DNA of 64,000 nt from Veillonellales bacterium (GCA_039680175.1 JBDKTO010000021.1:1-64000), one strand, 5' to 3'. Numbered from the stretch's first letter, positions 1 through 64,000 are shown. Notes: a model not told the origin generated them from the letters alone. Made by a program: numbers and translations.

Positions 1-224
1 TAGCCGAAATCCGTATTGACATGATTGATCCGTACCCCGACTTCGCAGGGATAGTCAATCGTTTTCAGCGCCTCGCAAACCAGATGCCGGGCGGCATCTT
101 TTTCGGTGATAGCTACCGAATCCTCCAGATCCAGCATTAAGGTATCGGCGCCGTAAATGCCGGCATTGGTCAGCATTCCCGGATTATTGCCCGGCACAAA
201 CATCATCGTCCTACGCAATCTCAT
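1..224 (-). CDS. citE: Citrate lyase beta subunit, N-terminal part
   Basis: Only the first 74 or so residues are in the window; the gene runs off the left edge. The start is an ATG with an AGGAGGAG ribosome site just upstream. The protein opens with the family signature MFVPGNNPGML, followed by the LMLDLEDSV segment and a RINH stretch, all typical of CitE (citryl-ACP lyase, HpcH/HpaI aldolase fold). CitE cleaves citryl-ACP to oxaloacetate and acetyl-ACP. It lies 53 bp after the membrane subunit of a fumarate-reductase-like module and about 3.4 kb downstream of citD in the same orientation, so the two lyase subunits are probably co-transcribed. citF would be expected beyond the left edge. Identity is secure; completeness cannot be judged. 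Confidence 0.9.
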   Translation of the reverse strand, partial: MRLRRTMMFVPGNNPGMLTNAGIYGADTLMLDLEDSVAITEKDAARHLVCEALKTIDYPCEVGVRINHVNTDFG

Positions 225-277
225 AACTTCTCCTCCTCTTCACAACCTTTACACATTCCTTACTATAATCGGCCTGA

Positions 278-1252
278 TTATTTAACTTCCGACGCAGCCG
301 GCGGCTGCAGCGTACAGCAGCCGGGCTTGCTTTGTTCGATTTGCTTTTGATCACAGGCATAAGAATCCCGGAAAATCTGCCGGCTGCGCTGCCAAGCCCG
401 CATAAACAATTTGCGGCCAAAATGATAAATAAAACTGATATCAATTACACGAGCGGCGAGCGTGTGAATCAAAATAATTTGCTTGAGTGACGCTGCATCC
501 ATACTGCTTTCCCAGCCCCAGCGCATAATGCCGCTTACGCCTAAAACAAGCATGGAACCCAAAACCACAATATACCATGTCTTTTGCCCGGAATTATATT
601 CCCCTTCAAACGGTCTTTTCGCTTTAGTGAACACTGATTTGACGAAATCTTTCCACCAGACGATATCCCGCGATCCCAGCGAGGTAATCGCTTTCAGCGT
701 ACGGTTGAAATGATACCTGTCGAAGAGAAAAAACAAAACAGGCGCTAACAGCCACATAATGGCACCCAGCTTATGAACCGCACTAGCCTGGAAGGTAAAG
801 AACGGCGACCAGTCAGTTCTGGAATGGTAAATCAAAATTCCCGACATCGCCGTAACAATATAGGCGAATCCCAGCCACCAATGCACCATTCGTTCCGTTA
901 TTCTATGCCGGTCGGCCGTTAATTTAATAGCTCTGTCAACCTGGGGACAGGCATGTATGCACTGGTAGCACCGCAGGCATTTATCGTCGACAATGGTTTC
1001 GAGATACAAGGAGTTCCGGTTTGTCTGGGATTGAACATGATCCAATTCCCGCAATATCACCGGGCAGGCGTCGACACAATTGCCGCAGGCGATGCAGGCT
1101 TTCTGCCCTACGAGTCCCTCACCGCCGTCCAGCAGATTATTCGGGGATATTCCCCCGGACAGCAGCCGCATCTTGGCAACAGGCGACCAAGCCGTATCCA
1201 ATATATTGGTAATCAAATCCCGGTTTTGGGGCAGCATTTTTAATCCTGGCAT
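278..1252 (-). CDS. Fe-S/cytochrome b membrane subunit of a fumarate-reductase-like complex
   Basis: 324 residues. The N-terminal third carries two 4Fe-4S motifs of the HdrC/ferredoxin kind (CIACGNCVDACP near residue 54 and CLRCYQCIHACPQ near residue 93). The rest has about four membrane helices, with histidines placed as in formate dehydrogenase gamma/b561-type cytochromes (for example HWWLGF and HKLGAIMW). It would pass electrons between quinone and the flavoprotein encoded upstream. The start follows GAGGGGGTGAAAAT. It sits 15 bp after the flavoprotein gene and 53 bp before citE, in one operon. The fusion of an HdrC-like domain to a cytochrome b is unlike classical SdhC/FrdC. The direction of electron flow is inferred from the citrate-lyase context. 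Confidence 0.75.
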   Translation of the reverse strand: MPGLKMLPQNRDLITNILDTAWSPVAKMRLLSGGISPNNLLDGGEGLVGQKACIACGNCVDACPVILRELDHVQSQTNRNSLYLETIVDDKCLRCYQCIHACPQVDRAIKLTADRHRITERMVHWWLGFAYIVTAMSGILIYHSRTDWSPFFTFQASAVHKLGAIMWLLAPVLFFLFDRYHFNRTLKAITSLGSRDIVWWKDFVKSVFTKAKRPFEGEYNSGQKTWYIVVLGSMLVLGVSGIMRWGWESSMDAASLKQIILIHTLAARVIDISFIYHFGRKLFMRAWQRSRQIFRDSYACDQKQIEQSKPGCCTLQPPAASEVK

Positions 1253-1267
1253 ATTTTCACCCCCTCG

Positions 1268-2893
1268 CTATTTTAGCGTTACTTGTTTTATGTCTTCCCG
1301 CATATAATTCGGCAATAGCAGCGGCGACTCAACGTCATTACTGATGCCCAGCTGCTCCAGCTGGTGATTGTACTCTGTAACATGCTTCAGCGTCAGCTTG
1401 CCGACTTTACGTTTTTTGGCAAATTCCGCTGCTCTTGTACCGCTCCTGCGGCCAAAGACAAAAATATCCAGCAGAGAATTCCCCCCCAAACGGTTTATGC
1501 CCTGAACACCGCCGGAAACTTCGCCGGCTGCATACAGCCCGGGGATACAGGTTTGCGCATAGGGATCAATTTCAACCCCGCCATTTTGATAATGCTGTGT
1601 CGGGAAAATTAAGATCGGTTCTTTCCGAACATCAATGCCATACTCGCCAAACCGGCGGACAATGCCGGCAAACATTCTGTCCAGCTTACCGGCATCGCCG
1701 CGAATGTTGATCAGCGGCGTGTCCAGCCATACTCCCTGCGTTCCCATCGGGGTTATAATTCCATTGCCCCGCTCCTGAACCTCCCGCAGGTTGGCTGAAG
1801 ACACGGTATCCCTGGTTTCCAGCTCATTAATATACCGTTCCCCGTTTTTATTGACCAGTTGGGCGCCATTGCCGCGGCAGGCTTCGGTAATCAACTGTCC
1901 CAGCATTTGATGCGGCCACATTGCGCCGGTGGGATGATATTGAATGGCCTCCATATTGAGCAAATTTGCCCCGGCACGATAGGCAATCACCAGTCCGTCG
2001 GCCGTAGCGCCATAATGATTGGTGGTGGCAAAATCATTGGGATGCAGCCGGCCGATGCCGCCGGTTGCCAAAATCACTGCTTTGGCTCTCACAACGTAAT
2101 ATTGTTTCGTTTCCATATTTAACAGAATCGCACCGGAACAATTCCCCTGATCATCCATCAGCAATTCGATTGCCGGACTGAATTCAAGGGTCGGAATTTG
2201 CCGGTTATACATTTCATCTCTGAGTACACGCATAAATTCCATACCGCTCAAATCCTTGCAGGAATGCACCCGCTTGCGCTGGTGTCCGCCGGCAAAAGAA
2301 ACGACCAAATCCCCGTTGGGATGCGTATCAAACATACAGCCTAAGCCTTTGAGCCATTCTACGATCAGCGGTGCGTCATGGACCAAAGCGCTGATAACAT
2401 CCCGCTTGTTTTTAAACCGGCCGCCGCCCAAAGTATCCATAAAATGCCGTTCCGGTGAATCAATTTCCTTTGTGGCTGCGGCAATACCGCCTTCCGCCAT
2501 GATGGTATTGGAGTCGCCGACACGCAATTTAGTCGTAAGCATTACCTTGGCGCCATTCTCCTGGGCCAGCAGCGCCGCAGCAACACCGCCGCCGCCGCCG
2601 CCGATAACCAGCACATCCACGTCATAATCAATTTTGTTTAAATCCACTTTGTCCGGATCGAGACGGCTCTTTGCTTCCAAAAGCTGAACCAGCTTAAGCG
2701 TTAATTTTTGCCCTTTGTTCGGTCCTAAATGAACTTCAGCATTAGCCGACGCCCGATAGTCCGGATGATGGGCGTGGAGCAATTTCTCTCTTTCGGCAAA
2801 GGGAAGGCGGGGTATTTCCTGTTTTAATCGAAAGTCCCGTGTTTCGTTCAGTTTTTTAATGGACTCTTGCATGCTTGCAGGATAGCCTGACAT
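1268..2893 (-). CDS. Fumarate reductase/succinate dehydrogenase-type flavoprotein
   Basis: 541 residues with an FAD-binding Rossmann motif (VIGGGGGGVAAALLA, near residue 97), the AEGGIAAA loop, the substrate-binding segment YHPTGAMWP, and the C-terminal HYQNGGVEI and GLYAAGEVSGG blocks of the FrdA/SdhA/NadB superfamily. The histidine that binds FAD covalently in classical SdhA/FrdA seems replaced (GDSNTIMAEGG), so FAD is probably non-covalent, as in NadB or thiol:fumarate reductase. The upstream in-frame ATG touches the ribosome site, so the second ATG (6 nt after AGGAGGG) is preferred. It lies between the Fe-S subunit and the cytochrome b subunit. The likely reaction is fumarate reduction to succinate at the end of a citrate-oxaloacetate-malate-fumarate branch; succinate oxidation cannot be excluded. 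Confidence 0.82.
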   Translation of the reverse strand: MSGYPASMQESIKKLNETRDFRLKQEIPRLPFAEREKLLHAHHPDYRASANAEVHLGPNKGQKLTLKLVQLLEAKSRLDPDKVDLNKIDYDVDVLVIGGGGGGVAAALLAQENGAKVMLTTKLRVGDSNTIMAEGGIAAATKEIDSPERHFMDTLGGGRFKNKRDVISALVHDAPLIVEWLKGLGCMFDTHPNGDLVVSFAGGHQRKRVHSCKDLSGMEFMRVLRDEMYNRQIPTLEFSPAIELLMDDQGNCSGAILLNMETKQYYVVRAKAVILATGGIGRLHPNDFATTNHYGATADGLVIAYRAGANLLNMEAIQYHPTGAMWPHQMLGQLITEACRGNGAQLVNKNGERYINELETRDTVSSANLREVQERGNGIITPMGTQGVWLDTPLINIRGDAGKLDRMFAGIVRRFGEYGIDVRKEPILIFPTQHYQNGGVEIDPYAQTCIPGLYAAGEVSGGVQGINRLGGNSLLDIFVFGRRSGTRAAEFAKKRKVGKLTLKHVTEYNHQLEQLGISNDVESPLLLPNYMREDIKQVTLK

Positions 2894-2904
2894 GAACATC
2901 CCTC

Positions 2905-3585
2905 CTAAATTTTCTCAAAGTCCCGTTGATCATATAGTTTTTTCAATTGTTCTTCACTCATATTTGCCAGCTTTTTTACCCCATTATCAAACTTGCCGTC
3001 TCTGATCTCCTTCGTACGGGCAAGCAAGTTGGCCGGCATAGGACGAACATACTTGGAATAGTACCGGCGGATAAAAAGAGCTATATTATGCGGCACCAAT
3101 TCGCCTGTACACCTTGACGCACACAAACCGCACATCAAACAGTCAAAGGATAATTCCGCCGCTGTTTTCCAATCCCCGCGCAGCGCCGCTGCTATATAAT
3201 CAATGGGACGCAGCCCTTCCGGACAAGCTTTGGCGCAGGCGCCGCAGCCGACACATTTCTTGATTTCCGGAAACAACGTCAACAGCGTCTCTACCGGGTC
3301 TTTGATGTCTTCAATATTATAAGGTGTCTTCGGATTGGGATAAAACGGGATTTGCGTCAGATGCATATTCGGTTGAACCAAAGCCTGACAAGCCAAACCA
3401 AATCTTAACTTATAATCGCCTGCCAGCCGATAGGCAGTTCCGCAAGCGCCGCAAAAACCACCCCTGCAGCCACAACCGCGAATGAACTTATAGCCAATCC
3501 ATTCCATGGCCGTCATAATGGTAAGTCCTTCGGGGACGTCATAGCGCTTTCCCATTACATAAATGGGTATTAACTGATCACTCAT
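2905..3585 (-). CDS. Iron-sulfur subunit of the fumarate-reductase-like complex
   Basis: 226 residues. An N-terminal 2Fe-2S ferredoxin-type domain (CGCRGGFCGACG near residue 38, with a further Cys in GLACQ) is followed by two 4Fe-4S motifs (CVGCGACAKACP near residue 112; CLMCGLCASRC near residue 149), as in SdhB/FrdB and TfrB. It relays electrons between the flavoprotein and the membrane subunit. The start follows GGGAGGAAGAAAA. The gene lies about 40 bp after citD and 11 bp before the flavoprotein, which ties the module to the citrate lyase operon. The fold assignment is firm; the physiological direction is inferred. Confidence 0.82.
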   Translation of the reverse strand: MSDQLIPIYVMGKRYDVPEGLTIMTAMEWIGYKFIRGCGCRGGFCGACGTAYRLAGDYKLRFGLACQALVQPNMHLTQIPFYPNPKTPYNIEDIKDPVETLLTLFPEIKKCVGCGACAKACPEGLRPIDYIAAALRGDWKTAAELSFDCLMCGLCASRCTGELVPHNIALFIRRYYSKYVRPMPANLLARTKEIRDGKFDNGVKKLANMSEEQLKKLYDQRDFEKI

Positions 3586-3623
3586 TTTTCTTCCTCCCCA
3601 TCACATTTACTTGCATGATTGGT

Positions 3624-3905
3624 TTACTGCCGGACTACAGCCATCGCGCGTTCAATCGCTGTATTCATACGAGCCCTGATTGTACAGTCCAAAGCCCCTT
3701 TGTCATTGACTACGACCATGGCATCCGTAATCTGATAGCGCTGCAACGCTTCCCGGATTACGGCTTTGATTTGATGTCCGTATTGCTGCATAGTCGGACT
3801 CTCCAGTTCAATTGCGATTCCATCACCTTGCTTTGCCGGCGCAACCGTGATAAAAACATCACTCGATTCAACCGTGCCGGCCTGACCTGTTTTTTCAATT
3901 AACAT
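3624..3905 (-). CDS. citD: Citrate lyase acyl carrier protein (gamma subunit)
   Basis: 93 residues. It begins MLIEKTGQAGTVESSDV and contains the KGALDCTIRAR block that holds the serine-like attachment region and C-terminal motif typical of CitD. CitD carries the triphosphoribosyl-dephospho-CoA prosthetic group for citryl transfer. A longer upstream frame exists, but the ATG at this position has a clear AAGGGAGGCAGCGAC ribosome site and matches the family N terminus. It is the first gene of the minus-strand operon citD, Fe-S subunit, flavoprotein, cytochrome subunit, citE. The promoter region is shared with the divergent LysR gene. Confidence 0.93.
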   Translation of the reverse strand: MLIEKTGQAGTVESSDVFITVAPAKQGDGIAIELESPTMQQYGHQIKAVIREALQRYQITDAMVVVNDKGALDCTIRARMNTAIERAMAVVRQ

Positions 3906-3960
3906 GTCGCTGCCTCCCTTGTAAGAATGTATGATTGTTTCTAAAGCAAACAGAAATGCT

Positions 3961-3989
3961 TGTTTTACTTTTAAGAATATTCTATAATG
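3961..3989 (-). promoter_or_regulatory. Putative regulon motif upstream of citD
   Basis: On the minus strand this reads ATTATAGAATATTCTT followed by AAAAGTAAAACA. It contains the perfect palindrome AGAATATTCT. It lies about 56-84 nt upstream of the citD start and also within the promoter region of the divergent LysR gene. Similar blocks precede icd and the chemoreceptor gene. It could be a LysR operator or part of a promoter (TATAGAAT resembles a -10 box). Confidence 0.5.
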
Positions 3990-4073
3990 TAAATAGTAAT
4001 AATAGAAATATTTGATTTTTATCTTATGCAATCAACTCTTTTTATAATGTTACAGTATAAGGAGATAGAAGAA

Positions 4074-4949
4074 ATGGACAGTAAGGATTGGGAAATATTA
4101 AAAACTGTCGCCGAAGAAAAAAACATTACCAAAGCCGCCGAACGTCTGTATACTTCACAGCCTGCTCTTACATACCGTCTAAAAAATATGGAAAAAGAAT
4201 TTAACGCTAGAATTCTAATTCGTACCTCCAGCGGAATATTGCTTACCTCCCAAGGTGAGCAGCTGCTCGAATATGCTAATGATATGCTGCGGAAAATGAT
4301 GAATATTAAAGACCGGATATGCAATACAGCAGGCAAAGTACATGGCTCGCTGCGTCTGGGAGCATCCTCAAGTTTTTCCCATTATCAGCTGCCCTCGCTT
4401 CTGGAAAAATTCATTGCCCTGTATCCTGATGTGGAAATTTCTCTCAAAACCGGACTCAGTTCTAAAGTTCACCGGATGCTGCAGCAGGAGGAAATAATGG
4501 CAGCCATTATCCGGGGAGACAGCAATTGGCAGGAAGAGCAGTATTTACTGTCAGAAGAGCCGATTTGCCTGGTCTCGCTTCATCCACTTAAACTCACCGA
4601 TCTGCCGTCCCGTCCCCGGATTGATTTTAAAACCGATTATTCCTTACAGAACATAGTGGAAACCTGGTGGCGGGAGAATTTCTACCGGCCGCCTTTAATC
4701 AACATGTTTGTCGATAATATTGACACCTGCCGCCAATTAGTTCTCCGCAATCTGGGCTGGGCTATCTTCCCGGGAATCGGGCTAAAAGAACATGACAACC
4801 TGTATGTACGGCCGCTGCATTTTAAAAGCGGTGAGCCGCTGACCCGACGTACCTGGCTGGTATGCCGGACATCTTCTTTAGAATTATCGGTCGTCCGTGC
4901 CTTTGTCGATCATGTACGAAGTTATACCAAGACATCCCTCCTAAAATAG
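4074..4949 (+). CDS. LysR-family transcriptional regulator, probable regulator of the citrate operon
   Basis: 291 residues. An N-terminal winged helix (DWEILKTVAEEKNITKAAERLYTSQPALTYRLKNME, split here only by description) is followed by a LysR substrate-binding domain from about residue 90. The preferred ATG is 9 nt after AAGGAGAT; an ATG 48 nt upstream lacks a ribosome site. It is divergent from citD across about 170 bp, the usual arrangement for a LysR activator and its target operon, as with CitR in Bacillus. The inducer is unknown; citrate or a related tricarboxylate is the contextual guess. The 3' end overlaps a bidirectional terminator hairpin. Confidence 0.88.
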   Translation: MDSKDWEILKTVAEEKNITKAAERLYTSQPALTYRLKNMEKEFNARILIRTSSGILLTSQGEQLLEYANDMLRKMMNIKDRICNTAGKVHGSLRLGASSSFSHYQLPSLLEKFIALYPDVEISLKTGLSSKVHRMLQQEEIMAAIIRGDSNWQEEQYLLSEEPICLVSLHPLKLTDLPSRPRIDFKTDYSLQNIVETWWRENFYRPPLINMFVDNIDTCRQLVLRNLGWAIFPGIGLKEHDNLYVRPLHFKSGEPLTRRTWLVCRTSSLELSVVRAFVDHVRSYTKTSLLK

Positions 4950-5004
4950 AAAAAGTCCGCCGGGACAAAGCAGCAGTTCACCCAGGCAGACTTTTTCTAT
5001 TTTT
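4943..5004. terminator. Bidirectional terminator between the LysR gene and fixX
   Basis: Arms AAAATAGAAAAAGTCCGCC and GGCAGACTTTTTCTATTTT pair nearly perfectly, giving A and T runs on both sides. The hairpin can end the plus-strand LysR transcript and the minus-strand fixCX transcript. Confidence 0.85.
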
Positions 5005-5070
5005 GCAATAACAGCGGGATTTTTGAACCGCGAAGACATGAAGAAGCCGAAGCGGTGGGGATTCTTCCCC

Positions 5071-5361
5071 CTACCCCTGACGGTAACTCACTCCCAGCGA
5101 TCCCCTGGGATATCTCCATTCCACAATGCCGCCGTTTTTACACACCGCCCGGCAGGTGCCGCATTCCAGGCAGCCGGCATAGTCAAAATGAAGTTCGCCT
5201 TTTTCCAGCGTATAAAGTACGGCCGGACAGACCAACAAACAGGGCTTATCGTTACATTTTGCGCATTTCTCCTTATCAAGAACAATATGCGCCTGTTTTT
5301 CATCGACCTTAATCCGATCCAAATTAATCAAATACTCTATCGTTTCCTTTTTTACCGTCAT
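5071..5361 (-). CDS. fixX: FixX-like ferredoxin
   Basis: 96 residues with two Cys clusters, CAKCNDKPCLLVCP (near residue 33) and CLECGTCRAVC (near residue 71), matching the ferredoxin-like FixX family that accepts electrons from FixC. It overlaps the end of fixC by 4 nt (ATGA), so the two are translationally coupled. FixX normally works with FixABC in electron bifurcation or in feeding reductant to quinone or ferredoxin. No fixA/fixB (etfBA) is visible in the window, so the electron donor must be encoded elsewhere. Confidence 0.87.
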   Translation of the reverse strand: MTVKKETIEYLINLDRIKVDEKQAHIVLDKEKCAKCNDKPCLLVCPAVLYTLEKGELHFDYAGCLECGTCRAVCKNGGIVEWRYPRGSLGVSYRQG

Positions 5362-6641
5362 ATCGCTCTGAACCCCTTCCAGCCATCGGCCAATAAGTTT
5401 TTAATGCCTACATGCTGTTTTGCTATCCGCAGCATGGCCGTATTGATCTTTTCCGGAACATCGCCGCTCACTGTAAACATCTGCCCGGCCATAGCATTCA
5501 TCATGGTTGGATAAGTGCTTGCCATGCGGGGATTCTGCGTAATTTCCGGCCAGCCGGCATAGAGCCGCATCGTAGGTATGACGTTTAACCGTTCCAGTTC
5601 CTTCTGATAAGCCGGTCCCACCGCTTCCGGCGCCGCCGCGGTAATCACAGCCTGAGCCGCCGCTATACCGCTGAGAATCGCCAGATCAATACCTCGTAGA
5701 ATCGTACCCGTATTCACCACAAAACCGGCGGCGTCGCCGACTACCACTAAGCCCGGCCGGTAAAGCCGCTGCGGCACTCCTCGCCAGCCTGCCTCCGGCA
5801 CGAGATGCGCCCCGTATTCGATCGTTTCTCCGTCGCCTAGCAGCGCTTGCAGTGCCGGATGCATTTTGAACTCCTGAAACACATCGTAGAGCCGCAGTCC
5901 TTTTTCCGCCACACTGTCCGGATTCAATACCACCCCCAGAGAAACCGACTCTTTATTCGTATATAAAAAACCGCCGCCAATGATTCCCTGCGTCCCTCCC
6001 AGGATGGTTCGCGCCACTCCCTGACCCGGGTTCAGATTAAACCGTCGTTCAATCGCGGCCGCAGGGAGTGCTATGGTTTCCTTTACCCCCACTCCCACAC
6101 TGTGCGATGATACCTGATTTCGCAGACCGGCCTGTTGGGCAACCAGCGAATTTACGCCGTCGGCCGCTACCACAGTATCCGCATACACTACATCGTCTCC
6201 GGCTCTGATCCCGACAACCTGTCCGTTTTCTATCACTAAATCGTCGACCCGGATGCCGTCAACCAGCACCGCTCCCTGCTGCTCCGCATACGCTGCAAAC
6301 CAGTCGTCAAAGTTACCCCGCAGCACCGTATAAGACTGGGGGATATCCTCTGCCAGTTCTGGATTGTAGTAGTCAACCGACATGGCGCTTGTGTCACTGA
6401 GCACCATCACTTGCTCCCGCACCACCGGCCGTTCCAACGCCGCCTTTTTATGAAGACCCGGTTCCACCAGCTCCAGGGCATACGTGTAAACCCGTCCTCC
6501 GGTAAGATTCTTACCGCCAACCTGCTTGGCCCGGTCAATCACCAATGTTTTTTTACCCGCTTTAGCCAGCTTGCAGGCACAGGCAATTCCTGCCGGTCCC
6601 GCCCCAATCACGATCACATCAAAACGATACGTCTCTGCCAT
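5358..6641 (-). CDS. fixC: FixC-like electron-transfer flavoprotein dehydrogenase
   Basis: 427 residues. It has an N-terminal FAD motif VIVIGAGPAGIACACKLA (residues 9-26), a GGKNLTGGR loop, and a C-terminal VVVGDAAGFVV block, as in FixC/ETF-quinone oxidoreductases. The start follows AAGGGGTGATTTT. fixX overlaps its end. Upstream (towards icd) are an inverted repeat and a second palindrome that may hold its control sites. It would move electrons from an ETF partner to quinone or ferredoxin. Its position next to icd and the citrate block suggests a role in redox balancing, but this is inference. Confidence 0.88.
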   Translation of the reverse strand: MAETYRFDVIVIGAGPAGIACACKLAKAGKKTLVIDRAKQVGGKNLTGGRVYTYALELVEPGLHKKAALERPVVREQVMVLSDTSAMSVDYYNPELAEDIPQSYTVLRGNFDDWFAAYAEQQGAVLVDGIRVDDLVIENGQVVGIRAGDDVVYADTVVAADGVNSLVAQQAGLRNQVSSHSVGVGVKETIALPAAAIERRFNLNPGQGVARTILGGTQGIIGGGFLYTNKESVSLGVVLNPDSVAEKGLRLYDVFQEFKMHPALQALLGDGETIEYGAHLVPEAGWRGVPQRLYRPGLVVVGDAAGFVVNTGTILRGIDLAILSGIAAAQAVITAAAPEAVGPAYQKELERLNVIPTMRLYAGWPEITQNPRMASTYPTMMNAMAGQMFTVSGDVPEKINTAMLRIAKQHVGIKNLLADGWKGFRAI

Positions 6642-6686
6642 AAAATCACCCCTTATTGTTAATTATTGAACAAACCCTATATAGCA

Positions 6687-6722
6687 CAATAAAGCTCCCG
6701 GTTAACCCGAAAAGCTTTATTG
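6687..6722. repeat. Inverted repeat between icd and fixC
   Basis: CAATAAAGCT pairs with AGCTTTATTG around a loop that itself contains GGTTAACC. It may be a weak terminator for icd or an operator near the fixC promoter. There is no strong T-run on the minus side, so the terminator reading is not secure. Confidence 0.5.
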
Positions 6723-6763
6723 ATTATAAGAAAATATATACCGACTATTTTCATTGTATATAT

Positions 6764-6778
6764 CATATACAGTATATG
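6764..6778. promoter_or_regulatory. Palindromic site CATATAC-A-GTATATG
   Basis: A perfect 7+7 palindrome with a one-base centre, in an AT-rich stretch just downstream of icd and about 125 nt upstream of fixC. It looks like a repressor-type operator; the cognate protein is unknown. Confidence 0.35.
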
Positions 6779-6803
6779 GTTTTAACCCGAGCATATACCA
6801 AAA

Positions 6804-8015
6804 TCATAAAATTTTCAACAATCGTTTGTTGACTTCTCTTAAAAAAGCCTCTGTGGTTACCACCCTTTTATGTTTAACCGTTGACAGGTTTGCAAGATCC
6901 CCTGTGATCACACCTTCCTTAATTGTCTGAATAACAGTTTTTTCCAGATCATCAGCAAAAAGAATCAAAGCGATAATGCCATCAAGTTCGCCGCGTTTCC
7001 GTAATGCTCCGGTCCAGGCAAACAAAGTAGCTATCGGATTCGTCGATGTAGCTTCGCCCTTAAGATGCCGGTAATAATGCCGTTGAACCGTACCGTGTGC
7101 CGCTTCGTATTCATAACAGCCTTCCGGCGACACAAGCACGGATGTCATCATTGCCAAGCTGCCAAAAGCACTGGAAACCATATCCGACATTACATCGCCG
7201 TCATAATTCTTGCAGGCCCAAATCATTCCGCCCTCGGACCGCATGAGCCTGGCAACCGCATCATCAATCAGGGTATAAAAATATTTAATATCAGCCGCCG
7301 CAAATTTAGCCTTGTACTCCTTATCGTACAGTTCCCCGAATATATCTTTGAAAGTATGATCGTATTGTTTTGATATTGTATCTTTGGCAGCAAACCACAA
7401 ATCCCGCTTTTGCTCCAGGGCGAAGCTGAAGCAAGCCTTGGCAAAGTTCGCTATCGAATTATCCGTATTATGCATGCCGAGAACTACACCGGGACCTTTA
7501 AAATCATGAATCGTCTGTTTTATAACTTCGCCGGTTTCACTGGTAAAGGCAAGCTCGGCTTTGCCTTTTCCCGGAACTTTATATTCAACATCTCTGTACA
7601 GATCACCATAAGCATGCCTGGCGATAGTGATTGGCTTTTTCCACGTTTTCACGAAGGGCTCAATACTGTCAACAATAATCGGCGTTCTGAACACGGTTCC
7701 GTCTAAGATTGACCGTATTGTACCGTTGGGACTTTTCCACATTTGCTTGAGTTTGTATTCCTTTACCCGCTCTGCATTTGCCGTAATGGTCGCACACTTG
7801 ACGCCGACACCATATTTTTTTATAGCGAGCGCCGCCGCCTCCGTCACTTTGTCGTCGGTCTGATTTCTGTTGTTAAGCCCAAGATCGTAGTACTCCGTCT
7901 TTAATTCTATATATGGCTCCAGCAATATGTCTTTAATCATTTTCCAGATAATCCTGGTCATCTCATCGCCATCCATTTCAACTAATGGCGTTATCATTTT
8001 AGCTTTTTCTCTCAT
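6804..8015 (-). CDS. icd: NADP-type isocitrate dehydrogenase (eukaryote-like subfamily)
   Basis: 403 residues. The N terminus ([19 protein letters not shown]), the [17 protein letters not shown] substrate segment, NYDGDVMSD metal-binding region and [11 protein letters not shown] block are those of homodimeric NADP-dependent IDH of the type found in eukaryotes and some bacteria. It converts isocitrate to 2-oxoglutarate, giving NADPH. The chosen ATG follows AGGGAGAGGAAAA; a longer frame lacks a site. It is monocistronic or followed by fixCX after 160 bp. The promoter region carries the motif shared with citD. In an organism with citrate lyase it probably serves glutamate synthesis. Confidence 0.95.
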
Positions 8016-8072
8016 ATTGATTTTCCTCTCCCTGCACGTTATTATAATCACTGCTGATTTTCTCTATACAGA

Positions 8073-8103
8073 TTTTACTTTTTCAAAGAATATTCTACAA
8101 CAA
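8073..8103 (-). promoter_or_regulatory. Putative regulon motif upstream of icd
   Basis: The minus strand reads TTGTAGAATATTCTTTG then AAAAAGTAAAAT, matching the citD-proximal element in sequence and in distance (about 58-88 nt before the start codon). It contains the same AGAATATTCT palindrome. Confidence 0.5.
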
Positions 8104-8250
8104 TCCCAGAATAAAAAAAAATAATAGATTTTTATGTAATCCATTATTTCTTTTTATAAAGCCTGGAAAATTTAAGGGAGGTAATTCCGGTATGTTATAG
8201 AATTTTTTAATTGTTGAGATAAAAATTAATTATTTTTACTATTTTTAGTA

Positions 8251-8282
8251 TTATTATAGAATATTTGTAAAAGTAAAACAAT
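8251..8282 (+). promoter_or_regulatory. Putative regulon motif upstream of the chemoreceptor gene
   Basis: The plus strand reads TTATTATAGAATATTTG then TAAAAGTAAAACAAT, close to the citD and icd elements but with half of the palindrome changed (AGAATATTTG). It sits about 88-119 nt before the chemoreceptor start. The rest of the 354-bp gap between icd and this gene is AT-rich; no riboswitch was recognised there. Confidence 0.45.
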
Positions 8283-8369
8283 TACTTTTATCCGCTCTGC
8301 ATTGCAGTACCAAGCTAATGTGCCCTAAGAAATACCAAAAATCGCACGACTATATGAGGGAGGCTAACA

Positions 8370-10346
8370 ATGAAAAGTATTCAAACGAAGTTAACGATTA
8401 CCATTCTTGTTATTTTTCTAGTGGCGATGAGTATTTTAGGCGGTCTTAACTACTGGAAAGCACGTTCAATTATCAGCGAAAATTTAAACACGGATATTGC
8501 CCAAAAAGCGGAAAATTCCGCTAATGACGTAGGGGACTGGCTGAAGGCCCGGCAGGCGGAAATGCAGATTATGTCGGCTGCCCCTATCGTCCAGAATGGA
8601 AATTTTGCTGAGATCGCGCCGTTTTTGATCAATGTTTCTCAAGCCGATAAGGCATTATACGACAGCATCGGCTATATCAAGCCGGATGGTACATATATAA
8701 ATTCAGGAGGAAAGCAGGGCAGTTTGGCTGACAGAGACTACTTTCAACAGGCGATTAAGGGACAAGCCGTTATTTCCGATCCGGTCATTTCCAAATCTAC
8801 CGGCAAACCGATTGTGCCAATCGCTATACCCGTCAAAACGAATGGCGTGATAAGCGGCGTGATTTATGGTTCGGTCAATATGGACGGACTCAGTAAAAAA
8901 GTACTGGATGTTAAAATTGGTCAGACGGGTTACGCCTTCGTTGCGCAGGGAGACGGCCTGAGGATTATCCATCCGGACAAGGATGTTGCGATGAAAGTGA
9001 ACCCGCTCACCGATAGCGCTACTGATCCGAACCTTAGGCAGGTTTCCGAACGTATGTCGCGAGGTGAAACAGGGTTAACTGCCTTTGCATACAAAGGAGC
9101 TGAAAAAACGTATGCTTTCGCGCCTGTAGCCGGAACAAAATGGTCTTTGGCACTAGGCGTACCAACAGCAGAAGTAACAGGAGCAGTCTCCACATTAAGG
9201 AATATTTCATTAGTGACTATCGTTATTGTATTAATCCTAGCTGCCGTATTCATTATAGGGTACGCCCGCCGCATTGCCAAACCGATTAAAGCGCTGGCGG
9301 CGGCGGCCAACCGCATTGCCGGCGGCGACATTTCCCAGACGAAGCTGGATATCCATTCTAATGATGAGATTGGCCTGTTAGGTCAGAGCTTCGAGCAGAT
9401 GACGCAGAACTTACGGGAGATCATTCAGAAAGTCCAGGGAGCCACCGAGCAGGTATCGGCTTCATCGGAAGAGCTTACCGCCAGTTCGGAGCAATCGACT
9501 CAGGCAGCCAATCAGATTGCCGTCTCGATTACGGATGTGGCTGCCGGATCCACTGCGCAAATGGAAGCGGCCAACGAATCTTCCGCTGTAGTGGAACAGA
9601 TGTCGGCTAGTATTCAACAGATAGCCGCCAACGCCAATCAAGTAGCTGATCAATCCGGTCAAGCGGCCGATAAGGCGAAAGAGGGCGACAAGACGGTGGA
9701 AAAAGCGGTCAATCAGATGACCCAAATCGAGGATACCGTCAACACCTCCGCCCAGGTTGTAGTCAAGCTGGGCGAACGGTCAAAGGAAATCGGCCAGATT
9801 GTCGATACCATCTCCGGTATTGCCGGACAAACGAACCTATTGGCTTTAAATGCGGCTATTGAAGCCGCCCGGGCCGGTGAGCAGGGACGCGGTTTCGCGG
9901 TAGTGGCGGAAGAAGTACGGAAGCTGGCCGAGCAGTCGCAGGATGCAGCTAAAAAGATTGCCGAGCTCATTGGAGAAATCCAGGGAGAAACCGATAAAGC
10001 GGTTATCGCTATGAATGAAGGTACACAGGAAGTCAAAGCGGGAGCCGACGTGGTCAATGCCGCGGGAACTGCTTTCCGGGAAATTATGAATGTAGTGACC
10101 CAGGTGTCTGACCAAGTGAAAGAAATTTCAGCGTCTATTCAGCAAATGGCTACCGGCAGCCAGCACATCGTTAATTCGGTTAGCAAAATTGACGAACTTA
10201 GCAAAAAATCAGCCAGCGAGTCACAAAGCGTCTCGGCTGCTGCCGAAGAACAGCTGGCTTCGATGGAAGAAATCGCATCCTCCAGCCAGGCACTGGCAAA
10301 ACTAGCTCAGGATCTGCAAACTGCTGTAGCCGGGTTTCGGCTGTAG
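8370..10346 (+). CDS. Methyl-accepting chemotaxis protein with dCache-type sensor
   Basis: 658 residues. A first membrane helix lies at about 7-28, followed by a periplasmic/extracellular double-Cache-like domain (about 33-275, with a DRDYFQQA motif typical of small-ligand Cache folds), a second helix (about 278-298), a HAMP domain (about 300-352), and a long coiled-coil signalling domain. The conserved hairpin tip (GQTNLLALNAAIEAARAGEQG) is present near residues 483-503. There is no CheR-binding pentapeptide at the C terminus. The start follows GAGGGAGGCTAACA. The ligand is unknown; organic or amino acids are common for Cache. The upstream motif shared with citD and icd points to a tricarboxylate or related signal, as inference. 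Confidence 0.93.
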   Translation: MKSIQTKLTITILVIFLVAMSILGGLNYWKARSIISENLNTDIAQKAENSANDVGDWLKARQAEMQIMSAAPIVQNGNFAEIAPFLINVSQADKALYDSIGYIKPDGTYINSGGKQGSLADRDYFQQAIKGQAVISDPVISKSTGKPIVPIAIPVKTNGVISGVIYGSVNMDGLSKKVLDVKIGQTGYAFVAQGDGLRIIHPDKDVAMKVNPLTDSATDPNLRQVSERMSRGETGLTAFAYKGAEKTYAFAPVAGTKWSLALGVPTAEVTGAVSTLRNISLVTIVIVLILAAVFIIGYARRIAKPIKALAAAANRIAGGDISQTKLDIHSNDEIGLLGQSFEQMTQNLREIIQKVQGATEQVSASSEELTASSEQSTQAANQIAVSITDVAAGSTAQMEAANESSAVVEQMSASIQQIAANANQVADQSGQAADKAKEGDKTVEKAVNQMTQIEDTVNTSAQVVVKLGERSKEIGQIVDTISGIAGQTNLLALNAAIEAARAGEQGRGFAVVAEEVRKLAEQSQDAAKKIAELIGEIQGETDKAVIAMNEGTQEVKAGADVVNAAGTAFREIMNVVTQVSDQVKEISASIQQMATGSQHIVNSVSKIDELSKKSASESQSVSAAAEEQLASMEEIASSSQALAKLAQDLQTAVAGFRL

Positions 10347-10369
10347 CAGGAAAAAGGAGATGGGAAGAA

Positions 10370-10516
10370 ATGTTTAAGAAACTTAGCCAGTTCGTATTGC
10401 AATTTCTGGGTGTTCTTGCCTATCCCTTTATATTTGTTATTGCGGTTTTGACGCTTATTTGTTCACCTATCCTCTGCTTTTTTAGAAATATTTTCCATTT
10501 AATCCGACCCAAATAA
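10370..10516 (+). CDS. Small hydrophobic protein, 48 residues
   Basis: The start ATG follows AAAAAGGAGATGGGAAGAA, a good ribosome site, 23 nt after the chemoreceptor stop. The predicted protein MFKKLSQFVLQFLGV... has one long hydrophobic segment (about residues 8-38) between basic ends, so it is probably a single-pass or hairpin membrane peptide. It is followed directly by a strong terminator, which supports it as the last gene of the chemoreceptor transcript. No family was recognised. It might modulate the receptor, but nothing in the sequence shows this. Confidence 0.6.
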   Translation: MFKKLSQFVLQFLGVLAYPFIFVIAVLTLICSPILCFFRNIFHLIRPK

Positions 10517-10522
10517 TTTCTA

Positions 10523-10574
10523 AACAAAAGGTGGTATAAACCGCTTTAATAGCTGTTTATACCACCTTTTGTTG
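10523..10574. terminator. Strong terminator hairpin
   Basis: Arms AACAAAAGGTGGTATAAAC and GTTTATACCACCTTTTGTT are perfectly complementary with a 13-nt loop and flanking A/T runs. It ends the plus-strand chemoreceptor unit and may also serve the convergent SEC-C gene. Confidence 0.9.
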
Positions 10575-10577
10575 AAT

Positions 10578-11822
10578 TTACTCTATTGTATCTCTGCCGC
10601 AGCATTTTTTATATTTTTTCCCGCTGCCGCAGGGACAGGGATCATTGCGGCCGACTTTTCTGCGGGTTGCAAAGTCAAATACCTCACCCGGCTGGCGCTG
10701 TACGGCAAAAGGGGCTGATGGCAGCGGGTTTACATGCTGCTGTTCCGTTTTGAATATCTGATTTGGAGTATGCCCCCTCAGGATCCAGCGGCTGGTAGCA
10801 TTCATCACCGGATTGATAACAGCAGTTATCTGCTGCACAGAGTCAAAGGAAGGAAACTCCAGCACATTTTGCAAATAATCGAACAGCTCCTGAACCGGAG
10901 CATCGGCGCGAATTAAATCCATGAACCCGCCGATCAGTTCTTCTATCTCCGCCTTGCTGATTTCATAATTCTGCTTGAGGAACTGCCGGAAGCTGTGAAG
11001 TTCCGGTGTCCACTCGATAAAATTCTCCTGCCCGGCTTCTAACAGCTGACTTTTGCTAAAGGAACGATAGTCGATATCCGGCCGTTTGTGCTGTTCTTTC
11101 ACGATCTCTTTAGAATCTTCCACCCGTTCATCACAGTATCCTTCGTTGCAATATCGTATCCGCTGATAGTAGTCCATCGCATCGGCCAATACTTGAATGC
11201 ATTCCCAGGGATCCACCGGTTTTTTGGTTAATTGTTCCAGCGTCTCTTGCAGCTTAGCAAACCCCATGACGCCGTAATAATAAAGTATACCATGGGTCAG
11301 CCCGATCCATTCGCTGTTTCGCTCTATTCTGGCTTCTACCTCCCGGTTAATCAGTTTCTCCGCCGGTGAAATCAGCTCCGCCGGCAGGCAGATAACTTTT
11401 TCTTCCTGCCGCAAGCCGGTAAAAATAATGCCTTTCCGGCGATAATATTCTACATCAGCTGCGATTTTATCATTGACCGGAAGAACCCCTCCCCGGGTAA
11501 CTAGCTGCTTAAGCAGGTTAAACCGCTCCCGATCAAAAGTTGCTGTAATGCCGGTAAGCTTATCCGAAACCGAATCGGTAAAAACAGCAATCAGCTCATT
11601 TTTCCTTAAGGAACTTACCTTTTTTATATCCCATGTTCTGCGAATATCATCTAATTCTGCTTTCGTAAGGTGTTGCAGAAAATCACGATACGACAGGGTT
11701 GCCGGTAAGGGAGCCCAAAGCTGTTTTATATAATTTAGATATCGCCTCGCGGAGAAAGCCAGATATTTTTCAAATTTCCCCCCATCTTTACCCACGAAAT
11801 TTTTACCCCGTTTTTCATCCAT
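10578..11822 (-). CDS. SEC-C motif protein of unknown function
   Basis: 414 residues. The C terminus is a SEC-C zinc-binding motif ([19 protein letters not shown]), also found at the end of SecA and in many uncharacterised proteins. The N-terminal 100 residues include a Rho-N-like helical stretch ([19 protein letters not shown]). The middle is unrecognised and largely helical. The ATG chosen follows CGGAGGATAAGACG; an upstream frame extension has no site. It is a single gene, flanked by terminators on both sides, with no functional link to the hydrogenase operon. It is cytoplasmic by composition. Confidence 0.78.
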
Positions 11823-11935
11823 CGTCTTATCCTCCGTTATTGCCCAAAATAACCCATGCTTCCTTAACATTGCCGCTGACCGACCAAATGTTATGATGGT
11901 TATTATCGACTTTACCTACATATTTACTGCAAAAA

Positions 11936-11979
11936 CGAAAAAATCCTGCAAAGCGAACTTGCTTTACAGGATTTTTTCG
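11936..11979. terminator. Terminator of the hydrogenase operon
   Basis: The arms CGAAAAAATCCTGCAAAGC and GCTTTACAGGATTTTTTCG form a near-perfect stem with T-runs on both strands. It lies just after the NrfD-like gene on the minus strand. Confidence 0.88.
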
Positions 11980-11987
11980 ACAATAGC

Positions 11988-13148
11988 TCAGGCAGAATGT
12001 TTCTGCGTTCCTGCCGAAGCATTCGGTTTTGACTTGTAGTCGAGGATATAAAAGTTCTCCACAATAAAACAATAGCACAAACAACCAATGGCAATCAATC
12101 CGGCAGTAACCGAAAACTCCCAGAATGACGGAAAATAATACCCTTTAGTATGGGTGATCATGGATGTAAACGTCGTATTCAATCGGTTCAGTATAACCCC
12201 GAACGTCGTCAAGATTCCATATGCCAGCAAGCCCCCCCGAGTCAAGCTCCAACGGCTGAATACAATTACAATGGGAATCAAAACGCCCAGAATCAATTCG
12301 GCCAGAAAAAAATAGGACTGGATATTGCCGGCAAACAGCAGCGAAGCAGCGCCCCTGTCAAAAATATCATATAATTTCAAAATCAAATAAATAATCATAG
12401 CGCCGCCGCCGATCTGGGCCAACCCACGCAAAACACGAAGCGGCACATAATGATGAAACACCCTGCCGGATAAAATGGACTCAATGCAGACCATCGCCGG
12501 TCCGACAAAAAAAGAGGAAAATAAGAAGAAAATCGGCAGCAGTTCCGACCACCACAGGGGATAAACCTTATAGACTGCGATTAAAAACAGGGCGCCTAAA
12601 GAGGACTGATGCAACGTAGGCAGTATGACCCCGATAAACATCAGCACCGGAATAATTTTTTTGAAAAAGCGGTGCAGCCGGACGCCGATACGCTCCGTGA
12701 CGATCTCCCCGAACTCCAGCACCTGGATCGTTGTATAAATGGACACGCACCAAAAAACTTCAAACAAGACGGAAGCATGCCCCCAGGAAATAAAAGGCCG
12801 CCAAAAATTAAACCATTGTCCGATATCCAAAAACAAACCGGCCATCACCAGAAGATAGCCCAGTAAAGAAGTCAGCATCGCTCCTCTGGCTACAGGATAA
12901 TATTTCTCACGATGCAGAATATAGACAATAAAAGCAGTCGAATAGCCGCCGCCGGCCAAGGCCACACCGGTTAAAACGTCAAAAGCTATCCAAATGCCCC
13001 AGGGCCATTCGTCACTTAAATTAGTCACCGTGCCGAACCCGGTGATCAGTCGAAACAGCATCACACCAATACTAAAAAGTGCTATGGCCGTCAAAATATA
13101 CCGGGAAGGTGTAACAGTAAAATTCCAGCCAAATATTTTAACTTTCAT
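11988..13148 (-). CDS. NrfD/HybB-like membrane subunit of the hydrogenase complex
   Basis: 386 residues with about ten hydrophobic helices and the N-terminal GWNFTVTPSRY segment typical of HybB/NrfD-type quinone-interacting subunits. It should take electrons from the ferredoxin-like subunit and reduce menaquinone (or the reverse). It overlaps the ferredoxin gene by 11 nt. It is the last gene of hydA, hybA-like, hybB-like. The family usually partners NiFe hydrogenases, molybdoenzymes or NrfA; here the catalytic partner is an [FeFe] hydrogenase. Confidence 0.86.
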   Translation of the reverse strand: MKVKIFGWNFTVTPSRYILTAIALFSIGVMLFRLITGFGTVTNLSDEWPWGIWIAFDVLTGVALAGGGYSTAFIVYILHREKYYPVARGAMLTSLLGYLLVMAGLFLDIGQWFNFWRPFISWGHASVLFEVFWCVSIYTTIQVLEFGEIVTERIGVRLHRFFKKIIPVLMFIGVILPTLHQSSLGALFLIAVYKVYPLWWSELLPIFFLFSSFFVGPAMVCIESILSGRVFHHYVPLRVLRGLAQIGGGAMIIYLILKLYDIFDRGAASLLFAGNIQSYFFLAELILGVLIPIVIVFSRWSLTRGGLLAYGILTTFGVILNRLNTTFTSMITHTKGYYFPSFWEFSVTAGLIAIGCLCYCFIVENFYILDYKSKPNASAGTQKHSA

Positions 13149-13980
13149 GATCTTCCCTCTTACCCCCAGTTTTATCAGGATTTTGCTCAGCCTTTTGAGT
13201 CAACCTGACCCTGCTCCTTTCTTTCGCCAGCCGGTTCCGCCGCTTTGTATAAAAAGATAAGGCCAGCAGCGCAGCTCCCCAGCCGGCGGCAATAACCGGT
13301 GTTTTCGTAACAAATTTATTGGTATACGCCGGCAGGGCTGTATTGGACATTCCCATTTTGAAGCCTAACTCCTCAAACGGCACATCGGACAAATACATCC
13401 AGGCCGTTCCACCGACTTCTTTTTCGCCGTAAATATAATCCACGTATTTGCTGTCGGCCGCAATTATTCGTTTACCCTCCGCCAACAGCTGGGACCTGTC
13501 GCCATATTGCAAGGCTCCTGTGGGGCACACTGAAACACAGGCCGGCGACTCGCCAGCCGCTATTTTTTGTGAACAGAACTGGCATTTTGTCACATGCGGT
13601 ATCCGTTTCGACCACTCATATTTGGGAATATCAAAGGGGCAGGCAATCATGCAGTAGCGGCAGCCTACACACAAAGACGGATAATAGATCACGGCGCCGT
13701 CCGCATTGCGTTCCAGCGCCCGGGAAAAGCAGGCCGACACGCAGGCCGGTTCCTGACAATGGAAGCATTGCTGCTTTACATAGCGCCATACCGGCTCCTT
13801 GCGGGAATCGTCCACCGTGTGGAGCGATACGACTGTCCAGTTCAGATCATGGAGCTTGGCATCCGGTCCGGTATAGGGCTCGCAATTATTAAACTCCAGC
13901 TTATTCCACATCTTACAGGCGACTGCGCAGCTGCCGCAGCCGATACATTTCGTTAAATCAATGAGTACGCCTTTTGACAC
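13138..13980 (-). CDS. HybA/DmsB-like four-cluster ferredoxin with C-terminal membrane helix
   Basis: 280 residues with four Cys-rich cluster motifs: CIGCGSCAVACK (near 12), CFHCQEPACVSAC (near 72), CVGCRYCMIACP (near 103), and a final set around CQFC...CVSVCPTGA. A hydrophobic helix (about 222-242) and a basic tail end the protein. The start is GTG, 9 nt after GGAGGTG. Electron transfer from hydrogenase to the NrfD-like subunit is the expected role. No Tat or Sec signal is present at its N terminus, unlike HybA, although the hydrogenase subunit has one. It might be exported with the hydrogenase as a hitchhiker. Confidence 0.86.
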   Translation of the reverse strand: MSKGVLIDLTKCIGCGSCAVACKMWNKLEFNNCEPYTGPDAKLHDLNWTVVSLHTVDDSRKEPVWRYVKQQCFHCQEPACVSACFSRALERNADGAVIYYPSLCVGCRYCMIACPFDIPKYEWSKRIPHVTKCQFCSQKIAAGESPACVSVCPTGALQYGDRSQLLAEGKRIIAADSKYVDYIYGEKEVGGTAWMYLSDVPFEELGFKMGMSNTALPAYTNKFVTKTPVIAAGWGAALLALSFYTKRRNRLAKERSRVRLTQKAEQNPDKTGGKREDHES

Positions 13981-13996
13981 GGTTCCTGCACCTCCG

Positions 13997-15529
13997 TCAC
14001 TTACGTTTTGGTGTTAACAATTGGCTGCGGTCGACAAAAGTCGTGTGCAACAGTTGTTCCGCCCTGCCGCTTAGCGGTTGGCTCAAATACTGGTCATACA
14101 GCTGCTGTACTTCCTGATTTTCATAACTGGCATGTTTTACCGCCATTTTTTCATCCATTGTATATAAAGCATCAATGCGGGCCTGGCGGACATCGTCGGC
14201 CGGAGGCAGCGAGGTGCGCGGCTGACCGCCGCCGCCGATGCAGCCGCCGGGACAGGCCATAAACTCAACAAACTGCCAGGAAGCCTCCCCTTTGCGAACC
14301 TTGTCCAAAATGATCCGGGCGTTTTTCAAGCCGTGGCATACCGCGACCCGCACCTCTCCCACGCCGGGGATACTGACAGCAGCTTCTTTGACGCCGTTCA
14401 AGCCCCGCACCGGGAACCAGCGGAGCAAATCTTCCGGCGGTTTTTGTCCGCTAACAAGATAGTAAGCGGTCCGCATGGCGGATTCCATCACACCGCCGGT
14501 AGCGCCGAAAATTACCCCTGCTCCGGTGGATTCGCCTAAAATCCGGTCATATTGAGCCTGATCAGGCAGTCCGTTAAAATCAAGCTGCTGCCGTTTCATC
14601 AATTTTGCCAATTCCCTGGTTGTCAACACTATGTCCACATCCCGCAGCTCCGGCTGCTGCAGCAGCCGGCCGGCGCCATTCATCTCCGGCCTTAAACACT
14701 CAAATTTTTTCGCAGTGCAGGGCATAACCGCCACCGACACGATATCCTTAGGCTGTAATCCCTTTTGCTCTGCATAGTAGGTCTTGATCACAGCACCCAG
14801 CATCTGCTGGGGTGATTTGGCGGTGGACAGATGTCCCAGCAGATCCGGATAAAAATATTCACAGAATTTCACCCAGCCGGGACAGCAGGAAGTAAACTGG
14901 GGAATATCCCCCCCTCGCCGCAGCCGTTCCAGCAATTCCGCCGCTTCCTCCCGAATCGTCAGATCCGCACTGAAACAAGTATCAAACACTCCTTCAAAAC
15001 CAAGGGTTCTCAAAGCCGCGATCTGCCGGCCCTGAACAATGCTGCCGGCGGCCATGCCAAACTCCTCCCCCAGCGCCACCTTGGTGGCAGGCGCCGTCTG
15101 AACGACCACATGCTTGGAATCATCCGCCAGCAGCGCTTCTACCTGAGAAACCTGGTCACGCTCCGTAATGGCGCCCGTTGGGCACCACAGAGCACACTGG
15201 CCGCAATCCACACAGGTAATGTCATTTTTGATCGGCAATTCATAATAGCCGTAAATACTTTGCACATTCTGACAAACCTGCAAACACTGACCGCATAAAA
15301 TACATTTCTGATCATCGCGGACAAGGGAGGGGTTATCAGCATCCAGAGGAATTCTGCCTTTAACCTGAACCGGCCAGCTGGCAGCCGCCCGATACTGCTG
15401 GGGCAGCCAGCCATTCCCGCCGATTGTCTCATTGGCGCAGCCAGTTATCGTCAGCGCCGCTCCTCCCAGTCCAAGTCCTCCCATTAGCTTAAAAAAGCTG
15501 CGTCGTGTACATTTTCCGTCTTTTTTCAT
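13997..15529 (-). CDS. Tat-exported [FeFe]-hydrogenase catalytic subunit
   Basis: 510 residues. A twin-arginine signal (TRRSFFKLMGG, then a hydrophobic run ending ALTITGCA) precedes two 4Fe-4S motifs (CILCGQCLQVCQ near 76; CVDCGQCALWCP near 107). All three H-cluster motifs are visible: TSCCPGW (near 214), MPCTAKKFE (near 269) and MACPGGCIGGGGQP (near 424). The TGC at the end of the signal could also be a lipobox. The chosen ATG follows TGAGGTACAAC; an ATG 12 nt upstream has no site. It should oxidise or evolve H2 on the outer face of the inner membrane, coupled through the next two gene products to quinone. The promoter and a leader hairpin are listed separately. Confidence 0.93.
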   Translation of the reverse strand: MKKDGKCTRRSFFKLMGGLGLGGAALTITGCANETIGGNGWLPQQYRAAASWPVQVKGRIPLDADNPSLVRDDQKCILCGQCLQVCQNVQSIYGYYELPIKNDITCVDCGQCALWCPTGAITERDQVSQVEALLADDSKHVVVQTAPATKVALGEEFGMAAGSIVQGRQIAALRTLGFEGVFDTCFSADLTIREEAAELLERLRRGGDIPQFTSCCPGWVKFCEYFYPDLLGHLSTAKSPQQMLGAVIKTYYAEQKGLQPKDIVSVAVMPCTAKKFECLRPEMNGAGRLLQQPELRDVDIVLTTRELAKLMKRQQLDFNGLPDQAQYDRILGESTGAGVIFGATGGVMESAMRTAYYLVSGQKPPEDLLRWFPVRGLNGVKEAAVSIPGVGEVRVAVCHGLKNARIILDKVRKGEASWQFVEFMACPGGCIGGGGQPRTSLPPADDVRQARIDALYTMDEKMAVKHASYENQEVQQLYDQYLSQPLSGRAEQLLHTTFVDRSQLLTPKRK

Positions 15530-15558
15530 GTTGTACCTCATTATAGGATTTAAAAATT

Positions 15559-15601
15559 AACAAACATAGGGCCCAATCACCGCTTTTGGGCCCTTATTGT
15601 T
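15559..15601 (-). promoter_or_regulatory. Leader hairpin of the hydrogenase operon (possible attenuator or xre terminator)
   Basis: AGGGCCCAA pairs with TTGGGCCCT, extended by A/T-rich arms. On the minus strand it is followed by TATGTTTGTTAATTTTT. It lies between a good promoter and the hydA start, so it would be in the hydA 5' leader; it may also terminate transcripts from the upstream XRE gene. Confidence 0.65.
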
Positions 15602-15628
15602 AAGGATAATATTCTTTTAATAAACAAC

Positions 15629-15657
15629 AGTATATCGCAAATAGCCAAAATAATCAA
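15629..15657 (-). promoter_or_regulatory. Probable sigma-A promoter of the hydrogenase operon
   Basis: Minus strand: TTGATT (15657-15652), 17-nt spacer, TATACT (15634-15629). Transcription would start near 15622, about 90 nt before the hydA start codon. Confidence 0.7.
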
Positions 15658-15714
15658 TTCTTCTACTGATTATGACATTCATTTTTTCGCATTTCCGTAA
15701 TTTCAGGTTAAATA

Positions 15715-16116
15715 TTATTTTTTAATTTCATCCGGCGATTCATCTGTTTCGGTTAATATCTCTAGGGCTTTTCTTTTTTGCGGAGAAAGTTTTTTTAATT
15801 TACGGGCAATCTGTAACAGCTCCGGATCCTCATGCCATAGATTGGGCGAATTCTCCCGCCGCATGTAAATAGAAGAATATTCAGGATATTCTTCCTCAAT
15901 AGCCAGCAGCAAAAGCTCCAGCACATGTACACCCAATCCCAGAGAAATTTTTTTCAATGAATCAACTGTGGGTCTGGCTGGTTTATGCGTTCTGGGATCA
16001 TACCCTTTTTCCAATGTATCAATTAAAGTATGACTTACTCCGCATCGTTTCGCTAAATCACGCAAAGACTCATTGCCGCGTTTTTCCCGAATAAAACGGC
16101 CTAATTTGTTCTCCAT
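15715..16116 (-). CDS. XRE-family helix-turn-helix regulator
   Basis: 133 residues. The N-terminal 70 residues form a Cro/C1-type domain (LGRFIREKRGNESLRDLAKRC then GVSHTLIDTLEKG), with a helical C-terminal tail rich in Lys and Glu. It lies upstream of the hydrogenase operon in the same orientation and divergent from a strong promoter at 16177-16205. Two palindromes sit over that promoter and could be its operators. Whether it controls hydA or the divergent transcript is not shown by the sequence. Confidence 0.85.
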   Translation of the reverse strand: MENKLGRFIREKRGNESLRDLAKRCGVSHTLIDTLEKGYDPRTHKPARPTVDSLKKISLGLGVHVLELLLLAIEEEYPEYSSIYMRRENSPNLWHEDPELLQIARKLKKLSPQKRKALEILTETDESPDEIKK

Positions 16117-16176
16117 TCGTTTACATCACCCGGTTTCATTGTAAAGCAACTCATGACAAAGTTTTGTTGTTTATGA

Positions 16177-16241
16177 TTGACATAGCTGTCGTCGTTGTTT
16201 ATAATGTACATTGTGTAGTATGGTCAGTATAATAATATACT
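16177..16241 (+). promoter_or_regulatory. Consensus promoter with operator-like palindromes, facing no obvious gene
   Basis: TTGACA (16177-16182), 17-nt spacer, TATAAT (16200-16205): a perfect sigma-A match. AATGTACATT (16203-16212) overlaps the -10 box and start site, and AGTATA-N4-TATACT (16226-16241) lies just downstream. The next plus-strand gene starts only at 16751. A short frame at 16242 has no ribosome site. Confidence 0.7.
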
Positions 16242-16397
16242 ATGAATCCCCTCTTTATTTTTTTCAGACAATATGAAAATACTTATTTTGTCTGCTCTAT
16301 AAGCAGCAAAATATATCTTAACCATTGCGCGCGTATCTGCTATAACGAACTAGTGATTTTTACTGCCATTATCAAGCAAGAACAGTCTGTGCTCCTA

Positions 16398-16496
16398 AGA
16401 TTGCTTCGTCGTACCTCCTCGCAATGACAAATCACCCTCGCAGCAAGCATAAACACGCTGCTGTCATCGCGAGAAGCGATAGCGACGCGGTGATCT
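16398..16496. repeat. Inverted pair of dispersed-repeat-like sequences
   Basis: The segment 16398-16429 (AGATTGCTTCGTCG...GCAATGACA) and the segment 16462-16496 (TGTCATCGCGAG...GGTGATCT) are related in inverted orientation. They match the widespread TCATTGCGAG...GAAGCAATCT intergenic repeat style. The 634-bp gap 16117-16750 otherwise shows only the promoter listed above. Confidence 0.55.
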
Positions 16497-16750
16497 CTGC
16501 GGCCATAGACGCTTCTTTGTCTGATTCCTTCCTGCCTGTTGCGATGAGGTACTGAGCAATCCGCTTAAAAAACATCAGACCGGCTTCACTATCACTTGCT
16601 ATGACAGGTTAATTTTCAACTCGCTGCTCATGCATAAAAACTTCCCAAACATTTTGTACTTCATAAACAACATAGCGGCCTTTATAAAAAAAAATTCCCC
16701 TGATTCCTGACGGGAGCGGCGTAAGAATTCAAAAAACAGAGGAGCAGCAT

Positions 16751-17299
16751 GTGGTGGTAAGAAAAATAGCGATGGCTAAAAAATCAAAAATTGCGGTAGC
16801 GCTTCTTGGCATAATTGTTTGTTTAGCCGCTGCGATTATTGGTATTCATTACATCAGCCGCCCCGGCAAAGCTTTTATCTCCGAAAAAAACGGCCTGAAT
16901 TACATGCATTCTCAATGGGAAGTTTTAATGGAATCAGCCGACACGGCATGGGACACAAGCTGGAATGCCTCTATCCGGTCCGCACCCTCCAACAGGGTAG
17001 TACGGCAAAAACTGCTGCTTAGTCTGTCTGATTTGCGAAAAGCAGAAAAAGAACTGCATTTGCTGTTTGAAAATCATTATGCGGAATTCTCCCCGGCCAA
17101 TCAGGCAATCTTACAACAGATTCTTGAAGATTCTTTAGTAAGTGTGCATACGCGAAAAGAAGCAATCGAAGCCGTTTTAACGATTCAGGATGACAATATC
17201 TATCTTTTTGAAGTAATTAAGAATATGCCGGATGTGAACCTGCAAGGGGAACACTATCGTAAAACCGCATTGAAGCAATGGGAAAAATTAAAACCGTAA
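16751..17299 (+). CDS. Membrane-anchored protein of unknown function
   Basis: 182 residues from a GTG start that follows GAGGAGCAGCAT. A single hydrophobic helix near the N terminus (about residues 13-33, AVALLGIIVCLAAAIIGI) acts as a signal anchor. The remaining 150 residues are helical and charged, without a recognised family. It lies 58 bp before a diguanylate cyclase gene with a similar extracytoplasmic helical region, so the two are probably co-transcribed and may act together as sensor and partner. No catalytic motif was seen. Confidence 0.7.
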   Translation: MVVRKIAMAKKSKIAVALLGIIVCLAAAIIGIHYISRPGKAFISEKNGLNYMHSQWEVLMESADTAWDTSWNASIRSAPSNRVVRQKLLLSLSDLRKAEKELHLLFENHYAEFSPANQAILQQILEDSLVSVHTRKEAIEAVLTIQDDNIYLFEVIKNMPDVNLQGEHYRKTALKQWEKLKP

Positions 17300-17357
17300 T
17301 CCTCTTATGCGAATTTTACAACCTGCCCCTCCTGGAATATCCTTAAAGAGGAAAACA

Positions 17358-18545
17358 ATGAAACAATTTATGTCAATTCGCAGCCAAATGAGCATCTTGA
17401 TGGGAATTACTCTGTTTCTAATGACCAGCATGCTTGGTTTAATTATCTACCAGTTCGAAGAAATCAGCACCGCTTATCAAGACACACTTTCTACCTTACT
17501 AATGCGAACCACATCTCTGCAGAAATCCCAGGACAGCTTTAATCAAAGTATAACTGCTTTGCACAAGTATATTACCTATTACGATAAAAAATACGCAGCC
17601 GATACCTTAAAATTGCTGCGGCAAAGTCAGGAAGCAATCCAAATATCCGGCACAGCCATAACAGCATCAGAAAATACACAGCCATGGATAACTCTGCAGT
17701 CGGCCATATGCACGTATCAGGAAGACATCCAGAGATCCCTCCCTTTGCAAAGCGCCGATAAACCTCTTTCAGCTACCTCCCTGCTAGCAGCTGAAAGAAA
17801 CATGGATAACGCCGCTGCCTTGTTTGCCGCTGCCAGAACAGCCCAAAACGACTTCTTTCAGCAGCGTATTGACCAACTGTCGGCACAGCGGTCTGCCATG
17901 TTTAAAATAGGGGTAAGCTTTAGTGTGTTCACTATCATAACTATGCTCGCCTTGTTCCTCTGGTACAGCCGTCAATTAAACGATCACAGAAATATATTAG
18001 AAAAATTATCTTTTATTGACGGATTAACAAATATCTCAAACCGGCGTCACTTTGATGAAGCAATAAACAGAGAATGGAAGCATGCCTTAACCTATAATGA
18101 TTTCATCTCCATTATTTTAATTGATATTGACTTTTTTAAACAATATAATGACTTTTACGGCCATTTACAGGGCGATGAATGCCTGCGTACAGTAGCAAAC
18201 GCCTTAAAAAAATCATTGGCACGCTCCGGAAGCATGGCAGCAAGATACGGCGGAGAAGAATTTGTGATATTATTACCGTCAACTCCACAATCAGAAGCAG
18301 TGAAAGTGGCAGAAAAAATAAAAGAAGAAATTGAATTATTAAAAATCGTTCATCCTTTGTCAAACGTACATTATTATTTAACCGTAAGCATGGGAATCGC
18401 CGCTTTAAGGCCAAAAAGTACGCTTAATCCGACAGACTTGCTCGCTAAGGCTGATTCCATGTTATATAAAGCAAAAAAAGAAGGCCGGAATAAAATTGCA
18501 GTAATAGAACCGAATTTCCCTATCAGAAAATCAAGTCATAAATGA
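17358..18545 (+). CDS. Membrane diguanylate cyclase
   Basis: 395 residues. Two membrane helices (about 12-32 and 190-210) flank a helical extracytoplasmic sensor of about 155 residues. A GGDEF domain follows (about 228-385) with an intact active site, RYGGEEFVILL. The product-inhibition I-site is degenerate: RSGS stands where RxxD is expected. The ATG used follows AAAGAGGAAAACA. It makes c-di-GMP in response to an unknown outside signal. It follows the 182-residue anchored protein in the same orientation. Confidence 0.92.
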   Translation: MKQFMSIRSQMSILMGITLFLMTSMLGLIIYQFEEISTAYQDTLSTLLMRTTSLQKSQDSFNQSITALHKYITYYDKKYAADTLKLLRQSQEAIQISGTAITASENTQPWITLQSAICTYQEDIQRSLPLQSADKPLSATSLLAAERNMDNAAALFAAARTAQNDFFQQRIDQLSAQRSAMFKIGVSFSVFTIITMLALFLWYSRQLNDHRNILEKLSFIDGLTNISNRRHFDEAINREWKHALTYNDFISIILIDIDFFKQYNDFYGHLQGDECLRTVANALKKSLARSGSMAARYGGEEFVILLPSTPQSEAVKVAEKIKEEIELLKIVHPLSNVHYYLTVSMGIAALRPKSTLNPTDLLAKADSMLYKAKKEGRNKIAVIEPNFPIRKSSHK

Positions 18546-18630
18546 TTCCCAAAAGCAGGAAAATGGCATATAAGGTACGAATATATATTGTAAAATATAG
18601 CAACGCAGTTTTTTATTAGGAGGGCAGAAG

Positions 18631-18864
18631 ATGAACTTGTTAAAAGTAAAAGCAATGGCAAAAACTCTTGGAATCAAGCCGGGAAAACTGAATAAAACCC
18701 AGATTATTCAAGCGATCCAAGTTCAGGAAAACAATTTTCCCTGCTTCGGAACAGCGAAGAATTTTTGCGACCAGCAGGAATGTCTCTGGCGGCAGGATTG
18801 TCTGGCATCCTTGAAAGCGCCAGTTCCTTCTAAGAAAAAACAAAGCTCGCGTCGCGTCCGTTAA
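18631..18864 (+). CDS. Small SAP/Rho-N-like protein with Cys cluster
   Basis: 77 residues. The first 35 residues form a SAP/Rho-N-like helical motif (AMAKTLGIKPGKLNKTQIIQ), a nucleic-acid-binding fold. A Cys cluster follows (FPCFGTAKNFC then QQECLWRQDC), and the tail is very basic (KKKQSSRRVR). The ATG follows TAGGAGGGCAGAAG. Small proteins with this layout are common in anaerobes and are annotated only by the SAP domain. It is probably DNA- or RNA-binding, perhaps with a bound metal. It is a single gene ended by a terminator. Confidence 0.82.
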   Translation: MNLLKVKAMAKTLGIKPGKLNKTQIIQAIQVQENNFPCFGTAKNFCDQQECLWRQDCLASLKAPVPSKKKQSSRRVR

Positions 18865-18909
18865 AGCGGTGACACGCGCCGTGATATCCACAAGGTATAA
18901 TTTTTCATT

Positions 18910-18947
18910 AAAGGGAATCCTTGAATAACACTAAGGGATTCCCTTTT
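18910..18947 (+). terminator. Terminator of the SAP-like gene
   Basis: AAAGGGAATCCTT pairs with AAGGGATTCCCTTT, followed by a short T run. Confidence 0.85.
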
Positions 18948-19142
18948 GACTTTATTAATAGTGCCGGTTAGTTAATTTTCCTAAAAAAATAATAAAAAGC
19001 AGGATTTTTTATTATTTGTCAGAATATTTAAATTACAATAAGTTTAATAAGTTATTTTACTGCAGCTTCACTCTAAGGGAGGTGCATAGCGAAAAAAATA
19101 ATAGTCTTTGCCTGAAAAGATTTGATACGAGGAGGGAATAGA

Positions 19143-20375
19143 ATGAATACTCTATTGTCCACTGTTTCACGAAACGCCATTGCCATGGTTTTGGCAGGCG
19201 GCAAGGGAGAGCGGCTGAATCCCATTACGTTAAACCGGCCGAAACCATACGTTCCTTTCGGCGGTAAATACAAAATCATCGATTTTGTCTTAAGCAATCT
19301 ATTTAACTCCGGTATCAAAAAAGTCTACGTTCTGACTCAATACAGAGCGTATTCATTAAATAAGCACATCAAGGATTCCTGGGCAAAATGGGTCGGTCTG
19401 GGAGATTTTTACGATACCATATCGCCGGAAACGAACAATCTCGGCGAAGAATGGTTTAAGGGGACAGCCGATGCTATTTCGCATTTTATGCGGATACTCG
19501 AAGCAGCCGATACAGAATATGTGATCATCTTCAGCGGTGATCACATTTATAAAATGGATATCAGCCAGATGATCAGTTATCATATTTTAAATAAGGCGGA
19601 TCTCACCCTGGCAGCCCTTGAAGTTCCCGTTGAAGAGGCAACACGGTTTGGTATCTTTTCAGTCGATGAAACTTCCCGGATCAAGGCTTTTGAAGAAAAG
19701 CCACTGAATCCTGCCACGATTCCCGGCAGGCCAACCTGCTTCGCATCCATGGGAAACTACATTTTTTCCCGGAAAAAACTGATTGAAGTATTAAAGGAAG
19801 GCAAAAAGCAGCACAATGATCTTGATTTTGGCAAACATGTTATTCCCCTGATGCTGGACAAGGGAGATAAAGTGTTTGCCTATAATTTTTCCGACAACGT
19901 AGTCCCCGGCATGGAAGAAAAAGAACGGGGCTATTGGAAAGATGTAGGCACCATTGACTCTTATTATGAAGCGAACATGGATCTGATCCATGTGGTTCCC
20001 CGATTGAATCTTTATAACTACAAATGGCCGGTTATTACAAATCAGGGTAATTTTCCGCCTGCTAAAACGGTTTTTGACGAAAATAACCGGCAAGGACAAA
20101 CCATCAACTCTTATGTCTGCGGCGGCTGCATCGTCAGCGGCGGTACAGTGCGCCGGTCCATCCTGGGGCCCTGCTGCAAAGTAAACAGCTACAGCTTGGT
20201 GGAAGACTCGATTTTATTTGAAAATGCGGAAATCGGCCGCTATGCAAAAATCAAAAAAGCCATCATTGATGAGAATATAAAAATTCCTGAAGGGATGGAA
20301 ATTGGCTACAATTATGATGAAGACCGGCAAAGGGGCTACACAGTTACCGACTCCGGCATCGTCGTTGTAACCTGA
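19143..20375 (+). CDS. glgC: Glucose-1-phosphate adenylyltransferase (ADP-glucose pyrophosphorylase)
   Basis: 410 residues. The nucleotidyltransferase signature (MVLAGGKGERLNPITLNRPKP, close to GGxGxRLxPLT) lies at residues 15-35, followed by PFGGKYKIIDF, the FSGDHIYKMD metal-site segment and a C-terminal left-handed beta-helix region (from about 290). It makes ADP-glucose for glycogen. The ATG follows GAGGAGGGAATAGA. No other glg genes are adjacent, which is unusual because glgC usually sits with glgA, glgB or glgD. A 278-bp gap upstream contains a terminator and AT-rich promoter sequence. Confidence 0.92.
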   Translation: MNTLLSTVSRNAIAMVLAGGKGERLNPITLNRPKPYVPFGGKYKIIDFVLSNLFNSGIKKVYVLTQYRAYSLNKHIKDSWAKWVGLGDFYDTISPETNNLGEEWFKGTADAISHFMRILEAADTEYVIIFSGDHIYKMDISQMISYHILNKADLTLAALEVPVEEATRFGIFSVDETSRIKAFEEKPLNPATIPGRPTCFASMGNYIFSRKKLIEVLKEGKKQHNDLDFGKHVIPLMLDKGDKVFAYNFSDNVVPGMEEKERGYWKDVGTIDSYYEANMDLIHVVPRLNLYNYKWPVITNQGNFPPAKTVFDENNRQGQTINSYVCGGCIVSGGTVRRSILGPCCKVNSYSLVEDSILFENAEIGRYAKIKKAIIDENIKIPEGMEIGYNYDEDRQRGYTVTDSGIVVVT

Positions 20376-20428
20376 ATCCCCGCTTTAACTGGATACTAAG
20401 AAAAGCATCAGTTACAAACTAATTTTAT

Positions 20429-21466
20429 TTAAACAGTTTCGCCGGCTGCCTTTTCCATATCCGCAATAAAGGCAGCGACCGCTGCCTGCTTTGTCGCCCA
20501 GGAAGTGACCAGGCGAACCGCCGAATGCTGTTCGTCGACTTGTTCCCATAAATAGAAAGAATACTTCTCATGCAGCTTGTCGATCAGCCGGTTGGGCAGA
20601 ATCGGGAATATCTGATTGGACGGAGAGTATGTCAGAAACGAATAACCGGCCCGGCTGACGGCCTCCCGCAGCATAGCCGCCATATTATTGGCGTGTTTTG
20701 CCAAGTCGAAGTATAAATCGTCTCTAAACAGCTCCAAAAACTGGATGCCGAGAAGCCTGCCTTTGGCAAGCATTGCTCCTTTTTGCTTCATATAATAGCG
20801 GAAATCCGCTTTCAGTGCATCCCGGCAGATTACAAGGGCTTCCCCGATAAGCGCGCCATTCTTGGTTCCTCCGATGTAAAAAGCATCCGTCAGCCCGGCA
20901 ATATCCGAAAGTTCCAAATCGTTGTCTGCACAGCAAAGAGCCGAGCCTAACCGTGCACCGTCAATATACAGCAGCAGATTATTTTCTTTGCAGCACAGGC
21001 TGAGTTGTTCCAGTTCCTGCCGGCTATAGACCGAACCGATCTCCGTTGGATCGGAAATATAAACCAGCCTTGGTTTCACCATGTGCTCATCAGCGTGGCT
21101 ATCGGCGACAGCCTGAATCTGCTCGGGTCTTAATTTTCCGTCCTTTCCTTGGACAGAGATGATTTTGTGTCCCCCAGCTTCAATCGCGCCTGTTTCGTGA
21201 ACCAGGATATGGCCGGTATTGGCGGCGATCGCCGCTTCATGCGGCCGTAAAAAAGCGGACAGCGCCGTGAGATTCGTCTGTGTTCCGCCGGATAAAAGAT
21301 GAATATCAATATCGCTTCGCTTGATTTTTCGCTGCAAGATTTCCACTGCTTTTACTGTATAACAGTCCTCGCCGTAGCCGTCAAGCTGCTCCAGATTGGT
21401 TTCAAGCAAGGCTTTTAGTATTCTTGGATGTGCTCCCTCACTGTAATCATCCTTAAAACTATACAT
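20429..21466 (-). CDS. Threonine aldolase family enzyme (PLP-dependent)
   Basis: 345 residues in the beta-eliminating lyase fold. It opens FKDDYSEGAHPRIL, has the PLP-pocket region GGTQTNLTALSAFL, and the lysine segment FYIGGTKNGALIGEAL that should hold the Schiff-base Lys. It would cleave threonine or allo-threonine to glycine and acetaldehyde. The ATG chosen is preceded by AAAGGAG; a longer frame would overlap the upstream gene. It follows the YaiI/DUF188 gene with only 1 bp between coding ends, so the two are co-transcribed. Gene-level identity is good; substrate stereochemistry is unknown. Confidence 0.88.
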   Translation of the reverse strand: MYSFKDDYSEGAHPRILKALLETNLEQLDGYGEDCYTVKAVEILQRKIKRSDIDIHLLSGGTQTNLTALSAFLRPHEAAIAANTGHILVHETGAIEAGGHKIISVQGKDGKLRPEQIQAVADSHADEHMVKPRLVYISDPTEIGSVYSRQELEQLSLCCKENNLLLYIDGARLGSALCCADNDLELSDIAGLTDAFYIGGTKNGALIGEALVICRDALKADFRYYMKQKGAMLAKGRLLGIQFLELFRDDLYFDLAKHANNMAAMLREAVSRAGYSFLTYSPSNQIFPILPNRLIDKLHEKYSFYLWEQVDEQHSAVRLVTSWATKQAAVAAFIADMEKAAGETV

Positions 21467-21467
21467 G

Positions 21468-21920
21468 CTATGCGTTGCTCCTTTCAATGATACGATCAAT
21501 TATTTGTTGTAATCCTGCCGTGAACTTTTGATCATCTTCGCCGGTACGTTTACTCGGTCCTTTTGTTCTACCGCCGCCGCGCCGAAACTTTGCCTTGATT
21601 TCCCGTTCCTCCATTAAAAACTCTATGTTATCAGCACGATATTCCCGGCCGACCGGACTAAGGCAATAGGCCGGCTTCCCCAGGGCCATCGCCGCCAAAC
21701 CCCAGTCCTGAGTTATGATAATATCGCCCGCCTCGGTCAGATTGATTACCTTAATATCCGCTTCCTGGGAAGCGCTGCCGACAATAACGTGATGATCCGA
21801 ACTAATATTATGATTAAAACTTGCCACCGTCCAAACCGGGATCTTATATTTTTTGCCAAATTTGATGCATAACTGCAACACATTTTTCGGACAGGCATCC
21901 GCGTCCACAACGATTTTCAT
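21468..21920 (-). CDS. YaiI/YqxD family protein (DUF188)
   Basis: 150 residues. It starts [16 protein letters not shown], the hallmark of the DUF188 family with a PIN-like DxDACP motif, and has the [14 protein letters not shown] basic loop near residues 113-126. The family is suspected to be nucleic-acid-active but has no established reaction. The start overlaps the stop of a 42-codon frame (TTATGA), so it may be translationally coupled to it. It is followed by the threonine aldolase gene. Confidence 0.88.
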
Positions 21921-22045
21921 AAAACTTCATCTTTCTCCGTCTTTTCCGCAATGAATTCCGCAAAAATCTTAAGTGAAGTCGTTGCGCAGTTACGGCCTCC
22001 CTGCCGGTAATAAGCATGAACCCTCAAACGTATCATTTTTTGCAT
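21917..22045 (-). CDS. Short ORF resembling the N terminus of C_GCAxxG_C_C family proteins
   Basis: 42 residues. The stretch [21 protein letters not shown] resembles, in form, the redox-protein family N terminus (FxxGxNCAQSVL...AEF), with one of its Cys. The rest of the family domain (about 100 residues) is absent, so this is either a truncated remnant or a small coupled leader gene. The stop overlaps the start of the DUF188 gene. The ribosome site (AAAGGCG) is weak. Confidence 0.4.
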
Positions 22046-22147
22046 AATAATATCGCCTTTCTTATCTAACTTATTCCCCCATTATATACCTGGAGATTCA
22101 TGTGCGCCAGCAGTCAATTTCGCTCCGTTTCTGCCGGTAAATAAAAC

Positions 22148-22175
22148 AGCCTGAGCGGCCGCCGCCGTTCAGGCT
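22148..22175 (-). terminator. Terminator of the MFS transporter gene
   Basis: AGCCTGA-GCGGC pairs with GCCGT-TCAGGCT. On the minus strand the stem is followed by GTTTTATTTACC. Confidence 0.8.
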
Positions 22176-22198
22176 AAAAGAATCGTTGTTCTTTACAA

Positions 22199-23506
22199 TT
22201 ATACAGCTTTTCCTTCTGCTAAGCCGGCGGCAAGATCAGCGTCTGTTTGCCGGATAAGCGGACGTTCCGGCCTGACCAGAAACCAAGCGATCATCCCGAC
22301 AATGGCAAAGGCGGATGTTGTAATAATAGCCGATTGCCAGCCGTAATGGGTTGCTATCCAGGCAGTAAGCGTCGGTGCCGCAACACCGCCAAGGTTTCCC
22401 CAGAAATTCATCCAGCCGGAAACGGACCCGGAAAACTTGCCGCCAAGATCAATACAGGCCGCCCAACCGGCGTTAAACGTCAAGCCAAGAGAACCGAGGG
22501 ATACGGTCAGCCAAAAAACATTCAGCGTCGGCGTTGTGGCAATAGCGCCAAGATAAAGAGTTACACAGCAGATTGCCAGCCCAACTACCCCGGACAGGGT
22601 GCGGACTTTATATTTCGATGCGCCTTTGGCAATCAGCTTATCACTGAAATAGCCGGTGACGAAGGTAACAAGGCAAAGTGCGGCCCAGGGAAAGGAAGCG
22701 GCAATCCCCATCTTCTGCAGCGAAAAATTTTGCGCTTCCATCAAATACAGCGGCAGCCAAGCCAAAAATACATACATAATATAATCGGTGATAAAAAATT
22801 GAATGCCAATGGCCCAAAACTGGCTGGAACCGAGAAATCCCCGCCAAGGCGCCATTTCTTTTTTCGGCTGAGCCGCTTTGACGGTTCCTTCTTCAATATA
22901 GTCAGCCTCGGCCGCGTTGACAAATTTATTTTCACGCGGCGATTCGGTGGCAAAATAGTACCAGGCTAACGCTAATATAAACCCGATAATACCAAAAATC
23001 ACAAACACGGACCGCCAGCCGAAAGCCAGCATCAAAGCCACCGTTGCTGCCGGACCGACCACCGGGCCGAAAAATACTCCGCCTAACAAGAAGGAGGCGC
23101 CCCGGGCCTTTTCGTTGGGATTAAACCAACGGTAGACAAACCGTCCAAAAGAAGGAGCCAGCGGACCTTCGCCGATACCGAACAAAGCCCGGACTGCGGC
23201 AAACATGGTCAAACTACTGCAAAAGGCCGTTAAACTGGTAAAAACCGACCAAAAAGTCGCCGCGACCGTCACCACCAGCCGATGGCCGAACAATTCGGAC
23301 ATGATTCCCCCGGGGATCTGCATCAGGGAATAACCGACAAAAAATACCGTCTGCAAGAGTCCCATATCCATTTTAGTAAAAGTAAACTCCCGCATGATTT
23401 CCGGCGTTGCCACGGATAAATTGACCCGATCCATATAAGAAATGAAACAAATAAGAAACATGAGTACTGCTAAAGACCAGCGAAACCGAGAAGCTTTGGC
23501 GTTCAT
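22199..23506 (-). CDS. MFS transporter, anion:cation symporter-like, under T-box control
   Basis: 435 residues with about 12 membrane helices. The first loop (SYMDRVNLSVATPEI) and the MQIPGG and EGPLAPSF segments are typical of the ACS family (hexuronate, glucarate and related organic anions). The ATG follows CAGGAGGTTACT; a longer frame upstream reads back into the riboswitch. A complete T-box leader precedes the gene, so expression responds to an uncharged tRNA. This points to an amino acid, keto acid or peptide-related substrate rather than a sugar acid. A terminator follows the gene. Confidence 0.88.
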   Translation of the reverse strand: MNAKASRFRWSLAVLMFLICFISYMDRVNLSVATPEIMREFTFTKMDMGLLQTVFFVGYSLMQIPGGIMSELFGHRLVVTVAATFWSVFTSLTAFCSSLTMFAAVRALFGIGEGPLAPSFGRFVYRWFNPNEKARGASFLLGGVFFGPVVGPAATVALMLAFGWRSVFVIFGIIGFILALAWYYFATESPRENKFVNAAEADYIEEGTVKAAQPKKEMAPWRGFLGSSQFWAIGIQFFITDYIMYVFLAWLPLYLMEAQNFSLQKMGIAASFPWAALCLVTFVTGYFSDKLIAKGASKYKVRTLSGVVGLAICCVTLYLGAIATTPTLNVFWLTVSLGSLGLTFNAGWAACIDLGGKFSGSVSGWMNFWGNLGGVAAPTLTAWIATHYGWQSAIITTSAFAIVGMIAWFLVRPERPLIRQTDADLAAGLAEGKAV

Positions 23507-23593
23507 AGTAACCTCCTGAAAATGTAATTTGTTCTGCAGCGCAACTTTGGTAAAAGATACCCGGCAGCATTCCTCCTTTTGATTGTGGCAAAC

Positions 23594-23907
23594 AAAAAAA
23601 CCCCTTATCCCCATAGAATAAATCTAAGGGGCAAGAGGTTCATCTCGCGGTACCACCCTTATTAACCGTCTCCAACAGACAACGGTCTTCTCGTCAGGTC
23701 AAACAACCCTAAGCAAATAACGGTTGCACTCGTTTGAGCCGAGTCCGGCGCAGCTTACTTAGCAAGGGAAACTCCCCGCTGTTGAGCCTTGCAGTTCGGG
23801 AGTGATTAGGCTGTACCGTTCTGTTGCTGGCTCGCACCATCCGCCAGTTCTCTGAAAACGCCACGGTAAACTTGTCTCCTTCATTACCTTTTATGGTCAG
23901 TGTTCAA
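23594..23907 (-). promoter_or_regulatory. T-box riboswitch upstream of the MFS gene, probably isoleucine-specific
   Basis: On the minus strand the leader shows the stem I distal part (AGAGAACTGGCGGATGGTG then CGAGCCAG), the T-box AGGGTGGTACCGCG, and a terminator CCCCTTA...TAAGGGG followed by seven T. Upper stem TACCGT/ACGGTA and lower stem GGAG/CTCC enclose a loop ending CCTAATCA; ATC followed by A is the best specifier, giving Ile. The T-box variable base (T in TGGT) fits tRNAs with A73, as tRNA-Ile has, and argues against Asn or Ser. CCT (Pro) and CTA (Leu) remain possible. A promoter ATTACA-N17-TATATT (23942-23914) precedes it. Confidence 0.88.
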
Positions 23908-24080
23908 TTTTAAAATATAATGTAAAGTTGTAAACTTGTAATGTATACAGTATAATAAATCAGAATTGTTTCGTCAAGCCTTTTATCAAAAAAATATGCG
24001 TTCCTTTTTCCCTTACAGGAAAGACGAACCGGACAGCGAATAAATACTAAGTTATCACGATTCAGCAGGAGGCAGCCAGC

Positions 24081-24881
24081 ATGACGGATCAAGAATTATT
24101 AAGCACACTGGAAAATATAAAGGGCCTTGCCGTAAAAGCAGGGAAAATCCAAATAGAAAATCTGGGGCGATCCGATTTAGAGATCATTACGAAATCTTCT
24201 TCGATTGATTTAGTAACAGAAGTAGACAAAAAATCGGAAAAATGTATTCTCCAGTTTATCGGAGAAAATTATCCTTCCCATAACGTTCTCGCTGAAGAAT
24301 CAGGCATATCCTCCGGTCAGTCTGACTATCTTTGGGTGGTTGACCCCCTGGACGGAACAACCAACTATTCCCAGGGATTACCGATCTTCTCCGTTTCCAT
24401 CGCTTTACAATATAAAAAGGAGACGGTTCTGGGAATTGTCTATGCGCCTGTACTGCGGCAGATGTTCACTGCCGTCAAAGGGCACGGCGCTTATTTGAAC
24501 GGCAGTCAGATTCATGTCTCCGCCAAAAAAGAACTGTCGGCCAGCGTTCTGGCCACCGGCTTCCCTTACGACCGGGCTTCTCATCCGGTGAACAATCTGA
24601 ATTACTTCAGCGCCCTGGCCCGGAAAACGCGGGGCGTCAGACGCTTTGGCTCGGCGGCCTACGATCTGGCCTCGGTAGCTGTAGGCCATTTCGACGGATA
24701 CTGGGAAATGAACCTTTCTCCTTGGGATGTCTGCGCCGGGATTTTACTGGTACAGGAAGCCGGCGGCGAAGTTATTTTCTTCCGGGAGGACCGAAAAATC
24801 TCCCTCATTGCAGGCAATAAGAATATCTGCCGGGCAATACAGACGGAAATTATCCATACGGATCAAACTGCTGCCAAATAG
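24081..24881 (+). CDS. Inositol monophosphatase family phosphatase
   Basis: 266 residues. The metal-binding motifs of the family are complete: EE in LAEESG (near 74), DPLDGTTN (near 92-99) and WDVCAGILLVQEAGG (near 216). The magnesium-dependent enzyme removes phosphate from inositol phosphates, or from related substrates such as fructose-1,6-bisphosphate or nucleotides. The start ATG follows AGGAGGCAGCCAGC. It is a single gene, divergent from the T-box-MFS unit and ended by a terminator. Exact substrate is unknown. Confidence 0.9.
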   Translation: MTDQELLSTLENIKGLAVKAGKIQIENLGRSDLEIITKSSSIDLVTEVDKKSEKCILQFIGENYPSHNVLAEESGISSGQSDYLWVVDPLDGTTNYSQGLPIFSVSIALQYKKETVLGIVYAPVLRQMFTAVKGHGAYLNGSQIHVSAKKELSASVLATGFPYDRASHPVNNLNYFSALARKTRGVRRFGSAAYDLASVAVGHFDGYWEMNLSPWDVCAGILLVQEAGGEVIFFREDRKISLIAGNKNICRAIQTEIIHTDQTAAK

Positions 24882-24888
24882 TAGCCTT

Positions 24889-24930
24889 AAAAATCACCTG
24901 CCATTCCTGAAAAAGGCAGGTGATTTTTTT
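24889..24930. terminator. Terminator between the phosphatase and S9 peptidase genes
   Basis: AAAATCACCTGCC pairs with GGCAGGTGATTTT, followed by a T run on the plus strand and preceded by A/T on the other. It serves the convergent genes. Confidence 0.9.
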
Positions 24931-24948
24931 AATCTCCTATATTGTTGC

Positions 24949-26874
24949 TTAGGCTGCTGGTTTTAAATATTTTGCCAAAAACTTTTCCATTGCCTGATAG
25001 AAATCCATGCGATTCTCTTCATTGTGGAACCCATGTCCTTCGTTTTCTTTCACCATATATTCCACAGGGACGCCCCTGGCCCGCAGGGCATCCACAATCT
25101 GATTGGACTCATTGATATTCACCCGCGGATCATTGGCTCCCTGGGCAACAAACAGAGGAGCCTTTATCTGATCGGCATGAAAAACCGGCGACACATCCCG
25201 CAGCAGCTGGGTGTCTTGTTCCGGATTGCCCATCCGCTCATAAAACTCCGTGATGGCGGTTTTCCAGTAAGGAGGAATCGTTTTCAATAAAGTAAATAAG
25301 TTGGACGGGCCAACCAGATCAACGCCGCAGGCATAAACATCCGGCGTGAAAGTCAGACCGGCCAGCACGGCGTAGCCGCCGTAGCTGCCGCCGTAAATCG
25401 CCACCCGCTTGGGATCGGCAATTCCCTGAGAAATCAGCCACTCTGCCCCGTCGGTAATATCATCCTGCATCTTTTTCCCCCACTGTTTGTTTCCGGCATT
25501 CAGAAATGCCTTGCCATAACCGGTAGAGCCGCGAAAGTTCATCTGCAATACGGCATAGCCCCGATTGGCCAAAAACTGAACATCCGGCGCATATCCCCAG
25601 AAATCTCTTGCCCAAGGGCCGCCGTGGGGATTAATTACAACCGGCAGATTCTTGGCAGCCCGGCCTTGCGGCAATGTTAAATATCCATGGATCGTGTACC
25701 CGTCACGGGAAGTATACTGCACCGGCTGCATGACTGCCAGATCTTTCTCCTTCATCCACGGTGCAGTATCGCCAAGTTTTGTCAGTGTATCGGTGGTAAT
25801 ATCATAAAAGTAATACGTTCCCCGGTTGCGATCACTGCGTACTAAAACAATACATTTGTCCTCTTCCTTATCCCAGGATATTACGGATATTTCATCGCTT
25901 CCCAAATGACCGGCCAAAGCTTCATATACCTGTCGTGTCTGGTCGTCAAAAAATTGCCGGTGCAGCTTATCGGTGACATAACCGACGCCAATCAGCACCT
26001 TTCGTTTTTGCGACATTCCCGCTCCGGCCACATCAACCTCGGGATGCTCAAATAATACTTTCTCTTCCTTTGCCTGCTCCGGGTCAAACAGCACCAGCGC
26101 CTGTTTATCCCGGCCCAAGCTGGAACCTATGTAAATCTTTTTATCATCGCCGCTAAAGAAATAAGGCGTTACATTTTCCCGATAGTCAAGGGAAAGTATC
26201 TGTACGAACGGCTGCCCGGCCGCCGCCCGGTAATACACCAGATTGTTGCCGGTATCTGCGTCCTTGCCAAAAGCCAGCCGAACCGTTCCCTGGTTATCCG
26301 TCAAATAATCCGTATAGTTTCCCGGGTTTTCGACTTCAAGGGTAAGCTTGCTGTCAGTCAGATCCAGCCGGTACACATCAAAGGTCTCCCGGTTGCGCTG
26401 ATTCATGACAAGCAGCAGTTCATTATCTTTATCCGGCAATATATCAAGGACCTCAGCGCGCACTCCGGAAAACGGAGTCAAATCCCGGTTTTCACCGGTT
26501 TGAATATTGACGGCATACAGGTGAAAATTTTCATCGCCGCCACTGTCCTGCTGATAAATAATCGTCTGGTCGTTTTTCCAAAAATAATGGTAAATATCCC
26601 GGTCAACTGCGTTGGTGATCCGTTTTGCTTCCGTTTGTCCCGCCGCTTGAACAAAAACATTCATCCGGTGGTTATCCGGTTTTAAAAAAGCAAAATTCTT
26701 ACCATTAGGCGAAATTTGATACCCAGCGATTTCCGGATTGCGGAAAAAATCCTGCAGCGGAATTCGCGGCGCTTTCGCCTCGTTTTTCTCATTTGCAAAC
26801 GCCGTCGAACAAAAGGCAAATAAAAAAATCAGCAAAATAGAATAACACCAGATTCTCTTTGTTTGATTTTTCAT
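24949..26874 (-). CDS. Exported S9 family (prolyl oligopeptidase-like) peptidase
   Basis: 640 residues. A signal peptide (basic MKNQTKR, hydrophobic core, AFANEK cleavage region) is followed by a beta-propeller-like region (about 40-390) and an alpha/beta-hydrolase domain. The nucleophile motif GGSYGGYA (near 487) is clear; an Asp in GANDPRVN and a His in NEGHGFH complete the triad. The first methionine of a longer frame lies ahead of GGAGGG, and the ATG used is 11 nt after that site. It would cleave peptides outside the cytoplasmic membrane. It is a single gene on the minus strand. Confidence 0.93.
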   Translation of the reverse strand: MKNQTKRIWCYSILLIFLFAFCSTAFANEKNEAKAPRIPLQDFFRNPEIAGYQISPNGKNFAFLKPDNHRMNVFVQAAGQTEAKRITNAVDRDIYHYFWKNDQTIIYQQDSGGDENFHLYAVNIQTGENRDLTPFSGVRAEVLDILPDKDNELLLVMNQRNRETFDVYRLDLTDSKLTLEVENPGNYTDYLTDNQGTVRLAFGKDADTGNNLVYYRAAAGQPFVQILSLDYRENVTPYFFSGDDKKIYIGSSLGRDKQALVLFDPEQAKEEKVLFEHPEVDVAGAGMSQKRKVLIGVGYVTDKLHRQFFDDQTRQVYEALAGHLGSDEISVISWDKEEDKCIVLVRSDRNRGTYYFYDITTDTLTKLGDTAPWMKEKDLAVMQPVQYTSRDGYTIHGYLTLPQGRAAKNLPVVINPHGGPWARDFWGYAPDVQFLANRGYAVLQMNFRGSTGYGKAFLNAGNKQWGKKMQDDITDGAEWLISQGIADPKRVAIYGGSYGGYAVLAGLTFTPDVYACGVDLVGPSNLFTLLKTIPPYWKTAITEFYERMGNPEQDTQLLRDVSPVFHADQIKAPLFVAQGANDPRVNINESNQIVDALRARGVPVEYMVKENEGHGFHNEENRMDFYQAMEKFLAKYLKPAA

Positions 26875-26961
26875 TATTTTTATATCCCTCCATCTATAAA
26901 CCGATTCCAATAAAAATCGCCTAATTTTAATTATAGCGCAGCGATGATAATAGCTATTGCC

Positions 26962-27453
26962 TTATTGGAGCAAGCACTGTTCCTGCCAATTTTTGCAGAC
27001 ATCTACCCACTTCAAGCCCTGAGAATATTCATATAACTCATCGCAGTTCAGTTCTATGGCAGAATTGCTGCTGCCGCAGGCGGGAAAAACCGTTTTAAAT
27101 CGTTTTAACGAAACATCAACAAACACCCTCACAGCCGGATTATCGATACCAAAGGGACACACTCCCCCTACCGCATGACCCGTTAGAGCAAGAACCTCAT
27201 CCGGTGACAACATTTTCGCCTTTATTCCAAACTCTGCTTTAAACTTATGATTGTCAACTTTGGTATCCCCGGCTGTCACAACTAAAATACAGCCTTGTCC
27301 GCTTTTAAAAGAAAGCGTCTTGGCAATACGTGCCGGGATTACATTCAGCGCGTGGGCCGCAAGCTCCACTGTTGCGCTGGATTCATCAAATTCTAAAATA
27401 TCTTTTTCCCTGTCATATTGTTTGAAATAATTTTTTACTGCTTCAATTGCCAT
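26962..27453 (-). CDS. YbaK/EbsC family aminoacyl-tRNA deacylase
   Basis: 163 residues. The segments AARIAKTLSF-like (IPARIAKTLSFKS), TAGDTKVDNHKF and VGGVCPFG are typical of the YbaK/prolyl-tRNA editing fold, in which a Lys and Gly-rich loop bind the misacylated end. The role is to hydrolyse mischarged tRNA such as Cys-tRNA(Pro). The start has only a modest site. It lies next to a transposase region but shows no sign of being disrupted. Confidence 0.88.
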   Translation of the reverse strand: MAIEAVKNYFKQYDREKDILEFDESSATVELAAHALNVIPARIAKTLSFKSGQGCILVVTAGDTKVDNHKFKAEFGIKAKMLSPDEVLALTGHAVGGVCPFGIDNPAVRVFVDVSLKRFKTVFPACGSSNSAIELNCDELYEYSQGLKWVDVCKNWQEQCLLQ

Positions 27454-27505
27454 TCCCTGATTCTCCTTCGCTGGCGATTCTAAAAGTCATACCTGGCCTA
27501 ATTCA

Positions 27506-27531
27506 GAAGCACGGGGACGTTCATCTTGCTT
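27506..27531. repeat. REP-like sequence left of the transposase gene
   Basis: GAAGCACGGGGACGTTCATC is the near-inverse complement of the sequence right of the transposase gene (28373-28399), sharing the core GAACGTCCCC. It is also related to 42559-42588. Confidence 0.6.
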
Positions 27532-27540
27532 ACACCACAT

Positions 27541-28311
27541 TCACGCTTTAAAAACGATGCTTTGATGAATCCCGGTTACCCGGGCAATTTGCCGCTGGGT
27601 AACCCCATCAATCCCCTTGATCTTTCTGATGATCTTGTTGCGCTCTTCAGTATCCAAACTTTGCAAAATTCCAATCGGCTGCCCGCTTAGCAATTCCCTT
27701 ATCTCCCCGGCCAACGTCTCATCACTTTTCCGCTGTCTTGCCACAAATTCCATAAACTGATCCCTATTCTCTTGCTGCATAAAGCTGACAAATTGCTTAA
27801 TAGCCGCTTCCCGGCTGCTGTTCAACATATCCAGGACAAACCAAGTATTGAGCAGTTCAGAACAATCCTCCCCCCCGAAATAAGCCTGACAGCTGCTCCA
27901 ACGGTACTCCTCCGGCTTTGCCGCCAGATTTGCTTTCACAGGATTATTATGAATATAGCGGAGAACACCCAGCAAATATGCTTCCGTTTCGACTTCCTCG
28001 CTTTGAAATCGATTCTGAAAGACATGCCCGACCCGGTCGTATTTTTGATTATACCACCATGCATAGCTCGTGCCGATACGCTTCATGATAACCGACAATT
28101 CTTCCTTTTCTTCATGCAATAAGAGATGGATATGATTTCCCATCAGACAATACCCGTAAACAGCGCAGTTCCCATTTTCTTTAACCCGCTTTATCGTTGC
28201 CAGAAAGCGGCAGCGATCCTCGTCATCAAGAAAGATATCCTGGCGATTTATTCCTCGCATCATAATATGATAAATTCCGCTGGCACTCTTTTTTCTTGCA
28301 CATCTTGCCAT
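27541..28311 (-). CDS. REP-associated tyrosine transposase (RAYT, Y1_Tnp)
   Basis: 256 residues. The HUH motif is seen in GNHIHLLLHE (near 68), and the tyrosine-transposase segment YIHNNPVKANL is near 128. A C-terminal helix-turn-helix (GVTQRQIARVTGIHQSIV) is present. RAYTs mobilise or spread short palindromic REP sequences. The ATG follows AGGAGAAAAAAT. The gene is flanked by inverted copies of a GAACGTCCCC-containing sequence, consistent with an intact, domesticated or active unit. No terminal inverted repeat of a classical IS was seen. Confidence 0.92.
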   Translation of the reverse strand: MARCARKKSASGIYHIMMRGINRQDIFLDDEDRCRFLATIKRVKENGNCAVYGYCLMGNHIHLLLHEEKEELSVIMKRIGTSYAWWYNQKYDRVGHVFQNRFQSEEVETEAYLLGVLRYIHNNPVKANLAAKPEEYRWSSCQAYFGGEDCSELLNTWFVLDMLNSSREAAIKQFVSFMQQENRDQFMEFVARQRKSDETLAGEIRELLSGQPIGILQSLDTEERNKIIRKIKGIDGVTQRQIARVTGIHQSIVFKA

Positions 28312-28372
28312 ATTTTTTCTCCTATTTTGTTTTTTTGTCATCCCAGCTCTATTCTAGCATAATTTTTAGCTG

Positions 28373-28399
28373 GAAGCAAAAAGAACGTCCCCCGGCTTC
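28373..28399. repeat. REP-like palindrome right of the transposase gene
   Basis: GAAGCAAAAAGAACGTCCCC followed by CGGCTTC: the ends GAAGC/GGCTTC pair, and the core GAACGTCCCC matches the copies at 27506 (inverted) and 42559. Confidence 0.65.
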
Positions 28400-28486
28400 A
28401 AATCAAAACAACCCGGCCTTTGCAGGAAACTGTGTCGCTGATGCGGAACATACTCAGTAGTAAAAATTAGCAAAGGAGATCATATC

Positions 28487-28915
28487 ATGAAAAAAACTAA
28501 ATTAGTACTTTTATTAGCCGGATTCATGCTGCTTGTTTTGGGGATATATACACCAAATGCTTATGCAGCCGATAAAACTGTAACCGTAAAAGTTAGCGTT
28601 AATCCGGATTTCTGGAACAGCAGGATTACGTTTCCCAATGGCAATAAAGCAGAAATCAGCGGCATCGGCGTAGCCTTGCTGGATAAAGGACTGCCACAAG
28701 TATTTAAGACACTGACCACGGGGCAGAATGAATTATCCTTTACCTATACCGGGCCGGAAGATTCGGATTACCAGATAAAGATTCCTTTTTTGGCCGGTCC
28801 CGGAGCATCGGTTTATCAACAGATTGAAAAAATAACAAACAACGGGCAGACTCTCGTCTATACAATCGGCCTGGAGACTATCCGGCCATTAAAGCTAGAA
28901 TGTACCCAGCAATAA
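28487..28915 (+). CDS. Secreted protein of unknown function
   Basis: 142 residues. A Sec signal peptide (MKKTKLVLLLAGFMLLVLGI then a short polar stretch ending AYAAD) is followed by a mature part of about 115 residues rich in beta-type residues, with a Gly-Pro turn (GPEDSDYQIKIPF). No domain was recognised. Only one Cys is in the mature protein. The ATG follows AAAGGAGATCATATC. It is a single gene. Export to the periplasm or surface is the only supported statement. Confidence 0.72.
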   Translation: MKKTKLVLLLAGFMLLVLGIYTPNAYAADKTVTVKVSVNPDFWNSRITFPNGNKAEISGIGVALLDKGLPQVFKTLTTGQNELSFTYTGPEDSDYQIKIPFLAGPGASVYQQIEKITNNGQTLVYTIGLETIRPLKLECTQQ

Positions 28916-28960
28916 GACGAGTCTTCTCTTTTATTTCACTGAAAATTACAGAGGCATAAA

Positions 28961-29716
28961 ATGATAACGACAACTACGATTTTATTACTGATTACTTCCT
29001 TCGCCGCCGGTTTTATTGACAGTATATCCGGCGGCGGCGGTTTATTGCTGCTGCCGGCGCTGCTGATTTCCGGCCTGCCGCCGCAGACGGCCATCGGGAC
29101 TAACAAGTTTACCGCGACATTAGGCCTCAGCAGTTCCCTCCTGAATTTCATCGTAAACAAGAAAATAGACTGGCAGGTGGTGCGCCAGGGAATACTTCCC
29201 TCCCTGGCAGGCAGCCTTTTAGGCGCTAAATTGCTTCTTTTGTTTTCCAATGAAACTGTGGGGAAAATCATCCTCGTCCTTTTGCCCCTGGCGATTGCGG
29301 CAACGCTTTGGCCCCACAAGCAAGCGGAGCGTGCCGAGTCCGTTCAGGTATCCAGAATAAAGGTTCCTGCCGTTTGTCTGGTGATCGGCTTTTACGACGG
29401 CTTCTTTGGGCCGGGAAGCGGCAGCATTCTGCTCCTGGCCTTATATTTATTTATCGGCCTGGATCTGGTGAAAGCTTCCGCTACAACAAAAGCCTTCTCC
29501 TTTCTCACCTGTCTTACTTCCGTAGTCGTATTTTTCAGTAACGGCATCGTTTTGCTATCCCTTGGCCTGCTGCTGGCGGCGGCAAATATTGCCGGAAATT
29601 TTCTGGGGAGCAAGCTGGTTATGCAGAAGGGGACAAAAATAGTAAAAGCCTGCCTGGCAGTATCGCTGGCTATATTATTTGCCTCTTTATCCGCAAAGTA
29701 TCTAATGAATAAATGA
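28961..29716 (+). CDS. TSUP/TauE-SafE family permease
   Basis: 251 residues, about eight hydrophobic helices. It opens with a GFIDSISGGGGLLLLPALL segment and contains a second GFYDGFFGPGSGSILLLAL copy, the internal duplication characteristic of TSUP permeases (sulfite, sulfoacetate and similar anions). It converges with the radical SAM gene, whose 3' end is 8 bp away. Substrate is unknown. Confidence 0.88.
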   Translation: MITTTTILLLITSFAAGFIDSISGGGGLLLLPALLISGLPPQTAIGTNKFTATLGLSSSLLNFIVNKKIDWQVVRQGILPSLAGSLLGAKLLLLFSNETVGKIILVLLPLAIAATLWPHKQAERAESVQVSRIKVPAVCLVIGFYDGFFGPGSGSILLLALYLFIGLDLVKASATTKAFSFLTCLTSVVVFFSNGIVLLSLGLLLAAANIAGNFLGSKLVMQKGTKIVKACLAVSLAILFASLSAKYLMNK

Positions 29717-29723
29717 TCCTCTG

Positions 29724-31064
29724 CTAGCACCGCCGATCCCACAGTTCATCCGCCAGCCGGCCCCATTGCTCCGCATAAGGCATCATTTTCCGGGAAAATT
29801 CTTCTGCTGTTTCATCGACATGCTGTTGTGTCCATGCAGCCTTTGCTTCTATAACTATATCCTGCAGCATCATTGGATTATCAATTAATGGGCAGGGGCG
29901 CAATAAATTCTGATTAAACGGCTGACGTTTCTGATAGGCCCGGAACAGAGGATTACCCAGTGCTTCCTGCAGACTGACATCTTTGATATTGCAGACGCTG
30001 TAATGTACAAAGGCACAGGGTTCAACATCGCCGTTCGCATTGATATGAAAATAACGCCGGCCGCCGGCGATACAGCCGTTGCACGAATCGCCGTCATTCC
30101 AGAAATCCAGCAAAAAAATCGGCTTTGTCTGCCGCAGTTCCCGCATACGCTCAAACATCCATTTTCTCTGCTGCGGTGTAGCCATTCGCCCTAAATCAAC
30201 ATCTCTACCGATTGGTATATACGTGAAATACCAGGCAAAAGCAGCGCCCCTATCGACCAGCATATCGACAAATTCATCACTACCCAGTTCGACGACATTT
30301 TGCTTATTATAAGTAACAGACGTACCAAAAACCAAACCCGCGTTTCGCATCAACTCCATGGCATGCATCACTTTCTGGTAAGTCCCCTGTCCGCGGCGAA
30401 AATCTGTGCTTTTTTCAAACCCTTCAAGGCTGAATGCCACTGAAACATTTCCCAGTCGAACCATTTCATCAACAAAATTCTGATCAATCAGGGTACCATT
30501 GGTAAACATCATAAAAGCCAGCTCCGAATGTTTTTCTGCCAGCTTAAAAATATCAGTTTTACGAACCGTCGGTTCGCCGCCGGAGTAAATAATAAAATGT
30601 ATGCCTAAATCCGCCGCCTCGGAAAAAATACGATCAAGCAGCGCAATATCCAGTTCACGGGCACACTGATAGTCCCCGGCCCAGCAGCCGGTGCAGTGTA
30701 AATTGCATTTTTCGGTGGGGTCAATCAATATCGCCCAGGGAATGCCGATTCCCAGTTCTTTCTCCACCTGCCGCTGTTTCGGCAAGCCTTCCATAACAGC
30801 ATTCACAAAAAAAGTGCTGGCTAACCGCTTCCGGACGTGAGGATGGGTCCTGGTTAGCAAATTGACCACATATTGATGCCAATTATTTGCCGGCTCTTCC
30901 ACCAATGGTTGAATATCCCGCAATATTCTTTGCTGCTCCGGATCATGAATCATCAGTTTGAGAACCTTAATAATCCGGGGAATACTCTTTTCCGGGTTAC
31001 CTGACAGTAATGTCAACACCTGTCCCAGCAACTTTTCCTCAATATACGTTTTCTTCAATTCCAT
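29724..31064 (-). CDS. Radical SAM protein with SPASM-like C terminus
   Basis: 446 residues. The radical SAM CxxxCxxC motif is CNLHCTGC (near 117-124), after an N-terminal helical extension of about 110 residues. The C-terminal third has a further Cys set (DSCNGCIAGGRRYFHINANGDVEPC then SVCNI), as in SPASM-type auxiliary clusters. Substrate and reaction are unknown. It has a 5' leader of about 230 nt with strong structure and an SD that may be sequestered by CCCTG...CAGGG pairing. No neighbouring gene indicates a substrate. Confidence 0.88.
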   Translation of the reverse strand: MELKKTYIEEKLLGQVLTLLSGNPEKSIPRIIKVLKLMIHDPEQQRILRDIQPLVEEPANNWHQYVVNLLTRTHPHVRKRLASTFFVNAVMEGLPKQRQVEKELGIGIPWAILIDPTEKCNLHCTGCWAGDYQCARELDIALLDRIFSEAADLGIHFIIYSGGEPTVRKTDIFKLAEKHSELAFMMFTNGTLIDQNFVDEMVRLGNVSVAFSLEGFEKSTDFRRGQGTYQKVMHAMELMRNAGLVFGTSVTYNKQNVVELGSDEFVDMLVDRGAAFAWYFTYIPIGRDVDLGRMATPQQRKWMFERMRELRQTKPIFLLDFWNDGDSCNGCIAGGRRYFHINANGDVEPCAFVHYSVCNIKDVSLQEALGNPLFRAYQKRQPFNQNLLRPCPLIDNPMMLQDIVIEAKAAWTQQHVDETAEEFSRKMMPYAEQWGRLADELWDRRC

Positions 31065-31071
31065 AAAACAG

Positions 31072-31312
31072 TCGCCCCCTGAAGGGCACCGCCAGGGAAT
31101 GGATGTGGTGACCGGCAGTCTTTTCTCTTAATAGGATTTGAATCAATAGCAGCGTGATTGCTCTCTGCGCATCTACCCCTTATAAGGTGTCCGTTTTTTT
31201 GAAATAGACCTCCGAATCTGCCCTTGCTCCGGCCTTTACCAGAATACAGCCGAATCTCTGAGAAGGCCCTGAGGCAGGTTTTCCGCAGAATCTAATTCTT
31301 ACTTCAATTATA
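31072..31312 (-). ncRNA. Long structured leader or independent RNA upstream of the radical SAM gene
   Basis: An extended -10 promoter TGATATAAT lies at 31307-31315 on the minus strand, so RNA should begin near 31300. The 230-nt transcript has several stems (for example GGGCCTT...AAGGCC, CCTTATAAGG, CCCTG...CAGGG) and three AGATTC repeats. The last stem includes the AGGGGG that precedes the radical SAM start. No known riboswitch class was matched. Confidence 0.45.
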
Positions 31313-31361
31313 TCATGAATTTCGTGGTATTTTTGTGGATCAAATTATTGTTTGAAAATCA

Positions 31362-31401
31362 GAGCCGCTATTTATCTGATCAATCAGGTAAATAGCGGCT
31401 C
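31362..31401 (-). terminator. Terminator of the cstA gene
   Basis: GAGCCGCTATTTATCTGAT pairs with ATCAGGTAAATAGCGGCTC (one mismatch). It lies downstream of the minus-strand cstA gene. Confidence 0.82.
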
Positions 31402-31468
31402 CTGTGTTATCGCCAGAGGAATTCAGCTGCGTCGCAAATCTTTCCCGGCAAATTCAGCTTGAAAATTT

Positions 31469-33175
31469 TTAACCTAAACGATTGTTTCCCTCCGCCGGAA
31501 GCGATGGGCTGGCAGAAGGATCAAATAATTTTCTAACACTGGTAGAGGCAATCAGCAGTGACAAGGTAATCAGCGCGATGGCCACGATTAACTGCAGACC
31601 GTCCGTCAGGAAAGAAAAGCCGCCGGTATAGAGGATTTTATTGACAATACCGTAGATTGACATTAAGAGGGCAAGCAGCGTAACGACAAACATAAAGCAC
31701 ATAGGAATGTAAAGCATCTTACCCTGACGCCCGGTGACTTTCAGGAAAACGGCCAGCGCAATCAGCACCAGCGCGGAGCACAGTTGGTTGGCTGCGCCGA
31801 ACAGCGGCCAGACATTCATGTATCCGCCCAGGCACAGCAAATAGCCAAAGAACAAAGTGATCAGCGTAGCAAAGTATTTATTCGTCAACACACGCTGGAC
31901 CGGCGACATTTTCGCCGGCTCAGTCGTATCGCCCGTGAATAACTCCTGGAAACACATCCGGCCGATACGGCCGACGGAATCCAAGGTAGTCAGGGCCAGG
32001 GCAGATACGCACATCGTAATAACACAAGTCGCTACATGGCGGGACAAACCGAACATGGACATAAAATTGCCGACAGAAGCAGAGAATATCTGAAACGGCG
32101 TTCCTTTCGGCATCACACCGCCGGTGGCGGCAGCGCCAACAACGATCAACGCCACAACAGCCAAAATCGTCTCAACCAGCATGGAACCGTAACCGACAAA
32201 CAGCATGTCTTTTTCGTTGGAAATTGTTTTAGAAGAAGTACCGGAAGAAACTAAGCTGTGAAAGCCGGAAACAGCACCGCAGGCAATAGTAATAAAGAGG
32301 ATCGGAAACATCGGCTTGCCACTGACTTCGAAGCCGGAAAAAGCGGGAAGTTCAATTGTCGGATTGGTAAAAATAACACCGATGACACCGCTGGCAATCA
32401 TGCCCAGCAGCAGGAAAGAGCTTAGATAATCCCGCGGCTCCATCAGCAGCCACATGGGCATAACAGCCGCCATAAACATATAGGCAAAAACGACATAAAC
32501 CCAGGTTGTTTTCGTAAAATACAGGGGATAAGCGATACCGGCCGCCAGCATTCCGAGGATCAATAGAATTCCTACTGCCAGCTTCGGTTTTTCCGCCAGG
32601 GGAACCTTTTTTAAGAACAGTCCGAAAAAAATAGCAACAACAATATACAGCATGGAAATAGACGCGGCAGCGGCATTAGGCGTGGCCAGTGAACCATTGG
32701 CGCCAAAGCCGTTGAAAGTGCTGGCAACAATGTCAACAAAAGCAGCTATTATCAACAAAGTAAACAGCCAGGAAAACAGCAGGAACATTTGCTTGCCGGT
32801 TCTGCCGATATACTTTTCAATCAGCATCCCCATCGACTTGCCTTCGTTCTTGACAGAAGCGTACAATGCGGAAAAATCCTGAACCGCACCAAAGAAAATT
32901 CCGCCGATCATCAGCCAGAGCATGACCGGTACCCAGCCGAACATAGCGGCGATAATCGGGCCGGTAACCGGTCCGGCGCCGGTAATGGAAGAAAATTGAT
33001 GGGCGAACACAGTATATTTTGAAGAAGGAACATAGTCGTTGCCGTCTTCAAACCGATATGCCGGCGTTCTGGCCTGAGGATCAATCCCCCATATCTTTGT
33101 CAGCCAGCGGCCGTAGATAAAGTAGCCGCTTGCACAGACAAGCAGGGCGATACATAATAAAGTTAAACCATTCAT
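31469..33175 (-). CDS. cstA: CstA family transporter, under T-box control
   Basis: 568 residues, about 16 hydrophobic helices. The family signature near the N terminus (SSITGAGPVTGPIIA) and the FHSLVSSGTSSKTI segment are typical of CstA/BtsT carriers. Family members move pyruvate, peptides or amino acids. The ATG follows AAAGGAG at a rather long 11-nt spacing. The leader contains a complete T-box with a probable Ile specifier, so this copy probably moves an amino-acid-related substrate, not just pyruvate. A terminator follows. Confidence 0.92.
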   Translation of the reverse strand: MNGLTLLCIALLVCASGYFIYGRWLTKIWGIDPQARTPAYRFEDGNDYVPSSKYTVFAHQFSSITGAGPVTGPIIAAMFGWVPVMLWLMIGGIFFGAVQDFSALYASVKNEGKSMGMLIEKYIGRTGKQMFLLFSWLFTLLIIAAFVDIVASTFNGFGANGSLATPNAAAASISMLYIVVAIFFGLFLKKVPLAEKPKLAVGILLILGMLAAGIAYPLYFTKTTWVYVVFAYMFMAAVMPMWLLMEPRDYLSSFLLLGMIASGVIGVIFTNPTIELPAFSGFEVSGKPMFPILFITIACGAVSGFHSLVSSGTSSKTISNEKDMLFVGYGSMLVETILAVVALIVVGAAATGGVMPKGTPFQIFSASVGNFMSMFGLSRHVATCVITMCVSALALTTLDSVGRIGRMCFQELFTGDTTEPAKMSPVQRVLTNKYFATLITLFFGYLLCLGGYMNVWPLFGAANQLCSALVLIALAVFLKVTGRQGKMLYIPMCFMFVVTLLALLMSIYGIVNKILYTGGFSFLTDGLQLIVAIALITLSLLIASTSVRKLFDPSASPSLPAEGNNRLG

Positions 33176-33297
33176 AATTCCACATACTCCTTTTCTTGTT
33201 TATGCCCGCCGGCAATCTCATGTCGCGATCATGGCGGCTGCCGGCGGGCGGTTTCTACTATCCGGCAGTTCCCTTGGCAAAGACGAAACCAGCCAAT

Positions 33298-33587
33298 AAA
33301 AAATCCCCCGTCTTCGCCACGGTTTACCGTGTTGAAGACGAAGGATAGTTCTCTCCGCGTTACCACTTCTTTTGCTGTTCGTTCAGCCACTCTGCCATAT
33401 CGGGAAAATTCCGAATATGCTTCTTTTTAACGGTAGAAACCCGGATACTGCCTACTTTAGTTTCAGCATACGGCTCACAGATGATAAAAAATGGAGTGTT
33501 CCGCTGTCTTCCACCAACCGACAGCTCTCTGCAGGACAAACTTTCATTTTTGTAATTCTGTTCATCGCATTTAGAATATTCTATTGA
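33298..33587 (-). promoter_or_regulatory. T-box riboswitch upstream of cstA, probably isoleucine-specific
   Basis: The minus-strand leader contains AGAGAGCTGTCGGTTGGTGG (stem I apex, closed by AGACAGC), the T-box AAGTGGTAACGCGGAGA, and a terminator CGTCTTC...GAAGACG followed by GGGGGATTTTTT. In stem I, ACAGA/TCTGT and AAAAATG/CATTTTT enclose a loop reading TATCA: ATC followed by A, the expected specifier position, gives Ile. The T in TGGT fits an A73 tRNA. The leader is preceded by TTGACA-N17-TATATT. Confidence 0.9.
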
Positions 33588-33592
33588 CATAT

Positions 33593-33621
33593 AATATATC
33601 ACTAACCATTTTCCCTGTCAA
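33593..33621 (-). promoter_or_regulatory. Promoter of the cstA T-box unit
   Basis: Minus strand TTGACA (33621-33616), 17-nt spacer ending TGA, TATATT (33598-33593): a strong sigma-A promoter with an extended -10. Confidence 0.8.
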
Positions 33622-33724
33622 CAAGATAATACTTTGTCTAAATCCGGCGTACAAATGTGCATTTGTTTTATCGGCCTGTGATTTTCTTACGGACACGTCC
33701 TGCCGCAGTGGCACCTCAGTCCTT

Positions 33725-35023
33725 TTATTTCAATCCAATCGTTCCTACGCCATCCTCTATGGTAATTTTTGTACCGAATTCCGCCGATAAACCAGCAATA
33801 TCCCGCAAAATGCGTTCGCCATTTTCCTGATCGGCAAACTGCGGACGGCCCCGACGGGCTCTGTTATATTCAAACCCCAGTGAAAGCGGCGTTAACGTAA
33901 TTTCAGCAATTTCCCCATCCGTAACCGCAAAAGAAACCATTGCCGATTCGAATACCCTGTGATCGACAGCCAGGCCTCTTGTTCCATTGGCACTGCGGGC
34001 ATCCAATCCATCCGACACGGTATTCTCCGGGCCCAAATCATACAGATCATAAAATTCGGTCGGCTGCCGTTCCACCGAATCGTTTTGGAAAATAAAATCG
34101 CCAAGGCTGTAAAAGATCGGACGGCTTTTATAAATTTCAATGCCGCGCCAAATATGGGGACCGTGACCAATATAAGCATGAGCGCCGCTGTCAATGCACA
34201 ATTTGGCAAAATCCCGGGCAAAATCCGCCGGGCGGTCTTTCGCCAGTCCTTTACGCTCATGGGTATGATGACTGACCAAGACAACATCGGCCTGCCGGGC
34301 GGCTTCCCTGATAGACCGGACAATCCGGGCGGCATCTTTGGAATTCATCGTAGTTACCGTTCCCGGCTCATCCCCCGGTTCAAACCGGATACTACCAACA
34401 TAATAGCCGCCTTCAGCCGGTTTGGCAAAGCCTTCTTTTTCATTTAAAATCCGGTTGGCATTTACCTCCGTCTGCTCGACGATTTCCCGCAACTTTCTAA
34501 AGTCATCCGGGCGCACTTTATGAACCGCCTGATAACGGAGAACATTGGCCCCCGGGCGGCCGGGAACGTCCGGCCGCTGAGCGCTGGCCATACCCCATTC
34601 CGCTATCGTGGAAGTAACGCCGATCAGCGCGACCCGCCCCTGGGGTGTATCAAGATAGCGGGGCTGCGAGGCTTCCGCCAGATTTCTGCCCACACCGGCA
34701 TGGATACATTCATTTTCATCAAGATGGTTCATCGTCGTTAAAATGCCGCCGATATTCCAGTCAATCGTATGATTATTCGCCCAAGCCATCATATTGAAAC
34801 CGAGCCGTTTGATATCCTGCAAAACCTCCGGCCGGGCAGCCGCCCATGTGCCGCCGCTCGCCGGTGCCGGATAGACTTCAAAATCATGCAAAAGAATCTC
34901 AAAGTTCGTAAAGCGAACATCATGCGCTTCTATATAGTTTTTTAATTCAGCAAAATGCACATCATGCGGTAAACGCTGCGTAATAAAGGAATCACCTGCT
35001 GCCACAATAGAAATTTTCGACAT
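33725..35023 (-). CDS. CapA-like metallophosphoesterase fold protein in the muropeptide-sugar operon
   Basis: 432 residues. The metallophosphatase-type motifs of the CapA/PGA_cap family are present: AAGDSF at the N terminus, NFEI (near 40), WANNHTIDWN (near 81) and VSHHTHER and GHGPHIWRG later. No signal peptide or membrane helix is seen, so it is probably cytoplasmic. It is the last gene of the cell-wall-sugar operon, 53 bp after HPr. CapA homologues are tied to poly-gamma-glutamate synthesis, but no capBC genes are here; a phosphatase acting on a salvage intermediate is a reasonable guess only. Confidence 0.82.
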   Translation of the reverse strand: MSKISIVAAGDSFITQRLPHDVHFAELKNYIEAHDVRFTNFEILLHDFEVYPAPASGGTWAAARPEVLQDIKRLGFNMMAWANNHTIDWNIGGILTTMNHLDENECIHAGVGRNLAEASQPRYLDTPQGRVALIGVTSTIAEWGMASAQRPDVPGRPGANVLRYQAVHKVRPDDFRKLREIVEQTEVNANRILNEKEGFAKPAEGGYYVGSIRFEPGDEPGTVTTMNSKDAARIVRSIREAARQADVVLVSHHTHERKGLAKDRPADFARDFAKLCIDSGAHAYIGHGPHIWRGIEIYKSRPIFYSLGDFIFQNDSVERQPTEFYDLYDLGPENTVSDGLDARSANGTRGLAVDHRVFESAMVSFAVTDGEIAEITLTPLSLGFEYNRARRGRPQFADQENGERILRDIAGLSAEFGTKITIEDGVGTIGLK

Positions 35024-35076
35024 AGCATCCCACTCCTTTTAATAAATGCTCAACGGATTAAAAAGATAAGCTTACG

Positions 35077-35343
35077 CTATCTTTCCCCCAATCCGGACTT
35101 GATGAGAGCGACAACATCCGCCAGGGCCTTCGCCTCTGCTTCGCCGTTTACCCTCACATTTATGCTATCGCCTTGTTTGATTCCCGCACTCATTACCGCC
35201 AGCATACTCTTGGCATTATAGGGCTTGCCGTCTTTCACCAGTTCGACCTGGCAGGAAAAGCGGCTGGTTAATTGAATCAGTACTGCGGCGGGGCGGGCAT
35301 GCAGCCCTATTTTATTTACGATAGTTACAGGTTGTTCTAACAT
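35077..35343 (-). CDS. HPr-family phosphocarrier protein
   Basis: 88 residues. The active-site His is in GLHARPA (residues 13-19), and the regulatory Ser region is KSMLAVMSAGI (near 46), so both the enzyme I and HPr-kinase sites appear present. It transfers phosphate from enzyme I to the PTS IIA. Start ATG follows AAGGAGATAATTC. Its place inside a PTS operon suggests a dedicated HPr for this sugar system rather than the general ptsH. Confidence 0.9.
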   Translation of the reverse strand: MLEQPVTIVNKIGLHARPAAVLIQLTSRFSCQVELVKDGKPYNAKSMLAVMSAGIKQGDSINVRVNGEAEAKALADVVALIKSGLGER

Positions 35344-35354
35344 GAATTATCTCC

Positions 35355-36518
35355 TTAAAATGAAATTTTTCCCATGACGACCGGTATTCGGGCTCCGGTT
35401 ACAGCCGGCAGGTTATTCGAATGTCCGCTAATGGCCTCATTCCCCAGCAGCGCAAAGGCGACCGCCTCTTTGGCATCACTGGAGAATCCCAGTTCCTCCT
35501 GCAATCGGACCGGGATTTCCGGCAATTCCCGCCGCAGCCTGGCGACCAGCGTCTGATTATGGCTGCCGCCGCCGCTAAGAATGACCTCGTCTATCTTATA
35601 CAGTGGCAGAATAAACCGGCGGTACGCAGCAGCTATACTTTTAGCGGTAAAACAAGTCAAAGTCGCAAGTATATCTGCGGCATTTACGCCATGGGCAAGA
35701 TTCTTACCGACAACCTCTGCCGTATATTGATCCCCGAATACTTCCCGACCGGTAGTCTTAGGCGGCGATTGGTTCATGTAGGGATGAGACATCAGTCCGG
35801 CTAGCATGCTCTCGTTAACGCAGCCCTTGCCGGCCCATTCTCCTCCTGTATCGTACTGAAGCCTGCCATTGGTCAGCATGCTTACGGCAAAATCAAGCAT
35901 CATGTTACCGGGTCCGGTATCAAAGGCAGTCACCGTCTCCGCTCCGCCGCCTGCCGGCAGCACAGTGACATTGGCAATTCCGCCAATATTTTGCAGAAGG
36001 CGGGTGTTCCGGGGATGACGATACAGCAGATATTCGCTGTAAGGCACTAGCGGTGCACCTTGTCCCCCTGCGGCAACGTCCCGGACCCGAAAATCGGCGA
36101 CCGTAATGACGCCGGTACGCTCGGCAATAACCGCAGCTTCGCCGATCTGAAGAGTACTACTTCCGGGCTGATGCCAGATAGTCTGACCATGAGAGGCAAT
36201 CAGATCCAGATCGGAAAGTCTGATACCGGCCTCCCGACATACGTCAATCACTGCGTCGGCAAATAATCCCCCCAAAACAAAGTTAAGGGAGCAAATTTTG
36301 GCAGCAGTTGAGGTTTCCGGCCGGCAGGCTTCCCGGATGGATTGTCGCGTAGCTGCATCGTAACTAACCGTCTTAAAAGCAATTTGACTTACTTGTGAAC
36401 GTATGCCGCTGCCTGTAATTTTTACAAGAACCGCATCAATACCGTCCAGTGAAGTTCCGGACATTAACCCAACGACTAAACGTTCTCTTTTTTCATACAG
36501 CCGTAACAATCGCTGCAT
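35355..36518 (-). CDS. anmK: Anhydro-N-acetylmuramic acid kinase
   Basis: 387 residues. The ATPase start GLMSGTSLDGIDAVLVKI (near 18-35), the ASHGQTIWHQPG segment and FDTGPGNMMLDF block are AnmK signatures. It converts 1,6-anhydro-MurNAc to MurNAc-6-phosphate, using ATP and water. The ATG used is right after the chbG stop (TGATATG); a TTG start 21 nt upstream would overlap that gene and lacks a site. It supplies the substrate of MurQ, encoded in the same operon. Confidence 0.94.
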   Translation of the reverse strand: MQRLLRLYEKRERLVVGLMSGTSLDGIDAVLVKITGSGIRSQVSQIAFKTVSYDAATRQSIREACRPETSTAAKICSLNFVLGGLFADAVIDVCREAGIRLSDLDLIASHGQTIWHQPGSSTLQIGEAAVIAERTGVITVADFRVRDVAAGGQGAPLVPYSEYLLYRHPRNTRLLQNIGGIANVTVLPAGGGAETVTAFDTGPGNMMLDFAVSMLTNGRLQYDTGGEWAGKGCVNESMLAGLMSHPYMNQSPPKTTGREVFGDQYTAEVVGKNLAHGVNAADILATLTCFTAKSIAAAYRRFILPLYKIDEVILSGGGSHNQTLVARLRRELPEIPVRLQEELGFSSDAKEAVAFALLGNEAISGHSNNLPAVTGARIPVVMGKISF

Positions 36519-36519
36519 A

Positions 36520-37275
36520 TCAAGCCTGCAATGCGTCAAACCCCACCAGACGGACGCCGTTCTGTTTAATGAAATCCTTGATTGCCTGAGAAGTTAAAGC
36601 GGCCAATTCGTTTTCACGCCAGTGATTGTAGGAGCTAATCTCGTAAAGCAATGGATCTGGTTTGGCCGGATGGCACATGATCTCTAACGTTCCGTCAGGC
36701 TGGGTTTGAATAATTTTTTTTAAATTATTCAACGTCGCCCCCTGCTCATAAAACTTTAATGAAATGGAATCGGTAGTTGCTATGCCCGCTTTTTTTATAT
36801 TACCCCGCACAGTCTCATTGCCTTGCCGCAGCGGAACGCCTAACTGCTGCGCCAGCTCTACCACTATGGGAAGTATTTTCCCATGGGTATGGACATGGTG
36901 GTGACTGTCCAAATGAGTTAACCCCAATCCTAAGGTTAAGAATTTTTCAGCCTGAGCGCTTAGTTCACGTTTTACATCCGCCGGATTCATGAACGGTACC
37001 GCTTCCGCAACTCTGCGCCTAAACCGGCCGTTGACATCGACCAAGCTGGGAACTTCACTGACCGGAAGAACCGGCTGGCCAAATGTAAGGTTAAGATGAA
37101 GACCCACCCGGCTAATGCCATGTTTTTTTATTTTTTTAACAGCTTCCCCAGTATAGCCGGTATTCACCATCAAGGAAGTATCCGTAACGATTCCCCGGGT
37201 CATCGCCTGAATAACCCCTTCGATACAGCCGGGTGTCAGGCCCAGATCGTCTGCATTTATAATTAAATTCAGCAT
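36520..37275 (-). CDS. ChbG/YdjC family deacetylase
   Basis: 251 residues. Metal-binding motifs of the carbohydrate deacetylase fold are visible: NADDLG (7-12), GLHLNLT (near 58-64) and DSHHHVHTHG (near 122). ChbG removes an acetyl group from diacetylchitobiose or its 6-phosphate. It lies directly after the GH4 enzyme and before anmK. In this operon it may deacetylate the phosphorylated disaccharide or free GlcNAc-type products. Confidence 0.88.
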   Translation of the reverse strand: MLNLIINADDLGLTPGCIEGVIQAMTRGIVTDTSLMVNTGYTGEAVKKIKKHGISRVGLHLNLTFGQPVLPVSEVPSLVDVNGRFRRRVAEAVPFMNPADVKRELSAQAEKFLTLGLGLTHLDSHHHVHTHGKILPIVVELAQQLGVPLRQGNETVRGNIKKAGIATTDSISLKFYEQGATLNNLKKIIQTQPDGTLEIMCHPAKPDPLLYEISSYNHWRENELAALTSQAIKDFIKQNGVRLVGFDALQA

Positions 37276-37293
37276 ATACCCTATCTCCTTTCC

Positions 37294-38607
37294 CTACGCC
37301 TTAAACTGAGGCAAATACGCCGCATTTAACAGCAGCAGATCAGCCAATAATTGCTTTGCAACCCCCACCGACGGCACCAGCGGGTGGTTTACCAGCGCCT
37401 GCATCGCCTTGCTGCGATCGCCATGCACTCCAGCCTCAATTGCCAGCATTTCATAGGCCTTAACATGCTGCACCAGTCCGAAAAGTTCCGGCGGCAGCTC
37501 TCCTACCGTTAACGGCAATGCGCCGTTTTTGCTGATCACACAATTTGTTTCAATCACGCAGTCAGCCGGCAAGCCGCTTATGGTTCCCCTGTTTATGGTA
37601 TTCACCGTATGTATTTCCCGTTTATCATTATAAATGGCGCTAATGAGCGATACCGCGGCGTCTGAATAATAAGCGCCGCCCCTTTTTTCAAGTTCCGCCG
37701 GTTTTTCAGCCAATTGGGGATCTTTATAAAGTTCAAATAACCTGGCCTCTACCATCTTCACTACCTCGGCTCTTGTTCCTGCCCCGCCCGGTGCCGCCGC
37801 CGCCTGTTCTTCGGCCAATAATGCGTCTGTCATATAGTAATAGCGGTGATAAGGACAAGGCACCATGCCAAGCGCCTGCAGGAAATCGCCGTCCCATTTA
37901 AGATCCGGTATATTCTTCATAGTAAGAGCCGCCCCGTCCTGCATCATAGCCAAAATCCTAGCAGTTACATCCATACCCTTAAGCCACACCCTGCGCCCCC
38001 AGACAAGATGATTCAATCCGACAAAATCAATAAACACATCGTCGGCAGCAGCATCCAGCAATTTGGCAATCGTCATCTTCATATGGATCGGTACATTACA
38101 TAATCCAATACATTTTATCTGCGTATAGCGTAGAACGCTTTCTGTAATCAGACCCGCCGGGTTCGTAAAATTGATTAACCAGGCATCCGGGCAGATATCG
38201 GCCATATCCTGACAAATATCAAGAATGACCGGAATGGTACGCAGCGCCTTGGTAAAGCCTCCCGGGCCGGTAGTTTCCTGTCCCAGTACGCCGTACTTTA
38301 AAGGAAACCGCTCATCCCTGGCCCGGGCGTCAAGGCCGCCGACCCGGAATTGAGTCACGACAAAGTCGGCGCCAAGCAGCGCTTTCTTTCGATCAAAGGA
38401 TACTGTAACCTTGCTCTTAAGCTTAGCCCGCTGCATCATCCGACGTGCTAACCCGGCGACAATTTCTACCTTGTCCTGTCCTATGGGGATATCGACAAGA
38501 CATATCTCAGCGACCGGCAGTTCTCCCGCCCGCCGAATAAAGCCATCGATAAGTTCGGGAGTATAACTGCTGCCCCCGCCGATCACCGCAATTTTTAACC
38601 CTGACAT
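37294..38607 (-). CDS. GH4 6-phospho-beta-glucosidase-type enzyme
   Basis: 437 residues. An N-terminal NAD-binding motif ([14 protein letters not shown]) is followed by NFTNPAG (near 145), GLCNVP (near 168-173) and GLNHLVWG (near 197), the GH4 pattern with the CN-P metal site seen in 6-phospho-beta-glucosidases. GH4 enzymes use NAD and a divalent metal for an oxidation-elimination mechanism. The start overlaps the IIA gene by 13 nt. It should split the phosphorylated disaccharide brought in by the adjacent PTS. Aglycone and N-acetyl specificity are unknown. Confidence 0.92.
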
Positions 38608-38936
38608 TGGAACGCCTCCAGTTTATTGCCAAGCTGTTTGATTGTCTTATGCATTTCAACCATATTCTCGATTAGATTTTTTTCCGCCAGCGCTGTCATC
38701 AAATGATCTTGGGCATGAACCAGCAGCAGCGTTACAGCCACTTTATTGCCCTGAGCTTCCTGCTGAATCATCTCAGCCTGGACCCGATGGGCAGCACCGA
38801 CTTCTTCCTCCGCCCGCCGTAAGTGTTCGGCCGCCTTGTCAAACTCTCCGGTCTGAGCGGCATGCAGCGCGTCATAGGCTTCCGCCCTGGCGTTACCGGC
38901 ATGAAGAATAATCGTAAAAATCACTTCTTCTGTCAT
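38595..38936 (-). CDS. PTS lactose/cellobiose-family IIA component
   Basis: 113 residues, all helical. It opens EEVIFTIILHAGNARAEAYDAL and has the phosphorylated His in LLLVHAQDHLMTA (near 74-78). It accepts phosphate from HPr and passes it to IIB. It overlaps the IIC gene by 4 nt and the GH4 gene by 13 nt, so translation is tightly coupled. Confidence 0.92.
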   Translation of the reverse strand: MTEEVIFTIILHAGNARAEAYDALHAAQTGEFDKAAEHLRRAEEEVGAAHRVQAEMIQQEAQGNKVAVTLLLVHAQDHLMTALAEKNLIENMVEMHKTIKQLGNKLEAFQCQG

Positions 38937-40201
38937 GTTCTCTCCTCCTCTGGTTCCCCGGCAGTTCCTTCTTTAATGAGTTTTCGCTCATAGGCTTTGA
39001 GGAACGGGTAATATAGTGCAGCAGTAACTATGATATTGACAAACACCAGCAGAATTGCCCGCCAGTCGCCGCCGGTGGCAAGATAGGCACCAATCGGCGC
39101 CGGCAGTGTCCAGGGTACCAGGATATACGGCTTGCCTACGAGGCCAATATCCATGGCAAAATAGGTAAGTATGCCGATGATCACCGGGCCAAGGACAAAC
39201 GGTACAAACAGCAGCGGATTAAGCATCACCGGAGTGCCGAATATCACCGGCTCATTGATATTGCAAACTCCCGGCAAAATCGCCGCCCGGCTCATGCTTC
39301 TGAGATAAGGAGCCTTCGAAAACAGCATGATAAGCACCAAGCTGAGGGTCGCCCCCGAACCGCCGATCCAGACAAACCACTGAAAAAAGGGTTCCGGTGC
39401 AATATTCGGAATCGGCTGACCCGCTGCAGCCGCAGCAATATTTTGGTCTAAAAGTACCAGCCACACGGGCCTTGCCACACTGCCAACGACTGAGTCGCCA
39501 TGAATTCCGGTAGCCCACAGCAGCGTTATAATAATAATCGGCAGCAAAATACCCGCCAAAGTATTGCCTGCCAGCACTAAGGGCTGAAATAATTGCAGGA
39601 CAAAATGATGAATATCAAACCCGAGAGCATCCCGTATTGCCCAGACTGCCGGGATGATTATTGCCGCCGGGATCAATGCCTCAAAGGATTTGGCAACAGA
39701 CTCCGGCACTCCTTCCGGCATTTTGATTGTCAATCTCCTGTTCTTGGCAAATCGCAATACTTCTACGGCAAAAATAGCCATAATGATAGCGACAAACATA
39801 CTGCCGCCGCCGAGGTTCTCCATTAGAAGCGCCAGTCCCTTATCCTGATAAGCAACCGGCACACTTGTCAGCAGGAAAGCGGTCATCGCCAGCACGCCCC
39901 CGGAAATGCCATCCAATTTATAAGATTTAGCTAGATAGTAGCCAATACTGTGGCAGGCATAAAGCGCCATCAATCCCATGGTCAAGCGGAAGGGTATGAG
40001 AATTTGGCCGGCGTAGGGCTTGACTATAGCTGCTAAAAATGGCACTGGAGGAAAAGCCAGAACCAAAAAGAAACTGCCGACAATAATGAGGGGTATGGTA
40101 GAAATAATGCCGTCGCGTACTGCTCTGAGGTGACGTTGTTCTGAAAGTCTCGTCATGAAAGGTATCAGGTATTTGTCCAGCAGTTCAAAAAATTTATGCA
40201 T
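38933..40201 (-). CDS. PTS cellobiose/chitobiose-family IIC component
   Basis: 422 residues with about ten hydrophobic helices. Characteristic segments are VRDGIISTIPLIIVGSFFLVL (split in description), NINEPVIFGTPVMLNP and GIHGDSVVGS. It is the membrane channel for a beta-linked disaccharide that is phosphorylated during uptake. It lies 12 bp after IIB and overlaps IIA. GlcNAc-MurNAc or chitobiose is the likely substrate, judged by the neighbouring genes only. Confidence 0.92.
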   Translation of the reverse strand: MHKFFELLDKYLIPFMTRLSEQRHLRAVRDGIISTIPLIIVGSFFLVLAFPPVPFLAAIVKPYAGQILIPFRLTMGLMALYACHSIGYYLAKSYKLDGISGGVLAMTAFLLTSVPVAYQDKGLALLMENLGGGSMFVAIIMAIFAVEVLRFAKNRRLTIKMPEGVPESVAKSFEALIPAAIIIPAVWAIRDALGFDIHHFVLQLFQPLVLAGNTLAGILLPIIIITLLWATGIHGDSVVGSVARPVWLVLLDQNIAAAAAGQPIPNIAPEPFFQWFVWIGGSGATLSLVLIMLFSKAPYLRSMSRAAILPGVCNINEPVIFGTPVMLNPLLFVPFVLGPVIIGILTYFAMDIGLVGKPYILVPWTLPAPIGAYLATGGDWRAILLVFVNIIVTAALYYPFLKAYERKLIKEGTAGEPEEERT

Positions 40202-40213
40202 CTACTCCTCCGA

Positions 40214-40519
40214 CTAGCCCAGAACTTTCTTGATGTGGGCAAGAATCATCCCCCCGCCCAGCGGACTATAGCCCTGGGGCGGGATAACCGAGACCGGAAC
40301 ACTATATTCGGCAGCAGCCGCTTGAAAGAAATTAACCCGATGACGTACCTGGGGCGCAACCAGTGCTATATCCCAGCCATTTTTTACTTCTTCGGCAAAC
40401 TCGCCGCTGCCGACCGACTTTACTTCAACATTTATGCCAGTCTTAGCCGCTTCCTTTTCAATCGCTTTAACCACGATAGCGCTGGACATTCCGCCCGAGC
40501 ATACCAGTAATATCTTCAT
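40214..40519 (-). CDS. PTS lactose/cellobiose-family IIB component
   Basis: 101 residues. The phosphorylated Cys is in VCSGGMSSAIVV (residues 6-17), the standard IIB-cellobiose loop. It overlaps the end of murQ by 4 nt and is followed 12 bp later by IIC. It hands phosphate from IIA to the sugar as it passes through IIC. Confidence 0.92.
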   Translation of the reverse strand: MKILLVCSGGMSSAIVVKAIEKEAAKTGINVEVKSVGSGEFAEEVKNGWDIALVAPQVRHRVNFFQAAAAEYSVPVSVIPPQGYSPLGGGMILAHIKKVLG

Positions 40520-41436
40520 CTCTCCCTCTCCTCATCCATAGTTGTAATTGCCTTGCGAATATAGCCGCCGGCCGCGGCAAGATAGCGGGAGGCCTGTTCG
40601 GCGGAACACCCCCGCTTGAGCATGACAATAGCCGTCTTGGGATTGAATCCGGCCTGAGCCAGAACTTCACCCGCCCGCTCCCGGCTTACTCCCGTGGCCT
40701 GCCCAACAATCCGCTTCGCCCTTTCCATCAGCTTCCCATTGGTCGGTCGAACGTCGACCATTAAGTTACCGTACACCTTGCCAAGGCGGATCATACTCGC
40801 GGTAGTCAGCATATTGAGCACTAATTTCTGGGCAGTACCGGCCTTCATCCGGGTAGAACCGGTAATTACCTCGGGCCCGACCAGGGGAGTGATCGCCAGC
40901 TTAGCAGCCTTTGACACCGCCGATTCCGGCGTACAGCTTATGGCGATCGTAAAAGCGCCCACCTTATTGGCATATTCTAAGCCGCCGATAACATACGGGG
41001 TTCTGCCGCTGGCAGCAAGCCCGACTACTACATCCCTCCCACCCAGTTTTATTGTTTGGAACTGACGAATAGCGCCATCGTGCTGATCCTCAGCTCCCTC
41101 TACTGCCTGTACCAAAGCTGAATCACCCCCGGCAATCAGCCCGATGACCAGCCCGGGCTCAACCCCAAAGGTAGGCGGACATTCGGCGGCGTCCAGCACA
41201 CCTAACCGGCCGCTGCTGCCGGCTCCGAAATAAACCAGCCTTCCGCCAGCCTCAAAGGCAGCCGTTATCTTCTCCACCGCAGCGGCAATACGGGGAATTT
41301 CTTTTGCTACCGCACCGGCAATCCTGCTGTCCTCAGCATTAATCACCTTAAGCAGATCGTTTGTCTCCAGCCTATCAATATTCGCCGTTTGCAAGTTGAC
41401 TGCTTCTGTCAGCAGTCCGTCTATTTCTAAACCCAA
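40516..41436 (-). CDS. murQ: N-acetylmuramic acid 6-phosphate etherase
   Basis: 306 residues. The SIS-domain motif GAGSSGRLGVLDAAECPPTF (near 71-90), the GSTRMKAGTAQKL segment and the C-terminal helical domain are MurQ features. It cleaves the lactyl ether of MurNAc-6-phosphate to give GlcNAc-6-phosphate and D-lactate. It follows the kinase gene by 2 bp. Together with AnmK and the kinase it makes a complete MurNAc-catabolism module. Confidence 0.95.
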   Translation of the reverse strand: MGLEIDGLLTEAVNLQTANIDRLETNDLLKVINAEDSRIAGAVAKEIPRIAAAVEKITAAFEAGGRLVYFGAGSSGRLGVLDAAECPPTFGVEPGLVIGLIAGGDSALVQAVEGAEDQHDGAIRQFQTIKLGGRDVVVGLAASGRTPYVIGGLEYANKVGAFTIAISCTPESAVSKAAKLAITPLVGPEVITGSTRMKAGTAQKLVLNMLTTASMIRLGKVYGNLMVDVRPTNGKLMERAKRIVGQATGVSRERAGEVLAQAGFNPKTAIVMLKRGCSAEQASRYLAAAGGYIRKAITTMDEERER

Positions 41437-41438
41437 TT

Positions 41439-42377
41439 CTATCGCTCCTGCCTAAAATCAGTAATTTCCGGAATACATTCAAGCGCCAGGCTCACCGCGC
41501 CTGCTACCGGCGGATTCGAAGCAGACACAACGACAGCCTTATCGCCCAAGACATTCTCCACCTGGTTGCGAATCAACGGTATATTGCTGATAATTCCGCC
41601 GAACATACATACTGGAACGGGCTCTCGCTGACTAAATCCCCGGACAATGACCGACTCCACTAAAGAAGCAAGCTCGTTTCCCGCTTGAATCAATATCTCG
41701 CTTGCCACTTCATCTCCCTGTTCTGCAGCTCTGGCTGCCACTTGTGATAACGCAGCAACATCAGCCTTCGCTATCGCCGGCTGATTCATATAGCCAATCA
41801 TTTCATCCCAGCTTTTTAGTCCTAATTTTTCCATTATCATTTTCATTAATACCGTAGCTTTATCCCGTCCCTCGGCAGCCCGAATCCCGCGCACCAGTGC
41901 CTGACGACCAATCGCATAGCCGCTGCCCTCATCACTGGCAAGGTGTCCCCAACCGCCGGCGCGAATCACTTCGCCCTGCCGATTGATTCCATAAGCAATG
42001 GAACCGGTCCCGGCAATTAAAATGACGCCCACCGCTTTACCCAAGCCCGCAGCCATCGCAATTTTCGCATCACTGTTAACTAAGTACCGGCACTGTAAAT
42101 CGAATTGGGCAAGTGTCTCCATAACAATTTGCTGATCCCCGATACGATCAGCCCCAGCCAGTCCTAAGCTGACGACCAGCAAATCAGTCTTCTTTAAATT
42201 GCAGCAAGCAGCAAGCTCTTCAATAATACTGGCAATGACGGCCTTAAATGCAGCCAACCCAGTTGTATGGTAGTTGCCTGACCCTTTCACCACCCGGCCT
42301 AGCACCCGACCGTTAAGATCGGCGGCATAGCCTATTGTTTTAGTTCCGCCGCCGTCTATGCCTATTACCCATTGCAT
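41439..42377 (-). CDS. BadF/BadG-type N-acetylglucosamine/MurNAc kinase
   Basis: 312 residues. The ASKHA ATPase phosphate-1 motif WVIGIDGGGTKTIGY (residues 3-17), LAGTGSIAYG (near 122) and SDEGSGYAIG (near 149) match GlcNAc kinase and MurK. It would phosphorylate free GlcNAc or MurNAc at C6. The ATG used follows AGTAGGTGATGCTG; alternatives 3 and 9 nt upstream have poorer spacing. It is the first gene of the operon. A 36-nt element repeated at 44525 lies 34 nt upstream. Confidence 0.9.
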   Translation of the reverse strand: MQWVIGIDGGGTKTIGYAADLNGRVLGRVVKGSGNYHTTGLAAFKAVIASIIEELAACCNLKKTDLLVVSLGLAGADRIGDQQIVMETLAQFDLQCRYLVNSDAKIAMAAGLGKAVGVILIAGTGSIAYGINRQGEVIRAGGWGHLASDEGSGYAIGRQALVRGIRAAEGRDKATVLMKMIMEKLGLKSWDEMIGYMNQPAIAKADVAALSQVAARAAEQGDEVASEILIQAGNELASLVESVIVRGFSQREPVPVCMFGGIISNIPLIRNQVENVLGDKAVVVSASNPPVAGAVSLALECIPEITDFRQER

Positions 42378-42410
42378 CAGCATCACCTACTATAACCTTT
42401 TTCTTATTCA

Positions 42411-42445
42411 TCAATATTTGACACAAGCTGCTTCCTTTCCTTTTA
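42411..42445 (-). repeat. Copy 1 of a 36-nt upstream element (TGTCAA-n3-TTGA core)
   Basis: TCAATATTTGACACAAGCTG then TTCCTTTCCTTTTA on the plus strand. Nearly the same sequence occurs at 44525-44560, about 40 nt upstream of the flavin-binding protein gene. Both contain TGTCAA-ATA-TTGA in an operator-like arrangement. The 369-bp gap 42378-42746 also holds a REP-like sequence and a TTGGAACTTC direct repeat; no gene was found. Confidence 0.55.
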
Positions 42446-42558
42446 GTGCGGCCAAAGAAGTCCGGTATATGCCCATGCAAATTTCTCCAACAAACGATGA
42501 AACCGCCAAAAACGATGCAAAAACGTGACACAGAGACAATGTCGCTTTATTTTCAACC

Positions 42559-42588
42559 GGAAGCAAAAGAAACGTCCCCTTGCTTTCC
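42559..42588. repeat. REP-like palindrome, third copy
   Basis: GGAAGCAAAAGAAACGTCCCC followed by TTGCTTTCC: the ends GGAAGC and GCTTTCC pair imperfectly, and the core CGTCCCC is shared with the copies flanking the transposase gene at 27.5-28.4 kb. Confidence 0.6.
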
Positions 42589-42746
42589 ATGAAAGCGGAA
42601 TTTGTTTGAACTTCCCCTTGCTCCCGAAAATCAGCATGCAAGTAAAAAGAATGGCTGATTTTGGAACTTCTTGGAACTTCTTATAACAAAGCAGGTATTT
42701 GGGTACTGTATACTGAAATAAACTGTCAGGAAAATTAGGTAGCAGA

Positions 42747-43880
42747 ATGAGTGAGGCAGATGCTATGTCTATATTCCCGAATGCTCCTGACAGTGCGGTG
42801 GAACAATTTTATTTAAAGGAAGATCTGTTACATACTAAAATAGCAATCATTGTTGCTATTTGTTTTTGTCTTATATTTATACGCAACGATTACGTTTTTT
42901 TTGGGATAGGTCCCCTGTTTTTTCAGGCAGTTTTGGCGCGTGTTATTTTTGCGTCACTATCTGCCGGAGCCTTGTTCCTTCTTCGTAAAATAAAGACGTA
43001 TCGGCAACACGAACAGTTAGTTTATATGTGGTGCAGTCTTCTTATTTTGCTGTGTACTTATATCAATATAACCAGGCAAGTGGATAATATTAATTTTACT
43101 TATCTTAATCCTTTGGTCGTCCTCTTGATCGCGATTTATCTTCCAGGAAATATATGGAAAAAGATCATTCTGGCTGGCTGGCTTGCTACTAGTGATTTAA
43201 CGATTGTGGTATTCCTGAAAACTCCAAAATATGCCTTATCCTTGGAAGTAATAGCATCTTCTTATTTGCTCTCACTATTATTAGGGTTTGTAATTGCGGC
43301 TAAATTTCGTAATTTTCGTTATGAGCAATATTATGCTTTGGTAAAGGAACATACCCTGCGCCTGGAGTTGGAGAAGGTTGCTTATACCGATTATTTGACA
43401 GGGGCCTTGAACAGGCGAAAGTTTTTTCAGTTAGGAGAACGTCAGTTTAACCTATTTAAAGAAAGCGAAGGATTCTTTTCGATTATCATGCTGGACGTGG
43501 ACTATTTTAAAAATTTGAATGATAAATTTGGGCATGCCGCCGGTGATATTTTTTTGAAGTCATTTACCAAGACTATAGTAGACCATAAACATTCTGGTGA
43601 TATTCTTGGCCGATTAGGCGGAGAAGAGTTTGCTTTGATTTTACCTGGAACCAAGCTCGAATCTGCTATAGAAACGGCAGAAAGATTGCGGAATTTATCT
43701 GAAAATAATGAAGCATTTTTTAATAAAAAAGTGCTGCAAACCACAGTAAGTATCGGCGTAACCGAAGTATCGACAAAGGACAAGGCATTCCATGATGTTT
43801 TAAAAAGAGCGGACGATGCTCTCTACCTAGCCAAAAGCAAGGGTCGTAACCGTGTCCAATTAATAGCTAGAGATGCCTAA
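42747..43880 (+). CDS. Membrane diguanylate cyclase
   Basis: 377 residues. Six or so hydrophobic helices fill residues 25-195, and a GGDEF domain follows (about 215-375) with active-site RLGGEEFALIL. The I-site position reads HSGD, so the usual Arg is absent and product inhibition may be weak. It is divergent from the cell-wall-sugar operon and isolated otherwise. The ribosome site AGGTAGCAGA is adequate; a second ATG 18 nt later is possible. Confidence 0.9.
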   Translation: MSEADAMSIFPNAPDSAVEQFYLKEDLLHTKIAIIVAICFCLIFIRNDYVFFGIGPLFFQAVLARVIFASLSAGALFLLRKIKTYRQHEQLVYMWCSLLILLCTYINITRQVDNINFTYLNPLVVLLIAIYLPGNIWKKIILAGWLATSDLTIVVFLKTPKYALSLEVIASSYLLSLLLGFVIAAKFRNFRYEQYYALVKEHTLRLELEKVAYTDYLTGALNRRKFFQLGERQFNLFKESEGFFSIIMLDVDYFKNLNDKFGHAAGDIFLKSFTKTIVDHKHSGDILGRLGGEEFALILPGTKLESAIETAERLRNLSENNEAFFNKKVLQTTVSIGVTEVSTKDKAFHDVLKRADDALYLAKSKGRNRVQLIARDA

Positions 43881-43984
43881 TACAAATTGATAGAAATCTT
43901 CGTGGCAGCCTCGATAATCGGTGGCAATTTCACCGTCTTGGTGGATAAGGCAGTTTTCAATAAAGCTAGGTTCTTGCCGAGCTG

Positions 43985-44485
43985 TTATTTTTGTGCAGCC
44001 ACTTCACGTTTTTTGGCTGATAGAGAATTAACACGCAAACGTAATACAGAAATTCCCGGCACTACTTCGTGCTGAAAATGATAGTTTTGACCTTCTTTTA
44101 CATCGTATTGACGAAGCATTGTCTGGAGCGCTGCCACCTTTTCTTCCTCTGATACATATTCCATCGCTCCATTACCCATAACGCATTCAAATTCCATTGT
44201 GCATTCACAAGCACCTACCTGAGGACCGGTCACGATACCATGTGTATTTTCCATGACAAAACTAACTTTGTTATTCTTTTTAATCAGGTCATGCTTCCTG
44301 CCTTCTTTCGCACCATGAAAATAAATGTTTACTTTGTCATTATCTTTTACTTCCATTCCAAAGGTCAGCGGAACTACATAGGGATATTCGTCATCGAAAA
44401 ACGCTACGTGGCAAACTTTGCAGGTTTTCATCACTTTTATAATATTGTCAAATCCGGTTATTTCCCGATCATGCCTTCTCATCAT
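43985..44485 (-). CDS. Pyridoxamine 5'-phosphate oxidase-like flavin-binding protein
   Basis: 166 residues of the split-barrel FMN-binding fold. It opens RRHDREITGFDNIIKVM, with CHVAFFDDEYPYVVPLTFG and YFHGAKEGRKHDL, as in the NimA-like/PNPOx-related family (nitroimidazole resistance and related flavin reductases). The ATG used follows GGGGAGTGAAA. The element repeated upstream of the kinase at 42377 lies 40 nt before this start. Reaction unknown; not a true PdxH. Confidence 0.82.
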   Translation of the reverse strand: MMRRHDREITGFDNIIKVMKTCKVCHVAFFDDEYPYVVPLTFGMEVKDNDKVNIYFHGAKEGRKHDLIKKNNKVSFVMENTHGIVTGPQVGACECTMEFECVMGNGAMEYVSEEEKVAALQTMLRQYDVKEGQNYHFQHEVVPGISVLRLRVNSLSAKKREVAAQK

Positions 44486-44524
44486 TTTCACTCCCCATTT
44501 TTTATCGAGCCCTTTTCTTCTCCG

Positions 44525-44560
44525 TCAATATTTGACACAAGCTGCATGCTTTCCTTTTAT
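44525..44560 (-). repeat. Copy 2 of the 36-nt upstream element
   Basis: TCAATATTTGACACAAGCTG then ATGCTTTCCTTTTAT, matching 42411-42445. On the minus strand it contains TGTCAA-ATA-TTGACG, an operator-like near-palindrome, upstream of the flavin-binding protein. Confidence 0.55.
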
Positions 44561-44735
44561 TATGCACAATAACATCCGCCACTATATAACGAGGGACCGA
44601 ACCTTCATCTTCTGGCGGCACAGCAGCTGTCGCCTTGTATCCCAGCAGCCCCGTCCCTTTTGACACCACCGCAGCAGCAACATTGGCTCCCGTACAGCCT
44701 TAAAAAATTCATGCCCTGTTTATCCATTTTGGGGG

Positions 44736-44792
44736 TTGTTTTTCCTATGCACATTGTATATAATATTCTTGCTGGTAATGATTATCATTATC
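44736..44792 (+). promoter_or_regulatory. Promoter with overlapping Fur box upstream of the YitT-family gene
   Basis: TTGTTT (44736-44741), 17-nt spacer, TATAAT (44759-44764). The 19-mer GGTAATGATTATCATTATC at 44774-44792 matches the classical Fur consensus at 17 of 19 positions and covers the start-site region, so iron-dependent repression is expected. The rest of the gap 44486-44735 holds only the 36-nt repeat. Confidence 0.85.
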
Positions 44793-44817
44793 AATAAATT
44801 GAAGGGATGTGCTTTTT

Positions 44818-45678
44818 ATGTCCTTACTGATAAACTCTCGACGGAGATTGCTTATTCGCTATGCATCAATCGGTGCCGGCAGTCTCTTGTGTGCAGTCAG
44901 TATTAATACTTTTTTGGTTCCTCACCACCTGTTAAGCGGCGGCTTGGCCGGAATTGCAATGATTGCTCACTATCTTTTTAACTGGCCGATAGGCTTGCTG
45001 GTTGCCTTGATGAATGTGCCCCTTTTTTATCTTGCATACCAACAATTTGATAAAGAATTCTTTTTTTGCGCATTGTACGGCATGCTGGTTTTTACCTTGG
45101 GTATTGACTTAACCCGGTGGTTATCTCCTCTGCAGGTGGTAGATGACATACTGTTAGCGACAATCTACGGCGGAGTACTATCCGGGATTGGATCCGGGCT
45201 GGTATTTAGAGTAGACGGCAGCTCGGGAGGAACCGATATTATCGCCATGCTGTTGAAAAAATATTACGCATTTAACGTAAGCTATGTCGGCCTTGAAATT
45301 AACTGTGTCTTAATGACAATTGCGGCTTTCTTATTTGGCATAAAACCGGCAATGTATACCCTGCTTTCGATGTATGTTGGTGCTACGATTACTGATAAGG
45401 TAATCCAAGGTTTTAATAAAAAGAAGACTATAACTATCATTTCGGATTATAATGAGGCTATCGCCGATGCGATATTGACTGAAATCGGCAGGGGAATAAC
45501 CTTCTTAAACGGCGAAGGCGCCTATACGAGTAACAAACGCAAAGTCATTTTTATCGTCGTCAAACTAACTCAAATTGCCAAAATAAAAAGGATTGTTAAT
45601 GAGTTGGATACTAATGCTTTTATGATCGTGCAGGATGCGACTGAAGTACTTGGCAAAGGTTTTTCTTTGCCGGGTTAG
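44818..45678 (+). CDS. YitT family membrane protein (DUF161/DUF2179)
   Basis: 286 residues. Five or so helices with the family segments PHHLLSGGLAGIAMIAHY and VDGSSGGTDIIAMLLKKY (residues about 35-160) form the YitT membrane domain. A C-terminal DUF2179 ligand-binding-type domain follows (about 220-280). Function is unknown in the family. The ATG used follows AAGGGATG. The Fur box in the promoter suggests a role in iron or related metal stress. Confidence 0.88.
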   Translation: MSLLINSRRRLLIRYASIGAGSLLCAVSINTFLVPHHLLSGGLAGIAMIAHYLFNWPIGLLVALMNVPLFYLAYQQFDKEFFFCALYGMLVFTLGIDLTRWLSPLQVVDDILLATIYGGVLSGIGSGLVFRVDGSSGGTDIIAMLLKKYYAFNVSYVGLEINCVLMTIAAFLFGIKPAMYTLLSMYVGATITDKVIQGFNKKKTITIISDYNEAIADAILTEIGRGITFLNGEGAYTSNKRKVIFIVVKLTQIAKIKRIVNELDTNAFMIVQDATEVLGKGFSLPG

Positions 45679-45793
45679 GCTTGATCCGCTATCTCCCTTA
45701 CGCAGCTGTCATCCTCTTGTCTATCCTCTATATGACTTATGATCGGTTAATGGTATAATAGTAATAAGTATAAATATCGCAGGAGAAATTTTT

Positions 45794-47128
45794 ATGGATA
45801 AAATAAGATTGGCAGTTGTCGGACCAGCCGATTCGGTTGCCTTAATTCACGAAGTTGCCATGGAACGATCAGATTATTTAGAGCCGGTATCCATTGTTTA
45901 CCAAGATGCTTCGGAAGTAACGAAAATATTGGAACGGTATGAAAATAATTTCGATATATGGCTATTTTCGGGAATTGTTCCCTATCAACGGGCTTTGGCA
46001 CTAAAAACGAATAAATCTTTATTTTATATTCCACATACAGGGGCGAGTCTTTATCGGGCTTTGCTGCAAATTACCCATATTGAACAGTTGGCAATTGAAA
46101 GCATCAGTTTTGATACATTTAGTCAAAAAGAAGTGGAAGAAACCTTTCACGATATTGATTTGCCGCTGCCTAAAATTTATGTCAATCATTACGCCGGGAT
46201 TGTATCTGCCGGAGAAATAACCGAATATCATTATAATTTATGGAAAGACGGAAAAACCAATATTGCCGTCACTTGTTTTTGGGCAACCTATGAAAACCTT
46301 AAAAAGCTGGGCGTACCGATATTTCGCATTTGGCCAACCCGGAGTAATATCCGGACCGGACTGGCGATTGCCATTAATGCATTTGAAGCCCAGCGGTTTA
46401 AGGGAAGCCAGCTGGCTATTCAGCATATCGCAATCGAGGATTATGACGACATTGTTCGCGACAGTTCCAGTTACAGCGCGAAACGAATCGAATTGCGTTT
46501 ATATGAGATACTGGTAGGATATGCTGAAATGCTGAAGGGATCGCTGGTCTTACGCGGCGGCGGTCAGTTCACCTTATATTCGACCAGAGGAATTCTGGAA
46601 GAAACTACGGAAAAATTTACAATTATGCCTATTTTTGAGGATATTACCCGGAATGTGGCAGCAAAAGTAAGCGGCGGCATTGGTTTTGGCTCTACTGCCT
46701 ATGCGGCGGAAGAAAATGCGTTCCAAGCATTAGGCATTGCTAAACAGAAGGGAAAAGGGCGCTGGATGGTAGTGACGGACAACCGGGAAGTAATCGGCCC
46801 GTTAAGTTCCGCGGTTCATCTAAAATATTCCATCCGGGCTGACGATGCTGCCTGCCGCAAGTTTGCCGAGCAGTTAAATATCAGTCTTACTACCGTGAAT
46901 AAATTATTAGTTGCCATCGATAAATTGGATAAGGATGTTATTGGGGCCGATGAATTAGCCATGTATTTGGCGATTACCCCGCGCAGCGCCAGGCGCCTTT
47001 TGAATACGCTGGTCGATCAGGGATTGGCCGGAGCAGCCGGGGAAGAGCTGCTGGTGAAAGGCCGTCCCCGCAAATTGTACAAAATTTTTTTGGATTTGCT
47101 GCTGCGGCCAATGATGAATTTAGCTTGA
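45794..47128 (+). CDS. Transcriptional regulator with GGDEF-like/GTP-cyclohydrolase-like domain, next to the abg-type genes
   Basis: 444 residues. No named family was recognised with certainty. An N-terminal Rossmann-like sensor region (about 1-190) precedes a central alpha/beta domain resembling the GCH III/GGDEF-like fold without its catalytic motif (about 195-340), and the C terminus contains two consecutive helix-turn-helix-like segments (about 355-430). It lies 212 bp upstream of the M20 peptidase and AbgT transporter genes, so it may activate them in response to an aminobenzoyl-glutamate-like ligand. The ATG follows GCAGGAGAAATTTTT. It is separated from the next gene by a terminator. 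Confidence 0.72.
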   Translation: MDKIRLAVVGPADSVALIHEVAMERSDYLEPVSIVYQDASEVTKILERYENNFDIWLFSGIVPYQRALALKTNKSLFYIPHTGASLYRALLQITHIEQLAIESISFDTFSQKEVEETFHDIDLPLPKIYVNHYAGIVSAGEITEYHYNLWKDGKTNIAVTCFWATYENLKKLGVPIFRIWPTRSNIRTGLAIAINAFEAQRFKGSQLAIQHIAIEDYDDIVRDSSSYSAKRIELRLYEILVGYAEMLKGSLVLRGGGQFTLYSTRGILEETTEKFTIMPIFEDITRNVAAKVSGGIGFGSTAYAAEENAFQALGIAKQKGKGRWMVVTDNREVIGPLSSAVHLKYSIRADDAACRKFAEQLNISLTTVNKLLVAIDKLDKDVIGADELAMYLAITPRSARRLLNTLVDQGLAGAAGEELLVKGRPRKLYKIFLDLLLRPMMNLA

Positions 47129-47196
47129 AATAAACAGATTGACAAATTTTACTTTTTTTGTTATGCTGTTTTTGATAAATAAAAGATAGAGCAATG

Positions 47197-47229
47197 AAGC
47201 TCTCGCCAATAGTGCGAGAGCTTTTTCTT
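47197..47229 (+). terminator. Terminator after the regulator gene
   Basis: AAGCTCTCGC pairs with GCGAGAGCTT, followed by TTTTCTT. Confidence 0.88.
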
Positions 47230-47340
47230 GTTATTAAGGATATAAAATATTTTTAAAAACATTTTAGGAAATGTCTATAAATAACCCAAAATGAGTGATA
47301 TAATGAAAACAATTAATTTTTAGGATAAGGTGGTTTTAAA

Positions 47341-48528
47341 ATGTGGGATCCAAGATTTGATTCTGATCTTGCAAAGCAGCTGGTTGTCTGGCGCCGGACG
47401 TTTCACAAGTTTCCGGAAGTAAGCAACCACGAGAAACAAACATCATTGGCTGTTGCGGCTGCTTTACAAAACATGGGAATTGAAGCACAGACATTTGCTG
47501 ACCATTTTGGGGTTTGCGGCATTATCCGGGGGAAAGTTCCCGGTCCGACCGTTGTATTCCGCACCGATATGGATGCCCTGCCAATTACGGAGGCCAATGA
47601 CGTTTCTTACCGGTCGACCTGCGAAGGAGTAATGCATGCTTGCGGTCATGATGGCCACATGGCGATTGCGTTAGGCGTGGCGAAAATGTTTTCGCTATGC
47701 CGCAGCACAATGGCAGGAAACATTAAGGTGCTGTTTCAGCCGGCGGAAGAAGCTGCGCCTGTTGGCGGTGCAAATTTACTGATTCAAAGCGGAGTGCTGG
47801 ACGATGCGGCTGTCATTTTTGCTTTGCATTTGTGGCCGGATCTGTTATGTGGTCAGATTGGCATTCATCCGGGACCAATGATGGCCGCCTCCGATCGGTT
47901 TACTATCCGGATTCTGGGAAAGGGAGCCCATGCCGGACAGCCGCACCGCGGCGTGGATTCGATTGCTATTGCCGCCGATGTCATACAAGGAATGGGGCAT
48001 ATCATGAATCGCCGGATTGATCCGCTGGAAACCGCTACTCTTTCGATTGGGACTATTCAGGGCGGCGAACGGTATAATGTAGTCGCCAGGGAAGTGACAA
48101 TGGAGGGAACGGTTCGCACTTTGAACGAAAACGTCAGGACTGACATACCGGACAAGGTAAAAAATTTACTGGAAGGTGTGACTGCCTCCCAGGGAGGAAC
48201 GTATGCTCTGGATTACCGCTATGGCTATCCTGTGCTGAGCAATGGGGCGAAACCGACGGAACTGGTTATTCAGGCGGCAAAGGAAATACTCGGTGACAGC
48301 GCAGTACATAGCGATTTGAAACCCGTTCTGGCTGCCGAAGATTTTGGCCGATATCTCGCTAAAATTCCCGGTGCTTATTTTTGGTTAGGCTGTGCCAGCG
48401 AGGGAAAACCTCGTTATAACTTACACAATCCATCTTTTGATATAGACGAAGCTGCCTTGCTGATCGGTGTTAAGATTATGTATCAAACGGGTCTGGCGGC
48501 ACTGGCCCATTATAGTAAAGTGGTTTAA
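47341..48528 (+). CDS. M20 family amidohydrolase/peptidase
   Basis: 395 residues. Zinc-ligand and catalytic motifs are present: HACGHDGHM (near 99-107), the EEAAPVGG glutamate pair (near 140) and a C-terminal HNPSFDID segment. The M20D subfamily includes hippurate hydrolase, IAA-amino acid hydrolase and AbgB. The AbgT-type transporter is the next gene. The start ATG follows AAGGTGGTTTTAAA and an extended -10 promoter (TGATATAAT, 47297-47304) lies 37 nt upstream. It would hydrolyse an N-acyl amino acid after import. Confidence 0.9.
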   Translation: MWDPRFDSDLAKQLVVWRRTFHKFPEVSNHEKQTSLAVAAALQNMGIEAQTFADHFGVCGIIRGKVPGPTVVFRTDMDALPITEANDVSYRSTCEGVMHACGHDGHMAIALGVAKMFSLCRSTMAGNIKVLFQPAEEAAPVGGANLLIQSGVLDDAAVIFALHLWPDLLCGQIGIHPGPMMAASDRFTIRILGKGAHAGQPHRGVDSIAIAADVIQGMGHIMNRRIDPLETATLSIGTIQGGERYNVVAREVTMEGTVRTLNENVRTDIPDKVKNLLEGVTASQGGTYALDYRYGYPVLSNGAKPTELVIQAAKEILGDSAVHSDLKPVLAAEDFGRYLAKIPGAYFWLGCASEGKPRYNLHNPSFDIDEAALLIGVKIMYQTGLAALAHYSKVV

Positions 48529-48660
48529 TTAAGGAAATATCCATTAATAGCCGTAAAATATCAGATTCGTATTTAAAGGGAGGGATGGCAATAAGGCTTG
48601 ATTAGACGATTAGGTAATCGTGCAGCAGGAAGACAGAATTTAAAGGAGGTCTGTGTATTC

Positions 48661-50196
48661 ATGAGTGATTTGGCAACGCAGCCGGCAATAAAACCGCCTT
48701 CAGGCAGCGACTTTTTGAAGAAAATTGAAATTTTCGGCAATAAACTTCCCAATCCGGCAATATTATTTTTACTTTTCTTTGCTTTTCTCGCCGTACTTTC
48801 TGCTATTTTGGCATCGTTGAATATGACGGCAATAAGCCCGCTGGACCACAAGACGATATACATAAAAAGCCTGCTTAGCAGGGAAGGAATCAGCTGGCTT
48901 TTTACCAACATGATTAAAAATTATCTCAACTTTCCGCCTCTCGGTATGATTTTGGTTCTAACTTTAGGCATGGGGCTGGCAGAAAAAGCCGGTTTAATGG
49001 ATGCTGCCATTAAAGCTTCTATCCATTCTATCCCAAAGCGGTACGTTACTTTTACTATAGTGATTATCAGTTTTATGAGCCATATCGCATCCGATGCGGC
49101 GATTGTCATTGTCCCCCCGATAGCCGCCATGGTTTTTTATTCTTTGGGAAGACATCCTTTTGCCGGATTTGCCGCATCGCTGGCTGCAATTTATTCCGGA
49201 TTTACCGCGAATATATTAATCGTCACGACCGATGTTCTCCTGTCGGGAATTACTACCCAGGCGGCCGGAATTGTCAATCCGGATATAGTCGTAACACCGA
49301 TTGATAACTGGTACTTTACCTCTTTTTCCGTCATTTACCTTGCCGTATTGACAACGTTTATAACCGAAAAATTTGTAGAACCCCGCTTGGGAACCTATAA
49401 AGGAATGAAAGAGATTACCCTGGAAAAGCCTACCGATATTCAACGGAAGGCCTTGCATACTACGGGCATAGCGGCTGTGGTTTTCCTTGCTGTCATATTA
49501 GCGTTGATAGTGCCGGAAAACGCTTTGCTGCGGAATCCTCAAACCGGCGGTATTCCCGGTTCACCGTTTATGAAAGGGATTGTGCCGATGCTGTTCCTGT
49601 TTTTGCTTACTCTGGGTCTGACTTACGGGATTAAAGCCGGCACGATCCGCAAGGGTGACGATGCTATCAAAATGATGAGTCAGTCGATAAAAGGGTTATC
49701 CGGGTTTCTCGTTATGGCATTTGCCATTGCCCAGTTTATTGCAGCTTTTACCTGGACGAATATGGCCACTTTAATCGCTACCACCGGGGCTGAATTTTTA
49801 AAAAACATTGGCATGACCGGACTGCCTGCTTTATTATGCTTTATGTTGTTCGGCCAGTGCCTGGGACTGTTTATCGCCAGCGGTTCCGCCATTTGGTCCC
49901 TTCTGTCGCCCGTATTCGTTCCTATGTTTATGCTGCTGGGATATCATCCGGCTTTTATTCAAACAGCCTTCCGGGCAGGGGACGGATCGTTAAATACGAT
50001 TCAACTTGTGAACCCCTTTTTGCCTTTGTTTTTAGAGGATTTAGGTCAGTATAAATCAGATGCCGGAATTGGAACCTATTTTTCACTTATGATTCCTTAT
50101 GCGGTTTCCTTTCTGATCATGTGGTATATCTTATTTTCCTGCTGGTATCTGGCCGGCTGGCCGGTTGGACCAGGAATACCGCAACGTTTATGGTAG
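48661..50196 (+). CDS. abgT: AbgT family transporter
   Basis: 511 residues with about 11-13 hydrophobic helices. The segments KLPNPAILFLLFF and ASDAAIVIVPPIAAMVFYSLGRHP are typical of AbgT/YdaH-type carriers that import aminobenzoyl-glutamate or export drugs. The ATG used follows AAAGGAGG; a longer frame lacks a site. It is downstream of the M20 hydrolase in the same direction, so import plus hydrolysis is the likely joint role. Confidence 0.92.
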   Translation: MSDLATQPAIKPPSGSDFLKKIEIFGNKLPNPAILFLLFFAFLAVLSAILASLNMTAISPLDHKTIYIKSLLSREGISWLFTNMIKNYLNFPPLGMILVLTLGMGLAEKAGLMDAAIKASIHSIPKRYVTFTIVIISFMSHIASDAAIVIVPPIAAMVFYSLGRHPFAGFAASLAAIYSGFTANILIVTTDVLLSGITTQAAGIVNPDIVVTPIDNWYFTSFSVIYLAVLTTFITEKFVEPRLGTYKGMKEITLEKPTDIQRKALHTTGIAAVVFLAVILALIVPENALLRNPQTGGIPGSPFMKGIVPMLFLFLLTLGLTYGIKAGTIRKGDDAIKMMSQSIKGLSGFLVMAFAIAQFIAAFTWTNMATLIATTGAEFLKNIGMTGLPALLCFMLFGQCLGLFIASGSAIWSLLSPVFVPMFMLLGYHPAFIQTAFRAGDGSLNTIQLVNPFLPLFLEDLGQYKSDAGIGTYFSLMIPYAVSFLIMWYILFSCWYLAGWPVGPGIPQRLW

Positions 50197-50293
50197 AGTC
50201 GCTGCACAGGAACTAACGAAATTTGCTCAAACTTGCCGATGAAAAATCCCCGTCAGGCAGCGCTCGGCCAAGTTCGTATATAATTCGTATATA

Positions 50294-50328
50294 AAAAGAA
50301 AGCTATCGTCGTGATAGCTTTCTTTTTT
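50294..50328. terminator. Terminator after abgT
   Basis: AAGAAAGCTATC pairs with GATAGCTTTCTT, with T-run on the plus strand; it also faces the convergent FMN-oxidase gene. Confidence 0.88.
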
Positions 50329-50437
50329 CTCTCCGGCCTTGCGCGGCAGAGCTTCGAACCGCGTTTAGGTTATTTCGCAGCCAAAATTCTGTCAGGAATC
50401 CGACCGTCCCCATTGATATGTAACCATTGCCGATTAT

Positions 50438-51478
50438 TTAAAGTGAGCTCTGGGGAAGATTTGCTCCCCGCACCATGTCCTTCGTGATTTCACTCAAGCT
50501 GAAAGCGCCGCACATCGCCATCGTATCCTTTAACTCTCCCGCTAACTTTTCAATATAAAGCTTCACGCCTTCCTTTTCGCCGCCGTAGACAGCCGTTACA
50601 AAGGGACGGCAGATTAGAACACCGTCTGCCCCCAGTGCCAGTGCCTTAAAAATATCGGTACCGGAACGGATACCGCCATCCACCAGAATCTTCATCCCGC
50701 CGCTGACAGCCGCAGCGATTTCTGGGAGTACCTCTGCCGTGGACGGACACTGGTCCAATACCCTGCCGCCATGATTAGAAACAACAATTGCTTTTGCTCC
50801 TGCTTCTTTTGCCTTCAGTGCGCCCTTTATATTCATAATCCCTTTGACAATAAACGGAACACCTGCCATTGCGGAAATGCGACGAAGTTCGTCAACTGAT
50901 TTCCCGCCGGCCGGCGGTGTCATATTTTTTAAGAAAGGCAGGCCGGCTGCATCTACATCCATGGCAACAGCAAAAGCGCCTGCCTTATGCACCAGCTCCA
51001 TTTTACTTTTTATTGTAGCCAAATTCCACGGTTTCACAGTAGGAATACCGCAGCCATTCACCTGAGCGATTGCCTCTGTTGCACTCTCCATGACTTTCGG
51101 ATCCGTACCGTCGCCGGTAAACGCAGCGATTCCATTTTCCCGGCAGGCAGAAAGCAAAATAGCATTATACGTCATATCGTTGAATTTATCACTATAGTGC
51201 ATATTCACCGCACCAACCGGACCGGCAAAAAAGGGATACTTAAATGTCTGGCCAAATAAGTGCAATGTCGTATCTACTGGTCTGCCCGCACAAAGCGTAT
51301 CCATATTGACCCGAATCTCCTGCCATTTCTGATAATTGCGGATAGCTGAGTCGCCAACGCCTTTTGCCCCCGGTCCCGGAATGCTGTTTCGGCAGGCGAG
51401 CCCGTTACAGACATTGCATGCCTTGCAGTAACTGCCAATACAGGTACGGGCATTTTCCAGTACTTCCTTATAATTCAT
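50438..51478 (-). CDS. FMN-dependent alpha-hydroxy-acid dehydrogenase-like protein with Cys-rich N terminus
   Basis: 346 residues. FMN-barrel motifs are present: FPFFAGPVGAVN-like (KYPFFAGPVGAVN near 79), FIVKGIM (near 208), SNHGGRVLD (near 234) and VDGGIRSGTD (near 264), as in lactate oxidase, glycolate oxidase and lactate 2-monooxygenase relatives. The N terminus carries CIGSYCKACNVCNGLAC (residues 13-29), a Cys set that could bind an Fe-S cluster or zinc, unusual for the family. Substrate is unknown. It is on the minus strand after the M18 peptidase gene. Confidence 0.85.
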   Translation of the reverse strand: MNYKEVLENARTCIGSYCKACNVCNGLACRNSIPGPGAKGVGDSAIRNYQKWQEIRVNMDTLCAGRPVDTTLHLFGQTFKYPFFAGPVGAVNMHYSDKFNDMTYNAILLSACRENGIAAFTGDGTDPKVMESATEAIAQVNGCGIPTVKPWNLATIKSKMELVHKAGAFAVAMDVDAAGLPFLKNMTPPAGGKSVDELRRISAMAGVPFIVKGIMNIKGALKAKEAGAKAIVVSNHGGRVLDQCPSTAEVLPEIAAAVSGGMKILVDGGIRSGTDIFKALALGADGVLICRPFVTAVYGGEKEGVKLYIEKLAGELKDTMAMCGAFSLSEITKDMVRGANLPQSSL

Positions 51479-51565
51479 CCCATTTTCCCTCTTTTCTTAT
51501 CTTTCTAATAATTTGCCTGATCGAAGCAGGCCGGAATAACCGCAGCACAGCCACAGTTTCATTCC

Positions 51566-51673
51566 CTAAGATAGCTTAGCTATTCTTTTCCATGCTGTTA
51601 CCTGAAATCCTCCTGGTCTAACACAAAAACCGTCAAAAACACAACATGACAACCGTATGCTTTTAAGCACCAT
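51566..51673 (-). CDS. Possible small Cys-containing peptide, 35 codons
   Basis: An ATG follows GGGGAGGCGGCGCA, a good ribosome site, in the gap between the FMN-oxidase and M18 peptidase genes on the same strand. The predicted peptide (MVLKSIRLSCCVFDGFCVRP...) has three close Cys. No family was recognised and the ORF could be chance. Confidence 0.22.
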   Translation of the reverse strand: MVLKSIRLSCCVFDGFCVRPGGFQVTAWKRIAKLS

Positions 51674-51705
51674 TGCGCCGCCTCCCCTAATGACTTATCA
51701 CGCTA

Positions 51706-53082
51706 TCAGTGAGATAAAAATGCCATATACCCCTTTTTCGTTTCGTATACATCAGCTTTGCTTACAACTTCCCACGGTGCATGCATATTAAGCAAGGCTA
51801 CGCCACAGTCGATTACTTCCATGCCATAAAGTGATAAAATATAAGCAATCGTACCGCCGCCGCCAAAATCAACCTTCCCCAGTTCCGCCGTCTGATAGGC
51901 AACTTTATGTTCATCTAAAATATGTCTTAATTTTCCAATATATTCTGCATTTGCATCATTTGAACCGGATTTTCCCCTTGCGCCGGTAAACTTATTGAAT
52001 ACCATTCCTTTGGCAAAATAAGCTGCGTTTTTCTTTTCAAAGGCGGAAGCGAACGTTGGATCAAATGCCGCGCTGACATCGGATGATAACATTCTTGAAT
52101 TAGCCAGCGTTCTTCTCAGTATCAGTTCTGAATATCCGCCCATTGCATTTAATACTTCCGCCGCCGTATTTTCGAAAAATTTCGATTGCATGCCAGTCGC
52201 ACCGACACTGCCTATCTCTTCCTTGTCCACAAGGATTGTACAGGCTGTTCGCTTTACGCTTTCAAACTCAAGCATTGCTGCTAAGGAAGTGTAAGCGCAT
52301 ACCCGATCATCATGACCGTAAGCCATAATCATACTCTTATCGATTCCCGCTTCCCTTGCCTTTCCTGCCGGAACCACTTCTAATTCTGCCGAGATAAAAT
52401 CTTCTTCCTCAATGTCATATGTATCCTTGATAAGTTTCAATATTTGTTTCTTTACGGCATCTTTTTCTTCGCCTTGTAATGGCTTATTTCCAATAATTAT
52501 ATTAAGTTCTTCGCCTTCGATTACTTTATCCGCCTTTTTTTCAAGCTGCTCATGTGCTAAATGAATGAGCAAATCAGAAATGAACACAACAGGATCTTTC
52601 TCATTTTCACCCATGACTATTTCAACAACCGTTCCATCCTTTTTTGCGACAACGCCGTGAATGGCCAGCGGTAAAGTAACCCACTGGTATTTTTTAATTC
52701 CGCCATAATAATGGGTATCCAGATAAGCTAACTCTGTATCCTCATATAATGGATTCTGCTTAACGTCAAGTCTGGGAGAATCTATGTGCGCCCCTAAAAT
52801 GTTCATTCCCGCTTCAATCGGATTTTCACCAATCAAAAATAAAGCAATTGCTTTCTTCATGTTTGCAGCATACACTTTATCTCCGGCCTTTAACTTTGTT
52901 TTATTTTTTATAATGTCTGCCAGATTTTTATAACCGGCCTTTTCTGCCATTTCCACAGAAACTTTCACGCATTCTCTCTCTGTTTTTCCGCTATCTAAGA
53001 ATTTTAAATATTCCTTATTAACCGCTTCTAGTTCCCTCAATTCGTTTTTATCATATTTTGTCCAAACATTTTTTCTTTCCAT
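51706..53082 (-). CDS. M18 family aminopeptidase
   Basis: 458 residues. The metal-binding motifs GAHIDSPRLDVK (near 93), DKEEIGSVGATG (near 285) and the C-terminal NMHAPWEVVSKAD block identify the M18 aspartyl aminopeptidase-type family. It cleaves acidic or neutral residues from peptide N termini in the cytoplasm. The ATG used follows GAAGGTATTTGTTC; a TTG two codons upstream is less likely. It is a single gene with its own promoter region. Confidence 0.92.
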   Translation of the reverse strand: MERKNVWTKYDKNELRELEAVNKEYLKFLDSGKTERECVKVSVEMAEKAGYKNLADIIKNKTKLKAGDKVYAANMKKAIALFLIGENPIEAGMNILGAHIDSPRLDVKQNPLYEDTELAYLDTHYYGGIKKYQWVTLPLAIHGVVAKKDGTVVEIVMGENEKDPVVFISDLLIHLAHEQLEKKADKVIEGEELNIIIGNKPLQGEEKDAVKKQILKLIKDTYDIEEEDFISAELEVVPAGKAREAGIDKSMIMAYGHDDRVCAYTSLAAMLEFESVKRTACTILVDKEEIGSVGATGMQSKFFENTAAEVLNAMGGYSELILRRTLANSRMLSSDVSAAFDPTFASAFEKKNAAYFAKGMVFNKFTGARGKSGSNDANAEYIGKLRHILDEHKVAYQTAELGKVDFGGGGTIAYILSLYGMEVIDCGVALLNMHAPWEVVSKADVYETKKGYMAFLSH

Positions 53083-53327
53083 GAACAAATACCTTCTTTC
53101 TTTATTATTGGTACTAACAAATATTGTATCACATCTCTGGTCTGTGCGAATGGAAGCGCGATTCTAAAATTACTAAAACCCTCTATTTTTATACTGTGAA
53201 TTATCAATTGATAAATGAAGGTCTATTTTATAAAATATAAACATGGAGATATTGATTGCAGCTTCATTCCCTTAAATACAAAGCCATGATCGCAGCCACT
53301 GATCATCTACTTAGATTGGAGTTTCCT

Positions 53328-54587
53328 ATGAAAATTACAAAATTTATAATTTTACTTATTATCGTTACCCTGCTATTGAGTTTTTTCTTAACATCGAGCG
53401 CTTCCTTCGTCCGGACCAATAAGATACAGCTTGCGTGGATAAGCGGCGACGATGCTGTGGCGTATGAACTGGAGGTAATGAACAAGCCTTATAAGCCAAC
53501 TGATTCCGTACCGGCCGACGAGCTCGTCTACCATGCGGCAGATATTTTTACTCCCGGCATTGAGCTGGACTTAAATCAGCTTGCTATTCCGCATATTGAT
53601 AAAGCATACTATAGAATTAGGCCCTTAGATTTAAACAGGCAGCCTATCGCGAATTTTTCTGAACCTATGCCGTTATCCGGCGGGCAATTAAATCCCACAG
53701 CCCCCCAGCCCACAGCTCTTTTCAATTCAAATCGTCCGGCACCGCTTTACCCGACATATTCCTGGATCCCTGTATTAGGAGCAAAACATTACATCGTTGA
53801 AATTACGAAGGGTGCTCCTGAAAACCCCAACGGAATCCGCCCCTCAATGAAGCGGGTGCGCAGCTACACCGTGGATGGCGGATTTGATTGTTATGACACA
53901 CACGCTTATGTAGAAGAAAGCACCTATTACTGGCGAGTACTTGCCCTGAATAGCTGCTACTTTCCTATCGGCACTTACTCGGATGCCATCCCCTTTCATG
54001 TTTCTGTAAAGCATTATACGTGGGCAGTTTTTGGCGACAGCATTACACATGGCGGCGGAGCTGTATCCAACCCGCCTTCCGATATTCGGTTTGACTACTC
54101 GTCTTACATACCTTACGAAATTAAAAACCTGGGCAGAAGCGGCGACAGTGCTGAATCCTTAGTCGAGCGTTTCGACAGCGACGTTTTGCCGTTTCAGCCG
54201 AAGTATCTTTTGATCCTCATAAGCGGCAACAGTATACGAGGCGGAACGAAGGGCGAAGATGTAATTGAACAATTCCAAAGGCTCATCAATAAATGTGAGC
54301 AAGCCGGCATAACTCCAATTTTTTTAACGATTCCACCGATCAATCCCGACAGAATTGAACAAGTCTTTCAAAAGCCATCTGTTGATGATTGGCAAAATCA
54401 AACTGATATCGTCAATACTTTCTTAAAAAAGCAGCCATATGTAATTGATATTAACCCCTTATTAAGCGATCAGCGCGGCTATTTGCCGGTAATCTATTCA
54501 CAAGACGGGCTGCATCCTGATATCTCGGGTAAAAAGGTGATAGCTGACGCTGTAATTCAATTTCTTTATACTTTTGATAGAAATTGA
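53328..54587 (+). CDS. Secreted SGNH/GDSL hydrolase with N-terminal fibronectin III-like region
   Basis: 419 residues. A signal peptide (basic start, hydrophobic core about 8-25) precedes two fibronectin III-like segments (about 28-240) and a GDSL-type esterase domain. The catalytic Ser is in FGDSITHGGGA (near 249), block III is ISGNS and block V is DGLHPD near the C terminus. The enzyme would hydrolyse ester bonds of a surface or extracellular polymer. The ATG used follows TTGGAG; a longer frame lies upstream. It converges with the spore-surface gene block. Confidence 0.88.
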   Translation: MKITKFIILLIIVTLLLSFFLTSSASFVRTNKIQLAWISGDDAVAYELEVMNKPYKPTDSVPADELVYHAADIFTPGIELDLNQLAIPHIDKAYYRIRPLDLNRQPIANFSEPMPLSGGQLNPTAPQPTALFNSNRPAPLYPTYSWIPVLGAKHYIVEITKGAPENPNGIRPSMKRVRSYTVDGGFDCYDTHAYVEESTYYWRVLALNSCYFPIGTYSDAIPFHVSVKHYTWAVFGDSITHGGGAVSNPPSDIRFDYSSYIPYEIKNLGRSGDSAESLVERFDSDVLPFQPKYLLILISGNSIRGGTKGEDVIEQFQRLINKCEQAGITPIFLTIPPINPDRIEQVFQKPSVDDWQNQTDIVNTFLKKQPYVIDINPLLSDQRGYLPVIYSQDGLHPDISGKKVIADAVIQFLYTFDRN

Positions 54588-54645
54588 AACGGAAAACAGG
54601 GTATCCGTATTTGCGCTGTCCGGCGCAAGTAAATTCTGCCTGTAT

Positions 54646-54674
54646 AAGGCCTGCCTTTCGGCAGGCCTTTTCAT
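54646..54674. terminator. Bidirectional terminator
   Basis: AAGGCCTGCC pairs with GGCAGGCCTT, with T-runs on both sides, between the SGNH gene and the first SPOCS gene. Confidence 0.9.
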
Positions 54675-55208
54675 TTATACTATATGGCATGGTGAAGCCG
54701 GGGCCGGCTTAGCCCGCAAAAACAGAGTGACATTTTTAAATATCTGCCGGCTGTTAACTGCCTGAACAAATACATCTTCGACGCAGCTATCAATGCACAA
54801 TAAATCGGTTACAGCGATGGTGGATTTGAGGACAATAAAAGTTGAAAAAGGAATGTCGAAATGAGCGGCATGAACGGATTGTTGACGTACAGCGGCTGTA
54901 TACACAATTTTTTGGTGAAGGATGCCTTCAACAATCAGTTTTTTACCGGTCAACGTAGTGCCTTCTTGATTTTTTGTACCCTCTGGCGTCTCAATAATTC
55001 GCTGGGAAATAATTCTTACTTGAATATAGACTTTATCAATAGATTCAATATCCGGTTTTTGGCAAGGCAGCGTCAGCACTTCCGGTATGGATAGCTCCGA
55101 CCAGTTTCTGTCGGTGGCAAGTGCCGGATCCACATCCTCAAAGGTAAGCGTCGCTGGATCGCATAACCCAATTATCTCTACCGCACTTTCAATACAATTA
55201 CAAATCAC
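54675..55208 (-). CDS. SPOCS-domain (DUF3794) protein of the spore-surface island
   Basis: 177 residues. The core of the SPOCS fold is visible: LPCQKPDIESIDKVYIQ (near 48), TGKKLIVEGILHQKIVYTA (near 87) and VHAAHFDIPFSTFIVL (near 111). The family includes SipL of Clostridioides, which joins spore coat layers. The start is GTG, 9 nt after AAGGAGG; no ATG fits the frame. It is the last gene of four minus-strand genes headed by the collagen-like gene. It is one of five paralogs here. Confidence 0.85.
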   Translation of the reverse strand: MICNCIESAVEIIGLCDPATLTFEDVDPALATDRNWSELSIPEVLTLPCQKPDIESIDKVYIQVRIISQRIIETPEGTKNQEGTTLTGKKLIVEGILHQKIVYTAAVRQQSVHAAHFDIPFSTFIVLKSTIAVTDLLCIDSCVEDVFVQAVNSRQIFKNVTLFLRAKPAPASPCHIV

Positions 55209-55226
55209 GCCTCATAACCTCCTTCC

Positions 55227-55883
55227 TCATGACTGGCAAACCAGCGGTGTAGCCTTAATAAACAAAGTAACGTTTGTAAACACCTGTCTATCGGTACAAC
55301 CCGCCACGAAAATATCTTCTATGCACATATCAATCTTGAATCTTCTGGTTAATGGATCATCCTCGTCTAGAATAATGAAAGCCGAAAACGGAACATCGAA
55401 ATGCATCGCGTGAACAGACTGCTCAGGAACTGCCGCCGTGTAAATGAATTTTTGTCTGAGAACTCCTTCGATTACTAATTTTTTGCCGGTAGTATATAAG
55501 CCTTCCGCATTGGTAATGGGTACGATTGTCTCAACACCATATGCATCTGTTCTGATGAGCACCGGCGTTCTCACTACCCTCTGGGAAATTAACTGCGACA
55601 CAATTGTAACGTCTAACAACTGCTCAATATCGGGCTTTTTCTCTGGAACACATAAAACTTCCGGAATGAATAACTGTACCCATCTTCTGTCGGTAGCAAG
55701 GGTCAACATGCTGGACACCGTAGCCTCCGGACATGTGCCTTTTACTCTCAATAACTGTTTGCACTCATGTTCCTCCGGTTTCGAAAAATGCATTTTACAG
55801 GCTGACGTACAGGTGACTGAACCCATATTGAGATTATCCGTCGTCTCACAGGATTCCGTTTGACTCTCAACGCAATAATCCAC
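55227..55883 (-). CDS. SPOCS-domain (DUF3794) protein, longer Cys-rich version
   Basis: 218 residues. The same core is present (VPEKKPDIEQLLDVTI near 90; TGKKLVIEGVLRQKFIYTA near 143; VHAMHFDVPFSAFIIL near 167), after an extra N-terminal Cys-containing region (ETTDNLNMGSVTCTSACKMH). The GTG start follows GGGAGGAAGAAA. It sits 18 bp from both neighbours and is probably co-transcribed. Likely role: assembly of spore coat or exosporium, as inference from the family and context. Confidence 0.85.
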   Translation of the reverse strand: MDYCVESQTESCETTDNLNMGSVTCTSACKMHFSKPEEHECKQLLRVKGTCPEATVSSMLTLATDRRWVQLFIPEVLCVPEKKPDIEQLLDVTIVSQLISQRVVRTPVLIRTDAYGVETIVPITNAEGLYTTGKKLVIEGVLRQKFIYTAAVPEQSVHAMHFDVPFSAFIILDEDDPLTRRFKIDMCIEDIFVAGCTDRQVFTNVTLFIKATPLVCQS

Positions 55884-55900
55884 TTTCTTCCCTCCTTCCC

Positions 55901-56473
55901 TTATAACTCGCTCAGGCATTCTGCTCCTGCCGTCGGTGCAGGTACTGCCTGAAGCAATAATGTCACATTCTTAAATATATACCGATCGCGGAATTCTTTG
56001 ATAAATAGATCTTCTACACAAACATTCACCTGAAAATTAATTAACTGAGTGTCCACTGAAGTTGTACCAATTGTAATAAATTGCGGAATTACAATATAAG
56101 CAGAAAATGGTACAACAAAATGCACTGAATGCACTGTTTGCTCGGGAACTTCTGCCGTGTAGGTTACAGTTTGACAGAGCTGCCCTTCGACAATCAATTT
56201 TCTTCCGGTTACAACAACCCCTGCGTAGTTGGTAATGAACTCAGTGCCAGTCACTGGGCTGCGCGGAGTTATGATTACTTTCTTTCTTACAATGTTTGCC
56301 GAAATATTCACTGAATTAATCTGCTCAATACAAGGCTTTTGACTGGGAATAATCAGCGTCTCCGGCACTGAAATTTCCGTCCAAAAGGGATTGAGGTTTA
56401 AATCAAATGCCTGAATATCGCAAAGACCGGCAATGTCAATACCAAACATATCGGCCTGACACCCATAACTCAT
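55901..56473 (-). CDS. SPOCS-domain (DUF3794) protein
   Basis: 190 residues with the paralogous core (IPSQKPCIEQINSVNIS near 46; TGRKLIVEGQLCQTVTYTA near 88; VHSVHFVVPFSAYIVI near 112). The ATG follows AAAGGAGGCTTTTTC. It is the second gene of the minus-strand block, about 40 bp after the collagen-like gene. The five paralogs differ mainly in their Cys content and in the loop between the two blocks. Confidence 0.86.
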   Translation of the reverse strand: MSYGCQADMFGIDIAGLCDIQAFDLNLNPFWTEISVPETLIIPSQKPCIEQINSVNISANIVRKKVIITPRSPVTGTEFITNYAGVVVTGRKLIVEGQLCQTVTYTAEVPEQTVHSVHFVVPFSAYIVIPQFITIGTTSVDTQLINFQVNVCVEDLFIKEFRDRYIFKNVTLLLQAVPAPTAGAECLSEL

Positions 56474-56515
56474 GAAAAAGCCTCCTTTCTTGAATTAGAA
56501 ATTACTTCACAATGG

Positions 56516-57817
56516 TTAAGACAAAAATACATCGTCGATATACCAAATACCGCCCAATAATGTCTCCCCTACAGGAGGAACAGTCAGTGGATTCACCTCC
56601 TCGGCAATAAATACAAGCGTCAACTGGAAGGCATCGCTGCACTTACATGGGTTCGGCGGATATTTACAGCAGGAATCCAGGAAGTAATAGGATTCAAAAT
56701 CATATCCTGTTACTTGAATAGGCGTAGTTGACGGGGTTACCGTTACTTGATTAGGCACGCCTTCCATAATGATTACAGAGGCAACAGCATCAGCCGGATT
56801 CAGTGTCCCGCTGCTGATTTGAGTGCGCACATCACCACGGAACACCAGCGCACTTGTACGCAAGCTAAAAGTGTTTGCCGCGCCGTTTTTCTGGTCATAT
56901 CTTGCTCCCCAGAAATTAAGCTGTGTGAAGAAAGAACGGTTGCGGCCGGAAAGCATCGACAAATCAATAAGCTGGGTCAGATATGCGTTCTGCCAAGTAC
57001 CCGGCAAAGCGGGATCTGTAGGATTCGGCACAAATACAGGCTGAAGCCGTGCAGAAGTGCGGCCGGTATGGGCGATACGCGTTAAGAAAGCTGAATCGAT
57101 TTCCGGTGACGGCGGCAACGGTGCAAGGCTTGCCCTTATTGCCAACCAGTTGCTCGTTAATATCGGACCTTCGAAGCTTCCGTCTTTAACTAAATTGCAT
57201 CTTATACCGCTTTCCCGCAAATCATCTTGAGGCCAACATGTTCCTTGAATACCAGGATGTCCGGGAGATCCAAGGCAAATCGGCGTACTGCTGCAGCCGG
57301 ACTGAACGGGAGCTGCCGGCGGCGGCTCTGGTGGTCCAGTACATATCTGTGTACAGTTACCACAGGACGAAACGGGAGGCGCTGTTGGTCCGGGAGATCC
57401 AGTGCATATCGGCGTGCGGTTACAGCAGAACTGAACTGGCGGCCCTGGCGGTCCGGGTGGTCCTGCGGGTCCGGGTGGTCCAGTTGAGCCAATTGGTCCC
57501 GGCGGTCCGGGTGGTCCCTGACAGCCAGTATCTCCCCTTGGCCCAGGAGGCCCTGCTGGGCCCGGATAGCCTGGAGGTCCCATTGGACCAGGGAATCCGT
57601 AATAGCCCGCATCGCCCTTTGGTCCGGGATAACCAGAGTATCCCCTAGGTCCGGGAGCACCATAACTGCCATTATCCTCCCTGGATCCGGAAGATTCAGG
57701 CAGCCCTGGAGGGCCGGCAACGCCCTGAATAACATAAGGAGCCGTCCCTGTGCATATATTAGCAAAGTTTTTTGCCGGCCGGGGACTGTTGTAATAATAC
57801 GATATATTACCTGACAT
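56516..57817 (-). CDS. Collagen-like spore-surface protein (BclA-type)
   Basis: 433 residues. A short N-terminal region (about 1-32) is followed by interrupted Gly-X-Y triplets (about 33-130, with many GPPGPPG), a Cys/Pro-rich stretch (about 130-205), and a C-terminal beta-rich domain (about 205-433, opening [16 protein letters not shown]). This layout resembles the exosporium filament proteins of Bacillus and Clostridium. The C-terminal domain is like a carbohydrate-binding or NTTRR-F1-type module, but this was not settled. The ATG follows AAAGGGGTGAGAAA. It heads the minus-strand SPOCS block. Confidence 0.9.
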
Positions 57818-57896
57818 TTTCTCACCCCTTTACTACATCGTATTCACTTTACAAAACAAAGTTACATAGTCGGATTCATATTTTTACAACAAAAAT

Positions 57897-57928
57897 TGCA
57901 AGCTAACGATTCACCCCATTAGCTTGCA
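57897..57928. repeat. Inverted repeat between the divergent spore-surface blocks
   Basis: TGCAAGCTAA pairs with TTAGCTTGCA around a 12-nt loop. It lies in the 221-bp divergent region and may be an operator or a hairpin in a leader. No confident promoter was identified. Confidence 0.5.
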
Positions 57929-58038
57929 GTATCCGGTACATAGGAGTCATAAATTGTCATCATAAACCAGTAACCTTTTTGCCGATAAAATAATAAGCTG
58001 ATACTAAAATAGATAATTAATATTCAGAGGTGATCATT

Positions 58039-58647
58039 TTGTCTGACCAGCAAATTGACTTCATCGGACTCACTCAACCGTCACGCTTTCCGCCTAATCT
58101 ATTGCCGGACTACTGCACCGAAACCTGTGAAACCGACAAACTATGTATTCCCTGCCAAAAGCCGGACATTTCCCAAATATTAAGCGTAAGTATTAATATA
58201 TCATTATCTTCTACCAAGGTGATCTGCACCCCCTGCGGTAAAAAACTGGTTATCGAGGCTGTCAAGCATCTAAAAATAATGTACATTGCGGCTGAACCCT
58301 GTGAAACCGTCCATACTGCCCATTTTTGTCTCCCACTCTGTATGTTTATCCTATTAAAGGATCCTCATCGTGAAGTAACGGATATCTGTACAGTAGTCGA
58401 ATATGTATCCATCAAACAGCTTGATTGCCGCTGCGTAGCTGTATCGGCATTAATCCTAGCCTGCGCTATCCTTAAGCCCTGCTGCCCTAGCGACCCGTGT
58501 GAACCCTGCTGTGATAACCACGAACACCATCATTGCCCAGCTCTCCACACCACCTGCGGCACCCCGCCGTATAAGACCGAGCTCTGCACTGTATGCCATA
58601 GCGAAAAAAAATACTCACCATCGTATACCTGCAGTACTGAATATTAA
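58039..58647 (+). CDS. SPOCS-domain (DUF3794) protein with Cys/His-rich tail
   Basis: 202 residues. The core reads IPCQKPDISQILSVSIN (near 37), CGKKLVIEAVKHLKIMYIA (near 70) and VHTAHFCLPLCMFILL (near 95). The last 60 residues are Cys- and His-rich (PCCPSDPCEPCCDNHEHHHC), a likely metal-binding or cross-linking tail. The TTG start follows AGAGGTGATC, which matches the 16S 3' end well; a GTG 9 nt upstream overlaps the site. It starts the plus-strand block of the island. Confidence 0.82.
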   Translation: MSDQQIDFIGLTQPSRFPPNLLPDYCTETCETDKLCIPCQKPDISQILSVSINISLSSTKVICTPCGKKLVIEAVKHLKIMYIAAEPCETVHTAHFCLPLCMFILLKDPHREVTDICTVVEYVSIKQLDCRCVAVSALILACAILKPCCPSDPCEPCCDNHEHHHCPALHTTCGTPPYKTELCTVCHSEKKYSPSYTCSTEY

Positions 58648-58725
58648 AAATGGTGCAAAATCCCAAATTTCTAGGAAAGAACTCAATTCACAAATATAAA
58701 CTGCCCCATATAGGAGGAAGGCTTT

Positions 58726-59445
58726 ATGAGTCATAAAATAAGAGCGTTTGTGAATGTGCACAACACATTTAAACTACCCGAGAATAAACCCGATATTGAG
58801 TTCATACTGCGGGCAGCAACCTTTCCGCACATAGAATATGCCTCTACTATTGATAAACGAGTAATTTTTAGGGGCTACCTGGATTTATGCATAGAGTATG
58901 CAGCTAAAACCGCTGACTGTTCCCAACTAGTCTACTTTGCCTGTTTTAAACTGCCCGTCAACTCCGGTGTTATAGAATATTGCCGGATAAAGGCCGATCG
59001 TAATGTCCAATTGAAAGTAAAAACTAAATACCTAAAAGTAACTGCTGTCGATTGCCGCTGTATTGACTGTGTAACCGTAGTCAATGTTATGGCTGTACAA
59101 TTCGCCAATCATTTTCATAACTTGCCTTCTCATATTTGTCTGCCTTATTTTTCACAACCCTTCTTTTCTTGCGGACCTACATTTTGCCAGGATATTACAT
59201 TAAATGACTGCCAACCAGACTGCCCGCCCTGCCATCTGGCCAAACCATGTGATACTTCATTAGATTGCTGCGAATCCCCGTCCTTCCTGTCCTGCGACTG
59301 CATGGAATCTGACCATTTACCAATCTCAGTTACCTACGAAAACACCCCTTCCACATATGCCTGCTGTGACTGCATGCCATGTTGCAAACCGTCTGAGCAT
59401 TACTATCAGGACTGCTGCTCCCGCAATATTTTCATCGGAACGTAA
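58726..59445 (+). CDS. Cys-rich divergent SPOCS-like protein
   Basis: 239 residues. It shares the LPENKPDIEFILRAATF opening of the paralogs, but the second block is diverged (QLVYFACFKLPVNSG). The C-terminal half is very rich in Cys (DCCESPSFLSCDC and ACCDCMPCCKPS among others), suited to disulfide cross-linking or metal binding. The ATG follows AGGAGGAAGGCTTT. It is 78 bp after the preceding SPOCS gene. Confidence 0.8.
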   Translation: MSHKIRAFVNVHNTFKLPENKPDIEFILRAATFPHIEYASTIDKRVIFRGYLDLCIEYAAKTADCSQLVYFACFKLPVNSGVIEYCRIKADRNVQLKVKTKYLKVTAVDCRCIDCVTVVNVMAVQFANHFHNLPSHICLPYFSQPFFSCGPTFCQDITLNDCQPDCPPCHLAKPCDTSLDCCESPSFLSCDCMESDHLPISVTYENTPSTYACCDCMPCCKPSEHYYQDCCSRNIFIGT

Positions 59446-59478
59446 TATCATAATAATACTGTATCGGAGGCTAAAAAT

Positions 59479-60030
59479 ATGCATTGTATCTATGAGGAAA
59501 ACTCAGTCGTTACCCCGCCTTTTCCAATTTCACTAACCAATAATACAACCGCAGAAATTGGAAAACTAACAATATGCAGACCTCTGCAGCAGTGTGGCTG
59601 TTTGATTGTAACCGCTGTGGTAAACTGGAGTGCAACCTTTACGCCTCCCGATGGCGTTAGCGCCACAGTAAGCACTGCCGGTTATGCCGATATAGTCATT
59701 GAACTTCTGTTTAATAACAATGTAATATACCGAGTATTCCAGACAGCGCTGCAAAAAGCCATTCCCCTGCCACCAGCATTATTCTCAAGTGCATCAACGA
59801 CCTGCGAAATTGCCCCGTTGCTGTATAGTTATCAAATGCCTTTCTGCTTCAATAGCTGCGGCTATTATGATATGATCGCCCTCCATGCTACCGCCAAGCT
59901 GGTTGCCCCTGTAGTAAGTACAGGGACAGCTGCAGCATCGGCAAATATTGGAGCCGTAACACTAATCGCCGAAGTTGTCAACATGCATAGAACGAAAGAG
60001 GATACAGCCGATGTCATAATAACCGAATAG
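59479..60030 (+). CDS. Unknown beta-rich protein of the spore-surface island
   Basis: 183 residues. It opens with a short acidic lead, has two Cys-containing segments (CRPLQQCGCLIVTAVVNWSA; CFNSCGYYDM), and the middle is rich in beta-type Val/Ile/Thr strands. A jelly-roll or TNF/C1q-like fold is possible, as in BclA C-terminal domains, but no clear match was found. The ATG follows CGGAGGCTAAAAAT. It is the last gene of the plus-strand block, 33 bp after the Cys-rich SPOCS-like gene. Confidence 0.72.
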   Translation: MHCIYEENSVVTPPFPISLTNNTTAEIGKLTICRPLQQCGCLIVTAVVNWSATFTPPDGVSATVSTAGYADIVIELLFNNNVIYRVFQTALQKAIPLPPALFSSASTTCEIAPLLYSYQMPFCFNSCGYYDMIALHATAKLVAPVVSTGTAAASANIGAVTLIAEVVNMHRTKEDTADVIITE

Positions 60031-60208
60031 ACACAGTCTGAATTTATCACGGCACTGTAGCAATAAAAAACTAGTTTAGTGATTGCTTTGAATTTTCCGG
60101 CAATTATTCCCGTCATCACAATCTATAAATGTCCACATAAACAAGGGGACAGGTATTTTGTTTTACCAGCTTTACCGTAAAACATCTTCCCTATCCCCGC
60201 GTCTTCTT

Positions 60209-60264
60209 CCCGACTCGCAGGAACCGTCCCCACGAGTCGGGCAATAAGATTGCTCTCATTGCCC
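60209..60264. terminator. Two overlapping hairpins downstream of the acyl-CoA synthetase gene
   Basis: CCCGACTCG pairs with CGAGTCGGG, and GGGCAAT pairs with ATTGCCC directly after. They could terminate the minus-strand unit. The core between the first arms (GGAACCGTCCCC) resembles the REP-like repeats, so the region may be a REP cluster. The 278-bp gap shows no gene. Confidence 0.55.
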
Positions 60265-60308
60265 GTTAAAATGGTAGACATACTTTTACAAGCCCTTAAA
60301 TTTGAATT

Positions 60309-61943
60309 TTAACTCTGGGATTGATCTGCTATTAAGTGTGCGGCACAATATTTCTCCCGCAGCTTCGGTTTTTCAATTTTACCGGTAGGGTTGCGCGGAA
60401 CGTCGGCAAAAATAATCTTACGCGGACGTTTGTAGCGCGGTAGGGAAGAACAAAATTCCCTTATGTCTTCCTCAGTACACTGGTAATGCGGTTTGAGCTC
60501 GATAATAGCGGCTGCGATTTCGCCAAGTCGTTGATCCGGCAGGCCAATCACTGCAACATCTTTGATTGAATTATTTCTATGAAGAAAATCTTCAATCTGT
60601 ACCGGGTACAAATTTTCACCGCCTGAAATAATAACATCTTTTTTTCGGTCAACCAAGTAAATGAAACCGTCTTCATCCATACGGGCCATATCGCCGGTAA
60701 AAAGCCACCCGTCTTTCAATACCTCTGCGGTAGCCTCAGGGTCATTATAATAACACTTCATCACGCCCGGCCCTTTTACAATAAGTTCTCCTATACTCCC
60801 CTGCTGAACAGGACTGCCCGATTCATCAACAATCATTGCCTCCCATTTAAACCCGGGCTTCCCAATTGCCCCAACCTTATGAATATTTTCAAGGCCAAGA
60901 TGGACACATCCCGGACCGATTGACTCGCTCAGTCCGTAGTTAGTATCATAGCTATGGTTAGGAAAATACTTCTTCCAGCGATGAATCAAACTGGGAGGAA
61001 CCGGCTGAGCACCAATATGCATCAGTCTCCATTGCTCAAGATCATAATCAGCCAGGTTCACTTCTCCGTCTTCAATCGCATTCAGAATGTCCTGGGCCCA
61101 GGGGACAAGCAGCCAGACTATTGTAACCTTTTCTTCGGAGACTGCCTTAAGAATCCATGCCGGCTTCACTCCGCGAAGCAAAACTGCTTTTCCTCCTACC
61201 AAAAAGCTGCCAAACCAATGCATTTTTGCACCGGTATGATATAAGGGCGGAATGCATAAAAAATTATCCTCCTGAGTCTGCTGGTGATGGTTTTGTTCCG
61301 TATAGCAGGCAGATTGCAGACTATAGTGAGTATGAAGAATCGCTTTGGGGAAGCCTGTAGTGCCGGAAGAAAAATAAATAGCGGCGTCATCTTCAGCGAT
61401 AAGCTGAATTTGCGGAGTTTCGGCTGAGTACGACGCTTCGGTCTGATTATAGTTTGTAGCAAATGAAGGACCATTTTCGCCTACATAAAAATGCATTTTT
61501 ACAGTAGGAAGCTTTTCATAGATTGTTTCCACGCGGTCGATAAATTCCGGTCCGAAAATCAGCATGACGGCTTCCGAAAGTTCCAAACAATATTTTATTT
61601 CCTCTGCATCATAGCGAAAGTTTAACGGGACTGCCACAGCACCGGCTTTAAGAATCCCAAAATAAATCGGCAGCCATTCCAGACAATTCATCAACAGTAT
61701 CGCAACTTTGTCGCCCTTTTTTATACCGCTGCTTAGCAGCAAATTGGCAAATCTGTTCGCTTTATCATCGAATTCGCGCCATGTCATTTGGCGCCGAAAA
61801 CTCGCCGTGGGATTTGTTTCAATTAACTCGTATTCTCGCCAGGAAACTTCATGCTTTTCCTGTAATTCAGGATTTATTTCAATTAGGCTGATCTTATCGC
61901 CATACAGCATAGCATTGCGAGACAGTATTTCAGTTATGGGCAT
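60309..61943 (-). CDS. AMP-forming acyl-CoA synthetase
   Basis: 544 residues. AMP-binding motifs are complete: YFSSGTTGFPKAI (near 190-202), the YGLSESIGPG segment (near 315), TGDMARMDEDGFIYLVDRKKD (near 410) and the C-terminal KxxGKIEKPKL catalytic-lysine region (TGKIEKPKLR). It activates an organic acid to its CoA thioester with ATP. The start follows AAGGAGAAAATAAA. It lies 62 bp after iorB in the same operon, so an arylacetate such as indoleacetate or phenylacetate is a likely substrate. Confidence 0.92.
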   Translation of the reverse strand: MPITEILSRNAMLYGDKISLIEINPELQEKHEVSWREYELIETNPTASFRRQMTWREFDDKANRFANLLLSSGIKKGDKVAILLMNCLEWLPIYFGILKAGAVAVPLNFRYDAEEIKYCLELSEAVMLIFGPEFIDRVETIYEKLPTVKMHFYVGENGPSFATNYNQTEASYSAETPQIQLIAEDDAAIYFSSGTTGFPKAILHTHYSLQSACYTEQNHHQQTQEDNFLCIPPLYHTGAKMHWFGSFLVGGKAVLLRGVKPAWILKAVSEEKVTIVWLLVPWAQDILNAIEDGEVNLADYDLEQWRLMHIGAQPVPPSLIHRWKKYFPNHSYDTNYGLSESIGPGCVHLGLENIHKVGAIGKPGFKWEAMIVDESGSPVQQGSIGELIVKGPGVMKCYYNDPEATAEVLKDGWLFTGDMARMDEDGFIYLVDRKKDVIISGGENLYPVQIEDFLHRNNSIKDVAVIGLPDQRLGEIAAAIIELKPHYQCTEEDIREFCSSLPRYKRPRKIIFADVPRNPTGKIEKPKLREKYCAAHLIADQSQS

Positions 61944-62005
61944 TTTATTTTCTCCTTCTAATTCCTCGTGGCAATATGAAAATTCTCACAAGGTCAAATT
62001 CCGGG

Positions 62006-62581
62006 TTACTCTACATTCATTCCTGCTTTGAAAGCAAGGAGATTTACCCCAACGGCACTCGCCTTGACACTGCTTTTAATCACTTCTTCCCAATCAATAT
62101 AGCTAATCTTCATGGCTTTTACCAGCGCCCCGAGCAAAACTACGTTCATAGCTTTCGCATTCCCCAACTTTTCGGCGATTTCGGCTGCCCTGATAACAGT
62201 TGTGTCGGCTTTAGCCTTTATCAGTTCCAGCACTCCTTCCGGATAATCCTGTTTTCCCATGAGGATCGGAGCTGACGGGATCTGATAGTTATTTACGACC
62301 ACTTTGCCGTTTGGCTCTAAGTATTCGAGCCACCTGAGCGCTTCCATTGTCTCGAAGGAAACAAGTATATCAGCCTGTCCCTTGCCGATAATCGGCGAAT
62401 ATACCTTTTTCCCGTATCTTACCTGGGTGCTGACGCTGCCGCCACGCTGCGCCATGCCGTGTATTTCTGACATCTTCACATCATAACCGGCGTTCACTAG
62501 TCCATTAGACAATATCTTGCTCACTAAAATGGTACCCTGTCCGCCTACACCAACCAGCAGTATATTTTTTACATCGGACAC
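62006..62581 (-). CDS. iorB: Indolepyruvate:ferredoxin oxidoreductase beta subunit
   Basis: 191 residues from a GTG start 1 nt after the iorA stop (a GTG 9 nt upstream is also possible). It begins with SDVKNILLVGVGGQGTILVSKIL, the 2-oxoacid:acceptor oxidoreductase gamma-domain signature, and has GMAQRGGSVSTQVRYG near 44-59. It pairs with IorA to convert aryl pyruvates to aryl-acetyl-CoA with reduced ferredoxin. Confidence 0.92.
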   Translation of the reverse strand: MSDVKNILLVGVGGQGTILVSKILSNGLVNAGYDVKMSEIHGMAQRGGSVSTQVRYGKKVYSPIIGKGQADILVSFETMEALRWLEYLEPNGKVVVNNYQIPSAPILMGKQDYPEGVLELIKAKADTTVIRAAEIAEKLGNAKAMNVVLLGALVKAMKISYIDWEEVIKSSVKASAVGVNLLAFKAGMNVE

Positions 62582-62582
62582 A

Positions 62583-64000
62583 CTACTCACCAACCTTTGC
62601 TATGGCATTTACCGGGCATACTTGCAGGCATACTTCGCAACCGACGCATTGCACCGGATCGATGGCTGCTTTTTCATGCTCTCTGTTGAATCTGAGAGCC
62701 GGACAGCCGGTATTGATGCACATTTTGCAACCGATGCACTCTTCAGTATCTATTTCACAAGTTGCCCAATAATCACCGAACTCTTCTTTGTCTTGCGGTG
62801 ACTGCTTTTTCAATACGCATGGCCAGCGAGTGATAATAACAGACGGTTCATCCAAAGCAAGGGCCCAATCGAGGGCTTCCCTTATCTCGGCAAGTTTTAG
62901 CGGATTGACCGTTCGTACATAATTGATTCCCAACGCCCTTACCACATCTTCAATCGGCAGTGCCTTAGCCGGCATTCCCTGGAGCGTGAAACCTGTTCCA
63001 GGATGATCCTGGTGACCGGTCATCCCGGTAATCCGGTTATCGAGAATAACTGTAATCGTTTTGCTGTGATTATACGCTATGTTCATAATACTGTTGATGC
63101 CGGTATGAAAGAAGGTTGAGTCGCCGATGGTCGCGACAACACGCAGGTTTTCGTCGAATTTGTTGAAGATTTTTTGCGCGCCGTGTCCTATGCTTGGAGC
63201 TGATCCCATACAGATACAAAGGTCCTTGGCGTTAAGGGGATCGGCTCCGCCCAGAGCATAACAGCCGATATCTCCGGCCATGACGACATTTTTCTTTTTA
63301 CTAAGTTCATAGAAAAAGCCCCTGTGCGGACAACCGGCGCAAAGTACGGGCGGTCTGTTAGCTACTAAGGATCTATCGTACTGAATAAGCGGATTTTCTT
63401 CGTCCAGCAAGGCTTTCGCAATAATATCGGGATTGAGTTCGTACATGTTGGGTATTTTCTCTTTGCCGATGCAGGTTATTCCCATTTGCTTTATCTGGTC
63501 TTCCAAATAGGGCTCCAGTTCTTCAATTACATAGAGCTTTTCCACCCGCGAGGCGAACTCTTTGATTTTTTTCGCCGGCAGTGGATAAGTAAACCCTAGT
63601 TTGAGATAAGACACCTTATCGCCAAAAACTTCCTTGGCATATTGGTAGGCGACACCCGACGAAATAATACCAATTTTGGCGTCGTTCCATTCGAAGTAGT
63701 TCAAATCAGTTTCATCGGCAAATGCTGATAGTTTGCACAAGCGTTTTTCCAATTCGGCGCGCAGCCTTTTCGATACAGCCGGAACAAGGTCGTATTGGGA
63801 GAGGTTTCTTACATAAGGTTTTTTGCTATCTTCCTTCCGTTCGCCGATTTCCACTAAACTTTTGCTATGACAGACTCTTGTCGTCATTCTAAATAAAATC
63901 GGCGTATTAAATTTTTCGCTGATCTCCATGGCCGCCTTAATCATGTCTTTCGATTCCTGGCTGTCACTTGGCTCGATCATGGCTATTTTAGCAAACTTAG
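62583..64000 (-). CDS. iorA: Indolepyruvate:ferredoxin oxidoreductase alpha subunit, N-terminal part missing
   Basis: About 472 residues are visible; the frame continues to the right edge. The segment AMIEPSDSQESKDM aligns with the middle of IorA, and LCAGCPHRGFFYEL and GDIGCYALGGADPL (thiamine-diphosphate domain) follow. The C terminus has two 4Fe-4S motifs (CIGCKMCINTGCP and CVGCEVCLQVCP). It oxidatively decarboxylates indolepyruvate and related aryl pyruvates. It overlaps the region of the iorB start and heads the operon iorA, iorB, acyl-CoA synthetase. Confidence 0.93.
   Translation of the reverse strand, partial: KFAKIAMIEPSDSQESKDMIKAAMEISEKFNTPILFRMTTRVCHSKSLVEIGERKEDSKKPYVRNLSQYDLVPAVSKRLRAELEKRLCKLSAFADETDLNYFEWNDAKIGIISSGVAYQYAKEVFGDKVSYLKLGFTYPLPAKKIKEFASRVEKLYVIEELEPYLEDQIKQMGITCIGKEKIPNMYELNPDIIAKALLDEENPLIQYDRSLVANRPPVLCAGCPHRGFFYELSKKKNVVMAGDIGCYALGGADPLNAKDLCICMGSAPSIGHGAQKIFNKFDENLRVVATIGDSTFFHTGINSIMNIAYNHSKTITVILDNRITGMTGHQDHPGTGFTLQGMPAKALPIEDVVRALGINYVRTVNPLKLAEIREALDWALALDEPSVIITRWPCVLKKQSPQDKEEFGDYWATCEIDTEECIGCKMCINTGCPALRFNREHEKAAIDPVQCVGCEVCLQVCPVNAIAKVGE

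Follow-up and report, generated by a model that had tools for sequence, protein, structure and literature searches.

We describe a five- to six-gene cassette, kept in a fixed order across Bacilli, Clostridia and an LpxC-bearing lineage, that very probably has its role at the spore surface. In the 64,000-nucleotide stretch of DNA that was analyzed (the window), it consists of five proteins with a SPOCS domain (S1 to S5) and a collagen-like protein (BCL), next to a beta-rich protein (BETA) whose inclusion is based on adjacency only (Table 1). The composition of the outer spore surface is known mainly in the B. cereus group, C. difficile and C. sporogenes/botulinum, and for a further surface of this kind the cassette supplies the likely components and a prediction of which of its proteins bind each other. 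On balance we favor an outer spore-surface module of late sporulation in which S1, S2 and S3 form a hetero-oligomeric socket for collagen and S4 and S5 provide cross-links, with the heteromeric nature of the S1-S2-S3 base, taken by itself, being evenly poised. The known plan of a Cys-rich base plus a collagen filament is probably built here on SPOCS subunits. While SPOCS domains are known for coat morphogenesis, their use as the base of an exosporium or appendage is undescribed so far as the literature searched shows, and a search for papers combining DUF3794 and exosporium returned none.

Table 1. Genes and candidate regulatory elements of the island (positions counted from the first nucleotide of the window)
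Feature	Position	Strand	Description
S1	54675..55208	-	177 aa, 7 Cys, single SPOCS; final gene of the BCL-S3-S2-S1 operon
S2	55227..55883	-	about 218 aa, single SPOCS; likely GTG start at 55883, longest ORF reaches 55919
S3	55901..56473	-	190 aa, single SPOCS
BCL	56516..57817	-	collagen-like, 433 aa; short MSGNISYY N-terminus, GXY region, undescribed C-terminal domain
Terminator-like hairpin	57897..57928	-	13 pairs followed by ATTTTTG; z -3.4
Candidate sigma-K promoter of S4	57965..57992	+	AACC-N15-GATAAAATA, one mismatch
S4	58039..58647	+	SPOCS, 23 Cys (11%), Cys/His-rich tail; divergent from BCL
S5	58726..59445	+	divergent SPOCS, 239 aa, 25 Cys
BETA	59479..60030	+	183 aa; TNF/C1q-like jelly-roll model

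Proteins of the island

All five proteins originally predicted to be SPOCS proteins match PF12673 (SipL, SPOCS) above the gathering score of 23.6, with 46.0 bits for S1, 38.8 for S2, 32.8 for S3, 28.9 for S4 and 25.3 for S5. The whole genome contains merely three SPOCS genes besides these, so the five matches are not due to chance. The sequence blocks said to unite the proteins are present with exceptions. The (C/E)xKPDI(E/S) block, claimed for all five, is exact in the form xxKPDIx in four and reads SQKPCIE in S3; the GKKLVIEG block, claimed for four, occurs in S1 to S4 as the variants GKKLIVEG, GKKLVIEG, GRKLIVEG and GKKLVIEA; and VHxxHFxxPF, also claimed for four, is exact in S1 to S3 with S4 having CLPL at this point. 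S5 has lost both of the latter blocks. Among the gene starts, of which those of S2 and S4 are revised here, S1 begins with a GTG that is preceded by AAGGAGGTT and the most likely GTG start of S2 has GGAGG in front, while the likely TTG start of S4, with AGAGGTGAT in front, lies within a longest ORF that begins at GTG 58030 and agrees with the start position in an alignment of S4 orthologs. An AF2 model of S3 is all-beta (pLDDT 89.8, pTM 0.80) and found no fold match in the PDB below an E value of 0.001, its best TM being below 0.3; a SPOCS alignment likewise found no match among PDB sequences.

The idea that Cys content grows stepwise from one paralog to the next has to be given up. Instead there are two classes, with 7, 10 and 6 Cys in S1, S2 and S3 and 23 and 25 Cys in S4 and S5, and the five SPOCS proteins do not form one graded series. 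Nor are they simply an expanded set of paralogs, as S1, S2 and S3 are ancient orthologous lineages that are each conserved separately. Of the 23 Cys of S4, 13 belong to the core and the other 10 to a tail of 55 residues, while 18 of the 25 Cys of S5 are located in a 111-residue tail together with 6 His. We agree with the proposal that these two Cys-rich proteins are suited to cross-linking; such tails are most naturally read as cross-linking through disulfides or metal.

The proposed BclA-like collagen partner is borne out by a GXY region in BCL (PF01391, 1.2e-12) that is followed by a C-terminal domain of approximately residues 196-433 ending in WYIDDVFLS. BCL and the collagen proteins of seven other cassettes have similar N-termini and C-terminal domains (36-46% identity). 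The shared N-terminus is M[SA]GYIYTD in most of them, and the shared C-terminal domain spans about 230 residues with the pattern CNLVxDGSFE ... YDFESY ... WYIDDV. This domain matches no Pfam family in any of the eight orthologs and nothing beyond collagen among PDB sequences; its sequence pattern may resemble that of carbohydrate-binding jelly rolls. The BclA C-terminal domain PF18573 is not found in BCL but matches proteins at the loci L009 and L014, and the Bacillus exosporium leader motif is absent from the BCL N-terminus by inspection. At L009 the matching proteins (1.3e-30 and 6.8e-37) are collagen proteins that adjoin the cassette, and the cassette of L069 adjoins collagen and glycosyltransferase genes. 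The cassettes of a genus from the same class as the window yielded no C-terminal domain like that of BCL; thus, the collagen partner is not universal.

BETA has no Pfam or NCBIfam match. It is modeled as a jelly roll (pLDDT 75.7), the nearest shapes being TNF-like lectins and C1q heads, with a target-normalised TM of up to 0.55 at an E value of about 5e-3. Each of two genomes of the same family has relatives of BETA in the form of three tandem domains, located away from SPOCS genes. BETA could possibly serve as a BxpB-like anchor. Comparison led us to reject both a common family of BETA with the collagen C-terminal domain and an assignment of BETA as a SPOCS protein.

Conservation, promoters and genomic setting

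Scanning the S-family alignment across 84,980 species genomes yielded 25 loci. The layout seen in the window, with S4 divergent from a collagen-S3-S2-S1 operon, is found at seven of these (L003-L007, L010 and L011, with S3 and S2 fused at L010), in hosts that include Bacillaceae, Marinisporobacter, Tepidibacter and Clostridium aestuarii, among others. The cassette as such ranges over Bacillaceae, several clostridial families and the one genus of the window's class, where the family is present in 8 of 8 sampled genomes (5-6 Mb) and where the loci that were read keep the S3-S2-S1 order and have homologs of S4 and/or S5 nearby. S5 homologs adjoin the cassette at L003, L008 and in this same-class genus; in some members of the genus the homolog lies beside S4, is 515-635 aa in length and has a C-terminal end composed of 22-43 CKPHH repeats. 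Only 8 of 398 sampled genomes of the phylum give a strong match, indicating that the family is rare and patchy.

Orthologs of S1 share 45-63% identity at 16 other loci, and a tree of 75 SPOCS proteins resolves separate groups for S2 (SH-aLRT 99%), S3 (99%), S4 (97%, 11 rows) and S1 (91%), with S1 to S4 of the window falling within their respective groups. These separate groups indicate that the three subunits diverged before the cassette spread and have been kept together since. As the unit is kept in monoderm and diderm hosts alike, the diderm nature of the present host is incidental. S3 and S2 are fused, in this order, within one ORF in two lineages, with 259 and 257 bits to S3 and S2, respectively, at L010, and 128 and 198 bits at L012.

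Control of the cassette was analyzed by scoring the consensus of the late mother-cell factor sigma-K, MACM-N15-17-CATANNNTA, upstream of 32 cassette gene starts and, as controls, of 70 further genes from these loci. A perfect match is found at 13 of the 32 cassette starts versus 1 of the 70 controls (Fisher p 4e-7), and a match with at most one mismatch at 26 versus 9 (Fisher p 2e-11), p values that are optimistic because related loci are not fully independent. No comparable enrichment of sigma-E, -G or -A patterns is observed at the cassette starts. From these promoter patterns the cassette is probably sigma-K-controlled. In the window itself, the -10 element of the S4 candidate is located 46 nt before the start of the longest ORF, and this single match is not significant alone (p 0.17) but is supported by the presence of the same element at orthologs. 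The collagen operon of the window lacks a good sigma-K match (3 mismatches), and sigma-70-type promoters are no more numerous in the island than in shuffles. The terminator-like hairpin, located 80 nt upstream of BCL on the same strand in the operon leader, may stop minus-strand read-through from a ligase operon on the right.

The source genome (4.08 Mb in 121 contigs) matches both LpxC (1.5e-98), a marker of an outer membrane, and SpoIVA (3.8e-250), a marker of spore formation, so the host was correctly described as a diderm spore former and is of the LPS type. Two other sampled genomes of the same family contain three core SPOCS genes only and no cassette, which shows that the cassette is not essential for sporulation. 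Furthermore, an ortholog (85%) of the flanking acyl-CoA ligase in the genome G001 adjoins genes other than the island; consequently, the site is variable and the island an accessory locus. Pairwise identities are higher between the window and Bacillus NTK074B (63% for S1 and S3) than between the window and its own class (45-54%), whereas a concatenated tree joins it to its own class with support that is not firm (77/82), so that horizontal transfer is neither shown nor excluded.

Proposed assembly and its alternatives

We propose that the mother cell makes the module late in sporulation and that it would build the base of an exosporium or of an appendage. S1, S2 and S3, as distinct SPOCS subunits that are all obligate, would most likely associate with one another, probably in a 1:1:1 heterotrimer that forms a basal unit or a lattice. 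BCL, whose collagen region is necessarily trimeric, would dock on this base by its short N-terminus and project its C-terminal domain outwards as part of hairs. S4 and S5 would join the same layer, where their Cys-/His-rich tails could cross-link via disulfides and/or bound metal. Taken together, three observations speak for an S1-S2-S3 heterotrimer, with no single one being proof. These are the S3-S2 fusions; the C. difficile SipL protein, whose single chain carries three SPOCS domains and a LysM that is the SpoIVA-binding part (PMC6436350); and the CsxA-like domain of an appendage anchor from another clostridium, which is predicted to form a heterotrimer with two CsxA (PMC11952670). The SipL arrangement recurs in most of 39 sampled Clostridium-family genomes, where a single ORF of about 525 aa gives three SPOCS matches.

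It is also conceivable, but rather unlikely, that S1, S2 and S3 are each homo-oligomeric in separate sublayers or interfaces, with their linkage representing co-regulation and not a heteromeric complex. CotE, a SPOCS protein, forms homotrimers that link up into a meshwork (PMC11980541), and numbers of stand-alone SPOCS genes other than three occur in Halanaerobacter (L013), in G140 and in a clostridial cluster (L091). Against separate homo-oligomers stand the presence of one of each of S3-S2-S1 in nearly all cassettes and the two S3-S2 fusions. CotE was itself considered as proof of trimers and rejected, since hhalign gives it a probability of 0.3% versus S1-S3 and 0.1% versus S4; with no profile similarity, the CotE route to a trimer is unsupported here. 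No match to CotE (PF10628) is present in the genome.

The original prediction of spore coat or exosporium linkers holds as to a likely spore-surface role and fails as to SipL-type linkers. In no case is the full SipL architecture of three SPOCS domains plus a C-terminal LysM present, as S1 to S5 have one SPOCS domain each, and the absence of LysM sets them apart from linkers of this type. That these proteins nevertheless act as SipL/SpoVID-like morphogenetic linkers tying the coat to SpoIVA, and not as exosporium or appendage parts, draws on their common Pfam family with SipL and on the SpoVID SPOCS, which binds coat proteins in a study that groups SpoVID, CotE and SipL (PMC10867305). We regard this as improbable given the missing LysM, the separate SipL-like SPOCS genes elsewhere in the genome, the dispensability of the cassette in relatives and its linkage to collagen genes. 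What the cassette does share with SipL/SpoVID is the SPOCS domain and three units, on one chain in SipL and on three chains here; separate subunits, a collagen partner and Cys-rich members distinguish it.

The Cys/His-rich tails of S4 and S5 could instead serve metal storage or binding, in which case the product would be a metal-loaded spore matrix and not a filament base. The long CKPHH arrays of the same-class S5 homologs and the Cys and His of the S5 tail in the window fit such a role. However, tails of this kind are absent from S1 to S3 and from the collagen protein, and disulfide cross-linking accounts equally well for the Cys of S4 and S5, as it does for CsxA, a Cys-rich exosporium protein (PMC7333573), leaving a metal matrix with little probability. 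Finally, vegetative cell-surface proteins with no relation to spores, for which the fusion of SPOCS to beta-propeller and Ig-type domains in relatives might speak as general surface display, can scarcely be entertained given the tie of SPOCS to sporulation, the sigma-K promoters at relatives and the collagen partners with BclA_C.

Comparison with other spore surfaces

The C. taeniosporum appendage locus contains, in order, CRD1 (564), HYPO1, HYPO2 (158), HYPO3 (160), CRD2 (413), P29a (269), the collagen GP85, P29b (269) and the collagen CL2 (PMC5749712). L014, from C. weizhouense, agrees with it in gene order and lengths, with ORFs of 556, 161, 166, 160, 413, 269, 289, 268 and 486 aa. Its equivalents of HYPO2-HYPO3-CRD2 are three consecutive SPOCS genes, the CRD2 equivalent being DUF11-DUF11-SPOCS, and its GP85 equivalent carries BclA_C. 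Thus, through L014, the appendage locus resembles the cassette in having one or more collagen-like proteins by three consecutive SPOCS genes. The window likewise has SPOCS genes beside a collagen gene; as for the sigma-K promoters of the appendage locus, corresponding matches are clear at relatives of the cassette and weak in the window. In contrast, the window is without BclA_C and P29-type DUF11 proteins (a DUF11 match is present in L014 and absent from the island), has a different collagen C-terminal domain and has the Cys-rich S4 and S5 instead.

The CsxA/CsxB-BclA system of C. sporogenes (PMC7333573, PMC4942563) is similar by gene layout, with a Cys-rich gene beside collagen-like genes, and in a predicted disulfide-linked base with a collagen nap. 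CsxA, however, is one 299-aa protein as opposed to five SPOCS proteins in the window. No clear CsxA-like ORF is found by PF12673 in the Clostridium sample; a 313-aa S4-like ORF (L090) was rejected as CsxA, having neither its Cys content nor its gene context. BclA-ExsFA/BxpB-ExsY of Bacillus likewise combines a Cys-rich base, a beta-rich jelly-roll protein (compare the BETA model) and a collagen filament, with the difference that the base is ExsY/CotY there and SPOCS here and that BCL is without PF18573 and the BclA leader. The F-ENA anchor, which joins DUF11 to a CsxA-like domain (PMC11952670), offers a further parallel in that an appendage plugs into the spore lattice via a domain predicted to heterotrimerize; neither an F-ENA nor a DUF4183 protein was identified in the island of the window.

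A more speculative extension, which we consider doubtful as it stands, is that SPOCS trios act generally, in monoderm as well as diderm spore formers, as heteromeric sockets at the outer surface of the spore. If true, such a view would unify the C. taeniosporum ribbons, the CsxA-type exosporium and the present cassette. Stand-alone SPOCS subunits would form the lattice, into which proteins that end or begin with SPOCS (DUF11, Ig-type, cadherin-like and beta-propeller proteins) would plug directly and collagen would plug by binding the trio. Long proteins of the DUF11, Ig-type or cadherin-like kind do end in SPOCS (L013, L017), and a beta-propeller protein starts with it (L004, L010); stand-alone SPOCS genes adjoin these fusion proteins, a pattern suggesting that SPOCS serves generally as plug and socket.

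Features in the window and at loci read elsewhere
Feature	Locus	Positions	Setting
Strong terminator hairpin, 10 pairs	window	54646-54669	between GDSL gene and S1
Collagen-like ORF	window	56516-57817 (-)	
Three further SPOCS proteins	L001; L002	2534-4216; 2773-3489	window's own genome, contigs C83 and C56
S5 homologs with CKPHH repeats	L071; L072	6401-8305; 6859-8403	
SPOCS fused to TolB-like beta-propeller	L004; L010	13563-15026; 5600-7030	
Two proteins of 1,628-1,629 aa with SPOCS at the end	L091	2990-12792	Clostridium-family genome
Tandem jelly-roll (BETA-domain) proteins	L044; L045	5270-6878; 5475-7148	two same-family genomes

The island in the window

The GDSL gene and S1, a SPOCS gene of the island, converge on the hairpin, which probably serves as a common terminator. 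Within the collagen-like ORF the second half of the collagen region (residues ~130-190) is degenerate and contains three Cys-containing repeats (14, 14 and 13 residues) that were not seen in orthologs.

Other SPOCS architectures

One extra-window SPOCS protein ends in what, judged by eye, is an SH3-like domain in place of LysM; another carries an Asp/His/Cys-rich insert, and a gene that we named YabG-like, also by eye, lies close to both. The third has ECKPECKP repeats. Homologs of the Cys-rich S5 contain 22-43 CKPHH repeats, with the count differing from one related genome to another; at the upper end, a homolog of 635 aa has 64 Cys along with 106 His. Stand-alone SPOCS genes adjoin both propeller fusions (one each) and the two large proteins (several). 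L004 is recorded as Lutibacter sp. B2 (Bacteroidota), a label that looks wrong because its collagen-SPOCS cassette groups tightly with that of Marinisporobacter (Bacillota).

Relatives of the BETA protein

The tandem jelly-roll proteins mark a candidate second, undescribed spore-surface locus; glycosyltransferase-like and coat-like genes lie nearby.
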